Below are positions 1 to 64,000 of a stretch of DNA of 64,000 bases, one piece after another. The position numbers and the translations under genes are program-made. A model generated the notes under the pieces. It saw nothing but the letters and a program-made list of their open reading frames with translations. It had not been told where the DNA came from and searched no databases. This DNA comes from Leptolyngbya sp. NIES-3755 (GTDB lineage: Bacteria > Cyanobacteriota > Cyanobacteriia > Leptolyngbyales > Leptolyngbyaceae): NCBI GenBank assembly GCA_001548435.1, contig AP017309.1:62001-126000 (forward strand). Direction: 5' to 3'. Numbering within the stretch: position 1 is the stretch's first letter; every line of letters starts with the position of its first letter.

Positions 1-863
1 AGCAGTTGGGGAGTTAAACCAACTGCCAGCGCCAGAGAAAACAGAAAGGATTCCAGCACGGGGCGCTGGAGATAGACGTTGGCAACAAAAATGAGAACTA
101 CTAAGATTAGCGTCACTTCCATGAGAAAGTAGCCAAACTTGCTGAGTCCATGTTCAAATTCCGTTGCGGGAGGTCTGAGTTTCAGGCGTTCTGAGACTTT
201 GCCAAATTCAGTGTCTTTTCCAATGCAAACGACGACAGCTTTCGCGGTTCCACTGATGACATTCGTTCCCAGGTAGAGCGCATTAGTGCGCTGGCTCAGT
301 CCAGTTTCGACAGGCAGTACGCCGCTGAACTTGTTAACTGGGTAGGTTTCTCCAGTCAGTGCGGCTTCATTTACTGAGAGATCTTTTGACTCTAAAACGA
401 GACAATCGCCCGGAATATTTTTACCTGCACTCAGCAACACAATATCGCCCCTGACGACTTCCTGATTGGGGATTTCTTGAGACTGACCCTCCCGCAAAAC
501 CGTTGCTTTAACTTGCACGAGTGCCAATAATTTTTCGACCGCGTTCGAGGCTCCTCGCTCTTGCCAAAATCCTAATAGCCCACTAATTAGAACGATCGTC
601 AGAATGAGAATGGCATCTGCCGCATCTTGAAGAAAAATCGAGAGCACCGCCGCAAAAATCAGAATCAAGATAATCGGACTCTTGAACTGATTGAGCAACA
701 GCATCCACGGGCTTGATTGATGTGTTTGTTTAAGGCTGCTTGCGCTAAACTCGCTCAAGCGTTGTTTCGCTTCTTGACGGCTTAACCCCGCGATCGTAGA
801 GTGCGTCTGCTGAAGTACCTGATCTCTGGACAAACTCCAAAACGGGAAATTTTGAGGATTCAT
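1..863 (-). CDS. Cation-transporting P-type ATPase (Mg-type), N-terminal part only
   Basis: The first 287 residues are present and the gene runs off the left edge. The start is the ATG at 863. The translation begins MNPQNFPFWSLSRDQVLQQT, and a QSSPWMLLLNQF stretch leads into two hydrophobic helices (FKSPIILILIFAAVL and ADAILILTIVLISGLLGFWQ). The actuator domain follows, with an ALTGET motif where most P-ATPases have TGES. The last visible residues, ALAVGLTPQL, match the transmembrane-4 signature of MgtA/MgtB Mg2+ importers (AVGLTPEML). The phosphorylation DKTGT motif lies outside the window, so completeness cannot be judged. It is the last gene of the long minus-strand run, 103 bp after oleate hydratase. 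A Ca2+-type P2 ATPase is a less likely alternative, because those carry PEGLP in TM4. Confidence 0.85.
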   Translation of the reverse strand, partial: MNPQNFPFWSLSRDQVLQQTHSTIAGLSRQEAKQRLSEFSASSLKQTHQSSPWMLLLNQFKSPIILILIFAAVLSIFLQDAADAILILTIVLISGLLGFWQERGASNAVEKLLALVQVKATVLREGQSQEIPNQEVVRGDIVLLSAGKNIPGDCLVLESKDLSVNEAALTGETYPVNKFSGVLPVETGLSQRTNALYLGTNVISGTAKAVVVCIGKDTEFGKVSERLKLRPPATEFEHGLSKFGYFLMEVTLILVVLIFVANVYLQRPVLESFLFSLALAVGLTPQL

Positions 864-966
864 TGGGTTTAATTCCTTTGTTCGATGCTTCTCTTTGATC
901 GCCGCAGAGACCTGCAATTGTTTCTTCCACTGAACCTGCCAATCTCCTCATCCATTTAAGCGAAAC

Positions 967-2538
967 TCATTTGAACGCTTTGATTAAAGCCTCAAGTTGC
1001 ACTCGCAGCGACTTGTCGTGCGGCGAGACGGGTGGGATCTGGCGATCGATACCGAGAAATTCATAGACTGCCATCTGAGCCGCTCGCACCGAATACTCGA
1101 CGGTGAAGACGACATCATCAGGAATTTCGACAAACTGGCTGATGAAAGCGAGGTTCTTCGAGCTATGAGGAATTGGCAAGGGTCGATCGGTGCGTAAACG
1201 AGGCATAAACATACTGGTGATGTAGGGCATTCGGCAAGGAATACAGTTCGCCGATTTTACAGTCTCCAGATCAAATCTCAGATGTCCGCAAAGTTCTCGC
1301 AGAATCTCTTCGCCGTTGCACTCGGTCATCGGTTTGGGCACGAAATCACCCACGCGATCGGGAAACAGCGCATAGCCCCAAAAGACTTGGACATCAGCAG
1401 GCTGATTTGCAAAGTGGGGTTGATAGGCAAGCACGATCGACATCAGCCAGTTTGAGTCTTTAAACGTGACCAGTCCGCCAGTTCCCGGTTGATTGCCGCT
1501 AAATTTGATCATCTTGTCGAAGAACGCAGGGTTTTTAAGCGTGACGGTGAAAGATTCCCAAGAAGACTCTGCAATGCTGCTGTTAAATGCAGCAGGATTC
1601 CCGAAATCTGAACTTTCCGCCGCCAGTTTTTCCCACAGAGTCCAACTGTCGCTGTCGTGTTTAGTCAGCTTTTGAGGCGGGCTTGTCATAGAACCCAAAC
1701 TTGAGGCATCGGTCATCGAGCCGTTTTGCAGAAACACAAGGTCGCCATCTTTAACCGCGATCACTTTGCTCTCACCACTTTGCTGATAATGAATGCCTGT
1801 CACTACAAGCTTGCTCTCTTCGATGTGGCGATCGAGATCCGTCACCTTGCAATTTGAAATGAAATGGACATTTTGATCTGCAAGCCAGCTTTGTAAGGGG
1901 CGAACTAATGAATCGTACTGATTGTAGATAGTTCGCTTCACACCAGCCAAGGTTTCAATTCGAGAGAATTCGAGCATGAAACGATGCAAATAACGCTTGA
2001 ATTCGATGGCACTATGCCAAGGCTGGAAGGCAAATGTAGTTGCCCACATATACCAGAATTCAGTCTCAAAGAATTCTGGGGAAAGCCAATCTGTAATACA
2101 AGTGTCACCTAGTTCATGTTCATCAGCCAAGCTGAGTTTCAGCAATTCTTGACGATCGTGCATGGAAAAGCCCATCGAACTGACAGGGACTTTTGCACGA
2201 CGACGGTCAACAAGACGCGCCATAGAATTTGACTTGTGCTGTTCATTAAACTCCATCGTTTCGTCAAAGACCGTTTTGCCAGGAGAACTCAGGGAGGGAA
2301 TTGACTTATAAAGATCCCAAGTGCATTCGTAATTGTCCGTCGTCAACATCCGTCCTCCCCGAATTGAATAGCCATCTACCGGGTTTCCGGCTCCATCCAA
2401 ACTCCCACCCAGAAAAGGCTTTGCTTCCAGGATAAAAATATTTCTGCCAGGAAATCCGCCATCGCGAATCATGAAGGCTGCGGCTGCCAAAGCGCCGATT
2501 CCACCCCCTAGCAGATAGGCATTAGATTCCTTGTCCAT
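967..2538 (-). CDS. ohyA: Oleate hydratase (FAD-dependent fatty acid hydratase, MCRA family)
   Basis: Predicted to add water across the cis-9 double bond of oleate-type free fatty acids, giving 10-hydroxy fatty acids; FAD is structural. The 523-aa protein opens with a dinucleotide-binding loop (LLGGGIGALAAAAF, residues 9-22). It has the family block RGGRMLTTDNYECTWDLY (about 60-77) and the FAFQPWHSAIEFKRYLHRF segment. Many characterised hydratases have RGGREM in the flexible FAD loop, where the Glu acts in catalysis. This protein has Met instead, the variant I recall from the monomeric Rhodococcus erythropolis enzyme, so activity is still plausible. The ATG at 2538 gives a start right before the Rossmann loop. 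It follows phosphoketolase by 83 bp in the same direction. Family assignment is firm; the physiological substrate is inferred. Confidence 0.9.
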   Translation of the reverse strand: MDKESNAYLLGGGIGALAAAAFMIRDGGFPGRNIFILEAKPFLGGSLDGAGNPVDGYSIRGGRMLTTDNYECTWDLYKSIPSLSSPGKTVFDETMEFNEQHKSNSMARLVDRRRAKVPVSSMGFSMHDRQELLKLSLADEHELGDTCITDWLSPEFFETEFWYMWATTFAFQPWHSAIEFKRYLHRFMLEFSRIETLAGVKRTIYNQYDSLVRPLQSWLADQNVHFISNCKVTDLDRHIEESKLVVTGIHYQQSGESKVIAVKDGDLVFLQNGSMTDASSLGSMTSPPQKLTKHDSDSWTLWEKLAAESSDFGNPAAFNSSIAESSWESFTVTLKNPAFFDKMIKFSGNQPGTGGLVTFKDSNWLMSIVLAYQPHFANQPADVQVFWGYALFPDRVGDFVPKPMTECNGEEILRELCGHLRFDLETVKSANCIPCRMPYITSMFMPRLRTDRPLPIPHSSKNLAFISQFVEIPDDVVFTVEYSVRAAQMAVYEFLGIDRQIPPVSPHDKSLRVQLEALIKAFK

Positions 2539-2621
2539 GTCAACTAACTCCCTAAAAAGTTTAAGCAGGTCTTATTTTCAGTCTCCTTTGGCTTCTTCTA
2601 TCGTCGCCATTGCTAAAACGA

Positions 2622-5003
2622 TTAGTACGACCACTTCCAATTACGGATCTCAGGCAGATCCTCTCCATGTTTAACGATGTAATGTCTGTGTTCAATGAGT
2701 TTGTCTCGAAGAAGCTGTTTTGCATGAGCGCCGATCGATTGAAGTTGCGGGACGCGATCGATCACATCCTGAGCCAGATGAAAGCGATCGAGGTCATTGA
2801 GAACTACCATATCGAATGGCGTTGTCGTCGTGCCTTCTTCCTTGTACCCGCGCACATGCAGGTTATGGTGATTAGTCCGATGACAGGTGAGGCGATGAAT
2901 CAACCAGGGATAGCCATGATAGGCAAACACGATCGGCTTATCGCGGGTGAAGATGCTATCAAAATTTTGATCACTCAATCCGTGCGGATGTTCGCTGGAA
3001 GACTGAAGCGTCATTAAGTCAACAACATTGACCACACGGATTTTTAGATCAGGAAACTGTTGACGTAAGAAATCAACTGCCGCCAAAGTTTCTAGAGTTG
3101 GTACATCTCCGGCACAAGCCATCACCACATCAGGTTCAACGCCTTGATCGTTGCTTGCCCATTCCCAGATACCCAGTCCAGCCGTGCAGTGCTTACTCGC
3201 AGTTTCGATGTCCAGCCACTGCAATTCGGGTTGCTTGCCTGCAATGATCAGATTGACATAGTGACGACTTCGCAAACAGTGATCAGTCACCGAGAGCAAA
3301 GTATTGGCATCGGGCGGTAGATACACTCGAATCACATCCGATTTCTTGTTGATAACGTGATCAATAAAACCAGGATCTTGGTGCGAAAAGCCATTGTGAT
3401 CTTGCCGCCAGACGTGAGAAGTGAGCAAGTAGTTGAGAGAAGCGATCGGTCTACGCCAAGGAATGTCATGAGTGACTTTCAACCATTTGGCATGTTGGTT
3501 GAACATTGAGTCGATGATATGGATAAATGCTTCATAGCACGAGAAGAAGCCATGCCGACCTGTCAGGAGATACCCTTCTAGCCATCCTTGGCACATATGT
3601 TCGCTGAGAACTTCCATGACTCGACCATTGGTTGCAATGTGATCATCCGTCGGCAGAATCTCGGCTGTGGAGACGCGATCGGTAACTTCCAAAATCGCAT
3701 TCCAACGATTTGAATTATTTTCGTCTGGACTCATCACTCGAAAATTGCGACTATCCAGATTCAGCTTCATCACGTCCCGCAAGAACTGCCCCATGATGCG
3801 GGTCGGTTCTGCTGTAATCGTGCCGGGTTTTGGAACTTCAACCGCGTAGTCCTGAAAGTCCGGCAGCTTCAGATCTTTGAGCAGTAACCCGCCATTGGCA
3901 TAAGGATTTGCTCCCATGCGTCGATCGCCTTTCGGCGCAAGTTCTGCCAGCTCTTCGATCAATTTCCCGCTTTCATCAAACAGTTCTTCTGGCTTGTAAC
4001 TTTTCATCCAGTCTTCCAGCAGTTTGATATGCTCAGGCTTACTTGCAAGTTCGGATAGAGGCACTTGATGAGCGCGAAACGTATTTTCGATCGAGAGTCC
4101 ATCCACAATTTTTGGTCCTGTCCATCCCTTGGGAGTTTTCAGCACAATCATTGGATGTTTAGGACGCTTTGAGAAGCCATGCGTGCGGGCATCGTGTTGA
4201 ATCGCTCTGATCTCATGTAGGATCACGTCCAGCGTTTCTGCCATTTGTTGGTGCAAGATTTCGGGATCATCTCCTTCAATAAAATACGGCTTGTAGCCAT
4301 AGCCAGCGAGTAGGCTTTGCAGTTCCTCCCGATCGATCCGCGCCAACACCGTCGGATTTGCAATCTTATAGCCATTCAAATGCAGAATGGGCAGGACGGC
4401 TCCATCGCGGGCGGGGTTCAGAAACTTGTTTGAGTGCCAACTGGTTGCCAAAGCTGCTGTTTCCGCTTCTCCATCTCCCACGACGCAGCAAACCAAAAGA
4501 TCAGGGTTGTCAAAGGCAGCACCATAGGCATGAAGCAGTGAGTATCCTAACTCCCCTCCCTCGTGGATGGAACCCGGTGTTTCAGGGGAAGCATGGCTAG
4601 GAATTCCGCCTGGGAATGAAAACTGTTTGAAAAGCTGCTTCATCCCCTCAACATCCTGCGGAATGTTGGGATAAACCTCGCTATAAGTCCCTTCAAGATA
4701 AGTGTTGGCAACGATTCCTGGACCGCCATGACCGGGACCCGCAACATAAATAACATTGAGATCCTGCGCTTTAATCACACGATTCAAATGAGCATAAATA
4801 AAGTTAAGACCTGGAGTCGTGCCCCAATGTCCGAGCAGTCGAGGTTTAATGTGTTCTAGTTTGAGCGGTTCACGCAGAAGTGGATTGTCCAGGAGATAAA
4901 TCTGACCCACCGAAAGATAGTTTGCAGCACGCCAGTAAGCATGAATCTTTCGCAGTTCGTCTGCTGTCAGAGTTTTGGGCGCGGTCGGAGTAGTAACTGT
5001 CAT
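2622..5003 (-). CDS. xfp: Xylulose-5-phosphate/fructose-6-phosphate phosphoketolase
   Basis: A TPP enzyme that cleaves xylulose-5-P or fructose-6-P with phosphate to acetyl-P plus glyceraldehyde-3-P or erythrose-4-P. At 793 aa it is full length for the family. All hallmark motifs are intact: GHWGTTPG (His59), AGPGHGGP (His92), [15 protein letters not shown] (His147), the TPP motif GDGEAET (176-182), [12 protein letters not shown], the LSEHMCQGW segment with the presumed TPP-activating Glu, TGRHGFFS, and GFSHQDPGF. The ATG at 5003 starts a typical N-terminus. It sits 105 bp downstream of a degenerate paralogue and 83 bp upstream of oleate hydratase. In cyanobacteria phosphoketolase supplies acetyl-P/acetyl-CoA in the dark or under mixotrophy. 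Next to lipid-modifying genes it could feed acyl synthesis, which is inference. Confidence 0.96.
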
Positions 5004-5108
5004 GTTAGGTAAAAAGTAAAAGGTTTCAACTGAAATTTCAAAAGTGGCTGGAGCAGTGACAAATTAACTGTTTTTCCAGACTCATCACAGGTGCAGCATT
5101 ACGACTAG

Positions 5109-7544
5109 CTAGGGGATGCTCGATCGCCCCCTCAATTTCGGACTCAGACGATATTGCTCTGCTAAAACCTGCTTGTAGTACTGCACTCGTTCACTCGCTC
5201 GTGCTGCAACAATGGGATTGCGTCGGGCTGCCAATCGAATCGCCTGAGTGATTAAATGAAAGCGTGAAGTGCCGTGACGCAGATATTGAGCAAGCGAGGG
5301 AATGGCTTCGCCTCGGTCGCCGTTGAGTTGAAAGCGGTTAGGATTTGGACGACCAAAAAGAAGCTGTTTCAAGGCTGCGATCGTGCCATGAAAGTTGATA
5401 ATGACTGGGCGATCGCGGGTGAACAATGCTTCAAACATTTCCTGATCTAAATGCTGAAAACCTTCCGCGTCTTTTTCCAACACTCGCAGGTCAGTGATAT
5501 TGACCACCCGCACCCGCAGTTCTGGCATTTCGTCTCGCAAGATGTGAGCGGCTGCCATAACTTCAACTGTAGAGCGGTCGCCAATTCCAACCAGCACTAC
5601 ATCAGGATGAGTGCCTTCATCAGTACTTGCCCGATGCCAAATTGAAGCCCCTGCCCGACAGTGCGCGATCGCTTCTGCCATGGTTAACCATTGCGGCATC
5701 GGATCAGGACTCGCAATGATGAGATTAATCTGATCGGTCGTGTTTAAGCAGTGCGCGATCGTCGTAATCAAACAGTTCGCGTCTGGCGGTAGGTAAACCC
5801 GCGCGATGTCCGCTGTTTGAGTCAGCAACGCATTGATAAAACTAGAGCTTTGCCGCGAAAAGTCGCTGTATTCCTGCTGCCATGAGTTTGAAATTGCTAA
5901 ATAATTCAGAGAAGCAACGGGCGGCTGGGCACAGCTTCCGCTTTGCGATCGCCACGGGGATGTGTTGAACTGTTGCAGGAATCTAGCGTGCTGGTTCATC
6001 CTGCTGATCATGCTGTTTAATGACGTTTCATACGACAGAAAAAGCCCGTGCCGACCTGTGAGCAGATAGCCTTGAAGCCATCCCTGACAGTTGTGGTGGC
6101 TGAAAAACTCTATTATCCGTTCTCTTCTCAAACCGATCGATACATCATCAGACTGAGTAAAATCATGATGATTGCAGTAGGCTGTTCCTGGTACGGATGT
6201 CAATCCGCCTGACGCTAAATTATTAGAACAGAAAATTCGGAACGTTTGTGGATTCTTCTCAATCACAGTTGTAATATACTTCCCAATCTGTTCTGTATTG
6301 CTAAGTTGATTTTCTTCACATAAACAGGACTGTGTTTGAATTGGAATTTCAAAGTCAAAGGTAGACGGTAAATTTAGAGGTTGATAGACCGCTTCACCAG
6401 ATGTGTAGGCATTACAGCCCATGCGTTGCTTACCTTGAGGACAAAGGTTAAGAATCTCTCGAATCGGGCATCCCTGTGCGTCAAATAATTCTTCAATTTG
6501 ATAAGAGCGTAACCAGTCTTCTAGAAGCTGTAACTGCTGCGGATTGGTTTTTACCGCTTTGGTCGGAAGTTGGCGAAAGCGATGTAACGCCTCGATCGAG
6601 TCTTGATCGATTCCTTGACTGATCCAGTCTTGCGACGATCGCACAATCAGCAAAGGGAACTTGGGGTGAGCAGTCAACTGCCCTAAACGCGCCGCTTGTT
6701 GAATGCTACAAATCTCTCGATATGCCCAATCAAATGAGCGATAGAGATCAGCATTTAAATCGATCACGGTTTGAGTCACTACATTTTTTTCAGCATGATT
6801 GTTCTGATTGCCAACGATTCGGACTTGATAGCCGTAGCCTGCGAATCGCTGCTGAAGTTCAAGATCACTCATTGCGCTATAGATAGCGGGAGTTGAAGTC
6901 TCATAGCGATCGAGGTGCAAAATTGGCAGCACTGCGCCAGATTTTGCTGGATCGATCAACTTGTAGCTGTCCCAGGCAGTAGCTGTCGCTCCTGTTTCTG
7001 CTTCTCGATCGCTCATCATGCACACTACAATCAAGTCAGGCTTATCCATGACTGCCCCAAACGCGACAGCGAGCGCATGACCGAGTTCTTCACCTGCATC
7101 AGCGTGATGGAGAAAACCACAGGGACAGGAAAAGCCCCGAATCAAGGTTGCTAGTCCCTTCGCATCTAGGGTCAGTTCGGGGTCAAACGCTTGAAGAGAT
7201 TTTTCTAAATAAAGGTTTGCCAACAGTGCAGGGGTGCCCTGTTCTGTCTCTGCAATGAGGAAAAGTCTGATGTCATGGTGCCGAATTAGACAATTGAGAT
7301 GAGCATAGATCAAGTTAATGCAAGGGCAGATATCCCAACGTCTTAGTAAACCCTCTTTGATATGCTCCGACTTTAAGGGTTCCTTGAGTAGAAAATTGTC
7401 TTTCAGGTAGATTTGAGCCGCCGCAAGGTAATTCGTTAGGCGACAATAACGCGCGATCGCTGCTAGTTCCGCCCGATGAGCCTCTCGGACTTGTGCGATC
7501 GAAGGTTCAAAATTGGCAGGAGTTGGCAGAATTGAGAAACGCAT
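5109..7544 (-). CDS. Degenerate phosphoketolase paralogue, probable pseudoenzyme
   Basis: The 811-aa protein aligns end to end with the neighbouring phosphoketolase ([54 protein letters not shown]). Its catalytic positions are replaced. His59 of the neighbour becomes Arg69 (LLRRWD). GPGHGGP becomes ETEQGTP, with His changed to Gln102. The [11 protein letters not shown] loop is deleted, leaving HHADAGEELG. The TPP motif GDGEAET becomes SDREAET, LHLNGYK becomes LHLDRYE, LSEHMC becomes FSHHNC so the presumed TPP-activating Glu is gone, and SHQDPG becomes SRQSSS. The frame is open with no internal stop, so the protein is maintained. I infer a non-catalytic partner or regulator of the intact enzyme encoded 105 bp downstream; a new activity is the alternative. 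The ATG at 7544 was taken. Confidence 0.88.
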   Translation of the reverse strand: MRFSILPTPANFEPSIAQVREAHRAELAAIARYCRLTNYLAAAQIYLKDNFLLKEPLKSEHIKEGLLRRWDICPCINLIYAHLNCLIRHHDIRLFLIAETEQGTPALLANLYLEKSLQAFDPELTLDAKGLATLIRGFSCPCGFLHHADAGEELGHALAVAFGAVMDKPDLIVVCMMSDREAETGATATAWDSYKLIDPAKSGAVLPILHLDRYETSTPAIYSAMSDLELQQRFAGYGYQVRIVGNQNNHAEKNVVTQTVIDLNADLYRSFDWAYREICSIQQAARLGQLTAHPKFPLLIVRSSQDWISQGIDQDSIEALHRFRQLPTKAVKTNPQQLQLLEDWLRSYQIEELFDAQGCPIREILNLCPQGKQRMGCNAYTSGEAVYQPLNLPSTFDFEIPIQTQSCLCEENQLSNTEQIGKYITTVIEKNPQTFRIFCSNNLASGGLTSVPGTAYCNHHDFTQSDDVSIGLRRERIIEFFSHHNCQGWLQGYLLTGRHGLFLSYETSLNSMISRMNQHARFLQQFNTSPWRSQSGSCAQPPVASLNYLAISNSWQQEYSDFSRQSSSFINALLTQTADIARVYLPPDANCLITTIAHCLNTTDQINLIIASPDPMPQWLTMAEAIAHCRAGASIWHRASTDEGTHPDVVLVGIGDRSTVEVMAAAHILRDEMPELRVRVVNITDLRVLEKDAEGFQHLDQEMFEALFTRDRPVIINFHGTIAALKQLLFGRPNPNRFQLNGDRGEAIPSLAQYLRHGTSRFHLITQAIRLAARRNPIVAARASERVQYYKQVLAEQYRLSPKLRGRSSIP

Positions 7545-7579
7545 AGTGCCTCACTTCAGTAAATATTGAAAGGTTGAAT

Positions 7580-8713
7580 TCACCTCACAGTTTGATATCC
7601 ACCAAGAATTCCATTTTTGGAAAACACAATCTGCCAAACTTGAATATGTCTCGCTCTAAAAGCGCCTGCCGACATCAACAGATAATATTTCCACATTCTG
7701 TAAAATTGATCTCCATATTTAGACGCTAATTTTCCCCAGTTTCCATCAAAATTTTGCCACCAAGCCATTAAAGTAGGGTCATAATATTGACCAAAATCAT
7801 GCCAATCTTCTATCACAAATAGCTTTTCGGCAGACCCGGAAATCTGAGCAGCAGACGGTAGTAACCCATTTGGAAAAATGTATTTGTCGATCCACCTGTC
7901 TACACAAAAATCGGTGTGATTATTGCCGATCGTGTGCAATAAAAATAATCCATCGTCTTTAAGACAACGGTTCACTTTGTCCATAAACACCCGATGATTT
8001 TTGTGCCCGACGTGTTCAACCATTCCCACAGATGCAACGCGGTCAAACTGCCCATCAAACTGACGATAATCTTGCAAAACAAACTTTACGGGTAAGCCCT
8101 CACAGAGTTCTTCTCCTAGTTTTATCTGTTCTTGAGAAACCGTAAGACCGACACAAGAAACCTCATATTTCTCAGCGGCATACTTCATCAAGCTGCCCCA
8201 ACCACAACCAATGTCTAAAAGCGTCATGCCTTTTTCAAGCTGTAGTTTTCGACAAATTAAATCCAGTTTTGCTTCTTGAGCTTGATCTAAGTTTTGAGCC
8301 GTTTTCCAGTAGCCGCAGCTATAGGTCAACCTGGAGTCAAGCATGAGTTGATAAAGCTCGTTTCCCAAGTCGTAATGGCTTTCGCCGATGTGAAAACTCC
8401 GGTTCAGGCTCTGCATGTTCCAAAGTTTTGCTTTAGCAGTTTCTAGCACTGTAGCTAGATCGTCCTTGATTTGATCGTAGAGGTTTGCTCGGAGGACTTT
8501 CGCGAAAAACTCATCTAGCTTTGGGCAATCCCACCACCCCTGCATGTAAGATTCACCCAGTCCCAGCGATCCCTGTCTCAAGACTCTTTGATAAAGATCG
8601 GTGTTGTGAACTTGCAGATCCCAAGGACGATCGCCATTAATCTCTATGTCTGCTAAAGCTAAGGTATCCTGAATGCGGCTTTGAAATTTGGGTTGGACTA
8701 AGTTGATTAGCAT
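7580..8713 (-). CDS. cfa: Cyclopropane-fatty-acyl-phospholipid synthase
   Basis: Methylates the double bond of unsaturated acyl chains in membrane phospholipids with S-adenosylmethionine, giving cyclopropane rings. Visible signatures are GSLGLGESYMQGWWDC near the N-terminus, the substrate segment HIGESHYDLGNELYQLML, the SAM-binding motif LDIGCGWGSL, SVGMVEHVGHKN, and a C-terminal SAGAFRARHIQVWQIVF. I placed the start at the ATG at 8713 (AAGG lies 9 nt upstream), giving 377 aa, close to E. coli Cfa (382 aa). The frame is open 13 codons further to a TTG at 8752, a less likely start. It lies 51 bp after the COG2907 flavoprotein; that pairing recurs in many bacteria. Cfa products protect membranes against acid and oxidative stress. 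Confidence 0.94.
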   Translation of the reverse strand: MLINLVQPKFQSRIQDTLALADIEINGDRPWDLQVHNTDLYQRVLRQGSLGLGESYMQGWWDCPKLDEFFAKVLRANLYDQIKDDLATVLETAKAKLWNMQSLNRSFHIGESHYDLGNELYQLMLDSRLTYSCGYWKTAQNLDQAQEAKLDLICRKLQLEKGMTLLDIGCGWGSLMKYAAEKYEVSCVGLTVSQEQIKLGEELCEGLPVKFVLQDYRQFDGQFDRVASVGMVEHVGHKNHRVFMDKVNRCLKDDGLFLLHTIGNNHTDFCVDRWIDKYIFPNGLLPSAAQISGSAEKLFVIEDWHDFGQYYDPTLMAWWQNFDGNWGKLASKYGDQFYRMWKYYLLMSAGAFRARHIQVWQIVFSKNGILGGYQTVR

Positions 8714-8764
8714 TATCAAAAACCTTGAATAAAGAATTGATGGTTGAAGCAATAGTCGAAAAAA

Positions 8765-10030
8765 TTAGTATCCTACTTGCTGCGCTTGACTGCTAATCAA
8801 TGGGGTAGAGTCAAGGCTTGACCCGATCAGTTGAGCGACTCGAAAAGCAGAGGTAATGGCTCCTTCATGTAAGCCATCGCCCAAGTAGGCTCCGACATGA
8901 TAGGTGTTGTTCTCCCCATTAGCGGCAACCACTTCATCTCGGTATCGAAAGGATTCTGTGGTATACATCGGGGTGTGATGTTTCTGAATGTGGATGATGC
9001 GATCGCGGGCAATCAACTCCTCTAGTTGGAACGATAGAAAATGATGCTCTGGAGATGAGATGCCGCAAAGCTGATTCAGACAGCCGTTATAGCCCCAGCG
9101 AGTGTCTGTCTGGAAGAAATCAAATTCTGAGGGTTTTTTGATGTCATGGTAGGCGTACATCGAAGAATCATTGTGAACTAAGGTCGTTGCGTAGTTGGCT
9201 TTCCAGGCAGAAAACCGTCTAGTCTCGGCATCGGTTGGGTCTGCCAACAGCGCCATCACCTGGTCAGGGGGCGTAGCAAACACCACTCGATCGAATTCCT
9301 GATCGCCCGTCGATCGCACAATTCTCACAGCATCCAAGCTTCTAGAAATACGATCGATCTCTACATTCAGCACCACCTCACCTTTGAACCGCGCCAGAAT
9401 TTTTTCAATGTAAGAATACACACCGCCTTTCACCCTGACCCAGTTGACCGAGATATAGTCGCGCAACATTGGAATCGCTAACTCTGCCGGAAAATCATCA
9501 ATTAGCTCAAACGGAATTGAGTAGCTATACATGATCAGCAACTTCAGCCAGGTATTGCGAATGGAGGGATATTTCAGGTATTGCGACAGCGGTTGATTAT
9601 AGAAGTCTTGCTGATTGGCAAATCGCGTTTTCAGCCATAATTTAGCAGAGCGGGCATAGAGAGTAGTAATGCGAAAATGCTCGATCAGCGCGTGGATGCC
9701 CGAAAAATTTTTGTCGATCGTAACCCCTGATAGATATTGATTACCATTTTTAAGAAACATCGCTGAACCAATACTAACTGGTTCGAGTTCTACCCCTAAC
9801 TCTTGCATTAACACAATGAAGTTGTGAAACGCTGTTGGAAACTCAAGTACTCCACTTTCCAAAATTTCGCCACAATCTGATTGATTCGGCTTCACGTTTT
9901 TATTCAGTGTCCGAATATGTCCTCCTAACATGGGCTGCCGTTCAAATACGGTGACATGATGCCCTTGTTTATCAAGCAGATAGGCTGTAGCCATTCCACT
10001 ACTTCCGCCCCCAATCACAGCAATTCTCAT
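8765..10030 (-). CDS. FAD/NAD(P)-binding amine-oxidase-like protein (COG2907)
   Basis: A 421-aa flavoprotein. The N-terminal Rossmann motif is VIGGGSSGMATAYLL with the acidic strand end VFERQPMLGGHI. Later segments typical of COG2907 are VVFATPPDQVMALL, ATTLVHNDSSMY and NTYHVGAYLGDGLHEGA near the C-terminus. Its substrate is not known from sequence. COG2907 proteins recur beside cyclopropane synthase genes, and here cfa follows after 51 bp, so a role in modifying or reducing unsaturated or cyclopropanated lipids is the best inference. The ATG at 10030 places the Rossmann motif at residue 3, so the start is well constrained. The upstream gene is a second FAD protein 45 bp away, which suggests an operon. 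Confidence 0.88.
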   Translation of the reverse strand: MRIAVIGGGSSGMATAYLLDKQGHHVTVFERQPMLGGHIRTLNKNVKPNQSDCGEILESGVLEFPTAFHNFIVLMQELGVELEPVSIGSAMFLKNGNQYLSGVTIDKNFSGIHALIEHFRITTLYARSAKLWLKTRFANQQDFYNQPLSQYLKYPSIRNTWLKLLIMYSYSIPFELIDDFPAELAIPMLRDYISVNWVRVKGGVYSYIEKILARFKGEVVLNVEIDRISRSLDAVRIVRSTGDQEFDRVVFATPPDQVMALLADPTDAETRRFSAWKANYATTLVHNDSSMYAYHDIKKPSEFDFFQTDTRWGYNGCLNQLCGISSPEHHFLSFQLEELIARDRIIHIQKHHTPMYTTESFRYRDEVVAANGENNTYHVGAYLGDGLHEGAITSAFRVAQLIGSSLDSTPLISSQAQQVGY

Positions 10031-10075
10031 TCTTGACCTCTCAGTTTGTGAGATGAATAGTGCGCGGTCTGTTGT

Positions 10076-11614
10076 TTAGTCATTGCCTAAAAGCACGTCG
10101 CCAGATAATCGTTGATACAGCAATGCTCCTGTCCAGAATGTGGGAGCAAAGCCTGGATAGCCCGATGAGGCATTGCAGAAATAGAACTGGTTGAGTGAAG
10201 TTTCGTGATTCAGTCGCCCCAAACCCATGTTGCGTGGAGTTAGACTAGAGCCGTAGGAATTCCCATTAGGACACCAGCAATAACGTTCATTGGTAGTAGG
10301 GCTGCCCGTAATATGGAAGACCATGTGCTTTCTAAAGTTTGGTACATAGTGTTCTTCCACGACATCTAAGATAGAATCTAAAATTTCTTGCTTTTTCTGG
10401 TTATAAGCTTTGCGATCGCTCTCCCGGAGTTGCTTAAAGTAGCCGTAGTTGGCAACAGTCAGGAATTCAACAATCTGGCAGTCTTCTGGACAGTCCCGAC
10501 TCGCTTCTGTCAGTAATGTAGGCGTTGTGATGGCAAAGCTAGGATTAGAAAAGTCATGGCGATCGTACATCTGCGCGAAGGCTTCATTCAGATCGTGATG
10601 TCCGGTATGCGAGACATTCCACTTGCCAAAGCCATAGTCTCGAAGGTCGAGATCTTTGACGACGCAATACGCCATGTAGTTCGATGCCGAATATTCATAG
10701 TTGAGTTTGCGGCGAACCGTTTTGGAGAACTTTGACTCCCCGATCATTTTGGCGGCTCTTTGAGGGTCAAGATTGCAAATGACGGTATCACCCGTAAACT
10801 CGTCGGTTTGATGGGTCGTGAGGTCGATCGCCTGAACCCCCGTAACCGTTTTGTCTGTGACTCTAAAATTCGTGACTTCATGGTTGAGCAGCACCTGCCC
10901 CCCATGTGATTCGATGACCTTGACCAACGAGTTAATGACATGCTCAAAATGCTGGGTTGGGTAAAATGCGCCTGCCTGGTAGCCCTTGAACAATGCGACC
11001 CACGCATAAAACGAGAGTTGATTGGGGGGCAGCAAAAAATCAAGCCATTGCAGGGCTAGTAGAGTTTGAGCAGCTTGCGGTAGCTGAAACTTGTCGAAGA
11101 CATCCTGAAGCGTACTCTTTAGATTTTGAACAGTGCAGAAGACTTCATTCGGATGTTTGAGTAGCTCGATCGGCTTGACTGGAGGAGCAAGTCTTTTCAA
11201 GCCTGCGCTAGTCTTTTCCACCTCGTTGACGAATTGGCGAAAGCGATCGCCATGAGCCGGAAACAGAGCCGTCAAGCGCTGGATTAGCTCTTCTGGCTCT
11301 GAGGGAATATCTAACGCATGACCTGGCATTCGCATATGGTCAAAGCCGTTCGGGTCATATCGTTCAAAGGTCACTTCCTGATCCAACCCTAGTTTTTTGA
11401 GCACCCGATTGACAGTTTGCCCTTCACCGCAGTCCCAGACGTAGTGAAATTGGGCATTAAACGTATACTTTTTAGCCATCGTAAACGTATGACCAAAACC
11501 GCCTGGATGCTCGTGCGCCTCTAGAATTTGCACAGTCTTGCCAGAGTTTGCCATTAAAGCACCAAAGACCAAGGCGGATAACCCACTGCCAACAATCAAG
11601 TAATCCGGTTTCAT
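10076..11614 (-). CDS. Phytoene desaturase / carotenoid isomerase-like FAD oxidoreductase (COG1233)
   Basis: The 512-aa protein begins MKPDYLIVGSGLSALVFGA, a dinucleotide-binding fold right at the N-terminus. It continues with VQILEAHEHPGGFGHTF and ends with the C-terminal motif FYFCNASSGYPGFAPTFW, typical of the CrtI / CrtISO / retinol saturase superfamily. The frame is open 38 codons further upstream, but that would overlap the metallochaperone gene. The ATG at 11614 has a GAGG Shine-Dalgarno 9 nt ahead, so I used it. Substrate is unknown: carotenoid, retinoid or unsaturated fatty acid are all possible. Sitting upstream of COG2907 and Cfa, a lipid double-bond substrate is plausible, but this is inference. 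Confidence 0.85.
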   Translation of the reverse strand: MKPDYLIVGSGLSALVFGALMANSGKTVQILEAHEHPGGFGHTFTMAKKYTFNAQFHYVWDCGEGQTVNRVLKKLGLDQEVTFERYDPNGFDHMRMPGHALDIPSEPEELIQRLTALFPAHGDRFRQFVNEVEKTSAGLKRLAPPVKPIELLKHPNEVFCTVQNLKSTLQDVFDKFQLPQAAQTLLALQWLDFLLPPNQLSFYAWVALFKGYQAGAFYPTQHFEHVINSLVKVIESHGGQVLLNHEVTNFRVTDKTVTGVQAIDLTTHQTDEFTGDTVICNLDPQRAAKMIGESKFSKTVRRKLNYEYSASNYMAYCVVKDLDLRDYGFGKWNVSHTGHHDLNEAFAQMYDRHDFSNPSFAITTPTLLTEASRDCPEDCQIVEFLTVANYGYFKQLRESDRKAYNQKKQEILDSILDVVEEHYVPNFRKHMVFHITGSPTTNERYCWCPNGNSYGSSLTPRNMGLGRLNHETSLNQFYFCNASSGYPGFAPTFWTGALLYQRLSGDVLLGND

Positions 11615-11708
11615 AGCATGATTCCTCGAACAATGAACGTCTGAATAGAAAAGCGATCGCGCCTGTAGCCTGAGAATTGAACCTCCTGTCAGAACCTCTG
11701 ATACTGGG

Positions 11709-11903
11709 TTAACTAGCGGGATAGCCAACCTTGGCGATCGCTGCCTTAATTGCTGTTTCAGAAGCTTGAGTTTCCGCTAAGACAGTCTTGGTTTTTGGAT
11801 CGCCCTGAACAACAGCGTTAGCATCAACGGTTTTAATCGCTCTAGTGATGCTGCTTACACAACCGCCGCAGGTCATGTCGGGAACTTTTAATTGGAGTTT
11901 CAT
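11709..11903 (-). CDS. copZ: Heavy-metal-associated domain chaperone (CopZ/Atx1-like)
   Basis: A 64-aa single HMA domain with the metal-binding motif MTCGGC (residues 10-15) and the ferredoxin-like fold ending AAIAKVGYPAS. Such proteins carry Cu(I) in the cytoplasm and deliver it to P1B ATPases or to thylakoid targets. The CopA-like ATPase at 14958-17162 has a YHS domain instead of an HMA domain at its N-terminus, so this chaperone may supply the missing donor function. AAGGA lies 9 nt before the ATG at 11903. The upstream gene ends about 80 bp away, and the next gene downstream starts 94 bp on. Confidence 0.9.
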   Translation of the reverse strand: MKLQLKVPDMTCGGCVSSITRAIKTVDANAVVQGDPKTKTVLAETQASETAIKAAIAKVGYPAS

Positions 11904-11983
11904 GGAATTAAATCCTTATTTTTGTACGATTAGTTAGGAAAGTTTTGGACAATCAACATTTGGATAATCAGCAATACTCTTCT

Positions 11984-12337
11984 CTATTCTCTAATCTGTT
12001 TTGCCTTGCTGTTGGGGCAATAATCTGTGCAATCAACTGCTTGTTCGGTCAGCACGGTTATTGGATGGAGAGCGCACTTAAGATAGGGATTCTGGCTGAA
12101 ATAACGACAGCGACGGCACGGAGCCTCAGAACGCGGTTTGAAGCTCAATGAATGCTGCCTCTGCTTGGGAATCCAGGCATAAATCGCAGCAGCGATCGCT
12201 GAAAATATTACAAGGCTCATGATCATCAGGAAGGCTGCATCCAGAGCAGAGAAAGTTTCAATCCCTCGTTGGCTTGAAGGAAGTGAATTAGATGGCTGAG
12301 TTGCGATCGTTTTTGCTTCCATTTGCATAACTTCCAT
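11984..12337 (-). CDS. Single-TM protein with C-terminal Cys cluster, unknown function
   Basis: 117 aa. One strong membrane helix (FLMIMSLVIFSAIAAAIYAW, about residues 36-55) is followed by a soluble tail with six cysteines: CRRCRYF, YLKCALHP, VDCTDYCP. The spacing CxxC-x9-C...C-x3-C resembles a small metal or Fe-S site. I recall similar CRYF...CALHP...DC tails in other cyanobacterial hypothetical proteins, but no function. It lies 21 bp after the universal stress protein gene and before the copper chaperone gene, in the same direction, so a metal- or stress-related role is inferred. The start could be Met1 (12337) or Met4 or Met6. An opposite-strand frame over 11945-12151 was judged spurious. 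Confidence 0.65.
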   Translation of the reverse strand: MEVMQMEAKTIATQPSNSLPSSQRGIETFSALDAAFLMIMSLVIFSAIAAAIYAWIPKQRQHSLSFKPRSEAPCRRCRYFSQNPYLKCALHPITVLTEQAVDCTDYCPNSKAKQIRE

Positions 12338-12358
12338 GATTTCAAATGAGCGCCAGCG

Positions 12359-12880
12359 CTAAATTAAGCGTGTCGCCATCGGTCTAGGATCGGCAACTAC
12401 CTTGACCTGAGATTGCACCGTTAGCACCGAGCAGTGAGCATGGTGAATCACGTAATTACTGACACTACCCATGAATGTCTCACTCAGCCCAGACAGTCCT
12501 CGCCGTCCAATCACAATCAAGTCAGCATCCCATGTACAAGCGGTTTCACAAATCGCTTTACCAGGACTGCCAGCAACCTGTTTATATTCTGTGTGTACGC
12601 CTGCGGCAGTTGCAATTTCAAAGCGCGATCGCAAGCACTCAAGCCCCTTTTGCGAAAACTCTTGCCAAAGGTCTTGAAAGTTTTTTAAGTTGACATTATC
12701 ACTTGTAGAGTAGTAATGCCAATAGACGTTGCTAATGTCTGGACACCCTTCCTCATCGGGCGACAAAATGTGCAATAACATCAGACTGGCTCCATTCTTT
12801 TCCGCCAAGTCAAGCGCCTGATCAAATACACGCTTACCAACTTTAGACATATCCATTGCAGCGAGAACTTTGTGAAACAT
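12359..12880 (-). CDS. Universal stress protein (UspA family)
   Basis: A 173-aa single Usp domain. It starts MFHKVLAAMDMSKVGKRVF, with the usual Asp at the end of strand 1, then SLMLLHILSPDE. The ATP-binding G-2x-G-9x-G-(S/T) loop is visible as VIGRRGLSGLSETFMGSVSNYV, followed by HCSVLTV. So this is probably an ATP-binding class member. In many bacteria such genes accompany phosphoketolase, DUF1269 and cation P-ATPase genes in stress or microaerobic clusters, and all of these are within 13 kb here. The ATG at 12880 agrees with the family start. A 164-bp gap upstream holds no gene that I can see. Confidence 0.92.
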   Translation of the reverse strand: MFHKVLAAMDMSKVGKRVFDQALDLAEKNGASLMLLHILSPDEEGCPDISNVYWHYYSTSDNVNLKNFQDLWQEFSQKGLECLRSRFEIATAAGVHTEYKQVAGSPGKAICETACTWDADLIVIGRRGLSGLSETFMGSVSNYVIHHAHCSVLTVQSQVKVVADPRPMATRLI

Positions 12881-13044
12881 AAAATCTCCAGATTGGGTTA
12901 GTTTTCCGAGATCGAATACCGCTTCACTTCCTCAACCTTTGCGCTAAATCTTTTCTGTTTAGCAACCTCGACGAAATGATCTGCTTTCAACAAATAGGAT
13001 AGGATTCTCCAACATTGACTTTGAACTAGAGAAATTTCTGTGAA

Positions 13045-13542
13045 CTACACTTCAGAGGCTCCGCTCGTTGTAAGAGCGGCTTGAAGTTTTGCTTCATCTT
13101 CATGGGATAACGAAGTTCGAAGGACTTTCCCCTCAAATTTGCTCAAGTCTTCCAAAACCTTGTCAGGTGTAGATTTTCTCACCAAGACAAAAATAGCAGA
13201 GGTTCCAGGTTCGATCGTGTTCCCCAGTTCTCGAATGAAGTTATCGTCAATCCCGATATCCGTTAATGCACCGGAAAGGGCACCCACTGCCGCACCAAAA
13301 ATTGCTAGCATCGGATGAAGGAAGATCAACCCGATTAAAAGTCCCCAGAAGCCGCCACTTAACGCGCCTGATGTGACGAGTTCCTGAGTTTGCTTGACCT
13401 TGACTTTGCCATCCCGCTGTCTGACGACGATCGCGGCATCTTCTAGATCGAGCAGATGTTCCCGCTCCAGTTTTCTGAGATCAAGCAGCACCTCATCTGC
13501 CTTAAACTCATCTGGAAAGCCAATCACAATTAGATCACTCAT
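13045..13542 (-). CDS. DUF1269 family membrane protein
   Basis: 165 aa. The N-terminal soluble part starts MSDLIVIGFPDEFKADEVLL. A glycine-rich membrane hairpin follows in the middle (SGALSGGFWGLLIGLIFL then LAIFGAAVGALSGAL). The C-terminal part contains IEPGTSAIFVLVRKSTPD. This layout is characteristic of DUF1269, whose molecular role is not established. The gene is part of the minus-strand stress block, 46 bp after the DUF5676-like gene and 164 bp before the universal stress protein. The start at 13542 is the only reasonable one. Confidence 0.88.
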   Translation of the reverse strand: MSDLIVIGFPDEFKADEVLLDLRKLEREHLLDLEDAAIVVRQRDGKVKVKQTQELVTSGALSGGFWGLLIGLIFLHPMLAIFGAAVGALSGALTDIGIDDNFIRELGNTIEPGTSAIFVLVRKSTPDKVLEDLSKFEGKVLRTSLSHEDEAKLQAALTTSGASEV

Positions 13543-13588
13543 ATTTTCCTACCTGTTAAAACGAACGTTCAACTTTGCTTGGTGCTTT

Positions 13589-13903
13589 CTATCTCACCAA
13601 AAGCTTGTTGTAAAAACGAGCAACCAAAGCTGCATACAAACCTGTACCCCCAGACCAAACGAGAAGACCGACGATAAAGCTTCCCCAGGTTACGCTTCGG
13701 GTGATGCTCGACAAATTAGCGTGAAGAACATAGCTAAAGAATGCCATTGTTGCTTGAGGTGCTGCTGTTAGAAACAGAATGCAGACCAAATAAGCAATAC
13801 CTGTAGTGATGGCTGTGGCAAGAAATAGCGATCGCACATTTATTCTGAGTGCTGAATGACTACGCACGCGATTTTCGTCACTGTGGTGAATACTATGGGT
13901 CAT
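13589..13903 (-). CDS. DUF5676-like small membrane protein
   Basis: 104 aa beginning MTHSIHHSDENRVRSHSALR. A short His-containing tail leads into two membrane helices (FLATAITTGIAYLVCILFL and WGSFIVGLLVWSGGTGLYAA) and the ending ALVARFYNKLLVR. The pattern fits DUF5676, found next to heavy-metal P-ATPases; the function is unknown. The frame is open 34 codons further upstream, but the ATG at 13903 has AGGAG 7 nt before it. It overlaps the 3' end of the methyltransferase gene by 11 bp, so translation is probably coupled. Confidence 0.72.
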   Translation of the reverse strand: MTHSIHHSDENRVRSHSALRINVRSLFLATAITTGIAYLVCILFLTAAPQATMAFFSYVLHANLSSITRSVTWGSFIVGLLVWSGGTGLYAALVARFYNKLLVR

Positions 13904-14582
13904 GATGAGACTCCTGGGAATGAGATAGTTTTTTCTGAGTGTTGCGACGACCCCAGGGGAAAAACGCAGGGGTGGCTGCGGCATAACGGGCATACTCCTC
14001 GCCAAATTCTGCTAAAGCATCACGTTCCTCTTGGTGTGCTAATCGGATGTACATTGTGACCAGAATGGGGAACATCAGCAACGTCAAGAGAGTGGGCCAT
14101 TGCAGTAAAAAGCCCAACATGATGACAATGAAGCCGACATACTGCGGATGGCGAATCGTTGCATAGGGTCCTGAAACCGCCAATGTGTGACTTCGCTGAG
14201 CTTTGTAGAGAACCTCCCAAGCACTTCCTAAGTAGATCAGTCCACCAAAAACTAAGACATTACTCAAAAGATGAATTGGATTCCAATGCGGATCGCCCTT
14301 CCACCCCAGCAGCGTCCACCAAAGGTGTCCAGCATCGTGGGAAAAGATGTTGAGTCCTGGATAGCGGGTTTGCAGCCAGCCTGACAATAAGTAAAGCGTT
14401 AAGGGAAACCCATACATTTCTGTGAACAATGCCACAATGAATGCTGAAAACGCCCCAAACGATCGCCAATCTCTAGGGTTACGCGGTTTGGTAAAACTAA
14501 AGGCAAAGATGATAAATATCAGGGAATTGATAATCACTAATCCCCAAAGCCCATAAGCAGGAATGTTACTCATGTCTCTCAT
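13893..14582 (-). CDS. Isoprenylcysteine methyltransferase-like integral membrane protein
   Basis: 229 aa with about five hydrophobic segments. The C-terminal ICMT/PEMT-type SAM-binding block is visible: GPYATIRHPQYVGF followed by QEERDALAEFGEEYARY. Bacterial relatives recur in metal-resistance clusters beside DUF2933 and CopA genes, as here. Their methyl acceptor is unknown, since bacteria lack prenylated proteins of the eukaryotic type; a lipid or isoprenoid acceptor is a guess. The start is at 14582 (Met1) or 14573 (Met4). It overlaps the next gene by 11 bp and lies 50 bp after the DUF2933 gene. Confidence 0.82.
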   Translation of the reverse strand: MRDMSNIPAYGLWGLVIINSLIFIIFAFSFTKPRNPRDWRSFGAFSAFIVALFTEMYGFPLTLYLLSGWLQTRYPGLNIFSHDAGHLWWTLLGWKGDPHWNPIHLLSNVLVFGGLIYLGSAWEVLYKAQRSHTLAVSGPYATIRHPQYVGFIVIMLGFLLQWPTLLTLLMFPILVTMYIRLAHQEERDALAEFGEEYARYAAATPAFFPWGRRNTQKKLSHSQESHHDP

Positions 14583-14632
14583 AGTTCAATCTCCTTCAAG
14601 TAAATTGATTGGCACAGTCTGATTAGCCGTCT

Positions 14633-14893
14633 TTAGCGAGATTGGCTATTGCCGCCGTTACCGCCTCCATGCCCCCCATGTCCCCCATGTCCTCCATGCA
14701 TAAATAGGCACATGAAGATAAAGATAAACAGAAAAGAGTATGGTAAGAAGCCTGCTAAATGCGCCAGATGTTCTGTAATCAGGAAGTAAGCAATAATCCC
14801 GATCGTGGTATACAGCACAAGTTTGATCGGCAAACTGAGACGAGGCTGCTGATGATTCGGGTGGGGCTGATTCGATGAGCCATGTTGATGCAT
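14633..14893 (-). CDS. DUF2933 family membrane protein with Gly-His repeat tail
   Basis: 86 aa. A short His-containing N-terminus (MHQHGSSNQPHPNHQQPR) is followed by two helices (LVLYTTIGIIAYFLI and PYSFLFIFIFMCLFM) joined by the family motif TEHLAHLAGFLPY. The tail has a tandem HGG unit (MHGGHGGHGGHGGGNGG), which could bind metal. At DNA level this is an imperfect 9-nt tandem repeat near 14667-14700. DUF2933 proteins are common neighbours of copper ATPases; no biochemical role is established. It begins 64 bp after the CopA-like ATPase gene. Confidence 0.85.
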   Translation of the reverse strand: MHQHGSSNQPHPNHQQPRLSLPIKLVLYTTIGIIAYFLITEHLAHLAGFLPYSFLFIFIFMCLFMHGGHGGHGGHGGGNGGNSQSR

Positions 14894-14957
14894 AAAGACC
14901 TCATTGTGAATAGAAACAGTGAATAGAAACAGGCAGTAGAACGACTCGCGATCGCTG

Positions 14958-17162
14958 TCATGCTGGAGAGAGTTTACGATCGTGTCTTTCAGTGTTGGAC
15001 AATTTCAAGCCTTTGAGCAGAGACGAGTTCACAATTACAGATAGCGAACTTAGCGCCATTGCTGCCGCAGCGATGATGGGACTGAGAAAGCCAAAGGCAG
15101 CGATCGGAAGTCCAATAGTGTTGTAAATGAACGCCCAGAACAGATTTTGTTTGATCTTCCGCATCGTGGCACGAGACAGACGAACAGCCGCAACCACATC
15201 TCGCACGTCGTTCTTCACGAGAATAATACCGCCCGTTTCCTTTGCAATATCCGCACCAGAACCGATCGCAATTCCAATGTCTGCGGTCGCTAAAGCCGGG
15301 GCATCATTTACGCCATCACCCACCATTGCGACGACTTCACCATGCTGCTGAATTTCTTTCACAACTTGAGCTTTGTCTCCGGGTAAGACATCAGCAATCA
15401 CTCGATCGATGCCGACTTGACGCGCGATCGCTTCGGCGGTGCGCTGGTTGTCTCCAGTGAGCAAGACTACTTTGATTTTTTCTTGACGTAACGCTGAAAC
15501 TGCCTCTTTAGCTTCCGGCTTTAGTGTATCTGCAACTGCCACAATTCCAATCAGCAAACCATTGCAGCCGACTAGCATTGCAGTTTTTCCGTCAGATTCC
15601 AGCCGTTGCAAAACCGCTTCCGTTTCCGGCTTGATTCTATAGGTTTGTTCTCGAAATAAGCGGCGATTTCCCAGTAAAACCCGATCTCCGTTCACGTCTC
15701 CCCGAATCCCCTGTCCAGGGATTGAGTCAAAGTTCTTCACGTTAGAAATGTCTAGGGTTTGGTGTTTTGCTGCCCGCACGATCGCTTCACCCAGGGGATG
15801 CTCTGAACCCATCTCCACTGCCGCCGCTAGTCGTAAAATTTCGTCTTTGGGATGTTCTCCCAAAGAAATGAGATCTGTAACGCTTGGTTCTCCCCGTGTC
15901 AATGTTCCCGTTTTATCAAAAATGACCGTAGAGAGCTTTTCAGCCCGCTCTAACACTTCACCCCCTCGAATCAAAATTCCGTTCTCAGCCCCCTTACCTA
16001 CGCCAACCATGAGAGCGGCGGGTGTTGCAACTCCCAAGGCACAGGGACAAGAAATAATCAGAACGGCAATAAATGCTAATAATGCTTGAGGAAAATTGCC
16101 ATCCAGTAACCAGCCGATCGCAGCAATCACTGCGATGATGATCACCGATGGAACAAAGTATCCCGTTACCTTATCTGCAAGTCGCTGCACTTGTGCGCTA
16201 CTACTTTGAGCTTCTTCCACAAATTTGATGATTTGCGACAGGGCGGTTTCTGCACCAACGCGGGTTGCCCGGAAGCGGAAGACACCTGTTCGGTTGAGCG
16301 TGCCCCCGATCACCTCCGTTCCGACTGACTTTTCTACTGGAATGGACTCCCCAGTTAGCATTGATTCATCGATCGAAGACGTTCCCTCCAGCACCACACC
16401 ATCCGTTGGCACCTTCTCCCCCGGACGAACAACGATCGTTTCATCCACCATGACAGTTTCCGCCGGAATTTCCATCTCTATCCCGTCTCGGAGTACTCTT
16501 GCAGTTGCAGGTTTGAGATCCAACAGCTTACGAACGGCAGCCGAAGAGTTTTTCTTGATGATTTCCTCCATGTATTTGCCCAGCAGCACAAACGCAATGA
16601 TGATGGCGGAAACCTCAAAGTAAACTTCCCGCTCTGCCACTCGGACGGGCAAGATATTGGGGAAGAACACCACAACCACGCTGTAGAGATACGCAACGGT
16701 TGTTCCCAACGCGATCAGGAAGTCCATATTAATGCTGCGGCTGCGAATGGCATTCCACGATCCCACATAGAATGACCATCCACCAATAAATTGGACGGGT
16801 GTGGTTAAGATAAATAGCCACACTCCCCAGGTAAACCAGGGCAAGATGGGGATCGGAACCCACGTCACGAGAGTCACTCCGGCTGCCAATCCAATGAAGG
16901 CAGCGGCGCGCATAATGGCTAATAGCAAAACACCCGTCAGCGCGATCGTGACTCGTCTTCGCGTAGACTTGAGTTCTCGATCCGGATCGAGAAACGTGTT
17001 TAGACAACTTTGGCTACAAAAATAGTAGGTGCGTCCACTCCGTTCTGTCTTTAAGGCTGTAGCTTTAGGAATGACCATGCCACAGATGGGATCTTTCGCA
17101 GTTTCTTTGGAATTAGGCGCTACTGTCGTTCCGTGGTTGTGTCCATGATGTGTGTGATTCAT
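14958..17162 (-). CDS. copA: Cu(I)-exporting P1B-type ATPase with N-terminal YHS domain
   Basis: Pumps Cu+ (or Ag+) out of the cytoplasm using ATP. 734 aa. The N-terminus is His-rich (HTHHGHNHG), then a YHS/TRASH domain (KDPICGMV ... [12 protein letters not shown], about 24-60) replaces the usual HMA domains. Further motifs in order: TGES, the TM6 motif SCPCAL (about 372), the phosphorylation site DKTGTLT (about 414), SEHPLGEAI, and [10 protein letters not shown]7 has IYNT and TM8 has MALSSLSVI, which with CPC indicates the Cu(I)-type P1B-1 subgroup. A possible degenerate MerR-type promoter lies just upstream (17182-17213). A free YHS protein gene is 63 bp upstream. Confidence 0.95.
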
Positions 17163-17181
17163 TGTCGTTCTCTAGCTTCTT

Positions 17182-17213
17182 GGATAATTAGCTCTGAGGC
17201 GTTCTAGAGTCTA
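17182..17213 (-). promoter_or_regulatory. Possible degenerate MerR-type promoter of copA
   Basis: Minus-strand TAGACT (17208-17213) is followed by CTAGAACGCCTCAGAGC and an AT-rich AATTATCC. CTCT/AGAG arms sit in the spacer. It resembles the TTGACTCT-N18-20 sites elsewhere in this window, but the -35 has a mismatch and no good -10 lies at 20 bp. Weak candidate. Confidence 0.3.
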
Positions 17214-17225
17214 ACGTTGCTTTGG

Positions 17226-17405
17226 TTAAGCTGATTGCGATTCAAACCTATGCTGACAGTGCGGACTGCAAAAATAGTAAGTTTGTCCATTTCGCTCTGA
17301 CTTGAGGGCTGTCGCCTTCTCAACGGTCATACCGCAGATCGGATCTTTTGCGGTTTTGCTTTGCGAATCGTCTTGTGTTCGGTTCTGTCCAGAAAGTCCA
17401 GACAT
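17226..17405 (-). CDS. Stand-alone YHS-domain protein (59 aa)
   Basis: A small gene found by reading the strand. The ATG at 17405 is preceded by GGAGG 6 nt upstream. The 59-aa product reads MSGLSGQNRTQDDSQSKTAK, then a YHS domain DPICGMTVEKATALKSERNG and QTYYFCSPHCQHRFESQSA. CxxM and CxxxC-type metal ligands are present. The domain is nearly the same as the YHS domain fused to the CopA-like ATPase gene 63 bp downstream, so it is probably a duplicated copper-binding donor or sensor module. It is co-directional with copA and likely co-transcribed. Confidence 0.82.
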   Translation of the reverse strand: MSGLSGQNRTQDDSQSKTAKDPICGMTVEKATALKSERNGQTYYFCSPHCQHRFESQSA

Positions 17406-17443
17406 AGTTAACCTCCAACGGTAGAAAGGATTTTAACGGATGA

Positions 17444-17596
17444 TCATTTTGCTGTTCTTCCAGGTGAATGCAGATAGGGATCAGAATAGTTAGAGGGTCG
17501 CCACGATTGAGGCTGAATCATGTTCATGAACAGTAAGCCAGTGATTGCCCCAAAACTGGCAGCCAAGATCCCCAAAACCAGTCGCTTTAAAGCCAT
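17444..17596 (-). CDS. Possible 50-aa single-TM peptide
   Basis: Open frame from the ATG at 17596. It begins MALKRLVLGILAASFGAITG, a clear membrane helix or signal anchor, and ends with a polar tail rich in Pro and Ser (QPQSWRPSNYSDPYLHSPGR). No strong Shine-Dalgarno is visible. It is co-directional with the YHS gene 38 bp downstream. It looks like a real small membrane protein by composition, but there is no family to support it. Confidence 0.4.
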   Translation of the reverse strand: MALKRLVLGILAASFGAITGLLFMNMIQPQSWRPSNYSDPYLHSPGRTAK

Positions 17597-17661
17597 AGAT
17601 CAGGACACTCAGAAACTTTTTATTCATTGAGTTCCTCTATCTTCGAGACTACGCTCAGATT

Positions 17662-17678
17662 ATGAGAAAGTTATGAGT
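17662..17678. promoter_or_regulatory. ATGAG direct repeat with 11-bp period
   Basis: ATGAGA-AAGTT-ATGAGT lies between the divergent small-peptide and response-regulator genes. An 11-bp-period direct repeat is the usual layout for OmpR/PhoB-class regulators. It is similar in form to, but differs in sequence from, the ATGAAA-N5-ATGAAA boxes elsewhere in the window. It may be an autoregulatory site for the regulator encoded at 17828. Confidence 0.3.
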
Positions 17679-17827
17679 GATTCAAAGCTTTACGTTTTTG
17701 AAAGATTCTTCAGGCTTCAGGTCGTTAGCATTTGATTTCATGCTAATTTCATTGACATCCAGCATAATTCTAAGTGCAAGTATGTCGATCTCCTGACGCG
17801 ATAGCCAGCTTTATAGGAGTTAGCTCT

Positions 17828-20218
17828 ATGAAAATCTTGGTGGTAGAAGATGATGAAGCAGTGGCTAACGTATTTGCACTGATTCTTTCCAACCAACATT
17901 ACACAGTTGAAATCGCTAACGATGGAGAGGCAGCTTGGCAACTCATTGGCGGTTGTGACTATGACCTACTCGTGATTGATGTTACACTCCCCCGGTTAGA
18001 TGGAATCGCTCTCTGCCGTAGGGTCAGAGAGTACGGACATCAGATGCCAATTCTGTTGGTTACTGGGCGAAGCAGTAGCCACGATAAAGCGATCGGGCTA
18101 GATGCAGGTGCCGATGCTTATATGGAGAAACCGCTCGATCATGAGGTATTGACAGCTCGAATTCGAGCCTTGCTGCGTCGTAGAGATACAACTTTTCAGT
18201 CTGTATTGGAGTGGGGGAATTTGCGGCTTGACCCGACAACTCGTGAAGTCACTTACGCAGGGCAGTCTCTATTGCTGAGTCCCAAAGAGTTTTCGATCCT
18301 GGAGTTCTTTTTGCGGAATAGTCGTCGAGTCTTTACCTACAGCCTGATTTTAGATCAACTTTGGACGTATGAAGAGACTCCTGGCGAAGATGCTGTGAGA
18401 ACTCACATCAAGGGACTACGGCAGAAATTTAGGAAGGTTGGCGCTCCCACAGATTTGATTGAAACGGTTTATGGACTAGGTTATCGGCTTAAACCGTTAG
18501 AATTGATCGCTGATTCAATCAGTACAGATCAACTTATATCTCATGACGTAACACAACCGATTCAGCAACAGACCCTCAACGATTTATCAAAAGTTTGGGA
18601 TCGCTTCAAAACCAGGGTAGATGAACAAGTCAAAATTTTAGAGCGAGCAAGTGCCGCTTTAATGCAGCAGATGTTGAGTCCAGATCTTCAGCAACAGGCA
18701 TCTCAAGAAGCTCATACTCTATCCGGCTCACTGGCGACCTTTGGGTTGTCTGAAGGCTCTCGGCTCTCTAAAAAGATTGAACAACTGCTACGAGTCAACG
18801 AATCTTTGAAATCGGATCAAACGCTCTGCCTATGTGAACTAGTGATCGCCCTGCGCCAAGAAGTTACTCGCGCATCGATCGACTTAGCCCCCCAACAGAG
18901 CGACCAGGAAGAGACGCTATTTTCGGATGAGCGTCCTCTGTTACTGATCATTGATCCTGATCGCCAACTGGCGGAACAGTTGATGAATGAAGCTGCGAAC
19001 TGGGGATTTCAAAGCGCGATCGCGACAACTCTTCTCGAAGCTGAAACGAAAATTAAGCAGGATGCGCCTACCGTTGTGCTACTTGATCCCGACGTTACTC
19101 ATCCCACAGAAGAGAGTTTAAAGCTGCTGACAAAGCTCAGTCATCAAACGCCTGCTGTGCCAGTCCTTGTTTTAACGAGTCACGATCGATTAACTGACCG
19201 CCTAGAAGTTGCTCAACTCGGCGGACATAGTTTTTTACATAAACCCTTGCCCCCAGATCAAGTATTGGAAGCCGTCGCTCAGGCAGCACAACGAGCAGAA
19301 GCAGCAAAGCAACGAGTGATGGTTGTTGATGATGACCCCCAAATTCTCGCAACTCTAAAGGGGTTACTAGAACCTTGGGGATTAAGCGTGATCACGCTGA
19401 ATGATCCTCAACACTTTTGGGAAACGCTGGAATCCTGCTCACCGGATTTGCTGATTTTAGATATAAGAATGCCTGGTTTGAGCGGTGTTGAGCTTTGTCA
19501 GATTGTTCGCAACGACTCGTGCTGGAGTCATTTGCCCATCATTTTTTTGACGGCTCATACCGATACCACGATCGTCAATCAAGTGTTTTCAGTGGGTGCA
19601 GACGACTTTGTGAGCAAGCCGATCGTGGGTCCAGAGTTACTCAGTCGCATCATTAATCGCCTAGAACGAATCAAACTTCTTCAAAGTGCTGCTGAGACTG
19701 ACCCTTTGACTAAACTCTCTAATCGCCATAAGTCAATCCAAGACTTAAATGAATACCTTCAACTGGCAAATCAACAGAATCAACCACTCTGCCTAGCAAT
19801 TTTAGACTTAGACAATCTCAGGGAGATCAACGATCGTCATGGGTACGATACTGGCGACATGGTGATGCGTCAATGGGGACAGTTGCTCCGGCAGGCTTTT
19901 AAGCAGAATGCAGTCGCTGCTCGTTGGGAGGGCGATGAATTTGTGGTTGCCTTGTTTAGCACAACCAAAACCGATGGCGTTCAAAGACTCGCTCAATTAT
20001 TAGCAGTACTCCACCATAGACCATTTGTTGCTCCTGATCAGACTCAATTTCGGATCACATTTAGTGCTGGAATTGCTCAATATCCAGAGGATGGAATGGA
20101 TTTGCAGTCTCTCTATCAATCTGCTTCTGAAGCTTTGCGTCAGTCTAGGGGTGCTGGGTGTGCCTGTATTTTTTCTACAAGAGGCTCCAGCCCTATTCTT
20201 ATACCATTGAGGTCTTAA
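17828..20218 (+). CDS. Multi-domain response regulator: REC-OmpR DBD-HPt-REC-REC-GGDEF
   Basis: 796 aa from the ATG at 17828 (AGGAG 8 nt upstream; the frame is open 18 codons earlier). REC1 spans about 1-118 (Asp8/9, phospho-acceptor Asp51, Thr79, Lys101). An OmpR-type winged helix spans about 126-222 (SPKEFSILEFF, VYGLGYRLKP). An HPt-like helical domain follows with QEAHTLSGSLATFG (His296). REC2 is divergent (LLIIDPDRQ, VVLLDPDVT), REC3 is canonical (VMVVDDDPQI, LLILDIRMPG), and a C-terminal diguanylate cyclase domain comes last (DPLTKLSNRH; signature WEGDEF near residue 701). The first Gly of GGDEF is Glu here, so cyclase activity is uncertain. The protein joins DNA binding, phosphorelay and possibly c-di-GMP output. 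No cognate kinase is adjacent. It is divergent from the copA block. Confidence 0.92.
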   Translation: MKILVVEDDEAVANVFALILSNQHYTVEIANDGEAAWQLIGGCDYDLLVIDVTLPRLDGIALCRRVREYGHQMPILLVTGRSSSHDKAIGLDAGADAYMEKPLDHEVLTARIRALLRRRDTTFQSVLEWGNLRLDPTTREVTYAGQSLLLSPKEFSILEFFLRNSRRVFTYSLILDQLWTYEETPGEDAVRTHIKGLRQKFRKVGAPTDLIETVYGLGYRLKPLELIADSISTDQLISHDVTQPIQQQTLNDLSKVWDRFKTRVDEQVKILERASAALMQQMLSPDLQQQASQEAHTLSGSLATFGLSEGSRLSKKIEQLLRVNESLKSDQTLCLCELVIALRQEVTRASIDLAPQQSDQEETLFSDERPLLLIIDPDRQLAEQLMNEAANWGFQSAIATTLLEAETKIKQDAPTVVLLDPDVTHPTEESLKLLTKLSHQTPAVPVLVLTSHDRLTDRLEVAQLGGHSFLHKPLPPDQVLEAVAQAAQRAEAAKQRVMVVDDDPQILATLKGLLEPWGLSVITLNDPQHFWETLESCSPDLLILDIRMPGLSGVELCQIVRNDSCWSHLPIIFLTAHTDTTIVNQVFSVGADDFVSKPIVGPELLSRIINRLERIKLLQSAAETDPLTKLSNRHKSIQDLNEYLQLANQQNQPLCLAILDLDNLREINDRHGYDTGDMVMRQWGQLLRQAFKQNAVAARWEGDEFVVALFSTTKTDGVQRLAQLLAVLHHRPFVAPDQTQFRITFSAGIAQYPEDGMDLQSLYQSASEALRQSRGAGCACIFSTRGSSPILIPLRS

Positions 20219-20404
20219 AATTCTAAAACTGGAACTTTGTTATACATCCTCATAAGTTTCTCAGATTGTATTCTTACAATAGGAGCGTGTATGCAATGGC
20301 TGACACACTTTCGGTGGCATTCGTTCTGGCATTAATCATGGTCTGACGTATCAGAGAATTTTAGTGGCGATCGATCATTTTGAAATCAGCAATGGAGAAC
20401 AGTA

Positions 20405-20854
20405 ATGTTAGATATTGATGAAATGAGTTCAAAAGAGATCCAAGATCTTTTGCAGAAAGTAGGACATGGACATCTCGGCTGTGTAGCCGAAGGGCATCCG
20501 TATGTTGTACCGATGCACTATTATCTCGAAGGCTCAGACATCTATATCTTCACAACCGAAGGAATGAAGACTCAGTACATGGATGCAAACCCAGAAGTTT
20601 GCTTACAGGTCGAAGAAGTTCACGATTCGCTCCATTGGCGCAGTGTTGTGGTCATGGGTCACGTCGATCGCCTGACTGAGCAGCAAGACATCGATCGGGC
20701 AATGGAATTGATCAAAGCACGCAATCCAACGCTCTCGCCTGCCCTTAATCGAACCTGGATCGATGCTTGGGGACGCGCGGAAGTTATCGCCATCTATCGC
20801 ATTCATCCCAGCGAAATGAGCGGACGCACAACTAATGGAGTTAGCAGTCAGTGA
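20405..20854 (+). CDS. Pyridoxamine 5'-phosphate oxidase-like FMN-binding protein
   Basis: 149 aa with the split-barrel flavin-binding pattern: VGHGHLGCVAEGHPYVVPMHY, then IYIFTTEGMKTQYM and VCLQVEEV. This is the NimA-like / general stress protein type of the PPOX superfamily, which binds FMN, F420 or heme; the ligand cannot be told from sequence. The start at 20405 is preceded by GGAGA in AATGGAGAACAGTA. It lies 186 bp after the multi-domain regulator and before the CopB-type ATPase. The gap before it shows only two very short frames. Confidence 0.88.
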   Translation: MLDIDEMSSKEIQDLLQKVGHGHLGCVAEGHPYVVPMHYYLEGSDIYIFTTEGMKTQYMDANPEVCLQVEEVHDSLHWRSVVVMGHVDRLTEQQDIDRAMELIKARNPTLSPALNRTWIDAWGRAEVIAIYRIHPSEMSGRTTNGVSSQ

Positions 20855-20951
20855 AAATCAAAAAACTCGGACAAAGGTACTCTGAAAGGTTGATTTTGAT
20901 TCTGCGATCCTGCTGTATCGTGAGCCTGTAGTAGGGTTGTGATATCCAGAC

Positions 20952-20985
20952 TTGCCAAGTATCTTGCGTCGTAGAAGCTTGGTAA
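20952..20985. promoter_or_regulatory. Inverted repeat upstream of copB ATPase
   Basis: TTGCCAAG (20952-20959) and CTTGGTAA (20978-20985) form 8-bp arms with one mismatch, 18 nt apart and about 80 bp before the copB start. It may be an operator or part of the promoter. It does not match the MerR-type or CopR-type sites elsewhere in the window. Confidence 0.3.
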
Positions 20986-21064
20986 ATCTCTAAAATTTCG
21001 CCCTAGATTGTTCATCTACAAGTCTGATAGTCAGCGTATCCCAGTAAACCAGGAGAGTTCATTT

Positions 21065-23194
21065 ATGAAACACGATCACCGTCATCCTGAACCAAACCAA
21101 CCTGATCCGGGATACGTTGGGCATTATGAACATGAAAAGCAGCTTGAAAGAAATCTGCCTGACCCTGATCCACATGGCAATCAAGGAGGTCATGGTAAAC
21201 AGTCCAGTCATGACCAACACGGGGGGCACGACAAACACGCAGGACACAGCCCAGAGATTTTCAAACGACGCTTCTTCATTTGTCTGCTCCTAACGCTGCC
21301 TGTTCTTTATTTTTCGCCAATGTTTCAGCATTGGTTTAACTACCAAGCAACTCAGTTTCCGGGCGAGAATTGGGTGACACCCATTCTCGCAACGGTTATC
21401 TATTTCTACGGCGGCTGGGTCTTTCTACGGGGAGCCTGGCATGAACTCCGCAGCAAAATCGGCATGATGACGCTGATCGCTCTAGCAATCACCGTAGCGT
21501 ATGTTTACAGCCTGGCAGTTTCGTTTGGATTACGAGGATCCTCTTTCTACTGGGAACTAACAACCCTAGTTGATATCATGCTGCTTGGTCACTGGATTGA
21601 GATGGCTTCTGTTCAGGGAGCCAGTCGCGCTTTAGAGCATCTGGCAAATCTAGTGCCTTCTGTTGCTCACAAGCAAGTCAATGGACGTACAGAAGATGTG
21701 CCCGTTAGCACACTAACCGAGGGAGATCAAATTCTGATTCGTCCGGGTGAACAAGTCCCGATCGATGGTGAGGTCGTAGAAGGTACTTCCAACGTCAATG
21801 AAGCCTTTCTTACAGGAGAGTCGCGCCCGGTGGTTAAAAGAGCCAGCGATGAAGTGGTCGGTGGAGCGGTCAACGGAGAAGGCGCTTTGACCATTAAAGT
21901 CACTCGCACCGGAGATCAAACGACTCTTAGCCAGATTATGCGCTTGGTTGAAGAAGCGCAGGTATCTAAAAGTCGATTTCAAACCCTCGCCGATCAGCTT
22001 GCTTACTGGCTCACTCTAATTGCGATCGCAGTTGCTACGCTAACGTTCGTTCTTTGGCTATCGTTTGGAACAGGGGGATCAACGTTTGCGATTAACCGTG
22101 CAGTTACGGTGTTAGTCATTGCTTGCCCTCATGCGTTGGGTTTGGCAATTCCGTTAGTGATCGTCAATGCAACAGCAATGTCCGCTAAAAATGGTATTTT
22201 AGTGCGAAACCGAGAGGCGTTTGAACGAGCGCGAGGGATTCAAACGATCGCCTTTGATAAGACGGGAACGTTGACTGAGGGACAGTTTGGAGTGCAGCGA
22301 ATTTATTCGGATAGCATTGATGAGGTGCAAGTCTTAGTGATTGCTGCCTCCTTAGAGTCTTTGTCAGAACATCCGCTCGGACAATCGATCGTTCTAGAGG
22401 CAACCAATCGCAAGATCCAGCTTAAGCAAGCGAATGACTTCAAAGCAGTGCCCGGTCAAGGGGTTGAAGGTGTGGTCAACGATCGACGCTATCGAGTCGG
22501 AAGACCCGAATGGGTTGAAGCGTTAAAGTTGCGGTTTCCTCCAGCGTTGCAAAAAGGACTGCAAGAAAGCGAATCCCGTGGTGAAAGCGCGATCGTTCTC
22601 ATGGATGATCAGCAAGTTTTAGCCGTTTTTGGATTAGCGGATCAAGTGCGCGAATCTGCACGCGAAGCGGTTGCGAGACTGCAAGAAATGGGTGTGCAAG
22701 TTGTGATGATTACGGGCGATGCAGAAGCGGTTGCAAAAACCGTTGCTCAGGATTTGAATATCGATCGCTACTATGCGCGGGTGCTGCCGCAAGATAAAGC
22801 CTCGTTGATTCGTCGTCTCAAAGCTGAAAAACCGACTGCCTTTGTGGGCGATGGCATCAATGATGCGCCTGCGTTAACTGAGGCAGATTTAGGACTCGCG
22901 ATCGGGGCTGGCACTAATGTTGCGATCGAATCCGCAGATTTAGTCTTAGTTAACAGTAGTCCGCTCGATGCCACCTATGCCTTGAAGTTAGCAAAAGCGA
23001 CTTACAACAAAATGCTGCAAAATCTGTTTTGGGCAACGGGGTACAACATCATTGGCATTCCTTTAGCAGCAGGAATTGCGGCTCCGTTCGGCATTTTATT
23101 AACACCAGCAGTCGGCGCTATCTTCATGAGCGTATCGACGGTTGTTGTTGCGATTAATGCCATGTTGCTCCGTCGGCTTAGACTCAGAGAATGA
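21065..23194 (+). CDS. copB: Copper-translocating P1B-type ATPase, CPH type
   Basis: 709 aa from the ATG at 21065 (AGGAG 9 nt upstream; an open frame 19 codons earlier lacks this). The first 60 residues are a His-rich metal-binding tail (HDHRHPEPN, DQHGGHDKHAGHS), as in Enterococcus CopB. Visible motifs are TGES, the TM6 motif ACPHAL (about 352), DKTGTLTEG (about 398), SEHPLGQSI and GDGINDAP. TM7 has TGYNIIGIP and TM8 has FMSVSTVVVAIN. CPH marks the P1B-3 subgroup, usually Cu(II)/Cu(I)/Ag efflux. It therefore complements the CPC-type pump at 14958-17162. It converges on the RND operon 45 bp away. Confidence 0.94.
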   Translation: MKHDHRHPEPNQPDPGYVGHYEHEKQLERNLPDPDPHGNQGGHGKQSSHDQHGGHDKHAGHSPEIFKRRFFICLLLTLPVLYFSPMFQHWFNYQATQFPGENWVTPILATVIYFYGGWVFLRGAWHELRSKIGMMTLIALAITVAYVYSLAVSFGLRGSSFYWELTTLVDIMLLGHWIEMASVQGASRALEHLANLVPSVAHKQVNGRTEDVPVSTLTEGDQILIRPGEQVPIDGEVVEGTSNVNEAFLTGESRPVVKRASDEVVGGAVNGEGALTIKVTRTGDQTTLSQIMRLVEEAQVSKSRFQTLADQLAYWLTLIAIAVATLTFVLWLSFGTGGSTFAINRAVTVLVIACPHALGLAIPLVIVNATAMSAKNGILVRNREAFERARGIQTIAFDKTGTLTEGQFGVQRIYSDSIDEVQVLVIAASLESLSEHPLGQSIVLEATNRKIQLKQANDFKAVPGQGVEGVVNDRRYRVGRPEWVEALKLRFPPALQKGLQESESRGESAIVLMDDQQVLAVFGLADQVRESAREAVARLQEMGVQVVMITGDAEAVAKTVAQDLNIDRYYARVLPQDKASLIRRLKAEKPTAFVGDGINDAPALTEADLGLAIGAGTNVAIESADLVLVNSSPLDATYALKLAKATYNKMLQNLFWATGYNIIGIPLAAGIAAPFGILLTPAVGAIFMSVSTVVVAINAMLLRRLRLRE

Positions 23195-23239
23195 GGCGAT
23201 CGCCAGGAAAATAATTAGCGGCTGTGTCTTACGATCGCA

Positions 23240-26200
23240 TCAACGAGCAGATGGATTGAGCGATCGCTTTTTTCTCAACCGAGTCAGATCATCCACAAGC
23301 GAGTGCATCACAGGAATCACAATCAGCGTTAACAGTGTCGAAATGCTCAATCCACCTAAAATTACCGTCGCCATTGGAGAGTAAGCATCCATTCCGGTAT
23401 CTGGAAAAAATGCCAGTCGAATAATCACGACTAAGGTCACGATTACGGTCATCAGAATCGGTTTGAGCCGGATAGGTCCTGCTTCCCGAATCGCAAGATC
23501 TCTAGGAATCTGTTGTCTCCGCTTGGTCAGAATCAAATCAATCAGCAGAATAGCTCCAGCGACATCAATTCCAGAGAGGATGATAATCCCAAGGATTGAC
23601 ACTGTAGAGAAGGTCTGTCCAGCAATTAGTAATGCACCAAAAACACCTGCAAGTTCCAATGGAATCGATAGCATCATGTTTAATGGCTGAATAAATGAAC
23701 CGAACTGCACGACTAGAATCAGATAAATCAACACGAGCGACAATACGAGACCTCTAAGCAAGCGCCCAAATTCGATCATCATATCTGTCATATCACCCAT
23801 CGAATCGAGTCCATACCCTGGCGGAAATTCTAGTTCTGCTCCTGCTCGCATTGCGATCGCCATTGATAAATCCATCGACGCTGGACCGTGCTTGCGATAG
23901 AATCCATTGACATAAACAACACGGCGACCGTTCATATGCTCAATTAAGTTGGGTCCGGCACGGCGATCGAGTTTGACGATCGTATCAAGAGGAACTTGCT
24001 TGCCGTCAGCAGTCGTCAGGTAGGTTGCATTGAGATCTTGTGCATTGCCTCGGTCTTGCTGATTGTAGCGGACTAAGATTGAGTTCAGACGACGATTGGG
24101 GCGATTGTAGTACTGCTGAGTGAAACCACCTTGCAACGCATACCGCGCCTGTTCTGTCACCTCGGCAACACTCAATCCTAGTTCCATTGCTCGACCACGA
24201 TCGACCGTGAGTTGATATTCTGGTTGAGTCAGCGTAGAGCTAGTATGCGCCATTTTGAGTCCAGGCGTTGCTTCAGCAATTTTTAGCACCTGATCCGAGA
24301 GACGGTGCAACAGGTCTAAATCCTCTCCATACACCGCCAACTGCACAGGAGCCGCAGAGGTCGCCATCACATCGACACCCATCGGCTGCATCGCAATTCG
24401 ACGAAGGTTCGGAATCGTGCGACGGGCTTCAGTTTCTACCGCATCAATCACTTGCCAGATATCACGAGTTCGCTCTCCCCGATCTTTAAGCGTCACAATC
24501 AGAGAGGCGCTATTGACACCACCCATGCTGTAGCCGCTGAAATAGGTGCTGTTGTTCGTGAGTTCAAATCCGACTTCTGACGAGATTTTTTCGACTTCTG
24601 ATTGGTTCGCCAGAAGTTGCTCAAACTGCTCAGAGATTTGGTCGGTTTTGGCAAATGAAGTTCCAGGTTGTGTCTCGATCGTTGCCATAAATTGCCCGGA
24701 ATCCGCCAGTGGCATCATTTCTTGACCCACAAAGGGATATAGACTAGCGCCTAGATAAATAAACGCGATCGCGACTCCCAACACAATAAAACGGTTCTTC
24801 AGAGCAAGATCTAGTAGCCACGCATATCCTTGCTCTAACTGGCTAAATCCATTACGAACCGGAGACAAGGCACGTTTTAAGAGCGTGTTGTGATGATTAG
24901 GTTTTAAGAAATAAGCTGCCATTAATGGTGTCAGCGTTAATGAAATAATCAATGAAGCTAACAACGCATAAATAATCGGATAAACAATACCGACGAACAT
25001 TAATCCAGTCAGTCCCCCTGCAAACGTCATCGGTGCTAATGCAGCAATCATCACCAGCGTTGCGGCTGCGATCGCGAGAAAAACTTCTCGCGTTCCTTCG
25101 ATCGCAGCTTGCTTAGGAGGTTTGCCTTCAATTAGCTTTCGTTCTACTGATTCAATAACGACAATTGAATCATCAACCAATCGCCCGATCGCTAACAGCA
25201 CTCCAATCAAGGTTGAAGAATTCAATGACATTCCCATTGGCATAAAAGGCAGGATTGACATGGCTAACGATGTGGGAATCGAAACCAGAACAATCATCGT
25301 TGCTCGCACATCTTCGAGAAAAACCAGAATCACGAATCCTGCTAATGCAACACTAATGAGTAACTCAGCGATCGTATTCGTGCGAATCGTTTCAACTAAG
25401 TGAGAATTATCGTATGCCTCTTGAAATTCGATACCCGGATACTGTGTTTGAATTCGCTTGAGTTCGGCTCTGAGCGCTTCAATTACCTTCGGAGAACTCG
25501 CATCTGGCTTTTGAATAACATTAATTCCCAGAGCAGCTTTGCCGTTGTAGCGGTAACTACTGCGCCGTTCTTCGTTTGTATCTTGAACCGTTGCTACGTC
25601 TCGCACATAAACAATGCGATCGCGCTGGTTCAAAACCGGATAATCCAGTACAGTTTGAGAATTCAAAGCGCGTTGATCGCTACGAACCAAAATCTCTTGA
25701 TCGCCTTTGGTCAAAACTCCCGCCCCTTTCGACAAGTTGTTACGATCAATAGCATCCCGCACTTGCAGAATTGATAGTCCGTAGGCGGCTAACTTTTCGC
25801 GATCAACAATCACTTGTAACTGACGACGGTAGCCTCCAAAAATCGAAACTGCTTGCACATCTGGAACTTGTTTAAGTCGATCCACAACTGTATTGTCTGC
25901 AAAATCTCGCAAATCGATCGCATTCCAGCCATCTCCTTGCAATGCTAAAGTCAACACCGGACGGTTGAGCGGATCGATCGGTAACACCCAGTACGATCGC
26001 GTGTTAAACCCATCTAACGGAATGTCGCCTTCTGCCGATTTCATCACGCTTTGAACCGCTTGGAGCGATCGCTGCATCTCCTGTCCCCAAGCAAACTGAA
26101 TCGTGACGAGCGACATATCTTGCTGAGAGCTAGAGCGAACATAGCGCACGCCATCGAGAACGGTCATCCGTTGTTCGATCGGCTTACTGATATAGGTTTC

Positions 26201-26386
26201 TACTTCTTGAGGGGATGAACCCGTCGCCATTGTGACAATGGAGATCAGCGGACTTTGAATGTAAGGCATCATCCGCACAGGTAACTGCAACAATGCCAAC
26301 AATGCCAGCGCAATCACACCCAGATAAAGCGCCAATAAAACCACTGGATTTTGAATCGACCAGCGCGGAATTGCACCAATTTTCAT
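23240..26386 (-). CDS. RND efflux transporter permease (HAE-like, COG0841)
   Basis: A 1048-aa inner-membrane proton-driven pump. It has the RND plan: TM1 near the N-terminus (PVVLLALYLGVIALALLALL), a large periplasmic loop, the TM4 proton-relay segment GRLVDDSIVVIESVERKL with paired Asp, a second loop, then TM8-12 ending near IPVMHSLVDDLTRLRKKRS. The first loop starts QSPLISIVTMATGSSPQEVE, more like multidrug-type than CusA-type pumps. It follows its adaptor by 14 bp. Control by the MerR gene at the head of the operon suggests a metal or cationic-drug substrate. No outer-membrane factor gene is nearby. Confidence 0.93.
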   Translation of the reverse strand: MKIGAIPRWSIQNPVVLLALYLGVIALALLALLQLPVRMMPYIQSPLISIVTMATGSSPQEVETYISKPIEQRMTVLDGVRYVRSSSQQDMSLVTIQFAWGQEMQRSLQAVQSVMKSAEGDIPLDGFNTRSYWVLPIDPLNRPVLTLALQGDGWNAIDLRDFADNTVVDRLKQVPDVQAVSIFGGYRRQLQVIVDREKLAAYGLSILQVRDAIDRNNLSKGAGVLTKGDQEILVRSDQRALNSQTVLDYPVLNQRDRIVYVRDVATVQDTNEERRSSYRYNGKAALGINVIQKPDASSPKVIEALRAELKRIQTQYPGIEFQEAYDNSHLVETIRTNTIAELLISVALAGFVILVFLEDVRATMIVLVSIPTSLAMSILPFMPMGMSLNSSTLIGVLLAIGRLVDDSIVVIESVERKLIEGKPPKQAAIEGTREVFLAIAAATLVMIAALAPMTFAGGLTGLMFVGIVYPIIYALLASLIISLTLTPLMAAYFLKPNHHNTLLKRALSPVRNGFSQLEQGYAWLLDLALKNRFIVLGVAIAFIYLGASLYPFVGQEMMPLADSGQFMATIETQPGTSFAKTDQISEQFEQLLANQSEVEKISSEVGFELTNNSTYFSGYSMGGVNSASLIVTLKDRGERTRDIWQVIDAVETEARRTIPNLRRIAMQPMGVDVMATSAAPVQLAVYGEDLDLLHRLSDQVLKIAEATPGLKMAHTSSTLTQPEYQLTVDRGRAMELGLSVAEVTEQARYALQGGFTQQYYNRPNRRLNSILVRYNQQDRGNAQDLNATYLTTADGKQVPLDTIVKLDRRAGPNLIEHMNGRRVVYVNGFYRKHGPASMDLSMAIAMRAGAELEFPPGYGLDSMGDMTDMMIEFGRLLRGLVLSLVLIYLILVVQFGSFIQPLNMMLSIPLELAGVFGALLIAGQTFSTVSILGIIILSGIDVAGAILLIDLILTKRRQQIPRDLAIREAGPIRLKPILMTVIVTLVVIIRLAFFPDTGMDAYSPMATVILGGLSISTLLTLIVIPVMHSLVDDLTRLRKKRSLNPSAR

Positions 26387-26400
26387 AGTGAGTCCTGAGT

Positions 26401-28227
26401 TTAGCGGTTATTGATAGTAAAGGTGCTGTTGCCCTGATGGGACTTGTCTTTGACTTTGGCAGAAATTTCCCAATCTCCCCGCATTCCTAGATAAGTCTTG
26501 ACCTGGAATTGACCGAGTTGAGCAGCAGGTTGAATTTCAGCGTCCGCTTTCATCGGAGCCATATTCTTCATCTGCATCGCCACGCTGACTTCTAATCCCT
26601 CAACAGACAGTGGCTTTCCAGTCTTAAGATCTTGCACTTCTAAAATCAACTGATTGTCTCCCATTGCAGCTTTATCTTTGGGACTGACTAACTGAATTCG
26701 GGCATCCCCTTGAGTTTCAGCATTGAGCGATGCTACTCGTTGACCGGACTCATCTACAGCAACTACTTTGGCATTGTCAATCAGTCTTTGCTGACCCGAC
26801 GTGATCACCTGATCGCCCGGTTGCAGTCCGCTGGTAATTTCGACGCGATCGCCACTCGTGAGTCCTACCGTCACTGCTTTGCGTTGCGCTTGTTGCCCGA
26901 CCATGATCCAAACCGTTGACTTTCCGGCTGCTTCACTGATAGCCGTTTGCGGAACCGACACAGTATTGAGTTTTCGATCGGTAATAATTTGCATTTCAAC
27001 GGCTTGCCCTGCCACGATTCGCCTGGATGGATTCTCCACAACCGCTTCAACGGTCACTGTGCGAGTATCTTCCCCTGCTTTGGGAAAGATACTGGTCACT
27101 TGTCCCCGAACTTCTTGAGCCGCATTCCCAACCAACCGCGCCATAATCGGAGAACCAATTTGAATTGCAGCAAGATTTTGTTGAGGCACATTCACCTGAA
27201 GGCGAACTTTGCTGGAATCTTGTACCTTGAGAATCCCCATCCCAGGCTGCACAACTACACCTGGATCGACAAGTCGCTCCTGAACGGTGCCTGTAATGGG
27301 GGATGCAATGATTCGATAGTCATTAATGGCTTTGAGTTTTTGAACTTTTACTTCTGCTTGAGCCGCATTAGCTTTGGCTTTTGCGATCGCGGCTGCCATG
27401 CGATCCACTTTTACTTTTGCGGCTCTGAGTGAGGCTTGCGCCGCAGTCAATTCACTTTTTTGTTTATCAAATTCGTTTTGAGCGATCGCACCCGAATTCA
27501 ACAATACTTTCTGAGTCCGATCCAATCGCGTTGCTAGATAGGTTCCTTCTGCTGTAAGTCGTGCTACTTCTTGGCGTTGTTCATCCTGTTCTCGAATGGC
27601 AGCTTGCTCATCAGATTTTGCGGCTTCGACTTCTGCGATCGCGCTATCCACTTCAGAGGAAAGCTCACTAGCACTCAGTCGCGCTAAGACTTGTCCAGCT
27701 TGCACAACATCCCCCGGATAAACAGAGTATTCCGTCAATTGTCCGGTGACTCTTGGATAAACGGTGACTTCCTGATAAGGGCGCACAGTTCCGGTATAGC
27801 GGACACTTGCCTCAAAAGGTTTGGGCTGGATGGTTTCGATCGTCACTGGCGTTGGATTAGCAGATCCATCCACTCGCATCATGTCATCCATCGACATCCC
27901 TTCCATTCCCGCCATTGAAGAAGCAGGTTTCAGCAAGCTAGTTGCGACTGAAACTCCGCCAATCAAAATCGCAAAAACGCCGATCGAGAACACTGTTTTA
28001 GATGAAAAAATCGAGGCGTGTTGGCTTGTCTGTGCTCCCTGAGTGCGACGACGGAACATCAGTCCAAGTGCGATCGCGACCACACCAAACAACACAACTC
28101 CACTCCCAAAGAGTGCTTTGAGCGGTACACTCTGGTTCTGAGATGGAACTTGAGCAATTGCCTTTGCTGAAGATGTTGCATCACTCAAAATCAAACTATG
28201 AGAAACCGAGGATTGCCCAGACATCAT
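26401..28227 (-). CDS. RND periplasmic adaptor with fused C-terminal FixH/YtkA-like domain
   Basis: 608 aa, long for an adaptor. The N-terminus has two predicted membrane helices (LFGSGVVLFGVVAIALGLMF and VFSIGVFAILIGGVSVATSL) and a Met-rich linker (MAGMEGMSMDDMM). The HlyD/CusB core follows: barrel-sandwich (TVYPRVTGQLTEYSVYPGDV), coiled coil (about 190-290), IIASPITGTVQERLVDPGVV, and a beta-barrel. The last ~110 residues form a separate Ig-like module (VSPKDKAAMGDNQLILEV ... FQVKTYLGMRGDWEISAKV). This resembles the lipoprotein encoded at 28787-29302. The ATG overlaps the stop of the MerR gene (ATGA), so translation is coupled. The extra domain may bind metal at the pump entrance (inference). 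Confidence 0.92.
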   Translation of the reverse strand: MMSGQSSVSHSLILSDATSSAKAIAQVPSQNQSVPLKALFGSGVVLFGVVAIALGLMFRRRTQGAQTSQHASIFSSKTVFSIGVFAILIGGVSVATSLLKPASSMAGMEGMSMDDMMRVDGSANPTPVTIETIQPKPFEASVRYTGTVRPYQEVTVYPRVTGQLTEYSVYPGDVVQAGQVLARLSASELSSEVDSAIAEVEAAKSDEQAAIREQDEQRQEVARLTAEGTYLATRLDRTQKVLLNSGAIAQNEFDKQKSELTAAQASLRAAKVKVDRMAAAIAKAKANAAQAEVKVQKLKAINDYRIIASPITGTVQERLVDPGVVVQPGMGILKVQDSSKVRLQVNVPQQNLAAIQIGSPIMARLVGNAAQEVRGQVTSIFPKAGEDTRTVTVEAVVENPSRRIVAGQAVEMQIITDRKLNTVSVPQTAISEAAGKSTVWIMVGQQAQRKAVTVGLTSGDRVEITSGLQPGDQVITSGQQRLIDNAKVVAVDESGQRVASLNAETQGDARIQLVSPKDKAAMGDNQLILEVQDLKTGKPLSVEGLEVSVAMQMKNMAPMKADAEIQPAAQLGQFQVKTYLGMRGDWEISAKVKDKSHQGNSTFTINNR

Positions 28228-28706
28228 GCCTCTCCAATCTCATCTTCAACGACAAGCGTTTGGGAAACTTCTTCGATCAAGCTACAAAGTTGCTGATTGT
28301 GCAGCTCGTCAATTGGACGATCGTTCCATTCTGCTTGATAGGCTTCTAGCTCTTGCTTCAGGTTTGTCATCACTCGAATTTGCTTTTCCAGATCAGCAAT
28401 CTTTCGTTTCAGTAAGCCTTTGACCATAGGACAGGCAGGACTTCCCTGACGACGAACGCCCAACAATTGCTGGATTTCTGACAGCGAAAACTGGAGCGAC
28501 TGGGCTTTTTTGATGAATATCAATTGTTTAACGGATTCGCGATCGTAATAGCGATATCCAGACTCACTTCGTTGAGCGCAGTTCAGCAGCCCTAAACTTT
28601 CGTAGTAGCGAATGGTCGGAACAGACACCCCAGTTTGAGCCGCCAACTCACCAATTTTAATTAGTTTTTCAGACGTTGAACCCTGTTGTTCGACCACGGC
28701 ATTCAT
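28224..28706 (-). CDS. MerR-family metal-responsive regulator
   Basis: 160 aa. The winged helix is IGELAAQTGVSVPTIRYYES followed by SGYRYYDRESVKQLIFIKKA, then a dimerisation coiled coil. Candidate metal-sensing cysteines are in GSPACPMVKGLL (loop before the long helix) and QQLCSLIEEV near the C-terminus. It sits between the FixH-like lipoprotein gene (80 bp upstream) and the RND adaptor gene (4-bp overlap), in one operon. Its probable target is the operon promoter at 29350-29381 plus similar sites. Which metal it senses cannot be decided from sequence. Confidence 0.93.
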   Translation of the reverse strand: MNAVVEQQGSTSEKLIKIGELAAQTGVSVPTIRYYESLGLLNCAQRSESGYRYYDRESVKQLIFIKKAQSLQFSLSEIQQLLGVRRQGSPACPMVKGLLKRKIADLEKQIRVMTNLKQELEAYQAEWNDRPIDELHNQQLCSLIEEVSQTLVVEDEIGEA

Positions 28707-28786
28707 AGCACCTCTCCAAGATAGGATTTACAGACCTAGCGAATCATCGAAGCGTTTTAGATTTTGTTATCAAGCTCATCAGTTAG

Positions 28787-29302
28787 CTATTTAACCGGAA
28801 GAGTGAACACGGCACTTGCAGGAGGTTGAGCATCTTTGAGGTCAACTTTCAGTTGCCAATTTCCGCCAAAGGGTAACTCTGTTTCTACTGCATAAGCGCC
28901 AGGAGCGGCAGCAGGTTTCACTTGAGTTTTAGCTGCTCCTTCACCCATGCCCTTCATACCCATTGCCTCCATTTCTTTGTCAGACATAGTGACGGCAACC
29001 TGAACGTCTTTTGCTGCGATCGCTTGATCTTTGCTATCTTTTGCCGTCAATGTCAGAGTATTCTTTCCTTGCTTAAGAGAAGAAGCATCCAGCGTCATTC
29101 GAGCGTCTCCAGTTTGCGTTGTCGGAGTCAACATCTGGAGATTACTGGATGCAGTGTTTTTCGCTGTCTCAGTTTTTGCCATTGAGTCAGGGGAAGCAAT
29201 GCTGGAAGGACTGTTAGCTGTTGGTTGTCCATTACTACAAGCAGCAAACAGCAGTAGTCCAGCACCACTCAAAAAGATGAGCATTGGTTTAGAAAATTTC
29301 AT
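28787..29302 (-). CDS. FixH/YtkA-like lipoprotein
   Basis: 171 aa. A lipoprotein signal peptide (MKFSKPMLIFLSGAGLLLFA then AC, lipobox LFAAC) precedes a low-complexity linker. The single Ig-like domain runs from DARMTLDASSLKQGKNTLTL to FGGNWQLKVDLKDAQPPASA and contains a Met-rich stretch (MSDKEMEAMGMKGMGEG). The domain resembles the C-terminus of the RND adaptor encoded downstream. A periplasmic metal-binding role is inferred from the Met-rich loop and the operon. It is the first gene of the operon and lies directly after a MerR-type promoter (29350-29381). Confidence 0.85.
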   Translation of the reverse strand: MKFSKPMLIFLSGAGLLLFAACSNGQPTANSPSSIASPDSMAKTETAKNTASSNLQMLTPTTQTGDARMTLDASSLKQGKNTLTLTAKDSKDQAIAAKDVQVAVTMSDKEMEAMGMKGMGEGAAKTQVKPAAAPGAYAVETELPFGGNWQLKVDLKDAQPPASAVFTLPVK

Positions 29303-29349
29303 GGTTACTCCTCAGTTCAAATTGAGTCGATCAGTCCAGGTGCCCGCAT

Positions 29350-29381
29350 ATCATAAACTCTCAAGTTAGCTTTAGAGTCAA
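29350..29381 (-). promoter_or_regulatory. MerR-type promoter/operator, RND operon
   Basis: Minus strand: -35 TTGACT (29376-29381), a 20-bp spacer CTAAAGCTAACTTGAGAGTT, -10 TATGAT (29350-29355). The spacer holds arms CTCTAAAG/CTTGAGAG with one mismatch. The over-long spacer is the hallmark of MerR-activated promoters. It lies 48 bp upstream of the lipoprotein start. Confidence 0.75.
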
Positions 29382-29418
29382 GAAATTGCCTGTTTGGATT
29401 TGTGAAGCGCGATCGTAA

Positions 29419-29458
29419 AGTTCTCTCACCTCCCAAATTGAGCTAAGGTGAGAGAACT
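29419..29458 (-). terminator. Strong hairpin, probable terminator of the 29492 gene
   Basis: A perfect 13-bp stem AGTTCTCTCACCT / AGGTGAGAGAACT with a 14-nt loop lies 34 bp past the stop at 29492. The T tract after it is short (TTTACG on the minus strand), so termination strength is uncertain. Confidence 0.55.
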
Positions 29459-29491
29459 GCAATCAAAGCATCACTCAACATCCAAGCTTAA

Positions 29492-29812
29492 TTACTTGGT
29501 TTCGGTGTTGGTTTGGGGAGCTTTTTGAGCGTTTTCGAGCTGTTGTCTAACTTGTCCTCCCGATGTTCCCATAACCTGAACAGAACGGTCTGATGACGGC
29601 TTTAAGGTCTGAGAGTTCGGTTGTCCATTGGAATTTGTCAATGGAGTCAGATCGAGATCGCCAACGCCGTGCTTTTGCGCGTATTCGAGCCGTTGAGCCG
29701 CCATTCTTCCTGCGGTAGGCAATCCAGGAACGGGCTGATCGCTTGCAGACACGATCGGGCTAAAGGCAGCGATCGACAGCACGGATAGAGTTCCAAAAAT
29801 GAGTGTCTTCAT
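29492..29812 (-). CDS. Small exported protein of unknown function
   Basis: 106 aa. The signal peptide (MKTLIFGTLSVLSIAAFSPI then VSA) is followed by an acidic/polar mature part. It contains LPTAGRMAAQRLEYAQKHGV and, later, GQVRQQLENAQKA, which look like two related short helices. No family is recognised, and there are no Cys or His clusters. It is preceded by a well-formed MerR-type promoter (29866-29897) and followed by a hairpin, so it is a monocistronic member of the same putative regulon as the RND operon. Confidence 0.75.
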   Translation of the reverse strand: MKTLIFGTLSVLSIAAFSPIVSASDQPVPGLPTAGRMAAQRLEYAQKHGVGDLDLTPLTNSNGQPNSQTLKPSSDRSVQVMGTSGGQVRQQLENAQKAPQTNTETK

Positions 29813-29865
29813 GTCAAATCTCCATAAATTTCAGTAACATAGGCTACTGAACTAGATACAAATCG

Positions 29866-29897
29866 ACTTTAATTCCTCAAGTTGACTTGAGAGTCAA
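29866..29897 (-). promoter_or_regulatory. MerR-type promoter/operator of the small exported protein gene
   Basis: Minus strand: -35 TTGACT (29892-29897), a 20-bp spacer CTCAAGTCAACTTGAGGAAT containing the dyad CTCAAGTcaACTTGAG, -10 TAAAGT (29866-29871). It lies 54 bp upstream of the start at 29812. Confidence 0.75.
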
Positions 29898-29971
29898 GGG
29901 AGTTTTGAAAATTTTTTGGATCTAAAGCGTTTGAACCGTTACGAGATGAAATTAAGAACTGTTGCAATAGA

Positions 29972-30003
29972 TTGACTCTTCAGTCAAGAAGAGGGTTCAA
30001 ACT
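29972..30003 (+). promoter_or_regulatory. MerR-type promoter/operator of the thioredoxin-like gene
   Basis: -35 TTGACT (29972-29977), a 20-bp spacer CTTCAGTCAAGAAGAGGGTT, weak -10 CAAACT (29998-30003). A perfect 6-bp inverted repeat CTCTTC/GAAGAG spans 29976-29993. It lies 27 bp before the gene start at 30031 and is divergent from the site at 29866-29897. Confidence 0.7.
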
Positions 30004-30030
30004 CGGATTAGTAGATTTTGAATCAAGATC

Positions 30031-30282
30031 ATGACCAAACGTCAAATTGAAATTTTTACGGCTGGCTGTCCGCTTTGTGATGAAACTGTTCGCGCTGTGC
30101 GGGAACTCGCTTGTCCGAATTGCGAAGTATCCACTCACAACTTGCAAGCAGAACCAGATAAAATTCAGCAGTACGGGTTGACCGGAGTTCCCGCGATCGC
30201 AGTCAACGGAACACTCGTTCTCACAGGCAAACCTAGCAAAGAACAACTTCAGGCAGTGGGCATTGGTCAATCACTAAACTAA
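30031..30282 (+). CDS. Small thioredoxin/glutaredoxin-like protein
   Basis: 83 aa with a thioredoxin fold: IEIFTAGCPLCDETV (CPLC active site, residues 13-16), a second Cys pair in LACPNCEVST, the cis-Pro segment GLTGVPAIAVNG, and a C-terminal helix. No signal peptide, so cytoplasmic. Two CxxC pairs in so small a protein could allow disulfide reduction or metal transfer. The MerR-type promoter directly upstream points to metal-induced expression. The redox partner is unknown. Confidence 0.85.
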   Translation: MTKRQIEIFTAGCPLCDETVRAVRELACPNCEVSTHNLQAEPDKIQQYGLTGVPAIAVNGTLVLTGKPSKEQLQAVGIGQSLN

Positions 30283-30343
30283 AGTTGGGAGCAATTAAAC
30301 CTCTAATTTGAACTTGCTAGACCTCTTGCATAAATCGTTGGAT

Positions 30344-30377
30344 GCCCTTACCCTAACCTTCTTCCAAGGGTGAGGGC
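30344..30377. repeat. GCCCTTACCC...GGGTGAGGGC hairpin repeat
   Basis: Ten-base arms with one mismatch and a 14-nt loop, in the 176-bp gap between the convergent thioredoxin-like and DUF2182 genes. I recall similar CCCTAACCC/GGGTGAGGG elements dispersed in cyanobacterial genomes. It could also act as a bidirectional terminator. Confidence 0.4.
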
Positions 30378-30458
30378 AAAATTATATGAATACACTTGCG
30401 AGGAATGCAGAATTGGATAAACCATGAATAAGCAAGCCACAGTGTAATGCGGTCGAAC

Positions 30459-31112
30459 TCATCTGATGAAGAACGATCGAACAATCGCCCAAATCCCAAC
30501 GCTAACAAATCCCAAACCAACGAGATGATGAACTGGAAATTTCCATCTCACCAGTCTTTCAGCAAAGCCAATCGCGATCGCAATCCCCATACTGACCCAA
30601 TTCATTGCATCAAAAATTAACAAGACCAGCATCAATCCCCAACAAGAACCAATGCAACCGTTACCGTGCTGTATCCCTTTTACAAACGCAACTTGTGCAT
30701 TTAGCTCTGCGTTTCGAGCAATAACGCAGGACGATTGAGAATGGTTGAGAAAAGCCCGCTTGAATGAAGTGAATTGATACAGCCCTGCTGTGAGCAGCGT
30801 TGTGATAACAACGAAAGGCTGCAAATTTTCAAGGTGCTGATTTTGTTGACCCCAAACGATACCAGCATCGATAACAGCACCAAATACTATCCAAGGTAAT
30901 AGATAGCCAACCACGAACATGCCTGAGAATGCAACCGCGATCATAGGGTTGGATTGCGATCGCGCAAACCGATAAAACTTTAAGATTCCAGCAGCAGCTA
31001 AAGGAAGCATCATCGCGATCGTCATCAGAAACCACATGAGCAAAAACGCAAGCCAAGAATTTGCGTTGCCCTCCATTGGATGGGATGATGCTTCCATATT
31101 CATTGGTGGCAT
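30459..31112 (-). CDS. DUF2182 family integral membrane protein (COG5486)
   Basis: 217 aa with about six membrane helices. A Met/His-containing N-terminus (MPPMNMEASSHPMEG) and the block LMWFLMTIAMMLPLA are present. The family motif GLYQFTSFKRAFLNH is recognisable, as is GNGCIGSCWGLMLVLL. COG5486 is described as a predicted metal-binding membrane protein; no transport function is proven. Upstream (31120-31170) is a TTGAGC...GCTCAA inverted repeat. It is a single minus-strand gene, convergent with the thioredoxin-like gene. Confidence 0.85.
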   Translation of the reverse strand: MPPMNMEASSHPMEGNANSWLAFLLMWFLMTIAMMLPLAAAGILKFYRFARSQSNPMIAVAFSGMFVVGYLLPWIVFGAVIDAGIVWGQQNQHLENLQPFVVITTLLTAGLYQFTSFKRAFLNHSQSSCVIARNAELNAQVAFVKGIQHGNGCIGSCWGLMLVLLIFDAMNWVSMGIAIAIGFAERLVRWKFPVHHLVGLGFVSVGIWAIVRSFFIR

Positions 31113-31171
31113 GAGGCTAGATAATCATTGAATAGGTCATTTGAGCCTTCATCTTAACCTTCGCTCAAGAA

Positions 31172-31294
31172 TTTGAACAAATTGCTAAATAAAGTTTGGT
31201 TGTACAGCCAATCAGCAGGTTACAACGTCATTGAGATTCCTCTAGCAGCAAGAATTATTGACTGTTATTGTTGCCATTAATGCCTGTTGCTACG
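31172..31294 (+). pseudogene. Decayed 3' fragment of a copB-like P-type ATPase
   Basis: Within the 330-bp gap 31113-31442. The stretch GGTTACAACGTCATTGAGAT (from 31218) and the following TCCTCTAGCAGCAAGAATT match the TM7 region of the CopB ATPase gene near 23038 with only scattered mismatches. It then jumps about 60 bp, and the next bases, TTGACTGTTATTGTTGCCAT then TAATGCC (from 31258), match the TM8 end near 23133. A weaker match extends upstream to about 31172. The reading frame is broken. No other gene is seen in this gap; the AT-rich remainder precedes the gene at 31443. Confidence 0.65.
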
Positions 31295-31442
31295 ATCGTA
31301 ATCTCTAGCTGTACACTCCAAGCTGAGTAATTTATATTACTCAGGAAATGCGGTTTCTTCGCATTTCTCAGGTCATAATGAGGAACAGAGTCTAGGTCAT
31401 TGAGCCTGAACTTCCTGTTTCTCCGTTAAAGGCGTAACGTCA

Positions 31443-32690
31443 ATGGCAACCAACCTACAGGACATTATTCGGCAGTATAAACAAGATTCGGAATCTGTTT
31501 ACAACACTTGGTTTGTCAATAATGAGGATCGGTTAAAAGCGTTCCGATCAATTCGACGCGGCGTTTTAGAAGTCATTCGAGATATTAAAGCTGGGACTTT
31601 TGGCAATGACTTCAAAGGATCATCGCTAGAATTTGTCCTGACCTGCATTACGGAACAAAAGCAAGTCTTTGAAGGAGCGGCACACCCGTTTTACTGGAAG
31701 CCGAAACTCCGCATTCCAGATATCTACGAGAACGAAGCAAATAAAGTCGCCTTTGGTCAATTTCTCGAAACCTGTTTGAATGCGACTAAAGAAGAGCAAT
31801 TGGTCAAAGAAATTATCAAGCTTTCGGCAAGAAACATTAAGGGTTTAGGTCCTGCGGTGGCGAGTATTTTGTACTTTCTGCACCCAACTCTTATTCCGCC
31901 CTTCAATACCGCGATCGTCAATGGCTTCAACCTGCTATTCAATGAGAAACAGAAGCTTGGATCGTGGTCCAGCTATCTCAAGATGCGAGAAATGATTCTG
32001 CATACGAATGCTCAGCATCGCAATGAACTATCAACGGATTTAGGGGCGATCGCAGGGTTACTCTTCGAGATTGGCGCAAACAAGCTTCTAATTGAAGGTA
32101 ATGCAGCATTAGATGACACACAAAGAATCAAAGTTGAGAAACTATTAAAGAAACGCCATGCCGAAGTCTTATCGGAACAGCAAGAGAAGAATTTACACAC
32201 AGAAATGCAATACCATCTGCTAAAGATTGGTCGTGCTTTAGGATATGACGTGGTGGTTGCCAGTAACGATCGTTCTAAAGCCTATCAAAACCAGAAGTTC
32301 TCATTTCTGTGTATTCCCTGCTTGCCCGCAATGGATGTAAATCAAGACACGTTTAACACCATTAGCTTAATCGACGTGCTGTGGTTAGAAAAAGGAACAA
32401 ATCGGGTGATTAGCGCCTTTGAGGTTGAGAAAAGTACCTCGATTTACTCTGGAATTTTGAGGTTGAGTGACCTTGCGGTTTCATTTCCACAAGATTTAAG
32501 AACGCTTTTTTTAGTAGTTCCTGATCAACGTGAAAAAGAAGTGCTGCTCCAGCTTAAGCGTCCTTCTATCAAGCAACAGAATGTTTCCATACACTACATT
32601 CTATTTTCTAACCTGCGTCAACATTGTGATTCGATTTGCAAATTTGGAACAGATCATGCAGTGATGACAAAAATTGCGAAAGTTGCGTGA
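31443..32690 (+). CDS. Unrecognised protein: HhH-like region plus PD-(D/E)XK nuclease-like domain
   Basis: 415 aa, no close family recognised. The N-terminal half is helical and holds ARNIKGLGPAVASILYFL (about 129-146), resembling the helix-hairpin-helix of DNA glycosylases. The C-terminal half fits a restriction-endonuclease-like core: TEMQYHLLKIGRALGYDV (Glu254), then SLIDVLW (Asp311), then AFEVEKS (Glu327/Glu329, Lys330), then a LFLVVPDQREKEVL strand-helix. This suggests DNA binding and possible cleavage, as in a stand-alone restriction or repair enzyme. No methyltransferase or toxin-antitoxin partner is adjacent. It lies just after a decayed ATPase fragment, a sign of a rearranged spot. 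Function is inferred, not established. Confidence 0.75.
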   Translation: MATNLQDIIRQYKQDSESVYNTWFVNNEDRLKAFRSIRRGVLEVIRDIKAGTFGNDFKGSSLEFVLTCITEQKQVFEGAAHPFYWKPKLRIPDIYENEANKVAFGQFLETCLNATKEEQLVKEIIKLSARNIKGLGPAVASILYFLHPTLIPPFNTAIVNGFNLLFNEKQKLGSWSSYLKMREMILHTNAQHRNELSTDLGAIAGLLFEIGANKLLIEGNAALDDTQRIKVEKLLKKRHAEVLSEQQEKNLHTEMQYHLLKIGRALGYDVVVASNDRSKAYQNQKFSFLCIPCLPAMDVNQDTFNTISLIDVLWLEKGTNRVISAFEVEKSTSIYSGILRLSDLAVSFPQDLRTLFLVVPDQREKEVLLQLKRPSIKQQNVSIHYILFSNLRQHCDSICKFGTDHAVMTKIAKVA

Positions 32691-32846
32691 TACTTAACCT
32701 AAATGATGCTGCGCCAGTTTTCTAGAACCATCTTGAAATTCTGAAAAACGGATTAATATCATCTGGGGCGTAAGTTAATTTGGTATCAAAAGCTGTGATC
32801 GCTATTCTCGTTATCGAGTTAAACAAATCTCTTACAAGTGATAAGA

Positions 32847-32866
32847 TATTGACTCTATTCTCAATA
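32847..32866. promoter_or_regulatory. Palindrome upstream of the AraC regulator gene
   Basis: TATTGA-CTCTATTC-TCAATA forms perfect 6-bp arms about 50 bp before the AraC-family gene, in an AT-rich stretch. It may be an operator for autoregulation or iron control. The TTGACT inside it resembles a -35, but no -10 at 17-20 bp is convincing. Confidence 0.35.
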
Positions 32867-32913
32867 AGTGACACGATTCTCAGTAGAAGATTGAAAAATT
32901 CTACGAAGTCGTC

Positions 32914-33909
32914 ATGAAAATCTCCGAACAAGACTATGCAGCACTGTTTCAGAATGTAGAGCAACATCAGATTATTGATCCTCAAAGTGGTTATTCCGAG
33001 ACGAAATTTCGGTATCCGGCGGTACTTGCTGAAGGGCATTGCATTGACATTGAACTTCGTCCAGGATTCTTGCTGCAAATCGCTGATTATCAGTTTCATC
33101 AGTCCGTCGTGCTTGCCGTTGATGAATGCGAACATCCGCTAGAGTTTGGCTTTCAACTCGCAGGTAGCGGGAAAACTCTATCTCGATCGTTTCATCCCGG
33201 CGAAAGTTTAGTATGTGGGTGCGGGATGGCTCCAAGTGCGGTCTGTCAACCTGCGCCTCAAGAACAACAGCAAGAGATTGTAGTACATATTGCACCAGAA
33301 GTTTTTAAAGCGTTTGTTGGGATTGAAACCGACGCAATCCCAAGCGTTATGCAACACTTATTTAGGAAGTACGACCATGAATACTTTACTCGCAGTGGAA
33401 TTATCACCTCACAGATGCAAACGGCATTACAACAGATCTGGAAATGCCCGTTTGAGGGATTGATCAAACGAATGTATCTAGAAAGCAAAGTTCTAGAGTT
33501 GATGGCGCTGCAATTGCAACAGGGCGTTGAAGCAGAGGCACTTCCTCACCCCGTTGGCGACTTAGACCGCGAGGTGCGCGATCGCATTCAGCAAGCGAAA
33601 GAAATTTTAGAAGAACGGGTGGAGCAACCTCCGTCAGAATTGATGTTAGCCGAACAGGTTGGTTTGAGCCATTACCAATTGAAACGGGGCTTCCGTCAAG
33701 CATTTGGCATCACCCCGTTTCAATATTTGCATCGATATCGCATGGAACGGGCACGACTGTTGTTGTGTGACGGCAAACTGCGAGTGTCCGAGGTCGCGAT
33801 CGCGGTTGGCTATTCCCATTTCGGGCAATTTGCCGCAGCGTTTAAGCGGCGATTTGGGATCACGCCAAGCGAGTGTCTGAAGGGAAAAAAGTCACAAGTC
33901 GAATCTTGA
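32914..33909 (+). CDS. AraC-family transcriptional regulator (PchR-like)
   Basis: 331 aa. The N-terminal ligand-binding part (about 1-200) resembles the PchR group that controls siderophore uptake in cyanobacteria and Pseudomonas. The C-terminal DNA-binding part has two helix-turn-helix motifs, LMLAEQVGLSHYQLKRGFRQ and VSEVAIAVGYSHFGQFAAAF, ending FGITPSECL. The TonB-dependent receptor gene follows 128 bp downstream on the same strand, the classical arrangement for a siderophore-responsive activator and its target. The effector is probably a ferri-siderophore (inference). Confidence 0.92.
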   Translation: MKISEQDYAALFQNVEQHQIIDPQSGYSETKFRYPAVLAEGHCIDIELRPGFLLQIADYQFHQSVVLAVDECEHPLEFGFQLAGSGKTLSRSFHPGESLVCGCGMAPSAVCQPAPQEQQQEIVVHIAPEVFKAFVGIETDAIPSVMQHLFRKYDHEYFTRSGIITSQMQTALQQIWKCPFEGLIKRMYLESKVLELMALQLQQGVEAEALPHPVGDLDREVRDRIQQAKEILEERVEQPPSELMLAEQVGLSHYQLKRGFRQAFGITPFQYLHRYRMERARLLLCDGKLRVSEVAIAVGYSHFGQFAAAFKRRFGITPSECLKGKKSQVES

Positions 33910-33988
33910 TTCGCCGTTTTGGGATAGTCCGCTGTCATTTTTAGATAGATTTCCTCGCCAAAACTCCCTAAACTCTTCTCACGAATGT

Positions 33989-34003
33989 TGAGATTAATTC
34001 TCA
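33989..34003. promoter_or_regulatory. Palindrome upstream of the TonB receptor gene
   Basis: TGAGA-TTAAT-TCTCA lies 35 bp before the receptor start. A related palindrome, TTGAGA-TTC-TCTCAA, precedes the flavodoxin gene (52399-52413). Both genes are typically iron-repressed, so a Fur-type operator is possible. Confidence 0.4.
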
Positions 34004-34037
34004 GCAGTTGGTTGGATCAGAATTGAGTGGAGAGAGA

Positions 34038-36551
34038 ATGGATCGATTTTTTGGAGTTCTAGTCGTTACATCAAGTTTGATGGTTACGGCTCCGGTTTGG
34101 GCAGAAGACACTGCAACCGTTCGAGGCATTCGAGAAATTCCGCGATCGGCAACAACGATCAAAGACTTTCTGGGGCAGGTTCCTGCTGCTCCGATTCAAA
34201 TTACTGGCGTTCGACTGAATCGGACAGACGCTGGAACCGAAGTAGTTTTAGAAACAGCGACAGGTGCCCCACTGCAAGCGGCAACCGAAGAAGATGGAAA
34301 AACGCTGATTGCTGAACTTGACAATGCAGTGTTGGCACTTCCAGATGGACGCTCATTTTCGGCTGATAACCCGATCGCCGGAATTGTCAGCATCACGGTG
34401 ACGCAGCAACCTGGAAATCGAGTTGAAGTCAGAGTGACAGGCGATCGAGCGGTTCCAATTGTCAGCGTCAGACCTGGCTCGAATGGATTAGTATTAGCCG
34501 TCAATGCTGCTAATGCAGAGGACGAAGAAGAAATTACGGTGACGGGTCAGCAACCTTCACCCTACCGTGCCCCCAGAGCCTCGACCGCAACGCGAACCGA
34601 TACGCCCCTAAGAGATATTCCCCAATCGATTCAGGTGGTTCCTCAGCAAGTGTTGCAAGACCAGAAAGTGTTTCGGCTGAATGATGCCTTGCGGAATGTT
34701 AGCGGTGTCTTTAACGGCAATCCGTTTGGAGGAACGCTTGATAGCTTCAACATTCGAGGATTCAACGACGCTACGACTCTCAGAGATGGAATCAGAGATA
34801 GCATTGCGGAGAATGGACTAACGTTACGAGACTTCGCCAACGTTGAGCAGATTGAAGTTCTAAAAGGACCTGCTTCGGTTCTCTATGGCAATGTTGAACC
34901 AGGCGGTGTGATTAATGTAGTAACTAAGCAGCCATTGGCAACGCCTTTTTATGGTGCAGATTTGTCGATCGGTAGCTACAACTTTTATCGCCCCAGCTTT
35001 GATTTTTCTGGACCGTTAACTTCTGATCGAGCCGTGCGATATCGGTTGAATGTTGCCTATGAAAATGCTGGCAGCTTCCGTGATTTTGTTAATAGTGAGC
35101 GCGTCTTTGCGGCTCCGGTGCTGAGTTGGAAGATTGGCGATCGCACCGATTTATCGATTAATTCCAGCTACCTCTACGATCGCCGCACCTTCGATCGTGG
35201 CATCGTTGCGTTTGGATCAGGAGTTGCCGATATTCCTACTAATCGGTTTCTCGGAGAGCGTGGGGATTTTCGAGATGTCAATCAGTTCAGCATTGGCTAC
35301 CGCTTAGAACATCGGTTTAATGAGAATCTCAAAATTCGCAACGCATTTAGGTTCTTGGATACCAATGAAGTTGTGAAAAGTGCAACGGCGATCGCGCTCG
35401 ATGAAACGACCGGAGAATTATCGCGGGCTTATTTCGACAATGCGAATCAGTACAAAATCTTTTTGATGCAAACGGATTTGATCAGTAACTTCAAAACTGG
35501 ATCAGTCAATCACCAGCTATTGTTTGGGTTTGATTTACAGCGCAACACGCTCGAAGGATTTTTTGCCACGCCGCCCGATGCTTTTGATGCTACGTTTGTC
35601 GATCGCTTCACGCCCAACATCAATATTTTCAATCCGATTTACAATACCCGTCCTCGCCCTGGTCGTTCAGAACTTGTGTTGCTCAGAGATGATGCCACCA
35701 TAACCGATGGACTCGGAATTTTTCTGCAAGATCAAATTGCGCTGACTGACAATTTCAAGCTTTTAGTCGGAGGGCGATTCGACACAGTAAGCCAACGCTT
35801 GAACGATAAACTAACGGATACTGAGACCAGTCAATCCAGCCAAGCATTTAGCCCACGCATCGGTTTAGTTTATCAACCGATTCAACCGATTTCGCTTTTC
35901 GCCAGCTACAGTCGATCGTTTGTTCCGAACAGTGGCATTCAAGCAGATGGTTCATTGCTCGATCCCACACGCGGCACTCAGTATGAAGTGGGCATTCGCG
36001 CCGAACTAAATCAGCAATTTAGCGCAACACTGGCAGCTTATCAAATCACCAAAACCAATGTTTCGACCATTGATCCTGACAATCAAGCCTTTAGTTTGGC
36101 GATCGGGGAGCAGCGCAGCCGTGGAATTGAGTTGGATGTTTCAGGAACAATCCTACCGGGCTGGAATGTGATTGCCTCCTACAGCTATACCAATGCGGAG
36201 ATCACTGCAAGCAATGATCTCGCAGTTGGCAATAAAATCACCAATGTTCCGCGTCATAAAGCGAGTTTGTGGACAACGTATGAACTGCAATCTGGATTGA
36301 AAGGCTTAGGGTTTGGATTCGGCTTGTTTTATGTGAGCGATCGACCCGGTGATTTAGACAATAGCTTTGAGTTACCCAGCTATCTCCGTACCGACGCGGC
36401 AATTTATTACCGCCAAAACAACTGGAGAGCAGGAATCAACTTCCAGAATTTATTCAACACTCGTTATTTTGAAACCAGCGAAATTGGTAGAACAACTGTG
36501 ACTCCAGGTGCCCCCTTTACGGTGGTTGGATCATTGTCGTTTACGTTTTAA
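34038..36551 (+). CDS. TonB-dependent siderophore receptor with AMIN domain
   Basis: 837 aa from the ATG at 34038 (GGAG 5 nt upstream; a TTG 10 codons earlier is less likely). The order is: signal peptide (ending PVWAEDTA), AMIN domain (about 50-165), plug domain beginning TDTPLRDIPQSIQVVPQQVL and containing VLKGPASVLYGNVEPGG, then a beta-barrel closing with VVGSLSFTF. AMIN fused to a TonB receptor is typical of cyanobacteria. It imports ferric siderophores across the outer membrane with TonB energy. Flanked by a PchR-like regulator and a PepSY protein, it forms an iron-acquisition unit. The substrate siderophore is unknown. Confidence 0.94.
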   Translation: MDRFFGVLVVTSSLMVTAPVWAEDTATVRGIREIPRSATTIKDFLGQVPAAPIQITGVRLNRTDAGTEVVLETATGAPLQAATEEDGKTLIAELDNAVLALPDGRSFSADNPIAGIVSITVTQQPGNRVEVRVTGDRAVPIVSVRPGSNGLVLAVNAANAEDEEEITVTGQQPSPYRAPRASTATRTDTPLRDIPQSIQVVPQQVLQDQKVFRLNDALRNVSGVFNGNPFGGTLDSFNIRGFNDATTLRDGIRDSIAENGLTLRDFANVEQIEVLKGPASVLYGNVEPGGVINVVTKQPLATPFYGADLSIGSYNFYRPSFDFSGPLTSDRAVRYRLNVAYENAGSFRDFVNSERVFAAPVLSWKIGDRTDLSINSSYLYDRRTFDRGIVAFGSGVADIPTNRFLGERGDFRDVNQFSIGYRLEHRFNENLKIRNAFRFLDTNEVVKSATAIALDETTGELSRAYFDNANQYKIFLMQTDLISNFKTGSVNHQLLFGFDLQRNTLEGFFATPPDAFDATFVDRFTPNINIFNPIYNTRPRPGRSELVLLRDDATITDGLGIFLQDQIALTDNFKLLVGGRFDTVSQRLNDKLTDTETSQSSQAFSPRIGLVYQPIQPISLFASYSRSFVPNSGIQADGSLLDPTRGTQYEVGIRAELNQQFSATLAAYQITKTNVSTIDPDNQAFSLAIGEQRSRGIELDVSGTILPGWNVIASYSYTNAEITASNDLAVGNKITNVPRHKASLWTTYELQSGLKGLGFGFGLFYVSDRPGDLDNSFELPSYLRTDAAIYYRQNNWRAGINFQNLFNTRYFETSEIGRTTVTPGAPFTVVGSLSFTF

Positions 36552-36575
36552 TTCTACGCTTAGGAAGCAGTCTCA

Positions 36576-37697
36576 ATGAAGCCGTTCAGATTCCGAAATT
36601 TAATGTTCACCCTGCATCGCTATGTTGGATTAGCGGTGGGACTGATTTTAGTGGTGATTGGTTTAACGGGTAGCATACTGGTGTTTAAGCCTGAGATCGA
36701 TCGCGCTTTGATTCATGCCCAGTTCGGCAAGATTATTCCGCAGCCGCAGTTCGTGTCGATCGAGGCTGTTGTAGATGCAGTTCGAGCAGCCAAGCCCAAC
36801 TGGAGAATCAGCGGGATTGATTTAGCCCTCATGCCTGATGATGCGATTCGGGTTGCTTTGGAAGCGCCAAACCAGGCATCGCGAGAAGTGCTGGTGAATC
36901 CCTATACGGGTCAAATTCTGGGAGAGCGAATCCACGATCGCACCTTCATGGTCTTGATAGAAGCGTTTCACTATACTCTGGCAGCAGGAGAGACAGGCGT
37001 TGCGATCGCAGGAATTGCTGCATTGTTGCTCTTTATTCTGAGCATTACCGGAATTTTCCTGTGGTCGGGCTGGCGCAAACTAATTTCAGGCTTCAAGATC
37101 AAATGGAACGGACACATCAAGCGGGTTAACTTCGATATTCACAAAGTTGCCGGAATATTCACTGCAATCTTTCTTGCCCTAACCGGATTCACAGGCTTCG
37201 CGTGGAATTTCTATCCACAAATCGATCCCCTGATCTACGCGATCACGTTTACCCCCAAACCGATCGCGCCAGTTTCTAAAGTTGTTCCGGGCAAATCGAC
37301 TGTATCTTTAGCGGAAATCTTAGAACGTGCGGATGCTGCCCTGCCGAAAGCCAAACTGACTTACATCAATTTACCTGCTTCCCCGGAGGGCGTATTTCAA
37401 GTCAATAAACAGGTTCCCGGAGAACACGATCCCTATCGAAGCCGAGTGTATCTCGATCGCTACACAGGCGAAGTTCTACAGCTTCGGGACTCGCGATCGC
37501 TCTTGCTTGGCGATCAGGTTTTAGATTCATTCACGCCGCTCCATTTCGGTACGTTTGGCGGACTACCGACTCGAATTCTTTATGTAGTGGTTGGCTTGGC
37601 TCCTGCAATTTTGATGGTGACTGGCTTCATCATGTGGTGGTATCGAAAGCGTCCGCAAACAAAACGAGTAGCATTCCACAACTCACCTAGAATCTAA
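36576..37697 (+). CDS. PepSY-domain membrane protein (PiuB-like)
   Basis: 373 aa with four membrane helices: LHRYVGLAVGLILVVIGLTG (about 12-31), AIAGIAALLLFILSITGIFL, AGIFTAIFLALTGFTGFAWN and VVGLAPAILMVTGFIMWWY. Periplasmic PepSY-like stretches lie between them. COG3182 proteins follow siderophore receptors and are thought to reduce or release iron from siderophores in the periplasm; conserved His residues (HRYVGL, EAFHYTL, DIHKVAG, LHFGTF) could hold heme. It starts 24 bp after the TonB receptor, so it is co-transcribed. Confidence 0.9.
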   Translation: MKPFRFRNLMFTLHRYVGLAVGLILVVIGLTGSILVFKPEIDRALIHAQFGKIIPQPQFVSIEAVVDAVRAAKPNWRISGIDLALMPDDAIRVALEAPNQASREVLVNPYTGQILGERIHDRTFMVLIEAFHYTLAAGETGVAIAGIAALLLFILSITGIFLWSGWRKLISGFKIKWNGHIKRVNFDIHKVAGIFTAIFLALTGFTGFAWNFYPQIDPLIYAITFTPKPIAPVSKVVPGKSTVSLAEILERADAALPKAKLTYINLPASPEGVFQVNKQVPGEHDPYRSRVYLDRYTGEVLQLRDSRSLLLGDQVLDSFTPLHFGTFGGLPTRILYVVVGLAPAILMVTGFIMWWYRKRPQTKRVAFHNSPRI

Positions 37698-37714
37698 AGG
37701 AGCTAAGTGCATGA

Positions 37715-38521
37715 TCACTCATTCATTGTGCGATACGTTACCACTGCCGAAGGTGACACTCGGTTGAGATAGCGAAAGATCCAGTACTTTCCGATCGCGT
37801 CGAGAGTAACTGGAAACGTCGCAATGAATAGCCCAACAAACTGCTTATTTTCAGCCAAGCCATAGTGATATAGAATGCCATTTAGAATTACATCCCAACC
37901 ATAAGAAGAATGGAAACCTACAAAAATATTAGTTACTAAAATAATCAAAAACGCTTTTGCAGAATCGCTTAAACCAGCAGACAACTGACTTAGAAATTGC
38001 ATCAAGATTTTAATCTGAGATTGACCTTTCAGAATAAGGATCAAAAACGCAACTAAAGCTAGAAAATCTGCTACTACATTTTTAACAACCTGCGTGTTTC
38101 CTTCACGGTATTCTTCTGCTAAATCAACTGCTTTATTTTGCAGCTTTGCTTCCATTATTGACGCAGAATTTTCTAAATTACCTTGCAATAAGAGTTCAAA
38201 GCGAAGACGACTTTTATAAGTTTGAAGCTCCTTGAGAATTCGCTCTTCTTGAAAGCCTTCAAGAAGAACTTCTGCTGGTCGCTGATTCTCGAATTGTTGA
38301 ATCAGTGGTTCAACAATTATTACTTTAGTCGTTTGATTTATCAGTAACGGAATTAGCAACAAAAGCAGGCTGTAGCGGAGAGCAGAAATTGTTTGATTTC
38401 GAGATAATTGAAATTCAGCTACAACTTCTGATTCTGAATTGAAGCCAAACCGTTGTTGTAGCCTCTTCCAAAACCTCTGCCTTTTTTGCTTCTGGGAAAT
38501 TGATTGTGATTGCTTGATCAC
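37715..38521 (-). CDS. CemA/PcxA-family proton extrusion protein
   Basis: 268 aa with about four membrane helices (SLLLLLIPLLINQTTKVIIV, VVADFLALVAFLILIL, AKAFLIILVTNIFVGFHSSY, FVGLFIATFPVTLDAIGKYW). The C-terminal motif IFRYLNRVSPSAVVTYRTMN is diagnostic of CemA/PcxA. Cyanobacterial PcxA takes part in light-induced Na+-dependent proton extrusion. At 268 aa this is shorter than classical PcxA and closer to chloroplast CemA or the PxcL-type paralogue. It is convergent with the PepSY gene, only 17 bp away, and not obviously linked to the metal genes. Confidence 0.9.
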   Translation of the reverse strand: MIKQSQSISQKQKRQRFWKRLQQRFGFNSESEVVAEFQLSRNQTISALRYSLLLLLIPLLINQTTKVIIVEPLIQQFENQRPAEVLLEGFQEERILKELQTYKSRLRFELLLQGNLENSASIMEAKLQNKAVDLAEEYREGNTQVVKNVVADFLALVAFLILILKGQSQIKILMQFLSQLSAGLSDSAKAFLIILVTNIFVGFHSSYGWDVILNGILYHYGLAENKQFVGLFIATFPVTLDAIGKYWIFRYLNRVSPSAVVTYRTMNE

Positions 38522-38625
38522 CTGTCGCTAACCATTTTCAAGAGTTTTGAAGTTGAGATAAGTCTTTCTTGCTCAGAAAAAATTGCGCGATTGCAAGAAT
38601 CGATGCGATCGCAACTTCATCCTAT

Positions 38626-39546
38626 CTACTGGACATCAAGCCAAAAATCAGATACCACAATCTTGCCGTTGCGATTGAACTGTCCCCACAGTTTGTACTT
38701 TCCAGGCTGTGGGAACTTTGCCATGAATTCGACTCGTCCCGCAGGTGTTCCTTTCATCGCATGAGCATGAACATAGTCCGCTTTCGTCAAGTCTTCAGAT
38801 TGCCGTAGCACCACTAAATGTCCTTGTTCACCGAGATATGGTTTCAGGTCTTGAATTGGCTTTCCAGAGGTATCTTTGAGATCGAACGCGATCGTCACTT
38901 CCTGTCCAGCTTTAACCGTTGGAGCCGAGAGCGATAGATCTACTTTCGTCGCATCGATCGTTTTACTGCGCTGTAGATCAATAGCTGGCGTTGCAGGCGG
39001 AGTTCCAGGCACTTGAACCTTCAGGAGTGAAACAGCTTCTGCCTTGCCAGCAGGTTTATAGTCACTAATTAAAGTATAAGTTCCCGCTTGCGGTAAGGCT
39101 GTTTCCACTTCAAACTGTCCATTATCCTTGTAGGTTGGATGCAGATGCTGAAAAACCTGTAAATCGTTGCTGACAACGATTAAGTGCATTAGCTTTTCTT
39201 GAAACGGATCAAACTTCGAGATTGCTTTGCCTTGAGCATCTTGAATCGCGATCGTCAATTTTTTCGGTTGATTGACAATTAAGTTTCCATCGGTTTCTAG
39301 TGCTGCTTGAGTTGTCACCGTGCTTTCTACGGAACTATGCCCATTGCGATTGTCCCCATGAGACATTCCTGGCATCATTGAATGATCTATTCCATTCATT
39401 TGAGTATGAGAGGAATGTTCACTCTCTGCAATTGCAGGCTGATTTCTCGGATTACGCGCTACTGCAATTGTAACAACCGTTGCAATAGACATGAAACCAA
39501 TCATGCCATAACGACGCATTTTCTGACTCATCGATCGCTTACTCAT
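38626..39546 (-). CDS. Exported His/Met-rich protein with two Ig-like (YtkA-like) repeats
   Basis: 306 aa. An N-terminal membrane anchor or signal (GMIGFMSIATVVTIAVA) is followed by a His/Met-rich linker (HSSHTQMNGIDHSMMPGMSH). Two Ig-like repeats come next: the first contains LMHLIVVSNDLQVFQHLHPT and the second HLVVLRQSEDLTKADYVHAH then AM. Both repeats present His clusters on similar loops (HLHP, HAHAM), so a periplasmic copper-binding function is plausible. A CopR-type box lies about 93 bp upstream (39639-39655). The family is related to FixH/YtkA proteins; the exact function is not known. Confidence 0.8.
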   Translation of the reverse strand: MSKRSMSQKMRRYGMIGFMSIATVVTIAVARNPRNQPAIAESEHSSHTQMNGIDHSMMPGMSHGDNRNGHSSVESTVTTQAALETDGNLIVNQPKKLTIAIQDAQGKAISKFDPFQEKLMHLIVVSNDLQVFQHLHPTYKDNGQFEVETALPQAGTYTLISDYKPAGKAEAVSLLKVQVPGTPPATPAIDLQRSKTIDATKVDLSLSAPTVKAGQEVTIAFDLKDTSGKPIQDLKPYLGEQGHLVVLRQSEDLTKADYVHAHAMKGTPAGRVEFMAKFPQPGKYKLWGQFNRNGKIVVSDFWLDVQ

Positions 39547-39638
39547 AACAACACCACTAATCTATAGATGAGGGTGGACAAAGCCACCCCTTGCAGATCG
39601 TGTGTGAGACGAACTACTTTTTAGACTAAAGGGTAAAA

Positions 39639-39655
39639 CTGAAATCAGGATGAAA
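39639..39655 (-). promoter_or_regulatory. CopR-type box (one mismatch)
   Basis: CTGAAA-TCAGG-ATGAAA on the plus strand, i.e. TTTCAT-CCTGA-TTTCAG toward the His/Met-rich protein gene, ending 93 bp before its start. The second hexamer differs by one base from the other boxes. Confidence 0.65.
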
Positions 39656-39701
39656 TTTCTCTAAATTCAGGACAAAAATTGCACTGTACTGTATCTAAAG
39701 C

Positions 39702-39730
39702 AAAAAAACGGGGCAAATGATATGCCCCGC
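39702..39730 (-). terminator. Rho-independent terminator of the porin gene
   Basis: Minus-strand stem GCGGGGCA / TGCCCCG (39723-39730 with 39709-39715), 7-nt loop, followed by seven T residues (39702-39708). It lies about 75 bp past the porin stop codon. Confidence 0.85.
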
Positions 39731-39805
39731 TACAGATGGTGTAAATACAAAGGTGATCAATCTCTCCCAACGTTCATCAAACTGATTCCCGTCTAGAGAG
39801 CCAAC

Positions 39806-41473
39806 TTAAAACCTAAATGTGGTTCGGATCGTGCCGACGTAAATGGTGTCGTTACTGGCATTATGCTCTGGGTTCGTAATCACAATTACGCCAGGAGTGA
39901 CAGAGATTTTGTCACTTAACGCAAGGCGGTAAAAGGCTTCTAAATGCAATGATGTATCGAAATCTTCACGCGCTGCGATGTCGTTGCGGATCACTTTGGG
40001 TTGTTGACCAATCACTAAACCTGCTAAATTGCCTTTCCTTCCCAAATCTGGTAGAGATAGGGTTGCTGCCCAGTTAAAGATAGTTGCATCACTTCCTCTT
40101 GGGGCTAGAGCAGAAGAAGACTCTGCATTTGCTAGAACCCAGCCTACCTCACCCCCTAGAATCAGTCTAGGGCTTAAACGATAGCTGACCTCTGCGCCAA
40201 ACGAGTTCGCAGAAGCTGCAACACCGCTACCGAATGGGGCATTTGCGAAAGTGCTTCCAACTCCTACGTTGAGGCGGTTGTAAGAATTGACATAAAGTAA
40301 ATTGATGCCCAGAGCCTCAGTGGGGCGTAGAGTGAGTTGAGCGATCGCACCATATGAACCCCCAAATAGTCCACGGCTGGCACTTGGATCACTGGCATCA
40401 CCCGCTAGATACGCTAATGATAGTGATGCTGACCTGCTAAAACTGTAGGTCAAACCTGCGCCTGCTCCTACTGCCTGCCGATAAATTGGATTGAAGCGCC
40501 CGAACCGAGAAATAGCACCTGTTCCTGTACTTTCAAAGGCTCGATTCAGTGGAAAAATCAGATCAACTGCCGATTCAAGTCCAGTTGTCCCCACGTATGC
40601 GGTCAAGTTTTCACTCGCTGGGAAGCGGTAGTAAAGTTTATCAACGCCTAGTTGATTATTGACACCAGATTCATAGCTTAACCGAGCCATATTAGTGCCT
40701 GTGACACCAGCAAGGTTAGGAGTATTTCCCGCGTTCAAACGAGTGAACAGCAAATCCCGACCATTGAAGCTAGTGTTTAAGGATAAGCGAACTCGATTCA
40801 CAAGCATAGTATTTGCGTTCAGGTTAGGATTATCAGTGCTGCTGAGGGTGTTATCAGCGGCTCTATCTCCAAACACATCTGCCAAAGCGAAAATTGCTTC
40901 TCCAGCTAGCTTAGTCGTTGTGGAAAACTGCTGTTTCTCTAAAGTAGTGGTCCGTGCTTCCAGCGCATCGACGCGCCCCCTCAATGTCGCAAGTTCAGCC
41001 GCAAATTCTTCTTGTAGCTTCTGTAAGGTTGCCAAGTCCTCTTTCTTGACCAAATCAGCCGTAGCCGCAGCAATGAGTTCATTGACGCGATCGAGACAAG
41101 CGTTCAACCCTGCCGCAAACTCATAGCGCGTTAAGGCACGATTTCCACGATAGGTTTTATCGGGGTACCCTGCGATACAGCCATATCGTTCAACGAGAGA
41201 TTGCAAGGCTTGGAATGCCCAATCTGTCGGACGAACATCAGAAAGCTGAGACACCGAAGTAACTTGGCTAAGGGAATCGTCAGCTATTTTTTCGGAGGAT
41301 TGAGAAACAGTTGTGAGCGAGTCGATAGAGTTTTCCACGATCGCATCCGACTTGTTCGCCCCTAGTTGAGTAGAAGAGACTTCAGCAGCGAAGGAACCAC
41401 TGGAAAGTAATAGCGATGCACTAAAAACAAGCGATCCAACTCCCGTTGAACCGATAAAAGACTTCCGTATCAT
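39806..41473 (-). CDS. SLH-domain porin, cyanobacterial iron-uptake porin family
   Basis: 555 aa. A signal peptide is followed by VTSVSQLSDVRPTDWAFQAL and an S-layer-homology domain (residues about 75-130, RYGCIAGYPDKTYRGN). Next come a coiled coil (TLQKLQEEFAAELATLRGRV then DALE) and an OprB-like beta-barrel ending IYVGTIRTTFRF. This is the standard plan of cyanobacterial outer-membrane porins, some of which import inorganic iron. Its N-terminal part is nearly the same as that of the porin at 59610-61340. Two perfect CopR-type boxes lie upstream, so copper control is likely. A terminator follows at 39702-39730. Confidence 0.92.
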   Translation of the reverse strand: MIRKSFIGSTGVGSLVFSASLLLSSGSFAAEVSSTQLGANKSDAIVENSIDSLTTVSQSSEKIADDSLSQVTSVSQLSDVRPTDWAFQALQSLVERYGCIAGYPDKTYRGNRALTRYEFAAGLNACLDRVNELIAAATADLVKKEDLATLQKLQEEFAAELATLRGRVDALEARTTTLEKQQFSTTTKLAGEAIFALADVFGDRAADNTLSSTDNPNLNANTMLVNRVRLSLNTSFNGRDLLFTRLNAGNTPNLAGVTGTNMARLSYESGVNNQLGVDKLYYRFPASENLTAYVGTTGLESAVDLIFPLNRAFESTGTGAISRFGRFNPIYRQAVGAGAGLTYSFSRSASLSLAYLAGDASDPSASRGLFGGSYGAIAQLTLRPTEALGINLLYVNSYNRLNVGVGSTFANAPFGSGVAASANSFGAEVSYRLSPRLILGGEVGWVLANAESSSALAPRGSDATIFNWAATLSLPDLGRKGNLAGLVIGQQPKVIRNDIAAREDFDTSLHLEAFYRLALSDKISVTPGVIVITNPEHNASNDTIYVGTIRTTFRF

Positions 41474-41563
41474 TCTGCCTCACACAAATCTGATAAACAT
41501 AATTCAATGGATTGAGCGGTAATCAATACAACTCCAATTCACTTATCAGTGTTGCAAGGAATT

Positions 41564-41580
41564 ATGAAATCAGGATGAAA
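41564..41580 (-). promoter_or_regulatory. CopR-type box 1 upstream of the porin
   Basis: Perfect ATGAAA-TCAGG-ATGAAA on the plus strand (TTTCAT-CCTGA-TTTCAT toward the porin), about 90 bp upstream of its start. A third ATGAAA follows at 41582. Confidence 0.75.
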
Positions 41581-41636
41581 TATGAAATTCTATTCATTAA
41601 CTTATTTAATGCAACCGAGATCAACATCAGAAACGA

Positions 41637-41653
41637 ATGAAATTAGGATGAAA
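41637..41653 (-). promoter_or_regulatory. CopR-type box 2 upstream of the porin
   Basis: Perfect ATGAAA-TTAGG-ATGAAA, 73 bp from box 1 and about 50 bp past the end of the C39-like protease gene. It may act with box 1 on the porin promoter. Confidence 0.7.
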
Positions 41654-41705
41654 CTTTCTAAAATACAAAAAGTGAAGTTACATAGCTTGTGACACATTGA
41701 AGCAG

Positions 41706-42521
41706 CTATGCTTTTGTAATTCGGTGCAGCCACAAGTAGTTCTCACCTTCAGGCGAACACTTTGCTTTAATCAGTTCGTTTGAGTAATGTAAATTCTCAC
41801 CTGTAAAATCATTGCGATATCCAGACTCGAACCACTCTCCGAATGGATCATTTACAAAAAATCCGCGATCGTCATAGCCCCTAACGACCATGATATGACC
41901 GAAGCTTGTAAAATAACCGTGGATAATGCAAGCATAGCCTTCTGCGATCGCTTTGCGAATCTCCCACAAACCTGCGCGTGTCGTAAAATCTACATTCAGC
42001 CCATAAGCCTGACCCATTTGTGCCAAGTCATAAGGGTCCCAGCGAGATAAACCTTTACTTTCTAGAAACCGATAAAGCTCATCTTCAAGTTGCACCGCAT
42101 TCGTGCGTTGTGGAATTTTGAAATAATCCATCACCATTGCATAAGAGGTGACGTTGCAGGCTCCTCTAGGATTTAAAGCATTGTCCAATTGACTTTTATA
42201 CGGAATGCTCAACGCTTTTGTCTTCGGCAGTCGGTAGAAGATTGAAGGCAGCTTTATTTTGGGCGGTTCAGGTTGCGTCGTCTGTCCTTGGCTATCGATC
42301 AGTTGAACATGAGGTTGATAAACATACCAAGTGTTTCGCGGTGGGTCGCCTAAGAACTCATTGAATAGGGCAATTTTGAGATGATTTTTACCGATCGCTT
42401 TCCAAGAATGAATCTCAAACACACGCCCAGCGTCAACGTTCACTTTGTCTTGAGGCTGTAGCTTCGATGAATCCAGCGTAGATTGCTTGAAAAAAGTGGT
42501 TTGACTGACTTTTAGTTTCAT
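41706..42521 (-). CDS. C39-like cysteine peptidase
   Basis: 271 aa. The N-terminal ~85 residues form a beta-rich SH3-like part (NVDAGRVFEIHSWKAIGKNH). The peptidase-C39-type domain follows: SIPYKSQLDN, the nucleophile in RGACNVTSYAMVM, the His in TSFGHIMVVRGYD, and FVNDPFGEW. No signal peptide is seen, so it is cytoplasmic or exported by another route. The substrate is unknown; bacteriocin-type leader cleavage is unlikely without an ABC transporter. It is monocistronic between the porin and the lipoprotein/RND operon, and its link to metal resistance is unclear. Confidence 0.82.
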   Translation of the reverse strand: MKLKVSQTTFFKQSTLDSSKLQPQDKVNVDAGRVFEIHSWKAIGKNHLKIALFNEFLGDPPRNTWYVYQPHVQLIDSQGQTTQPEPPKIKLPSIFYRLPKTKALSIPYKSQLDNALNPRGACNVTSYAMVMDYFKIPQRTNAVQLEDELYRFLESKGLSRWDPYDLAQMGQAYGLNVDFTTRAGLWEIRKAIAEGYACIIHGYFTSFGHIMVVRGYDDRGFFVNDPFGEWFESGYRNDFTGENLHYSNELIKAKCSPEGENYLWLHRITKA

Positions 42522-42550
42522 AGATCATCCTCGATGCGCCTGATGTTGGG

Positions 42551-42598
42551 CTAAAAAGACCTGCAAAGTTAGCACCCTGATGACAGTGCTAACTTTGC
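42551..42598 (-). terminator. Rho-independent terminator of the RND/lipoprotein operon
   Basis: A perfect 13-bp stem GCAAAGTTAGCAC / GTGCTAACTTTGC (42563-42575 and 42586-42598) with a 10-nt loop. On the minus strand it is followed by AGGTCTTTTT. It lies 32 bp past the stop at 42630. Confidence 0.85.
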
Positions 42599-42629
42599 GA
42601 TCGCTTCAGAAATGAATAGCTTGAGTGTT

Positions 42630-43121
42630 CTACTGCTTGAAGGTGTATCGAGCGTTCACTTTTTCCCCACCGATGTCAGACTGAACTGCCACTTTATACT
42701 CTCCTGCCGCTGCACTGGGCAACTTAGCCGTGTAGTGTTTTTCAGCAGCATCGTAAGTCATATCTACCGATTTCTGGCTGCCGTCCGGAAGTTGCACTTG
42801 TGCAGTCACTTTTGCATTTGGAATTGCCTCATGATTGTCTCCTTTTTGCAAGAGCAAATCTAAGTGAGTTTCGTTCCCTTCTTTCGCAGGCATCAACTCC
42901 AAGTGATATGGACCTGACTCAACAGCCATACCACCTCCTGATTTACGTTGAGACTCATCATTAGCAGGGGCGGCAGCAGTCGATGGACTCGCGGCGGGAC
43001 TATTACTTGCGGCTGAATTGTTGGCTGGCGCACTCGCTTGGTTTCCGCTACCACTGCACGCTCCGAGAAAGAGTAGACCAGCAGCACTCGTTGCCAGCAA
43101 AAGGGGTTTGAACAGTTTCAT
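42630..43121 (-). CDS. FixH/YtkA-like lipoprotein
   Basis: 163 aa. The lipoprotein signal ends LLFLGAC (lipobox LGAC), then an Ala/Ser/Pro-rich linker. One Ig-like domain runs from ESGPYHLELMPAKEGNETHL to YKVAVQSDIGGEKVNARYTF. It is similar in plan to the lipoprotein at 28787-29302. It follows the HME-type RND pump by 19 bp and ends at a strong terminator. A role as periplasmic metal-binding partner of the pump is inferred from position; no adaptor gene lies in this operon. Confidence 0.82.
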   Translation of the reverse strand: MKLFKPLLLATSAAGLLFLGACSGSGNQASAPANNSAASNSPAASPSTAAAPANDESQRKSGGGMAVESGPYHLELMPAKEGNETHLDLLLQKGDNHEAIPNAKVTAQVQLPDGSQKSVDMTYDAAEKHYTAKLPSAAAGEYKVAVQSDIGGEKVNARYTFKQ

Positions 43122-43140
43122 TTTTGTCTCCTGAATTGAT

Positions 43141-46100
43141 TTAAGATTCTACAACGTTGAGATTAGAGGCACGATCGTCACTAGGAGCAACGAGATCAGC
43201 CTGTTTGGGAACTAGAAACTTCCCAAACAGTGAGTATAGGGCAGGTAGCACCAGCAGCGTTAAAGCAGTAGACGTGAATAAGCCGCCTAACACTACCACT
43301 GCAAGCGGTTGCAGAATTTCTTTACCTGCCCCTGACCCAATCACTAGCGGAACCATTCCTAATGCTGATGCCAGTGCCGTGAGCAAAATGGCTACTAAGC
43401 GCTCCATTGAGCCTTCGACAATCACTTGTTTGAGAGGAATCCCTTGAGCGAGTTGTTGATTGTAGTTATCCACGAGCAACAATCCATTTCGAGTTGCGAC
43501 ACCAAACAGCGTGATGAATCCTACCATTGATGCGACCGAAATAATTCCTCCGCTCAGTGCAACGGAAATGACACCTCCAATTAATGCAAGTGGCAAGTTA
43601 ATCATGATCATCATCGTTGCAGGAATCGATCTTACCGCAAAATATAGCAGAACCGAAATCACTGCAAAAGCAGCGAGTCCAGCAATGATTAATGTTTGAG
43701 TGGCTTTTTCTTGGGCTTGGAATTGTCCACCGAATTCGACATAGTAGCCGCTCGGTAGTTTAACTTGCTTGACGCGATCGCGCACGTCTTTGATCACTGA
43801 TCCCAAGTCTCGTCCAGATACATTCGACGAAACCACAATCAAGCGCGAAACATTCTCTCGATTAATCGTACTTGGACCTTCACCGTAGATAACTTTAGCA
43901 ACTTGCGAGAGGGGAATCTTTTGATTATTAGGTGTATCAATCAGGAAATTTCCAATCACATCTAAGTTATTGCGGTACTGGTCTTGCAACCAAACAACAA
44001 GGTTAAAGGTTTGCTGCTTCTCTAACACTTGCGATACGGTGCGCCCATTCAGCCCTGTTTCGATCGTTTCTGCGAGTTCTCCAATGCTGAGTCCGTAACG
44101 GGCGGCAGCTTCACGATCAAACTGGATTTGCACTTGTTTAACCGGAACTTGTGGTTCAAGCTGTAAATCGACCAGACCTGGAATCCCATTCATTGTCGAT
44201 TGAACTTGTTGCCCTACGGTTCGCAGTTGATCGAGTTCAGCTCCGTAGATTTTGACCGCGATCGCGCTTCTTACTCCCGATAAGATCTCATCCATTCGGT
44301 GAGAAATAAACCCCCCAATATTAATTACAACACCCGGAATTTTCTTACCCTCCTGTCGCAGTGCCTCAAGAACTTGTTCCCGATCTTTCGCGCCTTCTTC
44401 ACTAATTTCAACATCTAGTTCGCCAAAATTTACGCCTGCTACATCGGGATCACCTTGAGCAAAGCCAGACCGAAACTGCATCGACTCAATTCGCTTATCG
44501 TTTTTGAATACCTCTTGAAAGTCGAGCGCCGCTTGGTTTGTTGCTTCTAGCGATTCTCCTGGAAATAAAATCACAGCATTGACTAACTGACGGTCTTGGA
44601 ATTCGGGTAGAAAGACGTTGCCTAGACCCGTTAGGATCACTAACGAAGCAGCGAAGCCTGCGATCGCAGCAGCCAAAATAATTTTAGGACGACGAATCGA
44701 AAACCTCAAAGCTGGGCGATACACTTGATGCGCTTTGCGTTCTAGCCAAGTTTCAGTGCTTGGTAGACGACGGTTCGCCAGCAAGATTGCACACAAGGCA
44801 GGCGTGAGCGTTAATGCAACTGCGGTCGATGCCAAGATAGACAAGAGGTAAGCAAGTCCCATCGGCGCAAAAATTCGACCTTCAACACCAGACAACGCAA
44901 AAATGGGTGCAAAGATGACCACAATGATGATAGTGGCAAATAAGACGCTAGTTCTCACTTCGATCGAGCCATCAAACACAACTTGCAAGGCTGGTTTCGG
45001 ATTTTCTGCAATCTGATTCTCACGCAATCGGCGATAGACGTTTTCCATATCGACGATCGCATCGTCCACAACGGAACCGATCGCAACGACTAATCCCCCT
45101 AACGTCATTGTGTTAATGCCCTGCCCTGTCCAATTGAGAATAATCATCCCAACCAGCAACGACAGTGGCAACGCACTCAAGCTAATGATGACCGTTCGCC
45201 AGTTCATCAGAAACGCAATCAAGACAACCGAAACGATAATGACACCATCTCGCAGTGCAGCAACAACGTTCTCGATCGACAAGTCAATAAATAAACTCTG
45301 ATCAAACGTCTTGAAGAATTTCACATCCGGCGGCAATCCACCTTTGAGATCTTCCATCGCCGCATCAACCGCTTTCACAACTGTTGGTGTATCCGCATTC
45401 GGTTGCTTGGTCACGGTTAGGATCACTGACCGCTTACCCCGAAATAAACCATCTCCTCGTCTCAGTGCGGCTCCGATTTTCACGTCTGCGACTTGTTCAA
45501 GTAGAATCGGCGTTCCATTCACCGATTTAATCACCGATCGCTTGAGTGGCTCGATCGATTCAATTCGCCCAATCCCTCTAACTAGAAATTCCTGATCTGG
45601 TGTTGTGACAAACCCTCCAGGAACATTCACATTTGCATTCTGCGCGGCTTTCACAACCTCATTTAAGGTCACATTGAAGGCTTTCAGCCTGTCGGGATTT
45701 ACCAGAACTTGGTACTGTCGCTCATCGCCGCCATAGATGAAAACATTACTCACGCCTGGAATTGCCAAGAGTCGATTTTTAATATCCCACCCTGCAAGCC
45801 GCGTGACTTCCATTAATGGCGTTGATTCTGAGGTAAACGCATATTTGACAGTCCAACCCAAAGGCGAACTCACGGGCAGAATTTCGGGCTGACTTACCCC
45901 TTGCGGCAAAAGGCTTTGTGCTCGTCCCAGTCGCTCAGTCACTAACTGACGGGCGCGATAAACATCGGTATCCCATCCAAATACTGCTTTAACGGAAGAA
46001 ATGCCTACGGCAGAGGCTGATCGCAAGGAGACCAGTCCAGGTGTTCCATTAATGGCGCTTTCGATCGGGCGTGTAACGAGTGCTTCGACTTCTTCAGGAG

Positions 46101-46269
46101 CGAGTCCGGCAGCGTCAGTTTGAATTTCGACTTGGGGCGGCGCAAAAGCCGGAAAGACATCCAAAGGCATTTGGGTGATGACCTGCAAGCCCCACAGTGA
46201 AATCAGAATGGATGCCAGCACAATGAGCCAACGTTGAGCGATCGACCATTTAACAATTGAATTGAGCAT
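43141..46269 (-). CDS. Heavy-metal efflux RND permease (CzcA/CusA family)
   Basis: 1042 aa. The N-terminus MLNSIVKWSIAQRWLIVLAS and the MPLDVFPAFAPPQVEIQT segment mark the HME family. TM4 carries GGLVVAIGSVVDDAIVDMEN with paired Asp for proton transfer. Sequence blocks such as FPGESLEATNQAALDFQEVF match the second HME pump at 53079-56150, so they are paralogues. It expels metal cations from periplasm or cytoplasm through a tripartite channel. No adaptor is encoded in the operon (only a FixH-like lipoprotein), so it may borrow the adaptor from 56159-57832. A CopR-type box lies 79 bp upstream, making copper the likely inducer. Confidence 0.95.
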   Translation of the reverse strand: MLNSIVKWSIAQRWLIVLASILISLWGLQVITQMPLDVFPAFAPPQVEIQTDAAGLAPEEVEALVTRPIESAINGTPGLVSLRSASAVGISSVKAVFGWDTDVYRARQLVTERLGRAQSLLPQGVSQPEILPVSSPLGWTVKYAFTSESTPLMEVTRLAGWDIKNRLLAIPGVSNVFIYGGDERQYQVLVNPDRLKAFNVTLNEVVKAAQNANVNVPGGFVTTPDQEFLVRGIGRIESIEPLKRSVIKSVNGTPILLEQVADVKIGAALRRGDGLFRGKRSVILTVTKQPNADTPTVVKAVDAAMEDLKGGLPPDVKFFKTFDQSLFIDLSIENVVAALRDGVIIVSVVLIAFLMNWRTVIISLSALPLSLLVGMIILNWTGQGINTMTLGGLVVAIGSVVDDAIVDMENVYRRLRENQIAENPKPALQVVFDGSIEVRTSVLFATIIIVVIFAPIFALSGVEGRIFAPMGLAYLLSILASTAVALTLTPALCAILLANRRLPSTETWLERKAHQVYRPALRFSIRRPKIILAAAIAGFAASLVILTGLGNVFLPEFQDRQLVNAVILFPGESLEATNQAALDFQEVFKNDKRIESMQFRSGFAQGDPDVAGVNFGELDVEISEEGAKDREQVLEALRQEGKKIPGVVINIGGFISHRMDEILSGVRSAIAVKIYGAELDQLRTVGQQVQSTMNGIPGLVDLQLEPQVPVKQVQIQFDREAAARYGLSIGELAETIETGLNGRTVSQVLEKQQTFNLVVWLQDQYRNNLDVIGNFLIDTPNNQKIPLSQVAKVIYGEGPSTINRENVSRLIVVSSNVSGRDLGSVIKDVRDRVKQVKLPSGYYVEFGGQFQAQEKATQTLIIAGLAAFAVISVLLYFAVRSIPATMMIMINLPLALIGGVISVALSGGIISVASMVGFITLFGVATRNGLLLVDNYNQQLAQGIPLKQVIVEGSMERLVAILLTALASALGMVPLVIGSGAGKEILQPLAVVVLGGLFTSTALTLLVLPALYSLFGKFLVPKQADLVAPSDDRASNLNVVES

Positions 46270-46347
46270 AGTCTCCGCCTAACACTCTCTTTAGAAGAAT
46301 TAATGTGATGTATCACCACAATCAAACATCAATCATGGCAGGAAATT

Positions 46348-46364
46348 ATGAAACAGGGATGAAA
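46348..46364 (-). promoter_or_regulatory. CopR-type box upstream of the HME pump
   Basis: Perfect ATGAAA-CAGGG-ATGAAA on the plus strand, 79 bp upstream of the pump start at 46269, in the 299-bp gap between divergent operons. The rest of the gap holds the MerR promoter at 46512-46543 and no gene. Confidence 0.75.
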
Positions 46365-46511
46365 CCGGACTGAGGGAAGCAATTGCTTTCAGAAGTGCAG
46401 CGTATCGGTTGTTTTAGGTCGAGAGATACGGCGTAAGGTCGCAGATGCAAAAAGGTTTAAGGCTTCTCTGACCGCCGGATTCCACCTTTAGAAAGAGTTT
46501 TCCCATCACTC

Positions 46512-46543
46512 TTGACTCTCCAGTAGGCTAGAGATTCTATATT
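46512..46543 (+). promoter_or_regulatory. MerR-type promoter/operator of the merR-RND operon
   Basis: -35 TTGACT (46512-46517), a 20-bp spacer CTCCAGTAGGCTAGAGATTC with CTCT/AGAG arms, -10 TATATT (46538-46543). Transcription should start near 46550. This makes the ATG at 46569 the likely start of the MerR gene rather than the upstream TTG at 46542. Confidence 0.8.
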
Positions 46544-46568
46544 GCCAATAGTTAAGAAAAAAACCGCT

Positions 46569-46982
46569 ATGTTGGTACAAGAACAGTCTCTACTCAAAAT
46601 TGGAGAACTCGCGGCGCAGAGTGGCGTACCGATTAAAACGATTCGCTACTACGAGGAATTAAGGTTAATCCAGTCCTCAGAACGTACAGAAGGTCATTTT
46701 CGTCTTTTCCATCCGAATACATCGACTCGGCTTGCTTTCATCAAACGCTTGCAGTCACTCGGCTTGAGTCTTCAGGAAATTCGAGATTGTTTAGCAGTCT
46801 ATGACCAGGGTGATTTGCCCTGCGGTGATATTCAAACCAAGCTAGAGCATCAGGTTTTCAAGGTTGATCAACAGATTGCAGAACTCACGCTACTGCGTCA
46901 GGAATTATCCAGCATTCTACAGCGATGGTCAGTCTCTCCGCAGCAACAGCAGGGAGAAATTTGTCCGAATTTGCAGGTGTGA
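46569..46982 (+). CDS. MerR-family regulator
   Basis: 137 aa from the ATG at 46569, chosen because the promoter's -10 overlaps the only upstream alternative. The helix-turn-helix is IGELAAQSGVPIKTIRYYEE, the wing EGHFRLFHPNTSTRLAFIKR, then a long dimer helix. Candidate metal-binding cysteines are in GDLPCGDIQ before the dimer helix and GEICPNLQV at the C-terminus, the usual MerR positions. It heads an operon with a glutaredoxin-MauE fusion, an adaptor and an RND pump, and probably autoregulates through its own operator. The sensed metal is not determined. Confidence 0.93.
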   Translation: MLVQEQSLLKIGELAAQSGVPIKTIRYYEELRLIQSSERTEGHFRLFHPNTSTRLAFIKRLQSLGLSLQEIRDCLAVYDQGDLPCGDIQTKLEHQVFKVDQQIAELTLLRQELSSILQRWSVSPQQQQGEICPNLQV

Positions 46983-47009
46983 TTTTTAAGTGAAATAAAG
47001 AGGTGAAAC

Positions 47010-47837
47010 ATGACTGTTGCAAATAAAACCACTGCGATCGCGAACATTGAAAACGTCAAAGTTTACCGGATGTCGATGCCTGAGCATGAGTGTCCTTGGG
47101 GACTTCGGGCAACAAAATTGCTCACAGAACAAGGGATCGAGTTTGAAGATATTAAACTGCGATCGCGTGAAGAAGTCGATGCGTTCAAGGCAAAATATGG
47201 GGTTGCTACTACACCGCAGATCTTCTTTGGTGAAGAACGAATCGGGGGCTACACAGACTTAGCAGAACGGCTCAAAGTCGAAGCCGAGAAAGCAGAATAT
47301 TCTTACACTCCAGTCATTGCACTTTTCTCAACGGCTGGACTGATGGCACTCGCCACATCGCTTGGCATGACTGGCTTCATGGGAATTTCCCTCTCGATGC
47401 TGGCTTCACTCAAGCTGATGGATATCAATGCGTTTGCTGAGAGCTTTGAAAAGTACGACTTGGTGACAAAACGCTTCAAACCCTACGGCAAAGCGTATCC
47501 ATTTGCTGAGTTGTTGATTGGGCTTGGATTTTTGTCGGGTGTTGCGCCGCTCGTAACGGGTGTGGGATCGCTGCTCGTTGGGGTAAGTGGTGCGGTGTCA
47601 GTCTTCAAAGCCGTTTATATTGACAAGCTGGCATTAAACTGTGCTTGTGTTGGCGGCAATTCTAAAGCGCCGCTCGGTGTCGTGAGTTTTACCGAAAACG
47701 CAATCATGGCAGTGATGGGCGGACTGTTAACGTTTTCCTCGCTCACAGGAACCAACGTCGAGCCGTTCAGAATGGGAGAAACGCTTCCTCCAGCGATCGT
47801 GCAATTACGGGATGGCACTCCGAATCAGACTCGCTAG
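47010..47837 (+). CDS. Glutaredoxin fused to MauE/DoxX-like membrane domain
   Basis: 275 aa. The N-terminal glutaredoxin domain (about 15-90) carries CPWG at residues 28-31 (single thiol of the pair), TTPQIFFGEERIGGYTDL as the GSH-binding part, then a linker. The C-terminal membrane domain has four helices and the motif NCACVGGNSKAPLGVVSFTE near the end, as in MauE-like proteins. Such fusions may pass electrons or thiols across the membrane. It lies 27 bp after merR and 31 bp before the adaptor gene, so it is probably metal-induced and could reduce metal-oxidised thiols in the periplasm (inference). Confidence 0.88.
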   Translation: MTVANKTTAIANIENVKVYRMSMPEHECPWGLRATKLLTEQGIEFEDIKLRSREEVDAFKAKYGVATTPQIFFGEERIGGYTDLAERLKVEAEKAEYSYTPVIALFSTAGLMALATSLGMTGFMGISLSMLASLKLMDINAFAESFEKYDLVTKRFKPYGKAYPFAELLIGLGFLSGVAPLVTGVGSLLVGVSGAVSVFKAVYIDKLALNCACVGGNSKAPLGVVSFTENAIMAVMGGLLTFSSLTGTNVEPFRMGETLPPAIVQLRDGTPNQTR

Positions 47838-47868
47838 TTCTGCAATGCTTACTGATTTGAGATGAACA

Positions 47869-49155
47869 ATGGAATCTCCAAACTTCTCAACGGTTGACTC
47901 TCCTTCTGAGGGACAACCACCCTCTAATCGTCGTCGATTGTTACCGTGGCTGTTGGGACTGCTTCTATTCGGGGGCGGCGGGTTTGGGCTATGGCGATTG
48001 TTAACACCTAGCAATCCGTCTGCTCCCATCGCTGCCCAACAGCCCGCGATGCCTGTCAAGACATTGACCTTGCAGCCTCGTACCCTTGAGGAACGGGCAG
48101 AATTTATTGCGAATTTGCGATCGCGTCGTTCTGTTGATCTGCGTCCTCGAATTCAAGGGCAAGTCACCCGTATTCTCGTTCAGCCCGGAGCGCAAGTTGC
48201 ACCTGGGACTGCTTTGATTCAGGTTGATCCCGCGCAGCAACAAGCTACGGTTAATAGTACGACTGCTGCCGTAGGATCGGCGCAGGCGAATGTTGCGAAT
48301 GCAAGGGCTGCTTTACGATCGCTCTCCGCAGAGCGCATTTCCAAGCAGTCTGATGTGAAGTTAGCTCAACAAGACTACAATCGGTTTTCTCAACTCGCGC
48401 AAGCAGGAGCCATTCCCCAACAGACGCGGGATCAATACGCGAATCGGCTGGAAGTTGCACGAGCGAATTTAAGCGCGATCGAAGAGCAAATTCGAGCGCA
48501 AGAAGCCACGATCGCTCAAGCAGAGAAAACGGTGCAAGAAGCCCAGGCGCGTGTCCAAGAACAACAAGTTCAGCTTCAGTTTTTTCAGATTACCGCGCCG
48601 TTCGCAGGAACAGTGGGCAATATTCCGGTGAAAGTGGGTGACTTTGTAGATACTTCAACGCAACTCATCACAGTTTCAGATAACGCGGTACTTGAAGTCA
48701 ATTTTTCAATTCCAGCCGAACAAGCAACTCGTTTACAGATTGGCAGTTCAGTCAATCTTGTAGACAATCGAGGACAACGCCTTGGAACGAGCCAAGTGTC
48801 TTTCATTGCACCCAATGCGACAGGTACAACGCAATCGGTTCTTGTCAAAGCTCTGCTCGACAATCCCAATGGACGTTTGCGAACCGATCAATTTGTCCGA
48901 GCACAAGTGACTTGGAATCAGCGCCCTGGTGTGGTTGTCCCAACGACCGCGATCACTCGTTTAGGCGGAGAAGCTTTTGTGTATGTGGTTGAACCGTCTC
49001 AATCTGGATTTGTGGCTCGACAGCGGCTGGTGAAATTAGGCAGCATCGAAGGTAATGACTATCAGGTGCTAGAGGGTTTGAATCCAGCCGATCAAGTGAT
49101 TGTCTCAGGTGTTCTAGCGTTGAAAGATGGTGCTGCGATCGCACCTGAATCCTGA
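47869..49155 (+). CDS. RND periplasmic adaptor (AcrA/MexE-like)
   Basis: 428 aa. An N-terminal anchor (LLPWLLGLLLFGGGGFGLWR) precedes the lipoyl half-motif VDLRPRIQGQVTRILVQPGA, a long coiled-coil hairpin (about 120-235, rich in Gln/Ala), and FFQITAPFAGTVGNIPVKVG. The beta-barrel and membrane-proximal parts end in NPADQVIVSGVLALKDGAAI. It links the RND pump encoded 37 bp downstream to an outer-membrane channel; none is encoded nearby. It is part of the merR operon. Confidence 0.93.
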   Translation: MESPNFSTVDSPSEGQPPSNRRRLLPWLLGLLLFGGGGFGLWRLLTPSNPSAPIAAQQPAMPVKTLTLQPRTLEERAEFIANLRSRRSVDLRPRIQGQVTRILVQPGAQVAPGTALIQVDPAQQQATVNSTTAAVGSAQANVANARAALRSLSAERISKQSDVKLAQQDYNRFSQLAQAGAIPQQTRDQYANRLEVARANLSAIEEQIRAQEATIAQAEKTVQEAQARVQEQQVQLQFFQITAPFAGTVGNIPVKVGDFVDTSTQLITVSDNAVLEVNFSIPAEQATRLQIGSSVNLVDNRGQRLGTSQVSFIAPNATGTTQSVLVKALLDNPNGRLRTDQFVRAQVTWNQRPGVVVPTTAITRLGGEAFVYVVEPSQSGFVARQRLVKLGSIEGNDYQVLEGLNPADQVIVSGVLALKDGAAIAPES

Positions 49156-49192
49156 GCCGCTATTTCAATTTCCATCTATACCCCAATAAACT

Positions 49193-52100
49193 ATGTTTGT
49201 TGATTTCTTCATCAAACGACCTGTCTTTGCGATCGTTTGTTCGCTTGTCATGGTCGTGGTCGGCATCGTCAGTTTGCCGACGTTAGCAGTCGAGCAGTAT
49301 CCTGACATTAGCCCAGTTCAAGTAACGGTGACAGCAAGGTATGTTGGAGCCAGCGCCCAAGTCGTTGAAGATACTGTGACGACTGTGCTGGAGCGGCAAA
49401 TTAATGGTGTTGAGGGCATGAGATACATGAACTCGACGAGCAGTAATGATGGAAGCAGTACGATCGTTGTCACCTTTCAGCAAGGTCATAACATTGATGT
49501 CGCCGCATCAGATGTACAAAATCGGGTGCTGCAAGTTCAATCTCAACTGCCAGAAGTAGTGCAGCAAACCGGGGTCATCGTATCGAAGCAGTCTACTGCG
49601 ATCGTTTTAGCAATGGCGCTTTACAGTGAAGACGATCGCTATGATGACACCTTTATTAGTAACTATGCTGACCTCTACGTTCTTGATTCGCTGCGACGGA
49701 TTCAGGGCGTTGGCAATATTCTTGCCTTTGGGGAACGTCGGTATGCGATGCGGGTTTGGCTTGATCCCAATCGGCTTGCAAGTCGTAATCTGACGGCTCA
49801 AGATGTGATTAATGTGCTCAATCAGCAAAATGTGCAGTTAGGGATTGGCAGTATTGGTCAGCCGCCTGCGCCAAATGACCAAATGTACCAAATTGACTTG
49901 CAGACGAGCGGCAGATTGAAAGAAGCAACAGAGTTTAAGGAGATTGTTCTTAAAGCAGAAACAGATGGCACGTTAGTCAGATTAAAAGATGTCGGACGAG
50001 TGGAGCTAGGCGCAGAAAACTATAGTTCGTTTGCCAGCTATCGAGGTCGTGTTTCGGTCGGTTATCAAATCATTCAGATCCCAGGCAGCAATGCCTTAAA
50101 TATTGCGAGAGCGGTCAAAGCTGAAATGGAGCGATTGTCTCAGAACTTTCCGCCTGGATTGACCTATGACATCCCTTATGATTCCTCTCTATTCGTTGAG
50201 GCATCATTCCGAGAAGTCGTAGAATCCTTGTTTGAGGCGATTCTTCTAGTTGTTCTAGTCATTTTCGTATTTTTGCAAGACTGGAGAACAACGGTGATCC
50301 CAGCGATCGTCATTCCAGTTTCTCTAATTGGTACTTTCATCTTTGTCAAAGCCTTTAATTTCTCGTTGAACAGCTTAACTTTATTTGGGTTGACTCTTGC
50401 GACGGGAATGGTGGTAGATGATGCGATCGTTATCGTAGAAGACATCACTCGCTTGATTCAAGAGAAGGATTTAAGCCCGTTTCGGGCAACGGTTGAGGCG
50501 ATGCGAGAATTGTTTGGAGCCGTAATCGCAACGTCTCTCGTTCTCATGGCAGTCTTTGTGCCTGTCGGCTTCTTTCCAGGAGTCACCGGGCAACTTTACA
50601 AGCAGTTTGCGTTAACGATCGCGTTTTCTGTGACCATCTCGACGATTAATGCACTGACCCTCACGCCCGCACTCTCCGCGCTACTGTTGCGCCGACAATC
50701 CACGCAACGTGGCTGGTTAGGTCGAATCTTTACCCCCTTTAATCGTTTTCTGGAGTGGTTGCGTCGAACATATCATCAACTTCTAGGAAAGCTGACGCGG
50801 ATTCGTGCCATGATCATGGCGCTATTTACGATTTCTCTGGGAGTGACAGCTTGGCTTTATCTATCTGTACCGCAATCTTTTTTACCCGAAGAAGATCAAG
50901 GGTATTTCATTAACCTGATTCAAGGAGCCGATGGAACATCCTTGAATCACACTAAGCAAATTGTCGATCAAGCAGAACAGCAGCTTCTCAAGCTTCCCGA
51001 AATTCGAGCCACCTTTGCAGTGGGGGGTGTGGGCTTTAGCGGAAATGCTCCGAATCGCGGATTTATGTTTGCGCCGCTCAAGTCGTGGGATGAGCGACAG
51101 AACCCAGATCAAAGCGTTTCAGGAATTCTCAACCGAGTCAGAGGAGGCTTGATGGCGATTCCTCAAGCTCCTGTTCTTGCTGTCAATCCACCCACGATTC
51201 AAAGTCTAGGGAGTGTTGGCGGGTTTGTATTTCAACTACAAGATCGCAGCGATCGCACAACAACCAATATTCAGGCACTAGATCAAATCAAAACTCAATT
51301 ATTAGCACGAGCAAATCAAACTCCTGGATTGCAAGCGGTATTCAGCACGTTTACGGCGAACGCACCCCAACTTCTGATAGAAGTCGATCGCCCTAAAGCA
51401 GAGGCATTGCAAGTTTCCGTGGATGACATTTATAGCACTTTGCAGACCTACATTGGTTCTCGCTATGTCAATGATTTTAATGCGTTTGGTCGAACTTACC
51501 GCGTCTATGTTCAGGCAGATCAGCAGTTTCGTTCTAATCCAGAAGATCTCGGACGATTGTATGTGCGATCGCGTCGTAGTGAAATGATTGCTCTCAGTAA
51601 CCTAGTAACTGCTGTTCCGACCACTGGAGCGCAAACGATTAATCACTATAACTTGCATCGGTCGATCGAAATCAATGGAGCCGCAGCTTCAGGATTCAGT
51701 TCTAGGCAGGCGATCGAAGCGATGGATAAGATTGCGGCTGAAGTTCTTCCACCGAATGCGGGATTTGAATGGTCAGGGATTTCGCTAGAAGAATTAGAAT
51801 CGGGTGGACAAGCTCCGATTATTTTTGGCTTGGGAGTCTTCTTTGTCTTTCTAGTTCTAGCAGCGCAGTATAACAATTTCATTGATCCTCTGATCATTAT
51901 GCTGTCTGTGCCGCTTGCTGTATTAGGCGCTTTGTCGGCTCAATCGCTCAGGGGATTGTACAACGATGTTTATTGTCAGGTTGGGCTAGTGATGCTGATT
52001 GGGTTAGCCAGTAAGAATTCAATTCTGATTGTAGAATTTGCGAATCAACTGCGATCGCAAGGGCGTTCGATCACTCAGGCTGTTGTGGAAGCTTCTCAAG

Positions 52101-52342
52101 AACGATTACGACCCATTTTGATGACTGCGATTTCAACGCTACTTGGAAGCTATCCGCTACTTGTTGCAACTGGGGCTGGAGCAGCAAGCCGTCAGTCATT
52201 AGGTACAGCCGTCTTTGGTGGAATGTTGATTGCAACGTTTCTCAGCCTGTTTGTGGTTCCAATTCTATACATTGTTGTGAAGTCAGTACAACTTAATCTG
52301 ACAAGAAAGCAAGGGGTTATGTCGATGAGCGACTCAAAGTAA
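49193..52342 (+). CDS. RND efflux permease, HAE1/AcrB type
   Basis: 1049 aa. The start MFVDFFIKRPVFAIVCSLVM and the VEQYPDISPVQVTVTARYVG segment are classical for AcrB/MexB pumps. TM4 has ATGMVVDDAIVIVEDITRL with paired Asp. The C-terminal half ends with VQLNLTRKQGVMSMSDSK. It likely exports amphiphilic or cationic toxic compounds. Location in a MerR-led operon with a glutaredoxin fusion suggests induction by a metal or redox-active compound. It belongs to a different family from the two HME pumps. Confidence 0.95.
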   Translation: MFVDFFIKRPVFAIVCSLVMVVVGIVSLPTLAVEQYPDISPVQVTVTARYVGASAQVVEDTVTTVLERQINGVEGMRYMNSTSSNDGSSTIVVTFQQGHNIDVAASDVQNRVLQVQSQLPEVVQQTGVIVSKQSTAIVLAMALYSEDDRYDDTFISNYADLYVLDSLRRIQGVGNILAFGERRYAMRVWLDPNRLASRNLTAQDVINVLNQQNVQLGIGSIGQPPAPNDQMYQIDLQTSGRLKEATEFKEIVLKAETDGTLVRLKDVGRVELGAENYSSFASYRGRVSVGYQIIQIPGSNALNIARAVKAEMERLSQNFPPGLTYDIPYDSSLFVEASFREVVESLFEAILLVVLVIFVFLQDWRTTVIPAIVIPVSLIGTFIFVKAFNFSLNSLTLFGLTLATGMVVDDAIVIVEDITRLIQEKDLSPFRATVEAMRELFGAVIATSLVLMAVFVPVGFFPGVTGQLYKQFALTIAFSVTISTINALTLTPALSALLLRRQSTQRGWLGRIFTPFNRFLEWLRRTYHQLLGKLTRIRAMIMALFTISLGVTAWLYLSVPQSFLPEEDQGYFINLIQGADGTSLNHTKQIVDQAEQQLLKLPEIRATFAVGGVGFSGNAPNRGFMFAPLKSWDERQNPDQSVSGILNRVRGGLMAIPQAPVLAVNPPTIQSLGSVGGFVFQLQDRSDRTTTNIQALDQIKTQLLARANQTPGLQAVFSTFTANAPQLLIEVDRPKAEALQVSVDDIYSTLQTYIGSRYVNDFNAFGRTYRVYVQADQQFRSNPEDLGRLYVRSRRSEMIALSNLVTAVPTTGAQTINHYNLHRSIEINGAAASGFSSRQAIEAMDKIAAEVLPPNAGFEWSGISLEELESGGQAPIIFGLGVFFVFLVLAAQYNNFIDPLIIMLSVPLAVLGALSAQSLRGLYNDVYCQVGLVMLIGLASKNSILIVEFANQLRSQGRSITQAVVEASQERLRPILMTAISTLLGSYPLLVATGAGAASRQSLGTAVFGGMLIATFLSLFVVPILYIVVKSVQLNLTRKQGVMSMSDSK

Positions 52343-52398
52343 CTGTTTCACACAATGATGAACTAAAGGTGAAATGGATGTCCTCCTGAAGTGCGACC

Positions 52399-52413
52399 TT
52401 GAGATTCTCTCAA
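52399..52413. promoter_or_regulatory. Palindrome upstream of the flavodoxin gene
   Basis: TTGAGA-TTC-TCTCAA, perfect 6-bp arms, about 73 bp before the flavodoxin start. Flavodoxin is iron-repressed by Fur in cyanobacteria, so this may be an iron box. A similar palindrome precedes the TonB receptor. Confidence 0.45.
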
Positions 52414-52485
52414 TAGCAAGAAGGAATTTAACGGTGATCGATTTAAGTTCAAGATGAATCACTCAGATAAAATAGGAGATGAAGT

Positions 52486-53016
52486 ATGTCTAAGATTGGA
52501 TTGTTCTACGGGACTCAAACGGGTTACACCCAAAGCGCTGCTGAGATGATCCAGCAAGAATTTGGAGGTGAAGATGTCGTAACATTGTATGACATCTCCA
52601 ACACTGAACCAAGCGATTTTAGTAACTATGATTCCATCATTGTGGGTTGCCCAACTTGGAACGTGGGACAACTGCAAGACGATTGGGATAACTTCTTCGA
52701 GCAGCTAGATGAGATCGATTTCACAGGTAAAAAGGTTGCTTATTTTGGTGAAGGCGATCAAGTGGGTTATGCTGATTCGTTCCAAGATGCGATGGGAATT
52801 TTGGAAGAAAAGATTTCAGAGCAAGGCGGCGAAACAGTTGGTTACTGGTCTACTGAGGGCTATGACTTTTCTGAGTCCAGGGCAGTTCGAGATGATCGGT
52901 TTGTAGGACTAGCTCTAGACGAAGACAATCAATCTGATTTAACAGAAGAAAGAATCAAAGCTTGGGTCGCAAAACTCAAACAGGAGTTTGGACTACAGAC
53001 GGAAGCTTCTGTCTAA
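52486..53016 (+). CDS. isiB: Long-chain flavodoxin
   Basis: 176 aa. The FMN phosphate loop GLFYGTQTGYTQSAAEMI is at the N-terminus, followed by GCPTWNVGQLQDDW (Trp stacking on FMN), the YFGEGDQVGYADSFQDAMGI loop, and the long-chain insertion. It replaces ferredoxin as electron carrier from photosystem I when iron is short. The start has AGGAG 7 nt upstream (TAGGAGATGAAGTATG). It follows the RND operon by 143 bp and has its own putative operator, so it is probably an independent iron-stress gene. This fits the siderophore receptor elsewhere in the window. Confidence 0.95.
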   Translation: MSKIGLFYGTQTGYTQSAAEMIQQEFGGEDVVTLYDISNTEPSDFSNYDSIIVGCPTWNVGQLQDDWDNFFEQLDEIDFTGKKVAYFGEGDQVGYADSFQDAMGILEEKISEQGGETVGYWSTEGYDFSESRAVRDDRFVGLALDEDNQSDLTEERIKAWVAKLKQEFGLQTEASV

Positions 53017-53039
53017 ATTCATAGAAATAGTAATGGTAC

Positions 53040-53087
53040 TTGCGATCGCAGTAGGATGAAGTCTTGCGATCGCAACCTTTACTTTTT
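53040..53087 (+). terminator. Possible terminator built from two HIP1 palindromes
   Basis: TTGCGATCGCA (53040-53050) and TGCGATCGCAA (53065-53075) can form an 11-bp stem with a 14-nt loop, followed by CCTTTACTTTTT. It lies 23 bp after the flavodoxin stop, between convergent genes. The arms are HIP1 octamers, so the pairing may be coincidental. Confidence 0.4.
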
Positions 53088-56000
53088 CGGAAAAAGAATG
53101 TGAGCGAAACGGGCATACAGGGCAGGAATAATCAGCAGCGTCAGAGCCGTCGAGGTAAATAACCCGCCTAGAACTACGATCGACAACGGCTGCAAGATTT
53201 CTTTTCCAGGTCCGCCTGCAATCACCAGTGGAGCTAATCCTAATGCTGAGGTAAATGCGGTCATCAAAATCGCATTCAATCGCTCCATCGAGCCTTTTAC
53301 AAGTAAATCTTTGATCGACATTCCTTCAGCAAATTTCGTATTGTAATTATCGACTAGCAATAATCCATTTCGGGTTGCAACTCCAAACAGAGTGACAAAG
53401 CCGACGAGCGAAGCTACCGAAATTACCCCTCCAGTGACTGCGACTGCAATGACCCCTCCCACTAAGCCGATCGGCAGGTTGATCATAATCATGGCAGTGG
53501 AAGGAACAGATTTCACAGTGAGGTACATCAGCACCGAAATGACTACAAAGGCAATGAGGCTATAGACGAGAATGTTCTGCGAGGCGCGTTCTTCAGCTTC
53601 AAATTGTCCACCGTACTGAATGAAATATCCAGCCGGGACTTGAACATTCTGCTTCACCTTTGACTGAATCTCGGTCATCACCGATCGTAAGTCTCGTTCA
53701 CTCACATTCGCAGATACAACAATGCGACGCGATACATTTTCACGGTTAATCGTGTTCGGACCGTCACCGTTGCGGATCGTAGCGACTTGAGCCAGCGGAA
53801 TTTTTTGATTGTTGGTATCAATCAGCAGATTCTCGATCGCGTTTATATCGGTACGAGCCTCTGGCTTGAGCCAAACCATCAAATCGAACGTTTGCTGTTG
53901 TTCTAGAACCTGAGAAACCACTCGTCCATTTAAGGCAGTTTCAACCACTTCCGCCAGCCGTCCGACACTTAATCCATAACGAGCAGCGGCTTGGCGATCG
54001 AAGGCAATTTGAACTTGGTCGATCGGCACTTGTGGCTCAAGCTGCAAATCTACTACACCGGATACCGTTTTCATTTGTGCTTCGACTTGCTCACCGAGCG
54101 ATCGCAGTTGACTCAGTTCAGCCCCAAAAACTTTTACTGCAATTTGACTTCTGACCCCAGATAAAACCTCATCCATTCGGTGAGAAATAAAGCCCCCAAT
54201 GCCAGCCGCCACCCCTGGCAACTTGTTCATTTCTTCGCGGAGTTTCTTGATGCTTGCTTCTCGATCTTCGAGTCCCTTTTCACTGAGATCCACGTCCAGG
54301 TGAGCAAAGTTAACGCCCCCTGCATCCCCGTCTCCTGGAGCGCGTCCCGCACGGGTTTGAATGAAGGTAAATCGATCGTCGTTTTTAAGCACATCTTCCA
54401 ATGCAAAGCCAGCGCGATTCGTCGCCTCTAGCGTAGTACCTGGATAGAGCGTCAAGGTATTCACTAACGTCTGCTCTTGAAATTCTGGGAGAAATTCGCG
54501 TCCTAGTGTTGGTAAAAGAACTAGCGCCACCATCATAAAAGCCGCCGCACCGGATAAGATAAGAAGCGATCGCCGCATGGCTAACTGTAATAACGGTGCA
54601 TACAATTGCTTGAAGAATCGCGCCACAACGGGTTCCCGGTCAGACATCCGCCCATGCGGTAGTAAAATGGCACACAACGCTGGAGAAACCAGCAGCGATT
54701 CCAAGCTCGAAACGACGACCACGACTAGATAGGAAATTCCCATCGGGGTGAAAATGCGCCCTTCCACCCCAGACAGCGTGAAAATCGGAGAAAAGACGAC
54801 AATACCGATCAGCGTCGCACCAATCAGCGATTCTCGGACTTCTTGGCTACCTTCAAAGATGATTTCCAAAGGAGGTTGAGGCTCTGGTGATTGGCGATTT
54901 TCTCTTAGAGCGCGATAGGTGTTTTCGCCATAAACGATCGCATCATCTACCGCAGTTCCGATCGCAACTGCTAATCCACCCAATGTCATCGTATTCAGTC
55001 CGAGTCCCAAATAACGAGAAACGAGCAGCGCAAACAGTAACGTTAGAAAGAAGTCGAGTAAACATACAGTCAACGTGCGCCAATTCATCAGAAACGGAAT
55101 CAGAATTGCGGCAACAATCAAACTGCCTTCGATCAAAGCAGAGCGAACATTATCGACTGATGCTTCAATGTAGTCTGCTTGCCGAAAGGTGACATCGACT
55201 TTCACATCCTTGGGCAACCCAGCTTTGAGTTCATCTACAGCCGCCTTTACCGCACGAGTCACCGTTGGTGTATCAGCTTGAGGCTGTTTATTCACCATCA
55301 TGATGACCGCAGGTTTACCGTTGACGCTGCCATCGCCCCGTTTTAAGGCAGCCCCAACTTGCACTTCAGCGACATCGAGTAACCGCACAGGCGTTCCGTT
55401 GCGTGAATCGATCGCGGATTGTTTCAGGTCTTCGATCGATTCAATCCGTCCAATCCCTCGGATTAATTTTTCTCGATCGGAGCCGATCAAAAAACCACCG
55501 GGGGCATTCACGTTTGCATTGCGAACGGCTTCTGTCACTTGCTCTAGCGATACATTAAATGCTTTCAGTTTTGCGGGATCAACGAGAACTTGGTACTGTC
55601 GAACATCACCGCCATAAGCAACCACTTGACTCACGCCCGGAACCGCCAGCAATCGATTCGTCACTTGCCAATCGACGAGCCGCCGCAACTCCATCATTGA
55701 AGTGGTATCTGCGGTGAAAGCAAACTTTAAAATTGTCCCGATCGGAGAACTAATCGGAGAAATGCGAGGAATCTCAACCCCTTCAGGCAGTTTACTTTGT
55801 GCCTGCTGTAATCGCTCGGTGACAAGCTGCCGTGCTTGATAGATATCAGTCCCCCACTGAAAAACAACTTTAACCACAGAAATTCCTGGTGCAGACGAAG
55901 ACCGCACATCTGTCACCCCTGGAGTTCCGTTGATCGCACTTTCGAGCGGCAGGGTTACAAGCGATTCAACTTCTTCCGGCGCGAGTCCAGGAGATTCCGT

Positions 56001-56150
56001 TTCAATTTCAACCTGGGGAGGTGCAAACGACGGAAAGACATCCAGAGGCATCTCAGGAATGATCTTGACTGTCCAGAGGGTTGCGATTAGCGCAATCAGC
56101 ACTACAATCCAACGGCGAGCAATGACCGAGCGAACAATATTTCCCAACAT
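53079..56150 (-). CDS. Heavy-metal efflux RND permease (CzcA/CusA family), CopA-like of the cop system
   Basis: 1023 aa. The HME signature segment MPLDVFPSFAPPQVEIETES is present. TM4 carries GGLAVAIGTAVDDAIVYGEN, and the C-terminus ends TLLIIPALYARFAHILFPKK. It is closely similar to the pump at 43141-46269, also in the LEATNRAGFALEDVLKNDDR region. Its gene lies 8 bp after the adaptor gene, so both form one operon under the CopR-type box at 57881-57897. In Synechocystis the equivalent pair is CopB (adaptor) and CopA (pump) of the copBAC operon. The third component (CopC) is not found here. Predicted to export copper. Confidence 0.95.
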   Translation of the reverse strand: MLGNIVRSVIARRWIVVLIALIATLWTVKIIPEMPLDVFPSFAPPQVEIETESPGLAPEEVESLVTLPLESAINGTPGVTDVRSSSAPGISVVKVVFQWGTDIYQARQLVTERLQQAQSKLPEGVEIPRISPISSPIGTILKFAFTADTTSMMELRRLVDWQVTNRLLAVPGVSQVVAYGGDVRQYQVLVDPAKLKAFNVSLEQVTEAVRNANVNAPGGFLIGSDREKLIRGIGRIESIEDLKQSAIDSRNGTPVRLLDVAEVQVGAALKRGDGSVNGKPAVIMMVNKQPQADTPTVTRAVKAAVDELKAGLPKDVKVDVTFRQADYIEASVDNVRSALIEGSLIVAAILIPFLMNWRTLTVCLLDFFLTLLFALLVSRYLGLGLNTMTLGGLAVAIGTAVDDAIVYGENTYRALRENRQSPEPQPPLEIIFEGSQEVRESLIGATLIGIVVFSPIFTLSGVEGRIFTPMGISYLVVVVVSSLESLLVSPALCAILLPHGRMSDREPVVARFFKQLYAPLLQLAMRRSLLILSGAAAFMMVALVLLPTLGREFLPEFQEQTLVNTLTLYPGTTLEATNRAGFALEDVLKNDDRFTFIQTRAGRAPGDGDAGGVNFAHLDVDLSEKGLEDREASIKKLREEMNKLPGVAAGIGGFISHRMDEVLSGVRSQIAVKVFGAELSQLRSLGEQVEAQMKTVSGVVDLQLEPQVPIDQVQIAFDRQAAARYGLSVGRLAEVVETALNGRVVSQVLEQQQTFDLMVWLKPEARTDINAIENLLIDTNNQKIPLAQVATIRNGDGPNTINRENVSRRIVVSANVSERDLRSVMTEIQSKVKQNVQVPAGYFIQYGGQFEAEERASQNILVYSLIAFVVISVLMYLTVKSVPSTAMIMINLPIGLVGGVIAVAVTGGVISVASLVGFVTLFGVATRNGLLLVDNYNTKFAEGMSIKDLLVKGSMERLNAILMTAFTSALGLAPLVIAGGPGKEILQPLSIVVLGGLFTSTALTLLIIPALYARFAHILFPKK

Positions 56151-56158
56151 TACAGCAA

Positions 56159-57832
56159 TTAATTTTGATGAGGGTTACGCGCTTCTTCTACCGTCTCAAC
56201 CGTGGAGTGAATCTCACTCGGTTTAGAGCCATTAGTATGAAAGTAAATTTCAGTTTCATGAGGGGACAGAGAACCCTCTGCTACAGGCTGAAGCCGACGA
56301 TTACGACGCGATGACCAAACCGTACCTGCCCAAAAAGTGCCTGCTGCGATCGCGCCTCCTATGGGCAACGTCACCCACCACGGCAGCGTAGAAAGACTAA
56401 ATCCTTGAGCCGCCGATGACGCTTCAGCAGGCTTTTCCGCTTCCCCTTCTGCTTTTGTATCGCCTCGAAGAGATTGTGTATACAGTTGCGGTGCGCGTTG
56501 TACGACCACTTTATCGCCATCAAATAATCCATTTGTGACTTCGACAAACTCACCCGCTTCTCGCCCTAGTGTCACATCGGTCGCTTGAAACGCATTACCA
56601 TTTTGCACAAAGACGATCTTCCTTTTGTCGTTCGTTTCAACGATGGCAGATTTTGGCACTGCTAAAACTGAAACGGGAGTGCGATCGGTCAAGATCTCAA
56701 CTTCCGCAAACATTCCCGGCTTGAGAGCGCCATCGGCATTGTCAATCTCAGCTTTCACAGGAATTGCACGAGTTTCACCTTGAACGGTTGAATTGACAAC
56801 GCTAATTCGACCTGCAAAGGTGCGATTCGGCAGACCATTCACTTTGACGCGCACCGCCTGACCGACTCGAACTTGAGCAATATCCTTTTCATAGATATTG
56901 CCGGAGACTTGTACGCTGCTGCCGTTAACGATCGTTAAAATTCTTTTCCCTGCGTCTTGTCCCGATTCTCCCAGTGTCGCCTCGCGATCGGCAACGGTTC
57001 CAGAAATCGGAGCCGTGATCGTAATCGTGCCATCCTCATTGGCATTCGCTCCAAGTTGGCGCAGGCGAGTTTCGTAGGTTTGCCCGCTCAGATTGACCCG
57101 CGATCGCGCTACTTCTAAAGCCGATTGCGCTCGTTTAAGCTGTGCTTGCGCCTCAGAAACCGCTAACCGACTTTCCGCTCTCGATAAATTTGCCCGTGCT
57201 TCTGCAAGTTTCGTTCCCGATTCGAGGGCTGTCCGTCGCGGCAGTGCGCCTGTTTGGGAAAGCTGTTGGTCTTTTGTGTAGCTTTCTTGAGCAACATCGA
57301 AGGCTGACTTCGCTTGCCGCACTTCTTGTTCTGCGATCGTGCGTTGTCGCCCGAAATTCTCCTGGGCAAGTTGTAGATCTGCTTCAGCTTGTTGAACTGC
57401 ACCCGTGGCATCACTGCGTCGATCGAGTGCTTCGGTTCGTAGTTGTGCGAGATCAGGACTGGTCATTACAGCGACGGGTTGTCCTGCACTGACAGCATCT
57501 CCCGGTTTAACCAGCAACCGTAGCACTGTTCCGCCGACTGGGGTTGTTACTTCTACCTGACGATTTGGCAACGTCTCAATTTGCCCAGTCGTCTTCACTC
57601 CAAACGTCAATCGCTGCCGCGTGACAGGTTCAACCTTAAAACCGAGTCGCTGGGCTGTGTCTGCCTCAACTTGAACGCTTCCAGTAGATTGTGTTGCTCC
57701 GCCTTTAAATTCGTCGCCGTGCCCACCATGCGCGAGAACGACGGCTGGACTTGCAGCCCACATTCCCAGCATGAGTAGCGTGGCTGAGAGACGGCGAATT
57801 GAGGTGGAAACAGAAACAGTAGGACTCGGCAT
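56159..57832 (-). CDS. copB: RND periplasmic adaptor, CusB/CopB-like
   Basis: 557 aa. A signal/anchor helix (RLSATLLMLGMWAASPAVVL) is followed by AHGGHGDEFKGG, a short His motif. The barrel-sandwich (VEVTTPVGGTVLRLLVKPGD), a long coiled coil (about 135-250) and GTVADREATLGESGQDAG follow. Near the C-terminus is a second helix (LPWWVTLPIGGAIAAGTFWA) and a basic tail, unusual for a CusB-type adaptor. It should join the copper RND pump encoded 8 bp downstream to an outer-membrane channel. The CopR-type box is 49 bp upstream. The symbol follows the Synechocystis copBAC naming and is distinct from the P-ATPase CopB. Confidence 0.92.
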   Translation of the reverse strand: MPSPTVSVSTSIRRLSATLLMLGMWAASPAVVLAHGGHGDEFKGGATQSTGSVQVEADTAQRLGFKVEPVTRQRLTFGVKTTGQIETLPNRQVEVTTPVGGTVLRLLVKPGDAVSAGQPVAVMTSPDLAQLRTEALDRRSDATGAVQQAEADLQLAQENFGRQRTIAEQEVRQAKSAFDVAQESYTKDQQLSQTGALPRRTALESGTKLAEARANLSRAESRLAVSEAQAQLKRAQSALEVARSRVNLSGQTYETRLRQLGANANEDGTITITAPISGTVADREATLGESGQDAGKRILTIVNGSSVQVSGNIYEKDIAQVRVGQAVRVKVNGLPNRTFAGRISVVNSTVQGETRAIPVKAEIDNADGALKPGMFAEVEILTDRTPVSVLAVPKSAIVETNDKRKIVFVQNGNAFQATDVTLGREAGEFVEVTNGLFDGDKVVVQRAPQLYTQSLRGDTKAEGEAEKPAEASSAAQGFSLSTLPWWVTLPIGGAIAAGTFWAGTVWSSRRNRRLQPVAEGSLSPHETEIYFHTNGSKPSEIHSTVETVEEARNPHQN

Positions 57833-57880
57833 GGTGAAGTTTCCTAACAGTGTATTAACTCTCTAGTGTGCCAGTTGAAT

Positions 57881-57897
57881 ATGAAATCAGCATGAAA
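57881..57897 (-). promoter_or_regulatory. CopR-type box of the adaptor-pump operon
   Basis: Perfect ATGAAA-TCAGC-ATGAAA on the plus strand, 49 bp before the adaptor start and 5 bp after the stop of the copM-like gene. The pump operon therefore has its own copper-responsive promoter. Confidence 0.75.
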
Positions 57898-57901
57898 CAC
57901 A

Positions 57902-58585
57902 CTATTGGTTATACCAAGCCTTGCGCCACTGTTTCATTTGATTAATCTCAGCTTCTTGCGAAGCGATGATGCCCTGCGCCAATTTCTGGACTTCAGGACG
58001 CTTCGACTTCTGCAAAACATCTTTTGCCATTGTCACGGCTCCCTCATGATGTGGAATCATCGCATTGATGAACCGTAAATCGAACTGCTCATCTGCTGCA
58101 CCCAAATCCATGCTCATCTTCATGGCTTTGATTTGCTCTGTTGACATGGGCATCGAATGGTTCATTTCAGCGTGCCATGCGATCGGGGTTTCGGGTGCTT
58201 TGGGATACCAGGCTTTTCGCCATTGCTGCATCTGGCTAATTTCTTTGTCTTGAGCCGCGATCACTTCTTGAGCCAGTTTTTTAAGTTCGGGGCGCTTTGA
58301 CTTTTGCAGCACTTCTTTCGCCATGTCTACGGCTCCTTGATGATGCGGGATCATGCTGTCGATGAAGCGCAGGTCAAACTCTGCGTCTGCTGGACCTAGA
58401 TCCATGTTGTGTCCCATGCTGCCATGATCCATGTTGCCGTGATCCATACCCTGCATGGGGCTAGAGGATGGAGAACTGGTTGGATTTGAGTTCTGGGCGA
58501 TCGTTGATGAACAGGCAGCCAATCCGCTCCCTGTGACGATTGCACTTAGGAAAAGTCCGAGAAAATTAAAGCTCATCAGTTTCAT
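57902..58585 (-). CDS. copM: CopM-like copper-binding lipoprotein with two DUF305 domains
   Basis: 227 aa. A lipoprotein signal (LSAIVTGSGLAAC, Cys at about 25) precedes a Met/His linker (MQGMDHGNMDHGSMGHNMDL). Two tandem DUF305 repeats follow, each with FDLRFI-MIPHH-GAV-MAK and ending QMxQWRKAWY (residues about 70-130 and 165-225). The repeats are about 60 residues and nearly identical. This matches Synechocystis CopM, a periplasmic copper-binding protein needed for copper resistance, encoded there with copRS. Here copRS is absent from the window. A CopR-type box lies 133 bp upstream. Confidence 0.92.
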   Translation of the reverse strand: MKLMSFNFLGLFLSAIVTGSGLAACSSTIAQNSNPTSSPSSSPMQGMDHGNMDHGSMGHNMDLGPADAEFDLRFIDSMIPHHQGAVDMAKEVLQKSKRPELKKLAQEVIAAQDKEISQMQQWRKAWYPKAPETPIAWHAEMNHSMPMSTEQIKAMKMSMDLGAADEQFDLRFINAMIPHHEGAVTMAKDVLQKSKRPEVQKLAQGIIASQEAEINQMKQWRKAWYNQ

Positions 58586-58717
58586 ATTTACAGAGAAGAG
58601 TATTGGAACAGCTAAATCTACGATCTGCTTTAATCAAAAGCAAATCAACACTGAGTATCTAGGACACCCCAATCGTGAAAGTCGTTTAACTTTCACGACT
58701 CAGTAAATCACATGAAT

Positions 58718-58734
58718 ATGAAATCAGAATGAAA
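58718..58734 (-). promoter_or_regulatory. CopR-type box upstream of copM
   Basis: Perfect ATGAAA-TCAGA-ATGAAA on the plus strand, 133 bp before the copM-like start. It lies only 30 bp from the MerR-type promoter of the divergent gene, so two metal circuits meet in this gap. Confidence 0.72.
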
Positions 58735-58764
58735 TTCTGCTGTAAGCAAAATTAGCTAAAAAAC

Positions 58765-58796
58765 TTGACTCTTCAGTTGGCAAAAGGGTTTATAAC
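58765..58796 (+). promoter_or_regulatory. MerR-type promoter/operator of the Cys/Met-rich protein gene
   Basis: -35 TTGACT (58765-58770), a 20-bp spacer CTTCAGTTGGCAAAAGGGTT, -10 TATAAC (58791-58796). It shares 14 of the first 15 positions with the sites at 29972 and 59276. It lies 36 bp before the gene start. Confidence 0.75.
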
Positions 58797-58832
58797 TGTT
58801 CTGTTCCGATAACCAATTCATGAGGGATTATT

Positions 58833-59129
58833 GTGGTTACAAAAGGTCAAGTTTTCACTTTTCTAGGTGGAATACTGAGCGCGATCGCTTTAACGACTGG
58901 AACTGCTGCTGCTCAATCAGGAGACTACAGCCCGAAAACCGCTTCCGATCGCACGCTTCCAATTGCCCAAAAACCAGATCAAGCTAAGCCAACCCCGACA
59001 AAGCAATCTGGCTGCGGGTGCTGCAAGACAACGAAAGAGAACATGGAGAGGATGCAGCAACAAATGGACATGATGAAAAAGCCAGGAAATTCGATGCCCG
59101 GTATGAATCACCCCGGCATGACTCAGTAA
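58833..59129 (+). CDS. Small exported Cys- and Met-rich protein, putative metal binder
   Basis: 98 aa with a GTG start (GAGGG 7 nt upstream). The signal peptide ends TGTAAAQSG. The mature part has a low-complexity linker, then QSGCGCCKTTKENMERMQQQ (CGCC motif) and a Met-rich C-terminus (MDMMKKPGNSMPGMNHPGMT). CGCC with flanking Met/His residues suggests soft-metal binding in the periplasm. No family is recognised. The MerR-type promoter directly upstream supports metal induction. It is monocistronic and divergent from copM. Confidence 0.82.
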   Translation: MVTKGQVFTFLGGILSAIALTTGTAAAQSGDYSPKTASDRTLPIAQKPDQAKPTPTKQSGCGCCKTTKENMERMQQQMDMMKKPGNSMPGMNHPGMTQ

Positions 59130-59275
59130 TAGCATCCAGCCAAGTTACCTCAATCTATAGATGGCAAGGGTAGCAATCTGTCTGTTGTCACCCTTGTCGT
59201 TGCTTCTTGTGATACATCTGCGATCGCTCATCGAAGATGACAATCGTGACGACTCTGATTAAACCACCTCAGCAC

Positions 59276-59307
59276 TTGACTCTTCAGTTAGCTGAAGGAT
59301 TTGAGAT
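59276..59307 (+). promoter_or_regulatory. MerR-type promoter/operator with no obvious gene behind it
   Basis: -35 TTGACT (59276-59281), a 20-bp spacer CTTCAGTTAGCTGAAGGATT with the perfect dyad CTTCAGTTAGCTGAAG (6-bp arms), weak -10 TGAGAT (59302-59307). It lies in the 480-bp gap between the Cys/Met-rich protein gene and the second porin. No open frame longer than about 20 codons follows on the plus strand before a terminator. Confidence 0.65.
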
Positions 59308-59313
59308 CATTAG

Positions 59314-59525
59314 CATTATTTGATGATTGTGGTGTGCTTAACTGCTTGCCCAAACCTGAAGAATTGTCGATCGCGGGTTGTGTAGAAGGGCTAAATACTG
59401 AAATTCCATTAGGTACTGCGCGGATTCCACACGACTCACGCCAAATCGCACAACCTGTAGACTCCGACTAAAACCGATTTTTGATTTAGCTAGCCGTCTC
59501 GCTTTAGCGGGGCGGCTAAGTTTTG
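59314..59525 (+). ncRNA. Candidate metal-induced short transcript
   Basis: The stretch between a MerR-type promoter (59276-59307) and a strong terminator (59491-59525) would give a transcript of about 210 nt. It holds only a 20-codon frame from the ATG at 59323 (MIVVCLTACPNLKNCRSRVV). A minus-strand frame of about 43 codons crosses the same DNA, with no visible start signals. A regulatory RNA or a leader peptide mRNA is possible. Alternatively the promoter reads through to the porin at 59610 with the hairpin as attenuator. Confidence 0.3.
59491..59525 (+). terminator. Strong stem-loop terminator
   Basis: TAGCCGTCTCGC (59491-59502) pairs with GCGGGGCGGCTA (59507-59518) over 12 bp including two G-T pairs. 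The loop is TTTA, followed by AGTTTTG. It ends 85 bp before the porin start. Confidence 0.7.
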
Positions 59526-59566
59526 TAAACCCTATTCCAGTTTGATAGCTTAATGGTATTCTGCTA

Positions 59567-59579
59567 AATGAAATTCATT
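59567..59579. promoter_or_regulatory. Palindrome upstream of the second porin
   Basis: AATGAA-A-TTCATT, perfect 6-bp arms, 31 bp before the porin start. It may be an operator; the half-site ATGAAA is shared with the CopR-type boxes but in inverted rather than direct order. Confidence 0.3.
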
Positions 59580-59609
59580 CCTAATTAGAGATCGTGTGAG
59601 GAACAAGTT

Positions 59610-61340
59610 TTGCGAAAGATTTTCTTTAGGCTCTGGTGGAGTAGCCCGCTGATTTTGGTATCTGTGATGTTTGCAGATCAAGGGTTTGCGAACGAAGTAG
59701 CAGATAGGCGAATTCAGGCTCCGTCCGCTTCTCAAATCACTTCAATTAATCAATTGAAAAAACCACCAAACTCAATTGATAATAATATGCAGCCTTTTTT
59801 GGCAGAAGACGCTTTGGCGCAAGTTACCTCAGTTTCACAACTTTCAGATGTCAGACCGACTGACTGGGCGTTTCAAGCACTGCAATCCCTGGTCGAACGA
59901 TATGGTTGTATTGCAGGGTATCCGGATCGCACCTATCGGGGCAACCGCGCCATGACTCGGTATGAGTTTGCAGCAGGTTTGAATGCCTGTCTCGATCGCG
60001 TCAACGAACTGATCGCAGTGGCGACCTCTGATTTAGTCAAAAAAGAAGACCTCGCCACCATCCAGAAATTGCAAGAAGAGTTCGCGGCTGAACTCGCAAC
60101 CTTGCGCGGTCGAGTTGATACGCTGGAAGCGCGAACGACCACCCTCGAAAAGCAACAGTTTTCGACCACCACGAAGTTATTTGGAGAAGCTATCTTCTCG
60201 GTGGCAGGGGTCAACAGTGGCGATCGCGCTGTTAGCGCCAATCTGCCAGAAGGAGACGAATTTGGCATTGAAAACGGGCGAGGGCGGCGAGATAGTAACA
60301 TTGCCTTCAGCGATCGCATTCGATTGAACTTGATCAGCAGTTTTACCGGGCGAGATCGCCTATATCTGCGTCTGCAAGCTGCGAATACACCAGAGCTACA
60401 AGATGCAACTGGAACCCGGTTTGGGCGATTGGCGTATGAGGAAGAAGGCAACAACAATATTGATTTGACTGTTGCAGAATATCGCTTTCCGATTGGCGAA
60501 CGAATCAATGTAGCGATCGCAGCGCGAGATGAACTTTACCGCTTTTTAGAAGCCGATGTTGAAGCTGTCTCTCCGCTTGAAGGCGACAACGAAGGGTCGA
60601 TTACTAAATTTGGGCGGTTTAATCCCATTTTTCGCTTAGGCGGTGAGCGGGTCTCAGGCGCGAGTGTTTCCTATGATTTCAGTTCCGCTTTGCGACTCAC
60701 AGCGGCTTATCTCTCTGGAACAGGGGGTAACAATCCGCAATTTGGGCTGTTTAATGATGCTAATATTGCGCTTGCCAATCTCACCGTGCGACCGCTGTCA
60801 AATTTCACGTTGGGCTTGACCTACGTCCGCTCTTACAGCCCCAATTTAGCCGATGAAGATCGCAGCGTCATTGACTTTGAAGCCAATAGCAAAGCGAGTA
60901 TTAATCCCTTTCCCACGTTGGGAGGAACTGGCGCAACGGGCAATCATTTTGGCATTAACTTCAACTACCGCCTCAGTCCCTCATTCATTGTGGCAGGATG
61001 GTACAACTTTGCAACGCTCCGCAATCTTGCTCCGACCAACGATCGTGCAAACACCCGTAACTGGGCGGTTGAACTAGCATTCCCGGATGTGGGCAAAGAT
61101 GGAAGTTTGTTAGCCTTCGTGGTTGGGCAACTTCCCAAAGTCACCTCAAATACCTTCGGTCAACTGGGACTGGGCGGGGCTGAACCGGATACATCCTGGC
61201 ATTTTGAGGCGTTCTATCGGTATCGTCTAACTGACAATATCTCTGTTACTCCAGGAATTATCTACATCACTAATCCTGAGAACAATAGAGCCAATGACAA
61301 TCTGCTGATTGGCGTAATCCGAACGTCGTTCTTCTTTTAA
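59610..61340 (+). CDS. SLH-domain porin, cyanobacterial iron-uptake porin family
   Basis: 576 aa with a TTG start at 59610 (GAGG 9 nt upstream), which gives a proper signal peptide (MRKIFFRLWWSSPLILVSVM then FADQGFA). The order is: linker, AQVTSVSQLSDVRPTDWAFQ, SLH domain (RYGCIAGYPDRTYRGN), coiled coil (IQKLQEEFAAELATLRGRVD), then an OprB-like barrel ending LLIGVIRTSFFF. The SLH/coiled-coil part is almost identical to the porin at 39806-41473, while the barrels differ much more. No CopR-type box precedes it. It probably forms an outer-membrane pore for ions or small solutes. Confidence 0.92.
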   Translation: MRKIFFRLWWSSPLILVSVMFADQGFANEVADRRIQAPSASQITSINQLKKPPNSIDNNMQPFLAEDALAQVTSVSQLSDVRPTDWAFQALQSLVERYGCIAGYPDRTYRGNRAMTRYEFAAGLNACLDRVNELIAVATSDLVKKEDLATIQKLQEEFAAELATLRGRVDTLEARTTTLEKQQFSTTTKLFGEAIFSVAGVNSGDRAVSANLPEGDEFGIENGRGRRDSNIAFSDRIRLNLISSFTGRDRLYLRLQAANTPELQDATGTRFGRLAYEEEGNNNIDLTVAEYRFPIGERINVAIAARDELYRFLEADVEAVSPLEGDNEGSITKFGRFNPIFRLGGERVSGASVSYDFSSALRLTAAYLSGTGGNNPQFGLFNDANIALANLTVRPLSNFTLGLTYVRSYSPNLADEDRSVIDFEANSKASINPFPTLGGTGATGNHFGINFNYRLSPSFIVAGWYNFATLRNLAPTNDRANTRNWAVELAFPDVGKDGSLLAFVVGQLPKVTSNTFGQLGLGGAEPDTSWHFEAFYRYRLTDNISVTPGIIYITNPENNRANDNLLIGVIRTSFFF

Positions 61341-61408
61341 AGGTTTCTAGAGTCCGGTTGAGTGTCTAGACTGATTGCTTCCCATTTTGTTGTTTATCAT
61401 CGTGAACT

Positions 61409-61822
61409 ATGAAACTCAAATCATTCGTAGTATTTTTCTTTGGTGTGCTGTTGACGATCGTTGTAGGTAGTGCTGTTGTCAAGGCTCAATCTACAGGTCA
61501 ACCTACTGTGGTTAACATTACGCTTGCTCCTCAAGCGCAAGGGGAATATCGCATCGAATCCTCAATGACAACGTTCTCCAAGGGTGTTCCGTATCGGTTT
61601 TCTATCCGAAATGCGGGCAAGAAGCCGCATGAATTTGCGATTATGCCGCCTGGAAAAACAGACACCCGTTTAGCCTTGTTGGAAATCGAAGAGGACGAGT
61701 TACTGCCAAATTCTGCTGCAACTCGCGACTTCACGTTTTCTAAGGCAGGCGACTTAGAATTTGCCTGTCACTTTGGCAATCACTATAGCAAAGGCATGAT
61801 GCTGCCGATTACTGTTCGATAA
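61409..61822 (+). CDS. Exported cupredoxin-domain protein
   Basis: 137 aa. The signal peptide (LKSFVVFFFGVLLTIVVGSA) precedes a small blue-copper fold. Putative type-1 copper ligands are His74 (KKPHEF), Cys120 (EFACHFGNHY), His125 and Met130 or Met131 at the C-terminus, in the usual H...C-x4-H-x4-M order. It could carry electrons or buffer periplasmic copper. It sits 68 bp after the porin and 176 bp before a multicopper oxidase gene, so electron exchange with that enzyme is plausible. The start at 61409 is the only ATG that gives the signal peptide. Confidence 0.88.
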   Translation: MKLKSFVVFFFGVLLTIVVGSAVVKAQSTGQPTVVNITLAPQAQGEYRIESSMTTFSKGVPYRFSIRNAGKKPHEFAIMPPGKTDTRLALLEIEEDELLPNSAATRDFTFSKAGDLEFACHFGNHYSKGMMLPITVR

Positions 61823-61920
61823 CTTCCAGATCTGCCATCAACAGCAGCATTCTAAGGTTGAGCGATCGCGCTCCGTCACGTCTCAGAATTTTTACCTGCT
61901 CTCAGTCCACCTTTTTGTCA

Positions 61921-61943
61921 GCCGACTTATGTTTTAAGTCGGC
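61921..61943. terminator. Perfect intergenic hairpin
   Basis: GCCGACTTA / TAAGTCGGC, 9-bp arms with a 5-nt loop, 98 bp past the cupredoxin stop. There is no T run directly after it on the plus strand; TTTTTG lies just before it. It may be a terminator of the cupredoxin mRNA or an mRNA-protecting structure. Confidence 0.4.
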
Positions 61944-61998
61944 AAATTTGAACTGTGCATTTTAATTTATTCATCCTACTGCGAGGCACAGAGTCCCT

Positions 61999-63885
61999 AT
62001 GGTTACGCTTCTTGATCCGAAAACTCAACCCAAATTTATCAATGACCTCCCCATTCCTCCCATTATCGATGCAACCAATGGAGGAACGTTTCGTGTCACG
62101 ATGCAGCAAGGCTATCAGTGGTTAGGATTGACCGATCCGGGTGCGGATGGAGAATATGGCACCACTGACGATCAGCGGCTGTACACCTCAATCTGGGGCT
62201 ATGGCTTGGCAGGGCAAGGACCGACCTTTCCAGGTCCAACCTTCATTGCTCAATCTGGTGTTCCCATCAAAGTTTTCTGGCAGAATCGATTGCCCAAAGG
62301 AGATCCCCTACTCCCCGTCGATCCAACGTTGCTCGATTCGGATCAGTTGGAGGCGTTGAGTCAGGGATACATTCCAACCGTCGTTCATCTGCACGGCGGG
62401 AACACGGAAGCAGACAGCGATGGCTATCCAGATGCCTGGTTCACGCAAGATTATGCGTATAAGGGAGCCGATTGGGTCAAGAAAAAATATACCTACGGCA
62501 ATCAACAGGAAGCCGCAACGCTCTGGTATCACGATCATACCAATGGAATGACGCGATTGAATGTGAATGCCGGACTTGCAGGCGGGTACATTCTGCGCGA
62601 TGCCAATGAAAATCGGTTAATCCAGCAGAATGTGTTACCCAGTGGTGCTTATGAACAAGAATTGATGCTTCAGGATCGGATGTTTACATCGGATGGACAA
62701 TTCTATATGCCGCCCGACGACAGCGTTCCCGGAGAGCCAGCAAATAGCATTTCACCTGAATTCTTTGGGGATACGATGTTGGTCAATGGCATGGCTTGGC
62801 CCCGCTACGATGTGGAACCGCGCAAGTATCGCTTTCAATTGATTAATGGGTCTGATTCCCGTACCTATGTGTTGCAGTTTGATAATCCCAATGAGAAGTT
62901 TTACGAAATTGGCAGCGGGCAAGGCTTTCTCGATCATCCACTAGCGCTCGATCGCATTGTGCTTGCTCCGGCGCAAAGATTAGATGTGGTCGTCGATTTT
63001 TCAGACAATCCAATGGGCGATCGACTGACACTCCGCAACTTCGGTTCTGATGAACCGTTTGCTGGATTAGATGATCAAGGAAATCTGAAGGACGATCGCG
63101 CCCCGGCTGACCCAGATACGACTGGACAGATTATGCAGTTTGTCGTCGATAAGCCCTTGTCTGCAACGCCGATCGCGACCCTGGATACACAAAACCTCAT
63201 GACGGCGTTGCGCTCCACTCCGCTAACAACACCAGTCCAAACGGGTCCAACAGAAAGCGTTGTCATGTTCGAGTCAGAGGATCAGTTTGGGCGCGTCCAA
63301 CCTCGAATGGGCAACCTGGAAGCAGGTTCGCTGCTCTGGACTGATCCGATTACCGAACGGGTGGAACTGGGCAAAAACGCCGTTTGGGAGCTTTATAACA
63401 CAACCGCAGATGCTCACGCGATTCATCTTCACTCCGCTGCTTTTGTCATGTTGAATCGCCAATCGTTTACCGGAAATGTGATTGAAGAGGGCGAAGATTC
63501 TCAGGGCGGTAAAAAGCAGTACCTCAGAGATGTTCAGTTGAGTGGTGATCCACAAAACCCTGATGCTTCAGAACAGGGTTGGCAAGATACGGTAATTGTG
63601 AATCCGGGCGAAGTCGTTCGGGTGATCACTCGGAACTATACTAATCCGGGCACTTTTGATTGGCATTGCCATCTGCTTTCCCACCAGGACAACAATATGA
63701 TGCGTCCTTTTGAAGTGGTTGCGCCCTCTGACAATTCAACGAATGGTGAACTCGATCCAGGTATGTACTCAGCCCTGTATAAAGACAATTTGCTCCAGAC
63801 CGCTCAACTGCCCAATTCAACTGGGCAATTGTCAATGCAACAACCCGATCCTCTCTCATCCTCAATGGCAATGTCGCGGTATTAG
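61999..63885 (+). CDS. Multicopper oxidase (CotA/bilirubin oxidase-like)
   Basis: 628 aa. All four copper-binding segments are visible: VVHLHGGNTEAD (about 129), LWYHDHTNG (about 177), AIHLHSAAF (about 474) and DWHCHLLSHQDNNMMRPFEV (about 554-573). The last has the type-1 Cys between two His and the axial Met. It oxidises phenols, bilirubin or Cu(I) with O2 reduced to water. The HGGNT.AD.DG-type loop is that of the CotA group rather than CueO. No signal peptide is seen, and an in-frame stop (TAA) 33 bp upstream excludes a longer N-terminus. The protein therefore appears cytoplasmic or exported in an unusual way. Detoxifying Cu(I) is the likely role in this context. Confidence 0.93.
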   Translation: MVTLLDPKTQPKFINDLPIPPIIDATNGGTFRVTMQQGYQWLGLTDPGADGEYGTTDDQRLYTSIWGYGLAGQGPTFPGPTFIAQSGVPIKVFWQNRLPKGDPLLPVDPTLLDSDQLEALSQGYIPTVVHLHGGNTEADSDGYPDAWFTQDYAYKGADWVKKKYTYGNQQEAATLWYHDHTNGMTRLNVNAGLAGGYILRDANENRLIQQNVLPSGAYEQELMLQDRMFTSDGQFYMPPDDSVPGEPANSISPEFFGDTMLVNGMAWPRYDVEPRKYRFQLINGSDSRTYVLQFDNPNEKFYEIGSGQGFLDHPLALDRIVLAPAQRLDVVVDFSDNPMGDRLTLRNFGSDEPFAGLDDQGNLKDDRAPADPDTTGQIMQFVVDKPLSATPIATLDTQNLMTALRSTPLTTPVQTGPTESVVMFESEDQFGRVQPRMGNLEAGSLLWTDPITERVELGKNAVWELYNTTADAHAIHLHSAAFVMLNRQSFTGNVIEEGEDSQGGKKQYLRDVQLSGDPQNPDASEQGWQDTVIVNPGEVVRVITRNYTNPGTFDWHCHLLSHQDNNMMRPFEVVAPSDNSTNGELDPGMYSALYKDNLLQTAQLPNSTGQLSMQQPDPLSSSMAMSRY

Positions 63886-64000
63886 GGATAAGTAAAGGAC
63901 GTACAATGAAAAGCAGAGGTGTTTTGGGTAGTTGAGCTTGAACGTTGGCATTGCCTGATTTATCTGAACTACTCAAGCACCTGCTGAATGCGTTGAATCA

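Follow-up and report, generated by a model that had tools for sequence, protein, structure and literature searches.

Human TKTL1 is the closest functional analogue of the protein described here; it is reported to lack ThDP binding and to pair with active TKT in heterodimers, and its fold is thought to be kept (PMC12525540, PMC3485151). SeXPK, the phosphoketolase (XFP) of S. elongatus whose structure is 8IO8, is an ATP-inhibited dodecamer, and in one cyanobacterium phosphoketolase is reported to put a brake on the Calvin cycle (PMC10365998). Extra XFP isozymes are known in cyanobacteria, among them the secondary phosphoketolases alr1850 of Anabaena and sll0529 of Synechocystis, which resemble the present copy in being additional to another XFP and are discussed as active or possibly allosterically inhibited, the activity of sll0529 being still to be verified according to the same source (PMC7744508). 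ThDP enzymes carry a GD...N motif in the PP domain and a catalytic Glu in the PYR domain (PMC2831816). No description of a pseudo-phosphoketolase was found in the open-licence literature, as judged from search listings.

The window (the whole stretch of 64,000 nucleotides analyzed here) lies on contig C2 (325,675 bp), plausibly a plasmid, and carries two neighboring XFP genes (Table 1). One of them encodes, from an ATG start and in a frame open end to end, an 811-aa protein (hereafter the degenerate copy), the coordinates, strand and length of which had been given correctly in the preliminary description. This protein scored 325.8, 162.2 and 176.2 bits against the Pfam models XFP_N, XFP and XFP_C, all above the gathering scores, and homology across the three domains places it in the XFP family by descent; no domain other than those of XFP was found in the Pfam scan. 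It reached none of the NCBIfam phosphoketolase cut-offs (best 703.2 against a cut-off of 962), and the adjacent XFP passed 4 of the 6 models. Structure 8io8 matched the degenerate copy over query residues 25–769 (535.9 bits) and the adjacent XFP, the closer relative of SeXPK, with 1194.9 bits; the two window proteins are 37–38% identical to each other. Structure prediction from a shallow alignment of the same 7 proteins gave a mean pLDDT of 39.9 for the degenerate copy and 35.3 for an intact control, both too low for any conclusion on folding or on the dimer interface. The degenerate copy thus resembles SeXPK in full-length homology and in its three Pfam domains, but SeXPK has the ATP motif and the catalytic residues and the degenerate copy lacks the motif and most of those residues. 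Unlike TKTL1, a copy of human transketolase, it is a copy of a bacterial phosphoketolase with lesions in the PYR half as well, is found on a plasmid at least once and is 37% identical to its active neighbor. Its alignment makes it a phosphoketolase by descent, but without the features that define a working ThDP enzyme.

Alignment was used to place seventeen positions: 13 residues with catalytic or substrate roles taken from PMC10547157 and PMC6435721 (His64, His97, His142, Gly155, His320, Gln321, Ser440, Glu479, Tyr501, Gln546, His548, Asn549 and His553, in Bifidobacterium numbering), the GDG triplet, and one following Asn that was our own choice and not derived from a paper. The starting set of 77 rows comprised the two window proteins and 75 distinct locus ORFs; a length filter at 700 aa left 69, namely five rows of degenerate copies, one of which duplicates the window protein, and 64 others (63 distinct, one row duplicating the neighbor). 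All positions were retained in the 64 ordinary rows, except His548, which was retained in 62. Asn stands at position 548 in the other two rows and in these alone: L007:1963-4404, the intact XFP beside the degenerate copy of MAG PMM_0019, and L091, one of two other XFPs of Nostoc sp. C052.

In the window protein, 6 of the 17 positions were retained (His142, the Asp of GDG, Gln321, Ser440, Tyr501 and Gln546), compared with 9, 8 and 8 in the orthologues of Nostoc sp. KVJ20, C052 and 210A. His97, Gly155, both Gly of GDG, Glu479, His548, Asn549 and His553 were missing from all four full-length copies, which also share an 8-residue loop deletion beside Gly155; His64, His320 and the mapped Asn were lost in the window copy only and are retained by all three Nostoc orthologues. 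The GD...N motif accordingly reads SD in the window and KD or SD in Nostoc, with D in the window and N in Nostoc at the Asn position, and the catalytic Glu of the PYR domain is H or Q in the four degenerate copies and E in 64 of 64 others. Among the features expected of an active phosphoketolase (His64, His97, His142, His320, His553 and the Gly155 loop), His142 alone is left in the window copy. Because they are present in 4/4 full-length orthologues, the shared lesions are older than the split between the window and Nostoc lineages. The preliminary description had the three catalytic His regions, the GDG motif, the loop and the presumed activating Glu all replaced or deleted, which holds for 11 of the 17 window positions and not for the six retained residues. 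It proposed to check whether orthologues lack the same residues; they do for the loop deletion, Glu479 and others, and do not for His64 and His320, which Nostoc keeps.

Table 1. Features of the window around the degenerate XFP gene and positions of its active-site lesions
Feature	Coordinates	Strand	Remarks
Oleate hydratase	967..2538	(-)	Next gene downstream of the adjacent XFP; also in the 210A, KVJ20 and MAG loci
Adjacent XFP, 793 aa, catalytically intact by residues	2622..5003	(-)	105 bp downstream of the degenerate gene; 17/17 positions
Pseudo-phosphoketolase gene, 811 aa	5109..7544	(-)	Full-length XFP homologue, by its residues without a working active site
HNGFSH loop (His548, Asn549, His553)	5853..5870	(-)	YSDFSR in the window
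ThDP-activating Glu479 position	6096..6098	(-)	H in the window; Q in three Nostoc orthologues
ThDP/Mg GDG motif	7005..7013	(-)	SDR in the window; SDQ or KDQ in Nostoc; Asp alone retained
8-residue deletion common to the orthologues, in the loop that reads PETPGSIHE in ordinary XFP	7098..7103	(-)	Approximate; exact site depends on the alignment
Catalytic His97 position	7239..7241	(-)	Q in the window; Y, D and Y in KVJ20, 210A and C052
Cyclopropane fatty acid synthase	7580..8752	(-)	Upstream of the degenerate XFP; in Nostoc it does not separate its two window neighbors
FAD-dependent oxidoreductase	8765..10030	(-)	Directly upstream of the degenerate XFP in three Nostoc loci
CrtD-like FAD oxidoreductase	10076..11728	(-)	Syntenic in three Nostoc loci

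Ordinary XFPs share 189 invariant columns; 124 of these were retained by all four degenerate copies and 43 were lost by all four. Loss in at least one copy was enriched at functional columns (12/16 versus 53/173 of the other invariant columns, p=0.0007), and loss in all four was not significantly so (7/16 versus 36/173, p=0.056).

Orthologues were recovered by a scan of genome contigs from Nostoc sp. 210A (a Peltigera cyanobiont), Nostoc sp. KVJ20 and MAG PMM_0019, and by a plasmid search that returned one, on plasmid pC052_E of Nostoc sp. C052 (232,629 bp, typed as conjugative); one of the four whole copies sits on a plasmid with a complete record. In searches of whole genomes, the gene turned up in 1 of 42 genomes of its own family, in 3 of 217 genomes of the family of G374 (the KVJ20, 210A and C052 copies, letter-identical; up to 4 candidates scored per genome), and in none of the genomes of two further families, 63 in one and 36 in the other. 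Two draws of 388 genomes, samples that may overlap and in which the best two candidates at most were scored per genome, gave 1/388 for the broader order, as the MAG fragment, and for the class the source genome of the window as the only one scoring above the sister lineage described below. Within the searches made, which are not a census, the degenerate gene is rare and patchy, and was found at full length in 4 genomes.

Both genes of the pair are whole in the window and in KVJ20. The neighboring XFP is cut after ~131 codons in 210A and after ~25 codons in C052, each beside a whole degenerate gene; the breakpoints differ, most simply through two separate events, nested deletions being another possibility. 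The reverse is seen in the MAG, in which the neighbor is open, full length and has 16/17 positions and the degenerate gene is 5'-truncated and frameshifted; this copy lies near a contig end and its truncation could be an assembly effect, and the frameshift is internal. A relative of the neighbor (84% identical) lies in a similar copper/stress island at L109 on contig C3 (413,092 bp) of genome G017, and no degenerate copy was found in the 19 kb read at that locus. Either gene can thus be found with no whole copy of its partner (210A, C052, MAG, G017), and an obligate partnership between the two was rejected. The preliminary description proposed to check whether the degenerate copy always neighbors an intact XFP, which fails in 2 of the 5 loci. 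Decay in relatives, which it named in advance as a refuting sign, was seen in the MAG copy (1/5), and the other four frames are open.

All five carrier genomes encode at least one other full-length XFP elsewhere, in 4/5 of them a copy with 17/17 positions and in the MAG one whose frame is open and holds most of the motif strings. In the source genome of the window, the further intact XFP (17/17 positions) is on contig C1, and a weak transketolase-like match was also obtained.

In the trees, the whole degenerate copies (support 100) joined a lineage of XFPs separate from the type that is common in cyanobacteria. The nearest relatives found (L039-L041, L119-L129) form one supported clade with the degenerate copies and are 52–56% identical to them, but retain 17/17 functional positions in 14/14 rows. 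In 11 of the 14 genomes the sister XFP is the sole XFP found, apart from weak transketolase-like matches (three of these 11 genomes are 84–90% complete), and because it is the only one there it is very probably a working enzyme in those genomes. Acetate kinase follows as a downstream ORF in 9 of the 12 sister loci read (L126 and L127 left out), four of the ORFs being confirmed by Pfam; adjacency was read from ORF starts, another ORF intervenes in L123, and the sequences of L122 and L129 stop too close to the gene to show what follows. In these trees the degenerate copies sit on long branches and are unusual in amino-acid composition, with a stem of 0.57 changes per column compared with 0.01–0.22 for the sister tips. 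Taken together, tree and alignment place the origin of the degenerate copy in this second, active-looking lineage with its frequent downstream acetate kinase, and the loss of residues of both ThDP half-sites in one common ancestor of the degenerate copies.

Selection on the gene was estimated by maximum likelihood with our own codon-model script. Omega was 0.465 over the four whole copies and the MAG fragment (2dlnL 64.7 versus omega=1) and 0.488 for the three Nostoc copies alone (2dlnL 11.2), and ranged over 0.40–0.58 across five regions of the gene, compared with 0.119 for the adjacent intact XFP and 0.116–0.187 for three syntenic genes. Nei-Gojobori values were 0.30–0.40 for pairs of the degenerate gene, 0.07–0.12 for the neighbor and 0.00–0.17 for five syntenic genes, and bootstrap intervals were below 1 for 7/7 degenerate-gene pairs tested. 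The four whole frames contain no stop. In a neutral simulation with base changes only, ~22 in-frame stops arose over the distance between window and Nostoc (0.35 per site); at 0.03 per site the figure was 2.9, and 4% of runs were free of stops. Codon alignments force gaps to multiples of three, so that the open frames, and not gap lengths alone, are evidence here. The degenerate gene is under relaxed but real purifying selection, its constraint ~4x weaker than that of the neighbor, and since the lesions are shared among orthologues this selection postdates the loss of catalysis. The omega values and the stop simulation reject a neutral pseudogene for the history of the gene. With catalytic residues lost and the coding sequence under purifying selection, the 811-aa protein is by these sequence measures a pseudoenzyme of the phosphoketolase family, rare and maintained by selection; the conserved inactive paralogue proposed in the preliminary description has held up, with shared lesions, 4 of 5 frames open and selection after the lesions.

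The same measurements bear on the possibility that the gene is a slowly dying relic of a redundant enzyme, constrained only because a misfolded product would be toxic or a disrupted gene would have polar effects further along the operon. We lean against this reading while taking it as a serious possibility. The relaxed omega, the one broken copy in five, the further active-site residues lost in the window copy alone and the rarity of the gene are all as it would predict. Omega is nevertheless below 1 within Nostoc as well as overall, the frame has stayed open across a distance at which drift would have interrupted it many times over, constraint on missense changes is not explained by polarity alone, and the C052 gene is whole though neither an intact XFP nor an oleate hydratase directly follows it.

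The ATP-inhibition motif of SeXPK, PWX2HX3YRX7HXRX31R (PMC10365998, section 11), was mapped onto the XFP columns. The adjacent XFP had been called fully conserved, which is right for the 17 functional positions and wrong for this motif, in which 2 of the 8 positions are changed (Y710 and R711, in S. elongatus numbering, are C and H); ATP inhibition of the window's adjacent XFP may therefore differ. The KVJ20 and MAG neighbor copies, unlike that of the window, keep the full motif. By column mapping, the degenerate copies have 0/8 motif positions in 4/4 copies, the last position lying beside a gap and being uncertain, and the motif is mostly absent from the three sister-lineage rows checked. A role of the degenerate copy as an ATP-sensing partner was rejected on the absence of the SeXPK motif, and the allosteric control suggested earlier found no support for the same reason.

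The PP and PYR halves of the ThDP site of XFP are probably contributed by opposite subunits. ThDP sits at the dimer interface of SeXPK, a dodecamer of dimers (PMC10365998, section 10), and the two subunits of transketolase meet at the active site (PMC3485151). The reading that we tentatively favor, at somewhat less than an even chance, is that the degenerate copy is a pseudoenzyme with a retained structural role, which would assemble with an intact XFP, either the neighbor or another genomic copy, into mixed dimers or higher oligomers. Because the degenerate copy is damaged in both halves and each site probably spans two subunits, a mixed dimer would lack a complete, working ThDP site, and the degenerate protein would lower or buffer XFP activity as a dominant-negative brake. 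A brake seems likelier than an activator, and a mixed dimer is more likely to be inactive than allosterically tuned; an activating heterodimer was judged unlikely from the lesions in both half-sites. The presence of another full-length XFP in 5/5 carriers speaks for mixed oligomers, as does the contrast with the sister lineage, which supplies the sole XFP in 11 of its 14 genomes, and TKTL1 is a precedent in the same superfamily. Against mixed oligomers stand the truncated neighbor in 2/5 loci, the broken degenerate gene in 1/5, the weaker constraint and the continuing change at lost, once-invariant positions (below), and a shared dimer interface is uncertain because the degenerate protein is only 37% identical to the neighbor. 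The heteromer idea of the preliminary description is plausible, and its neighbor-only form is contradicted by the loci.

Cyclopropane fatty acid synthase, oleate hydratase, two FAD oxidoreductases and a universal stress protein surround the XFP pair (window 967-12880), and parts of this cluster are also found on the conjugative plasmid pC052_E. A heavy-metal island follows in the window (14958-63885), with a P-type ATPase carrying a YHS domain, four AcrB-type RND pumps, a MerR regulator, a copper-chaperone-family protein, a multicopper oxidase, DUF305 and two OprB porins. Varying parts of the island of the degenerate gene (CrtD-like and FAD oxidoreductases, XFPs, oleate hydratase, and copper and stress genes) recur in the window, in Nostoc and in the MAG, a pattern suggestive of horizontal transfer via plasmids; the degenerate gene would then move on plasmids together with a copper/stress and fatty-acid gene island. 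A promoter and terminator scan gave no excess over shuffled sequence. A scan of viral contigs returned 2 XFP loci (L116 and L117), of which L116 keeps 17/17 positions.

A neofunctionalized homo-oligomer that binds a ligand or serves as a scaffold, unrelated to XFP activity and perhaps linked to the fatty-acid and stress genes of the island, would fit the clustering of the degenerate gene with two FAD oxidoreductases in 4/4 whole copies, even beside a truncated XFP, as well as the constraint seen in all five gene regions. We regard it as quite unlikely. The old active-site positions have not become fixed for new residues: within the degenerate clade, the lost once-invariant positions were identical at 22/38, compared with 452/624 at non-invariant columns. 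Because these positions still change inside the clade, the old active site has apparently taken on no new fixed role and a new active site is not favored. Pfam, moreover, detects no other domain in the protein.

The activating Glu is dispensable in some ThDP enzymes, and residual or changed ThDP catalysis could draw on the six residues retained in the window copy (the GDG Asp, His142, Gln321, Ser440, Tyr501 and Gln546). We hold it to be very improbable: the loop is deleted, both Gly of GDG, Glu479, Asn549 and His553 are gone in 4/4 copies, and several of the replacing residues differ among the copies. A sequencing or assembly artefact, for which no supporting point was found, is practically discounted, and refuted for the shared lesions, by their presence in four whole orthologues of four genomes, three of them from Nostoc and one on a plasmid recorded as complete.

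Returning to the pseudoenzyme with a structural role, the conserved but lesioned sequence indicates that the protein probably has a job other than catalysis, perhaps the tuning of a working enzyme. A bolder form, which we consider somewhat unlikely, is that a plasmid-borne degenerate phosphoketolase poisons or tunes the XFPs of host and plasmid through mixed oligomers without complete sites, and would thereby be a mobile regulator of the carbon-fixation bypass of cyanobacteria. Phosphoketolase is used in metabolic engineering. If the brake is real, a naturally selected dead subunit would offer a ready dominant-negative control element, and the TKTL1 type of pseudoenzyme would be extended to phosphoketolases, in bacteria.
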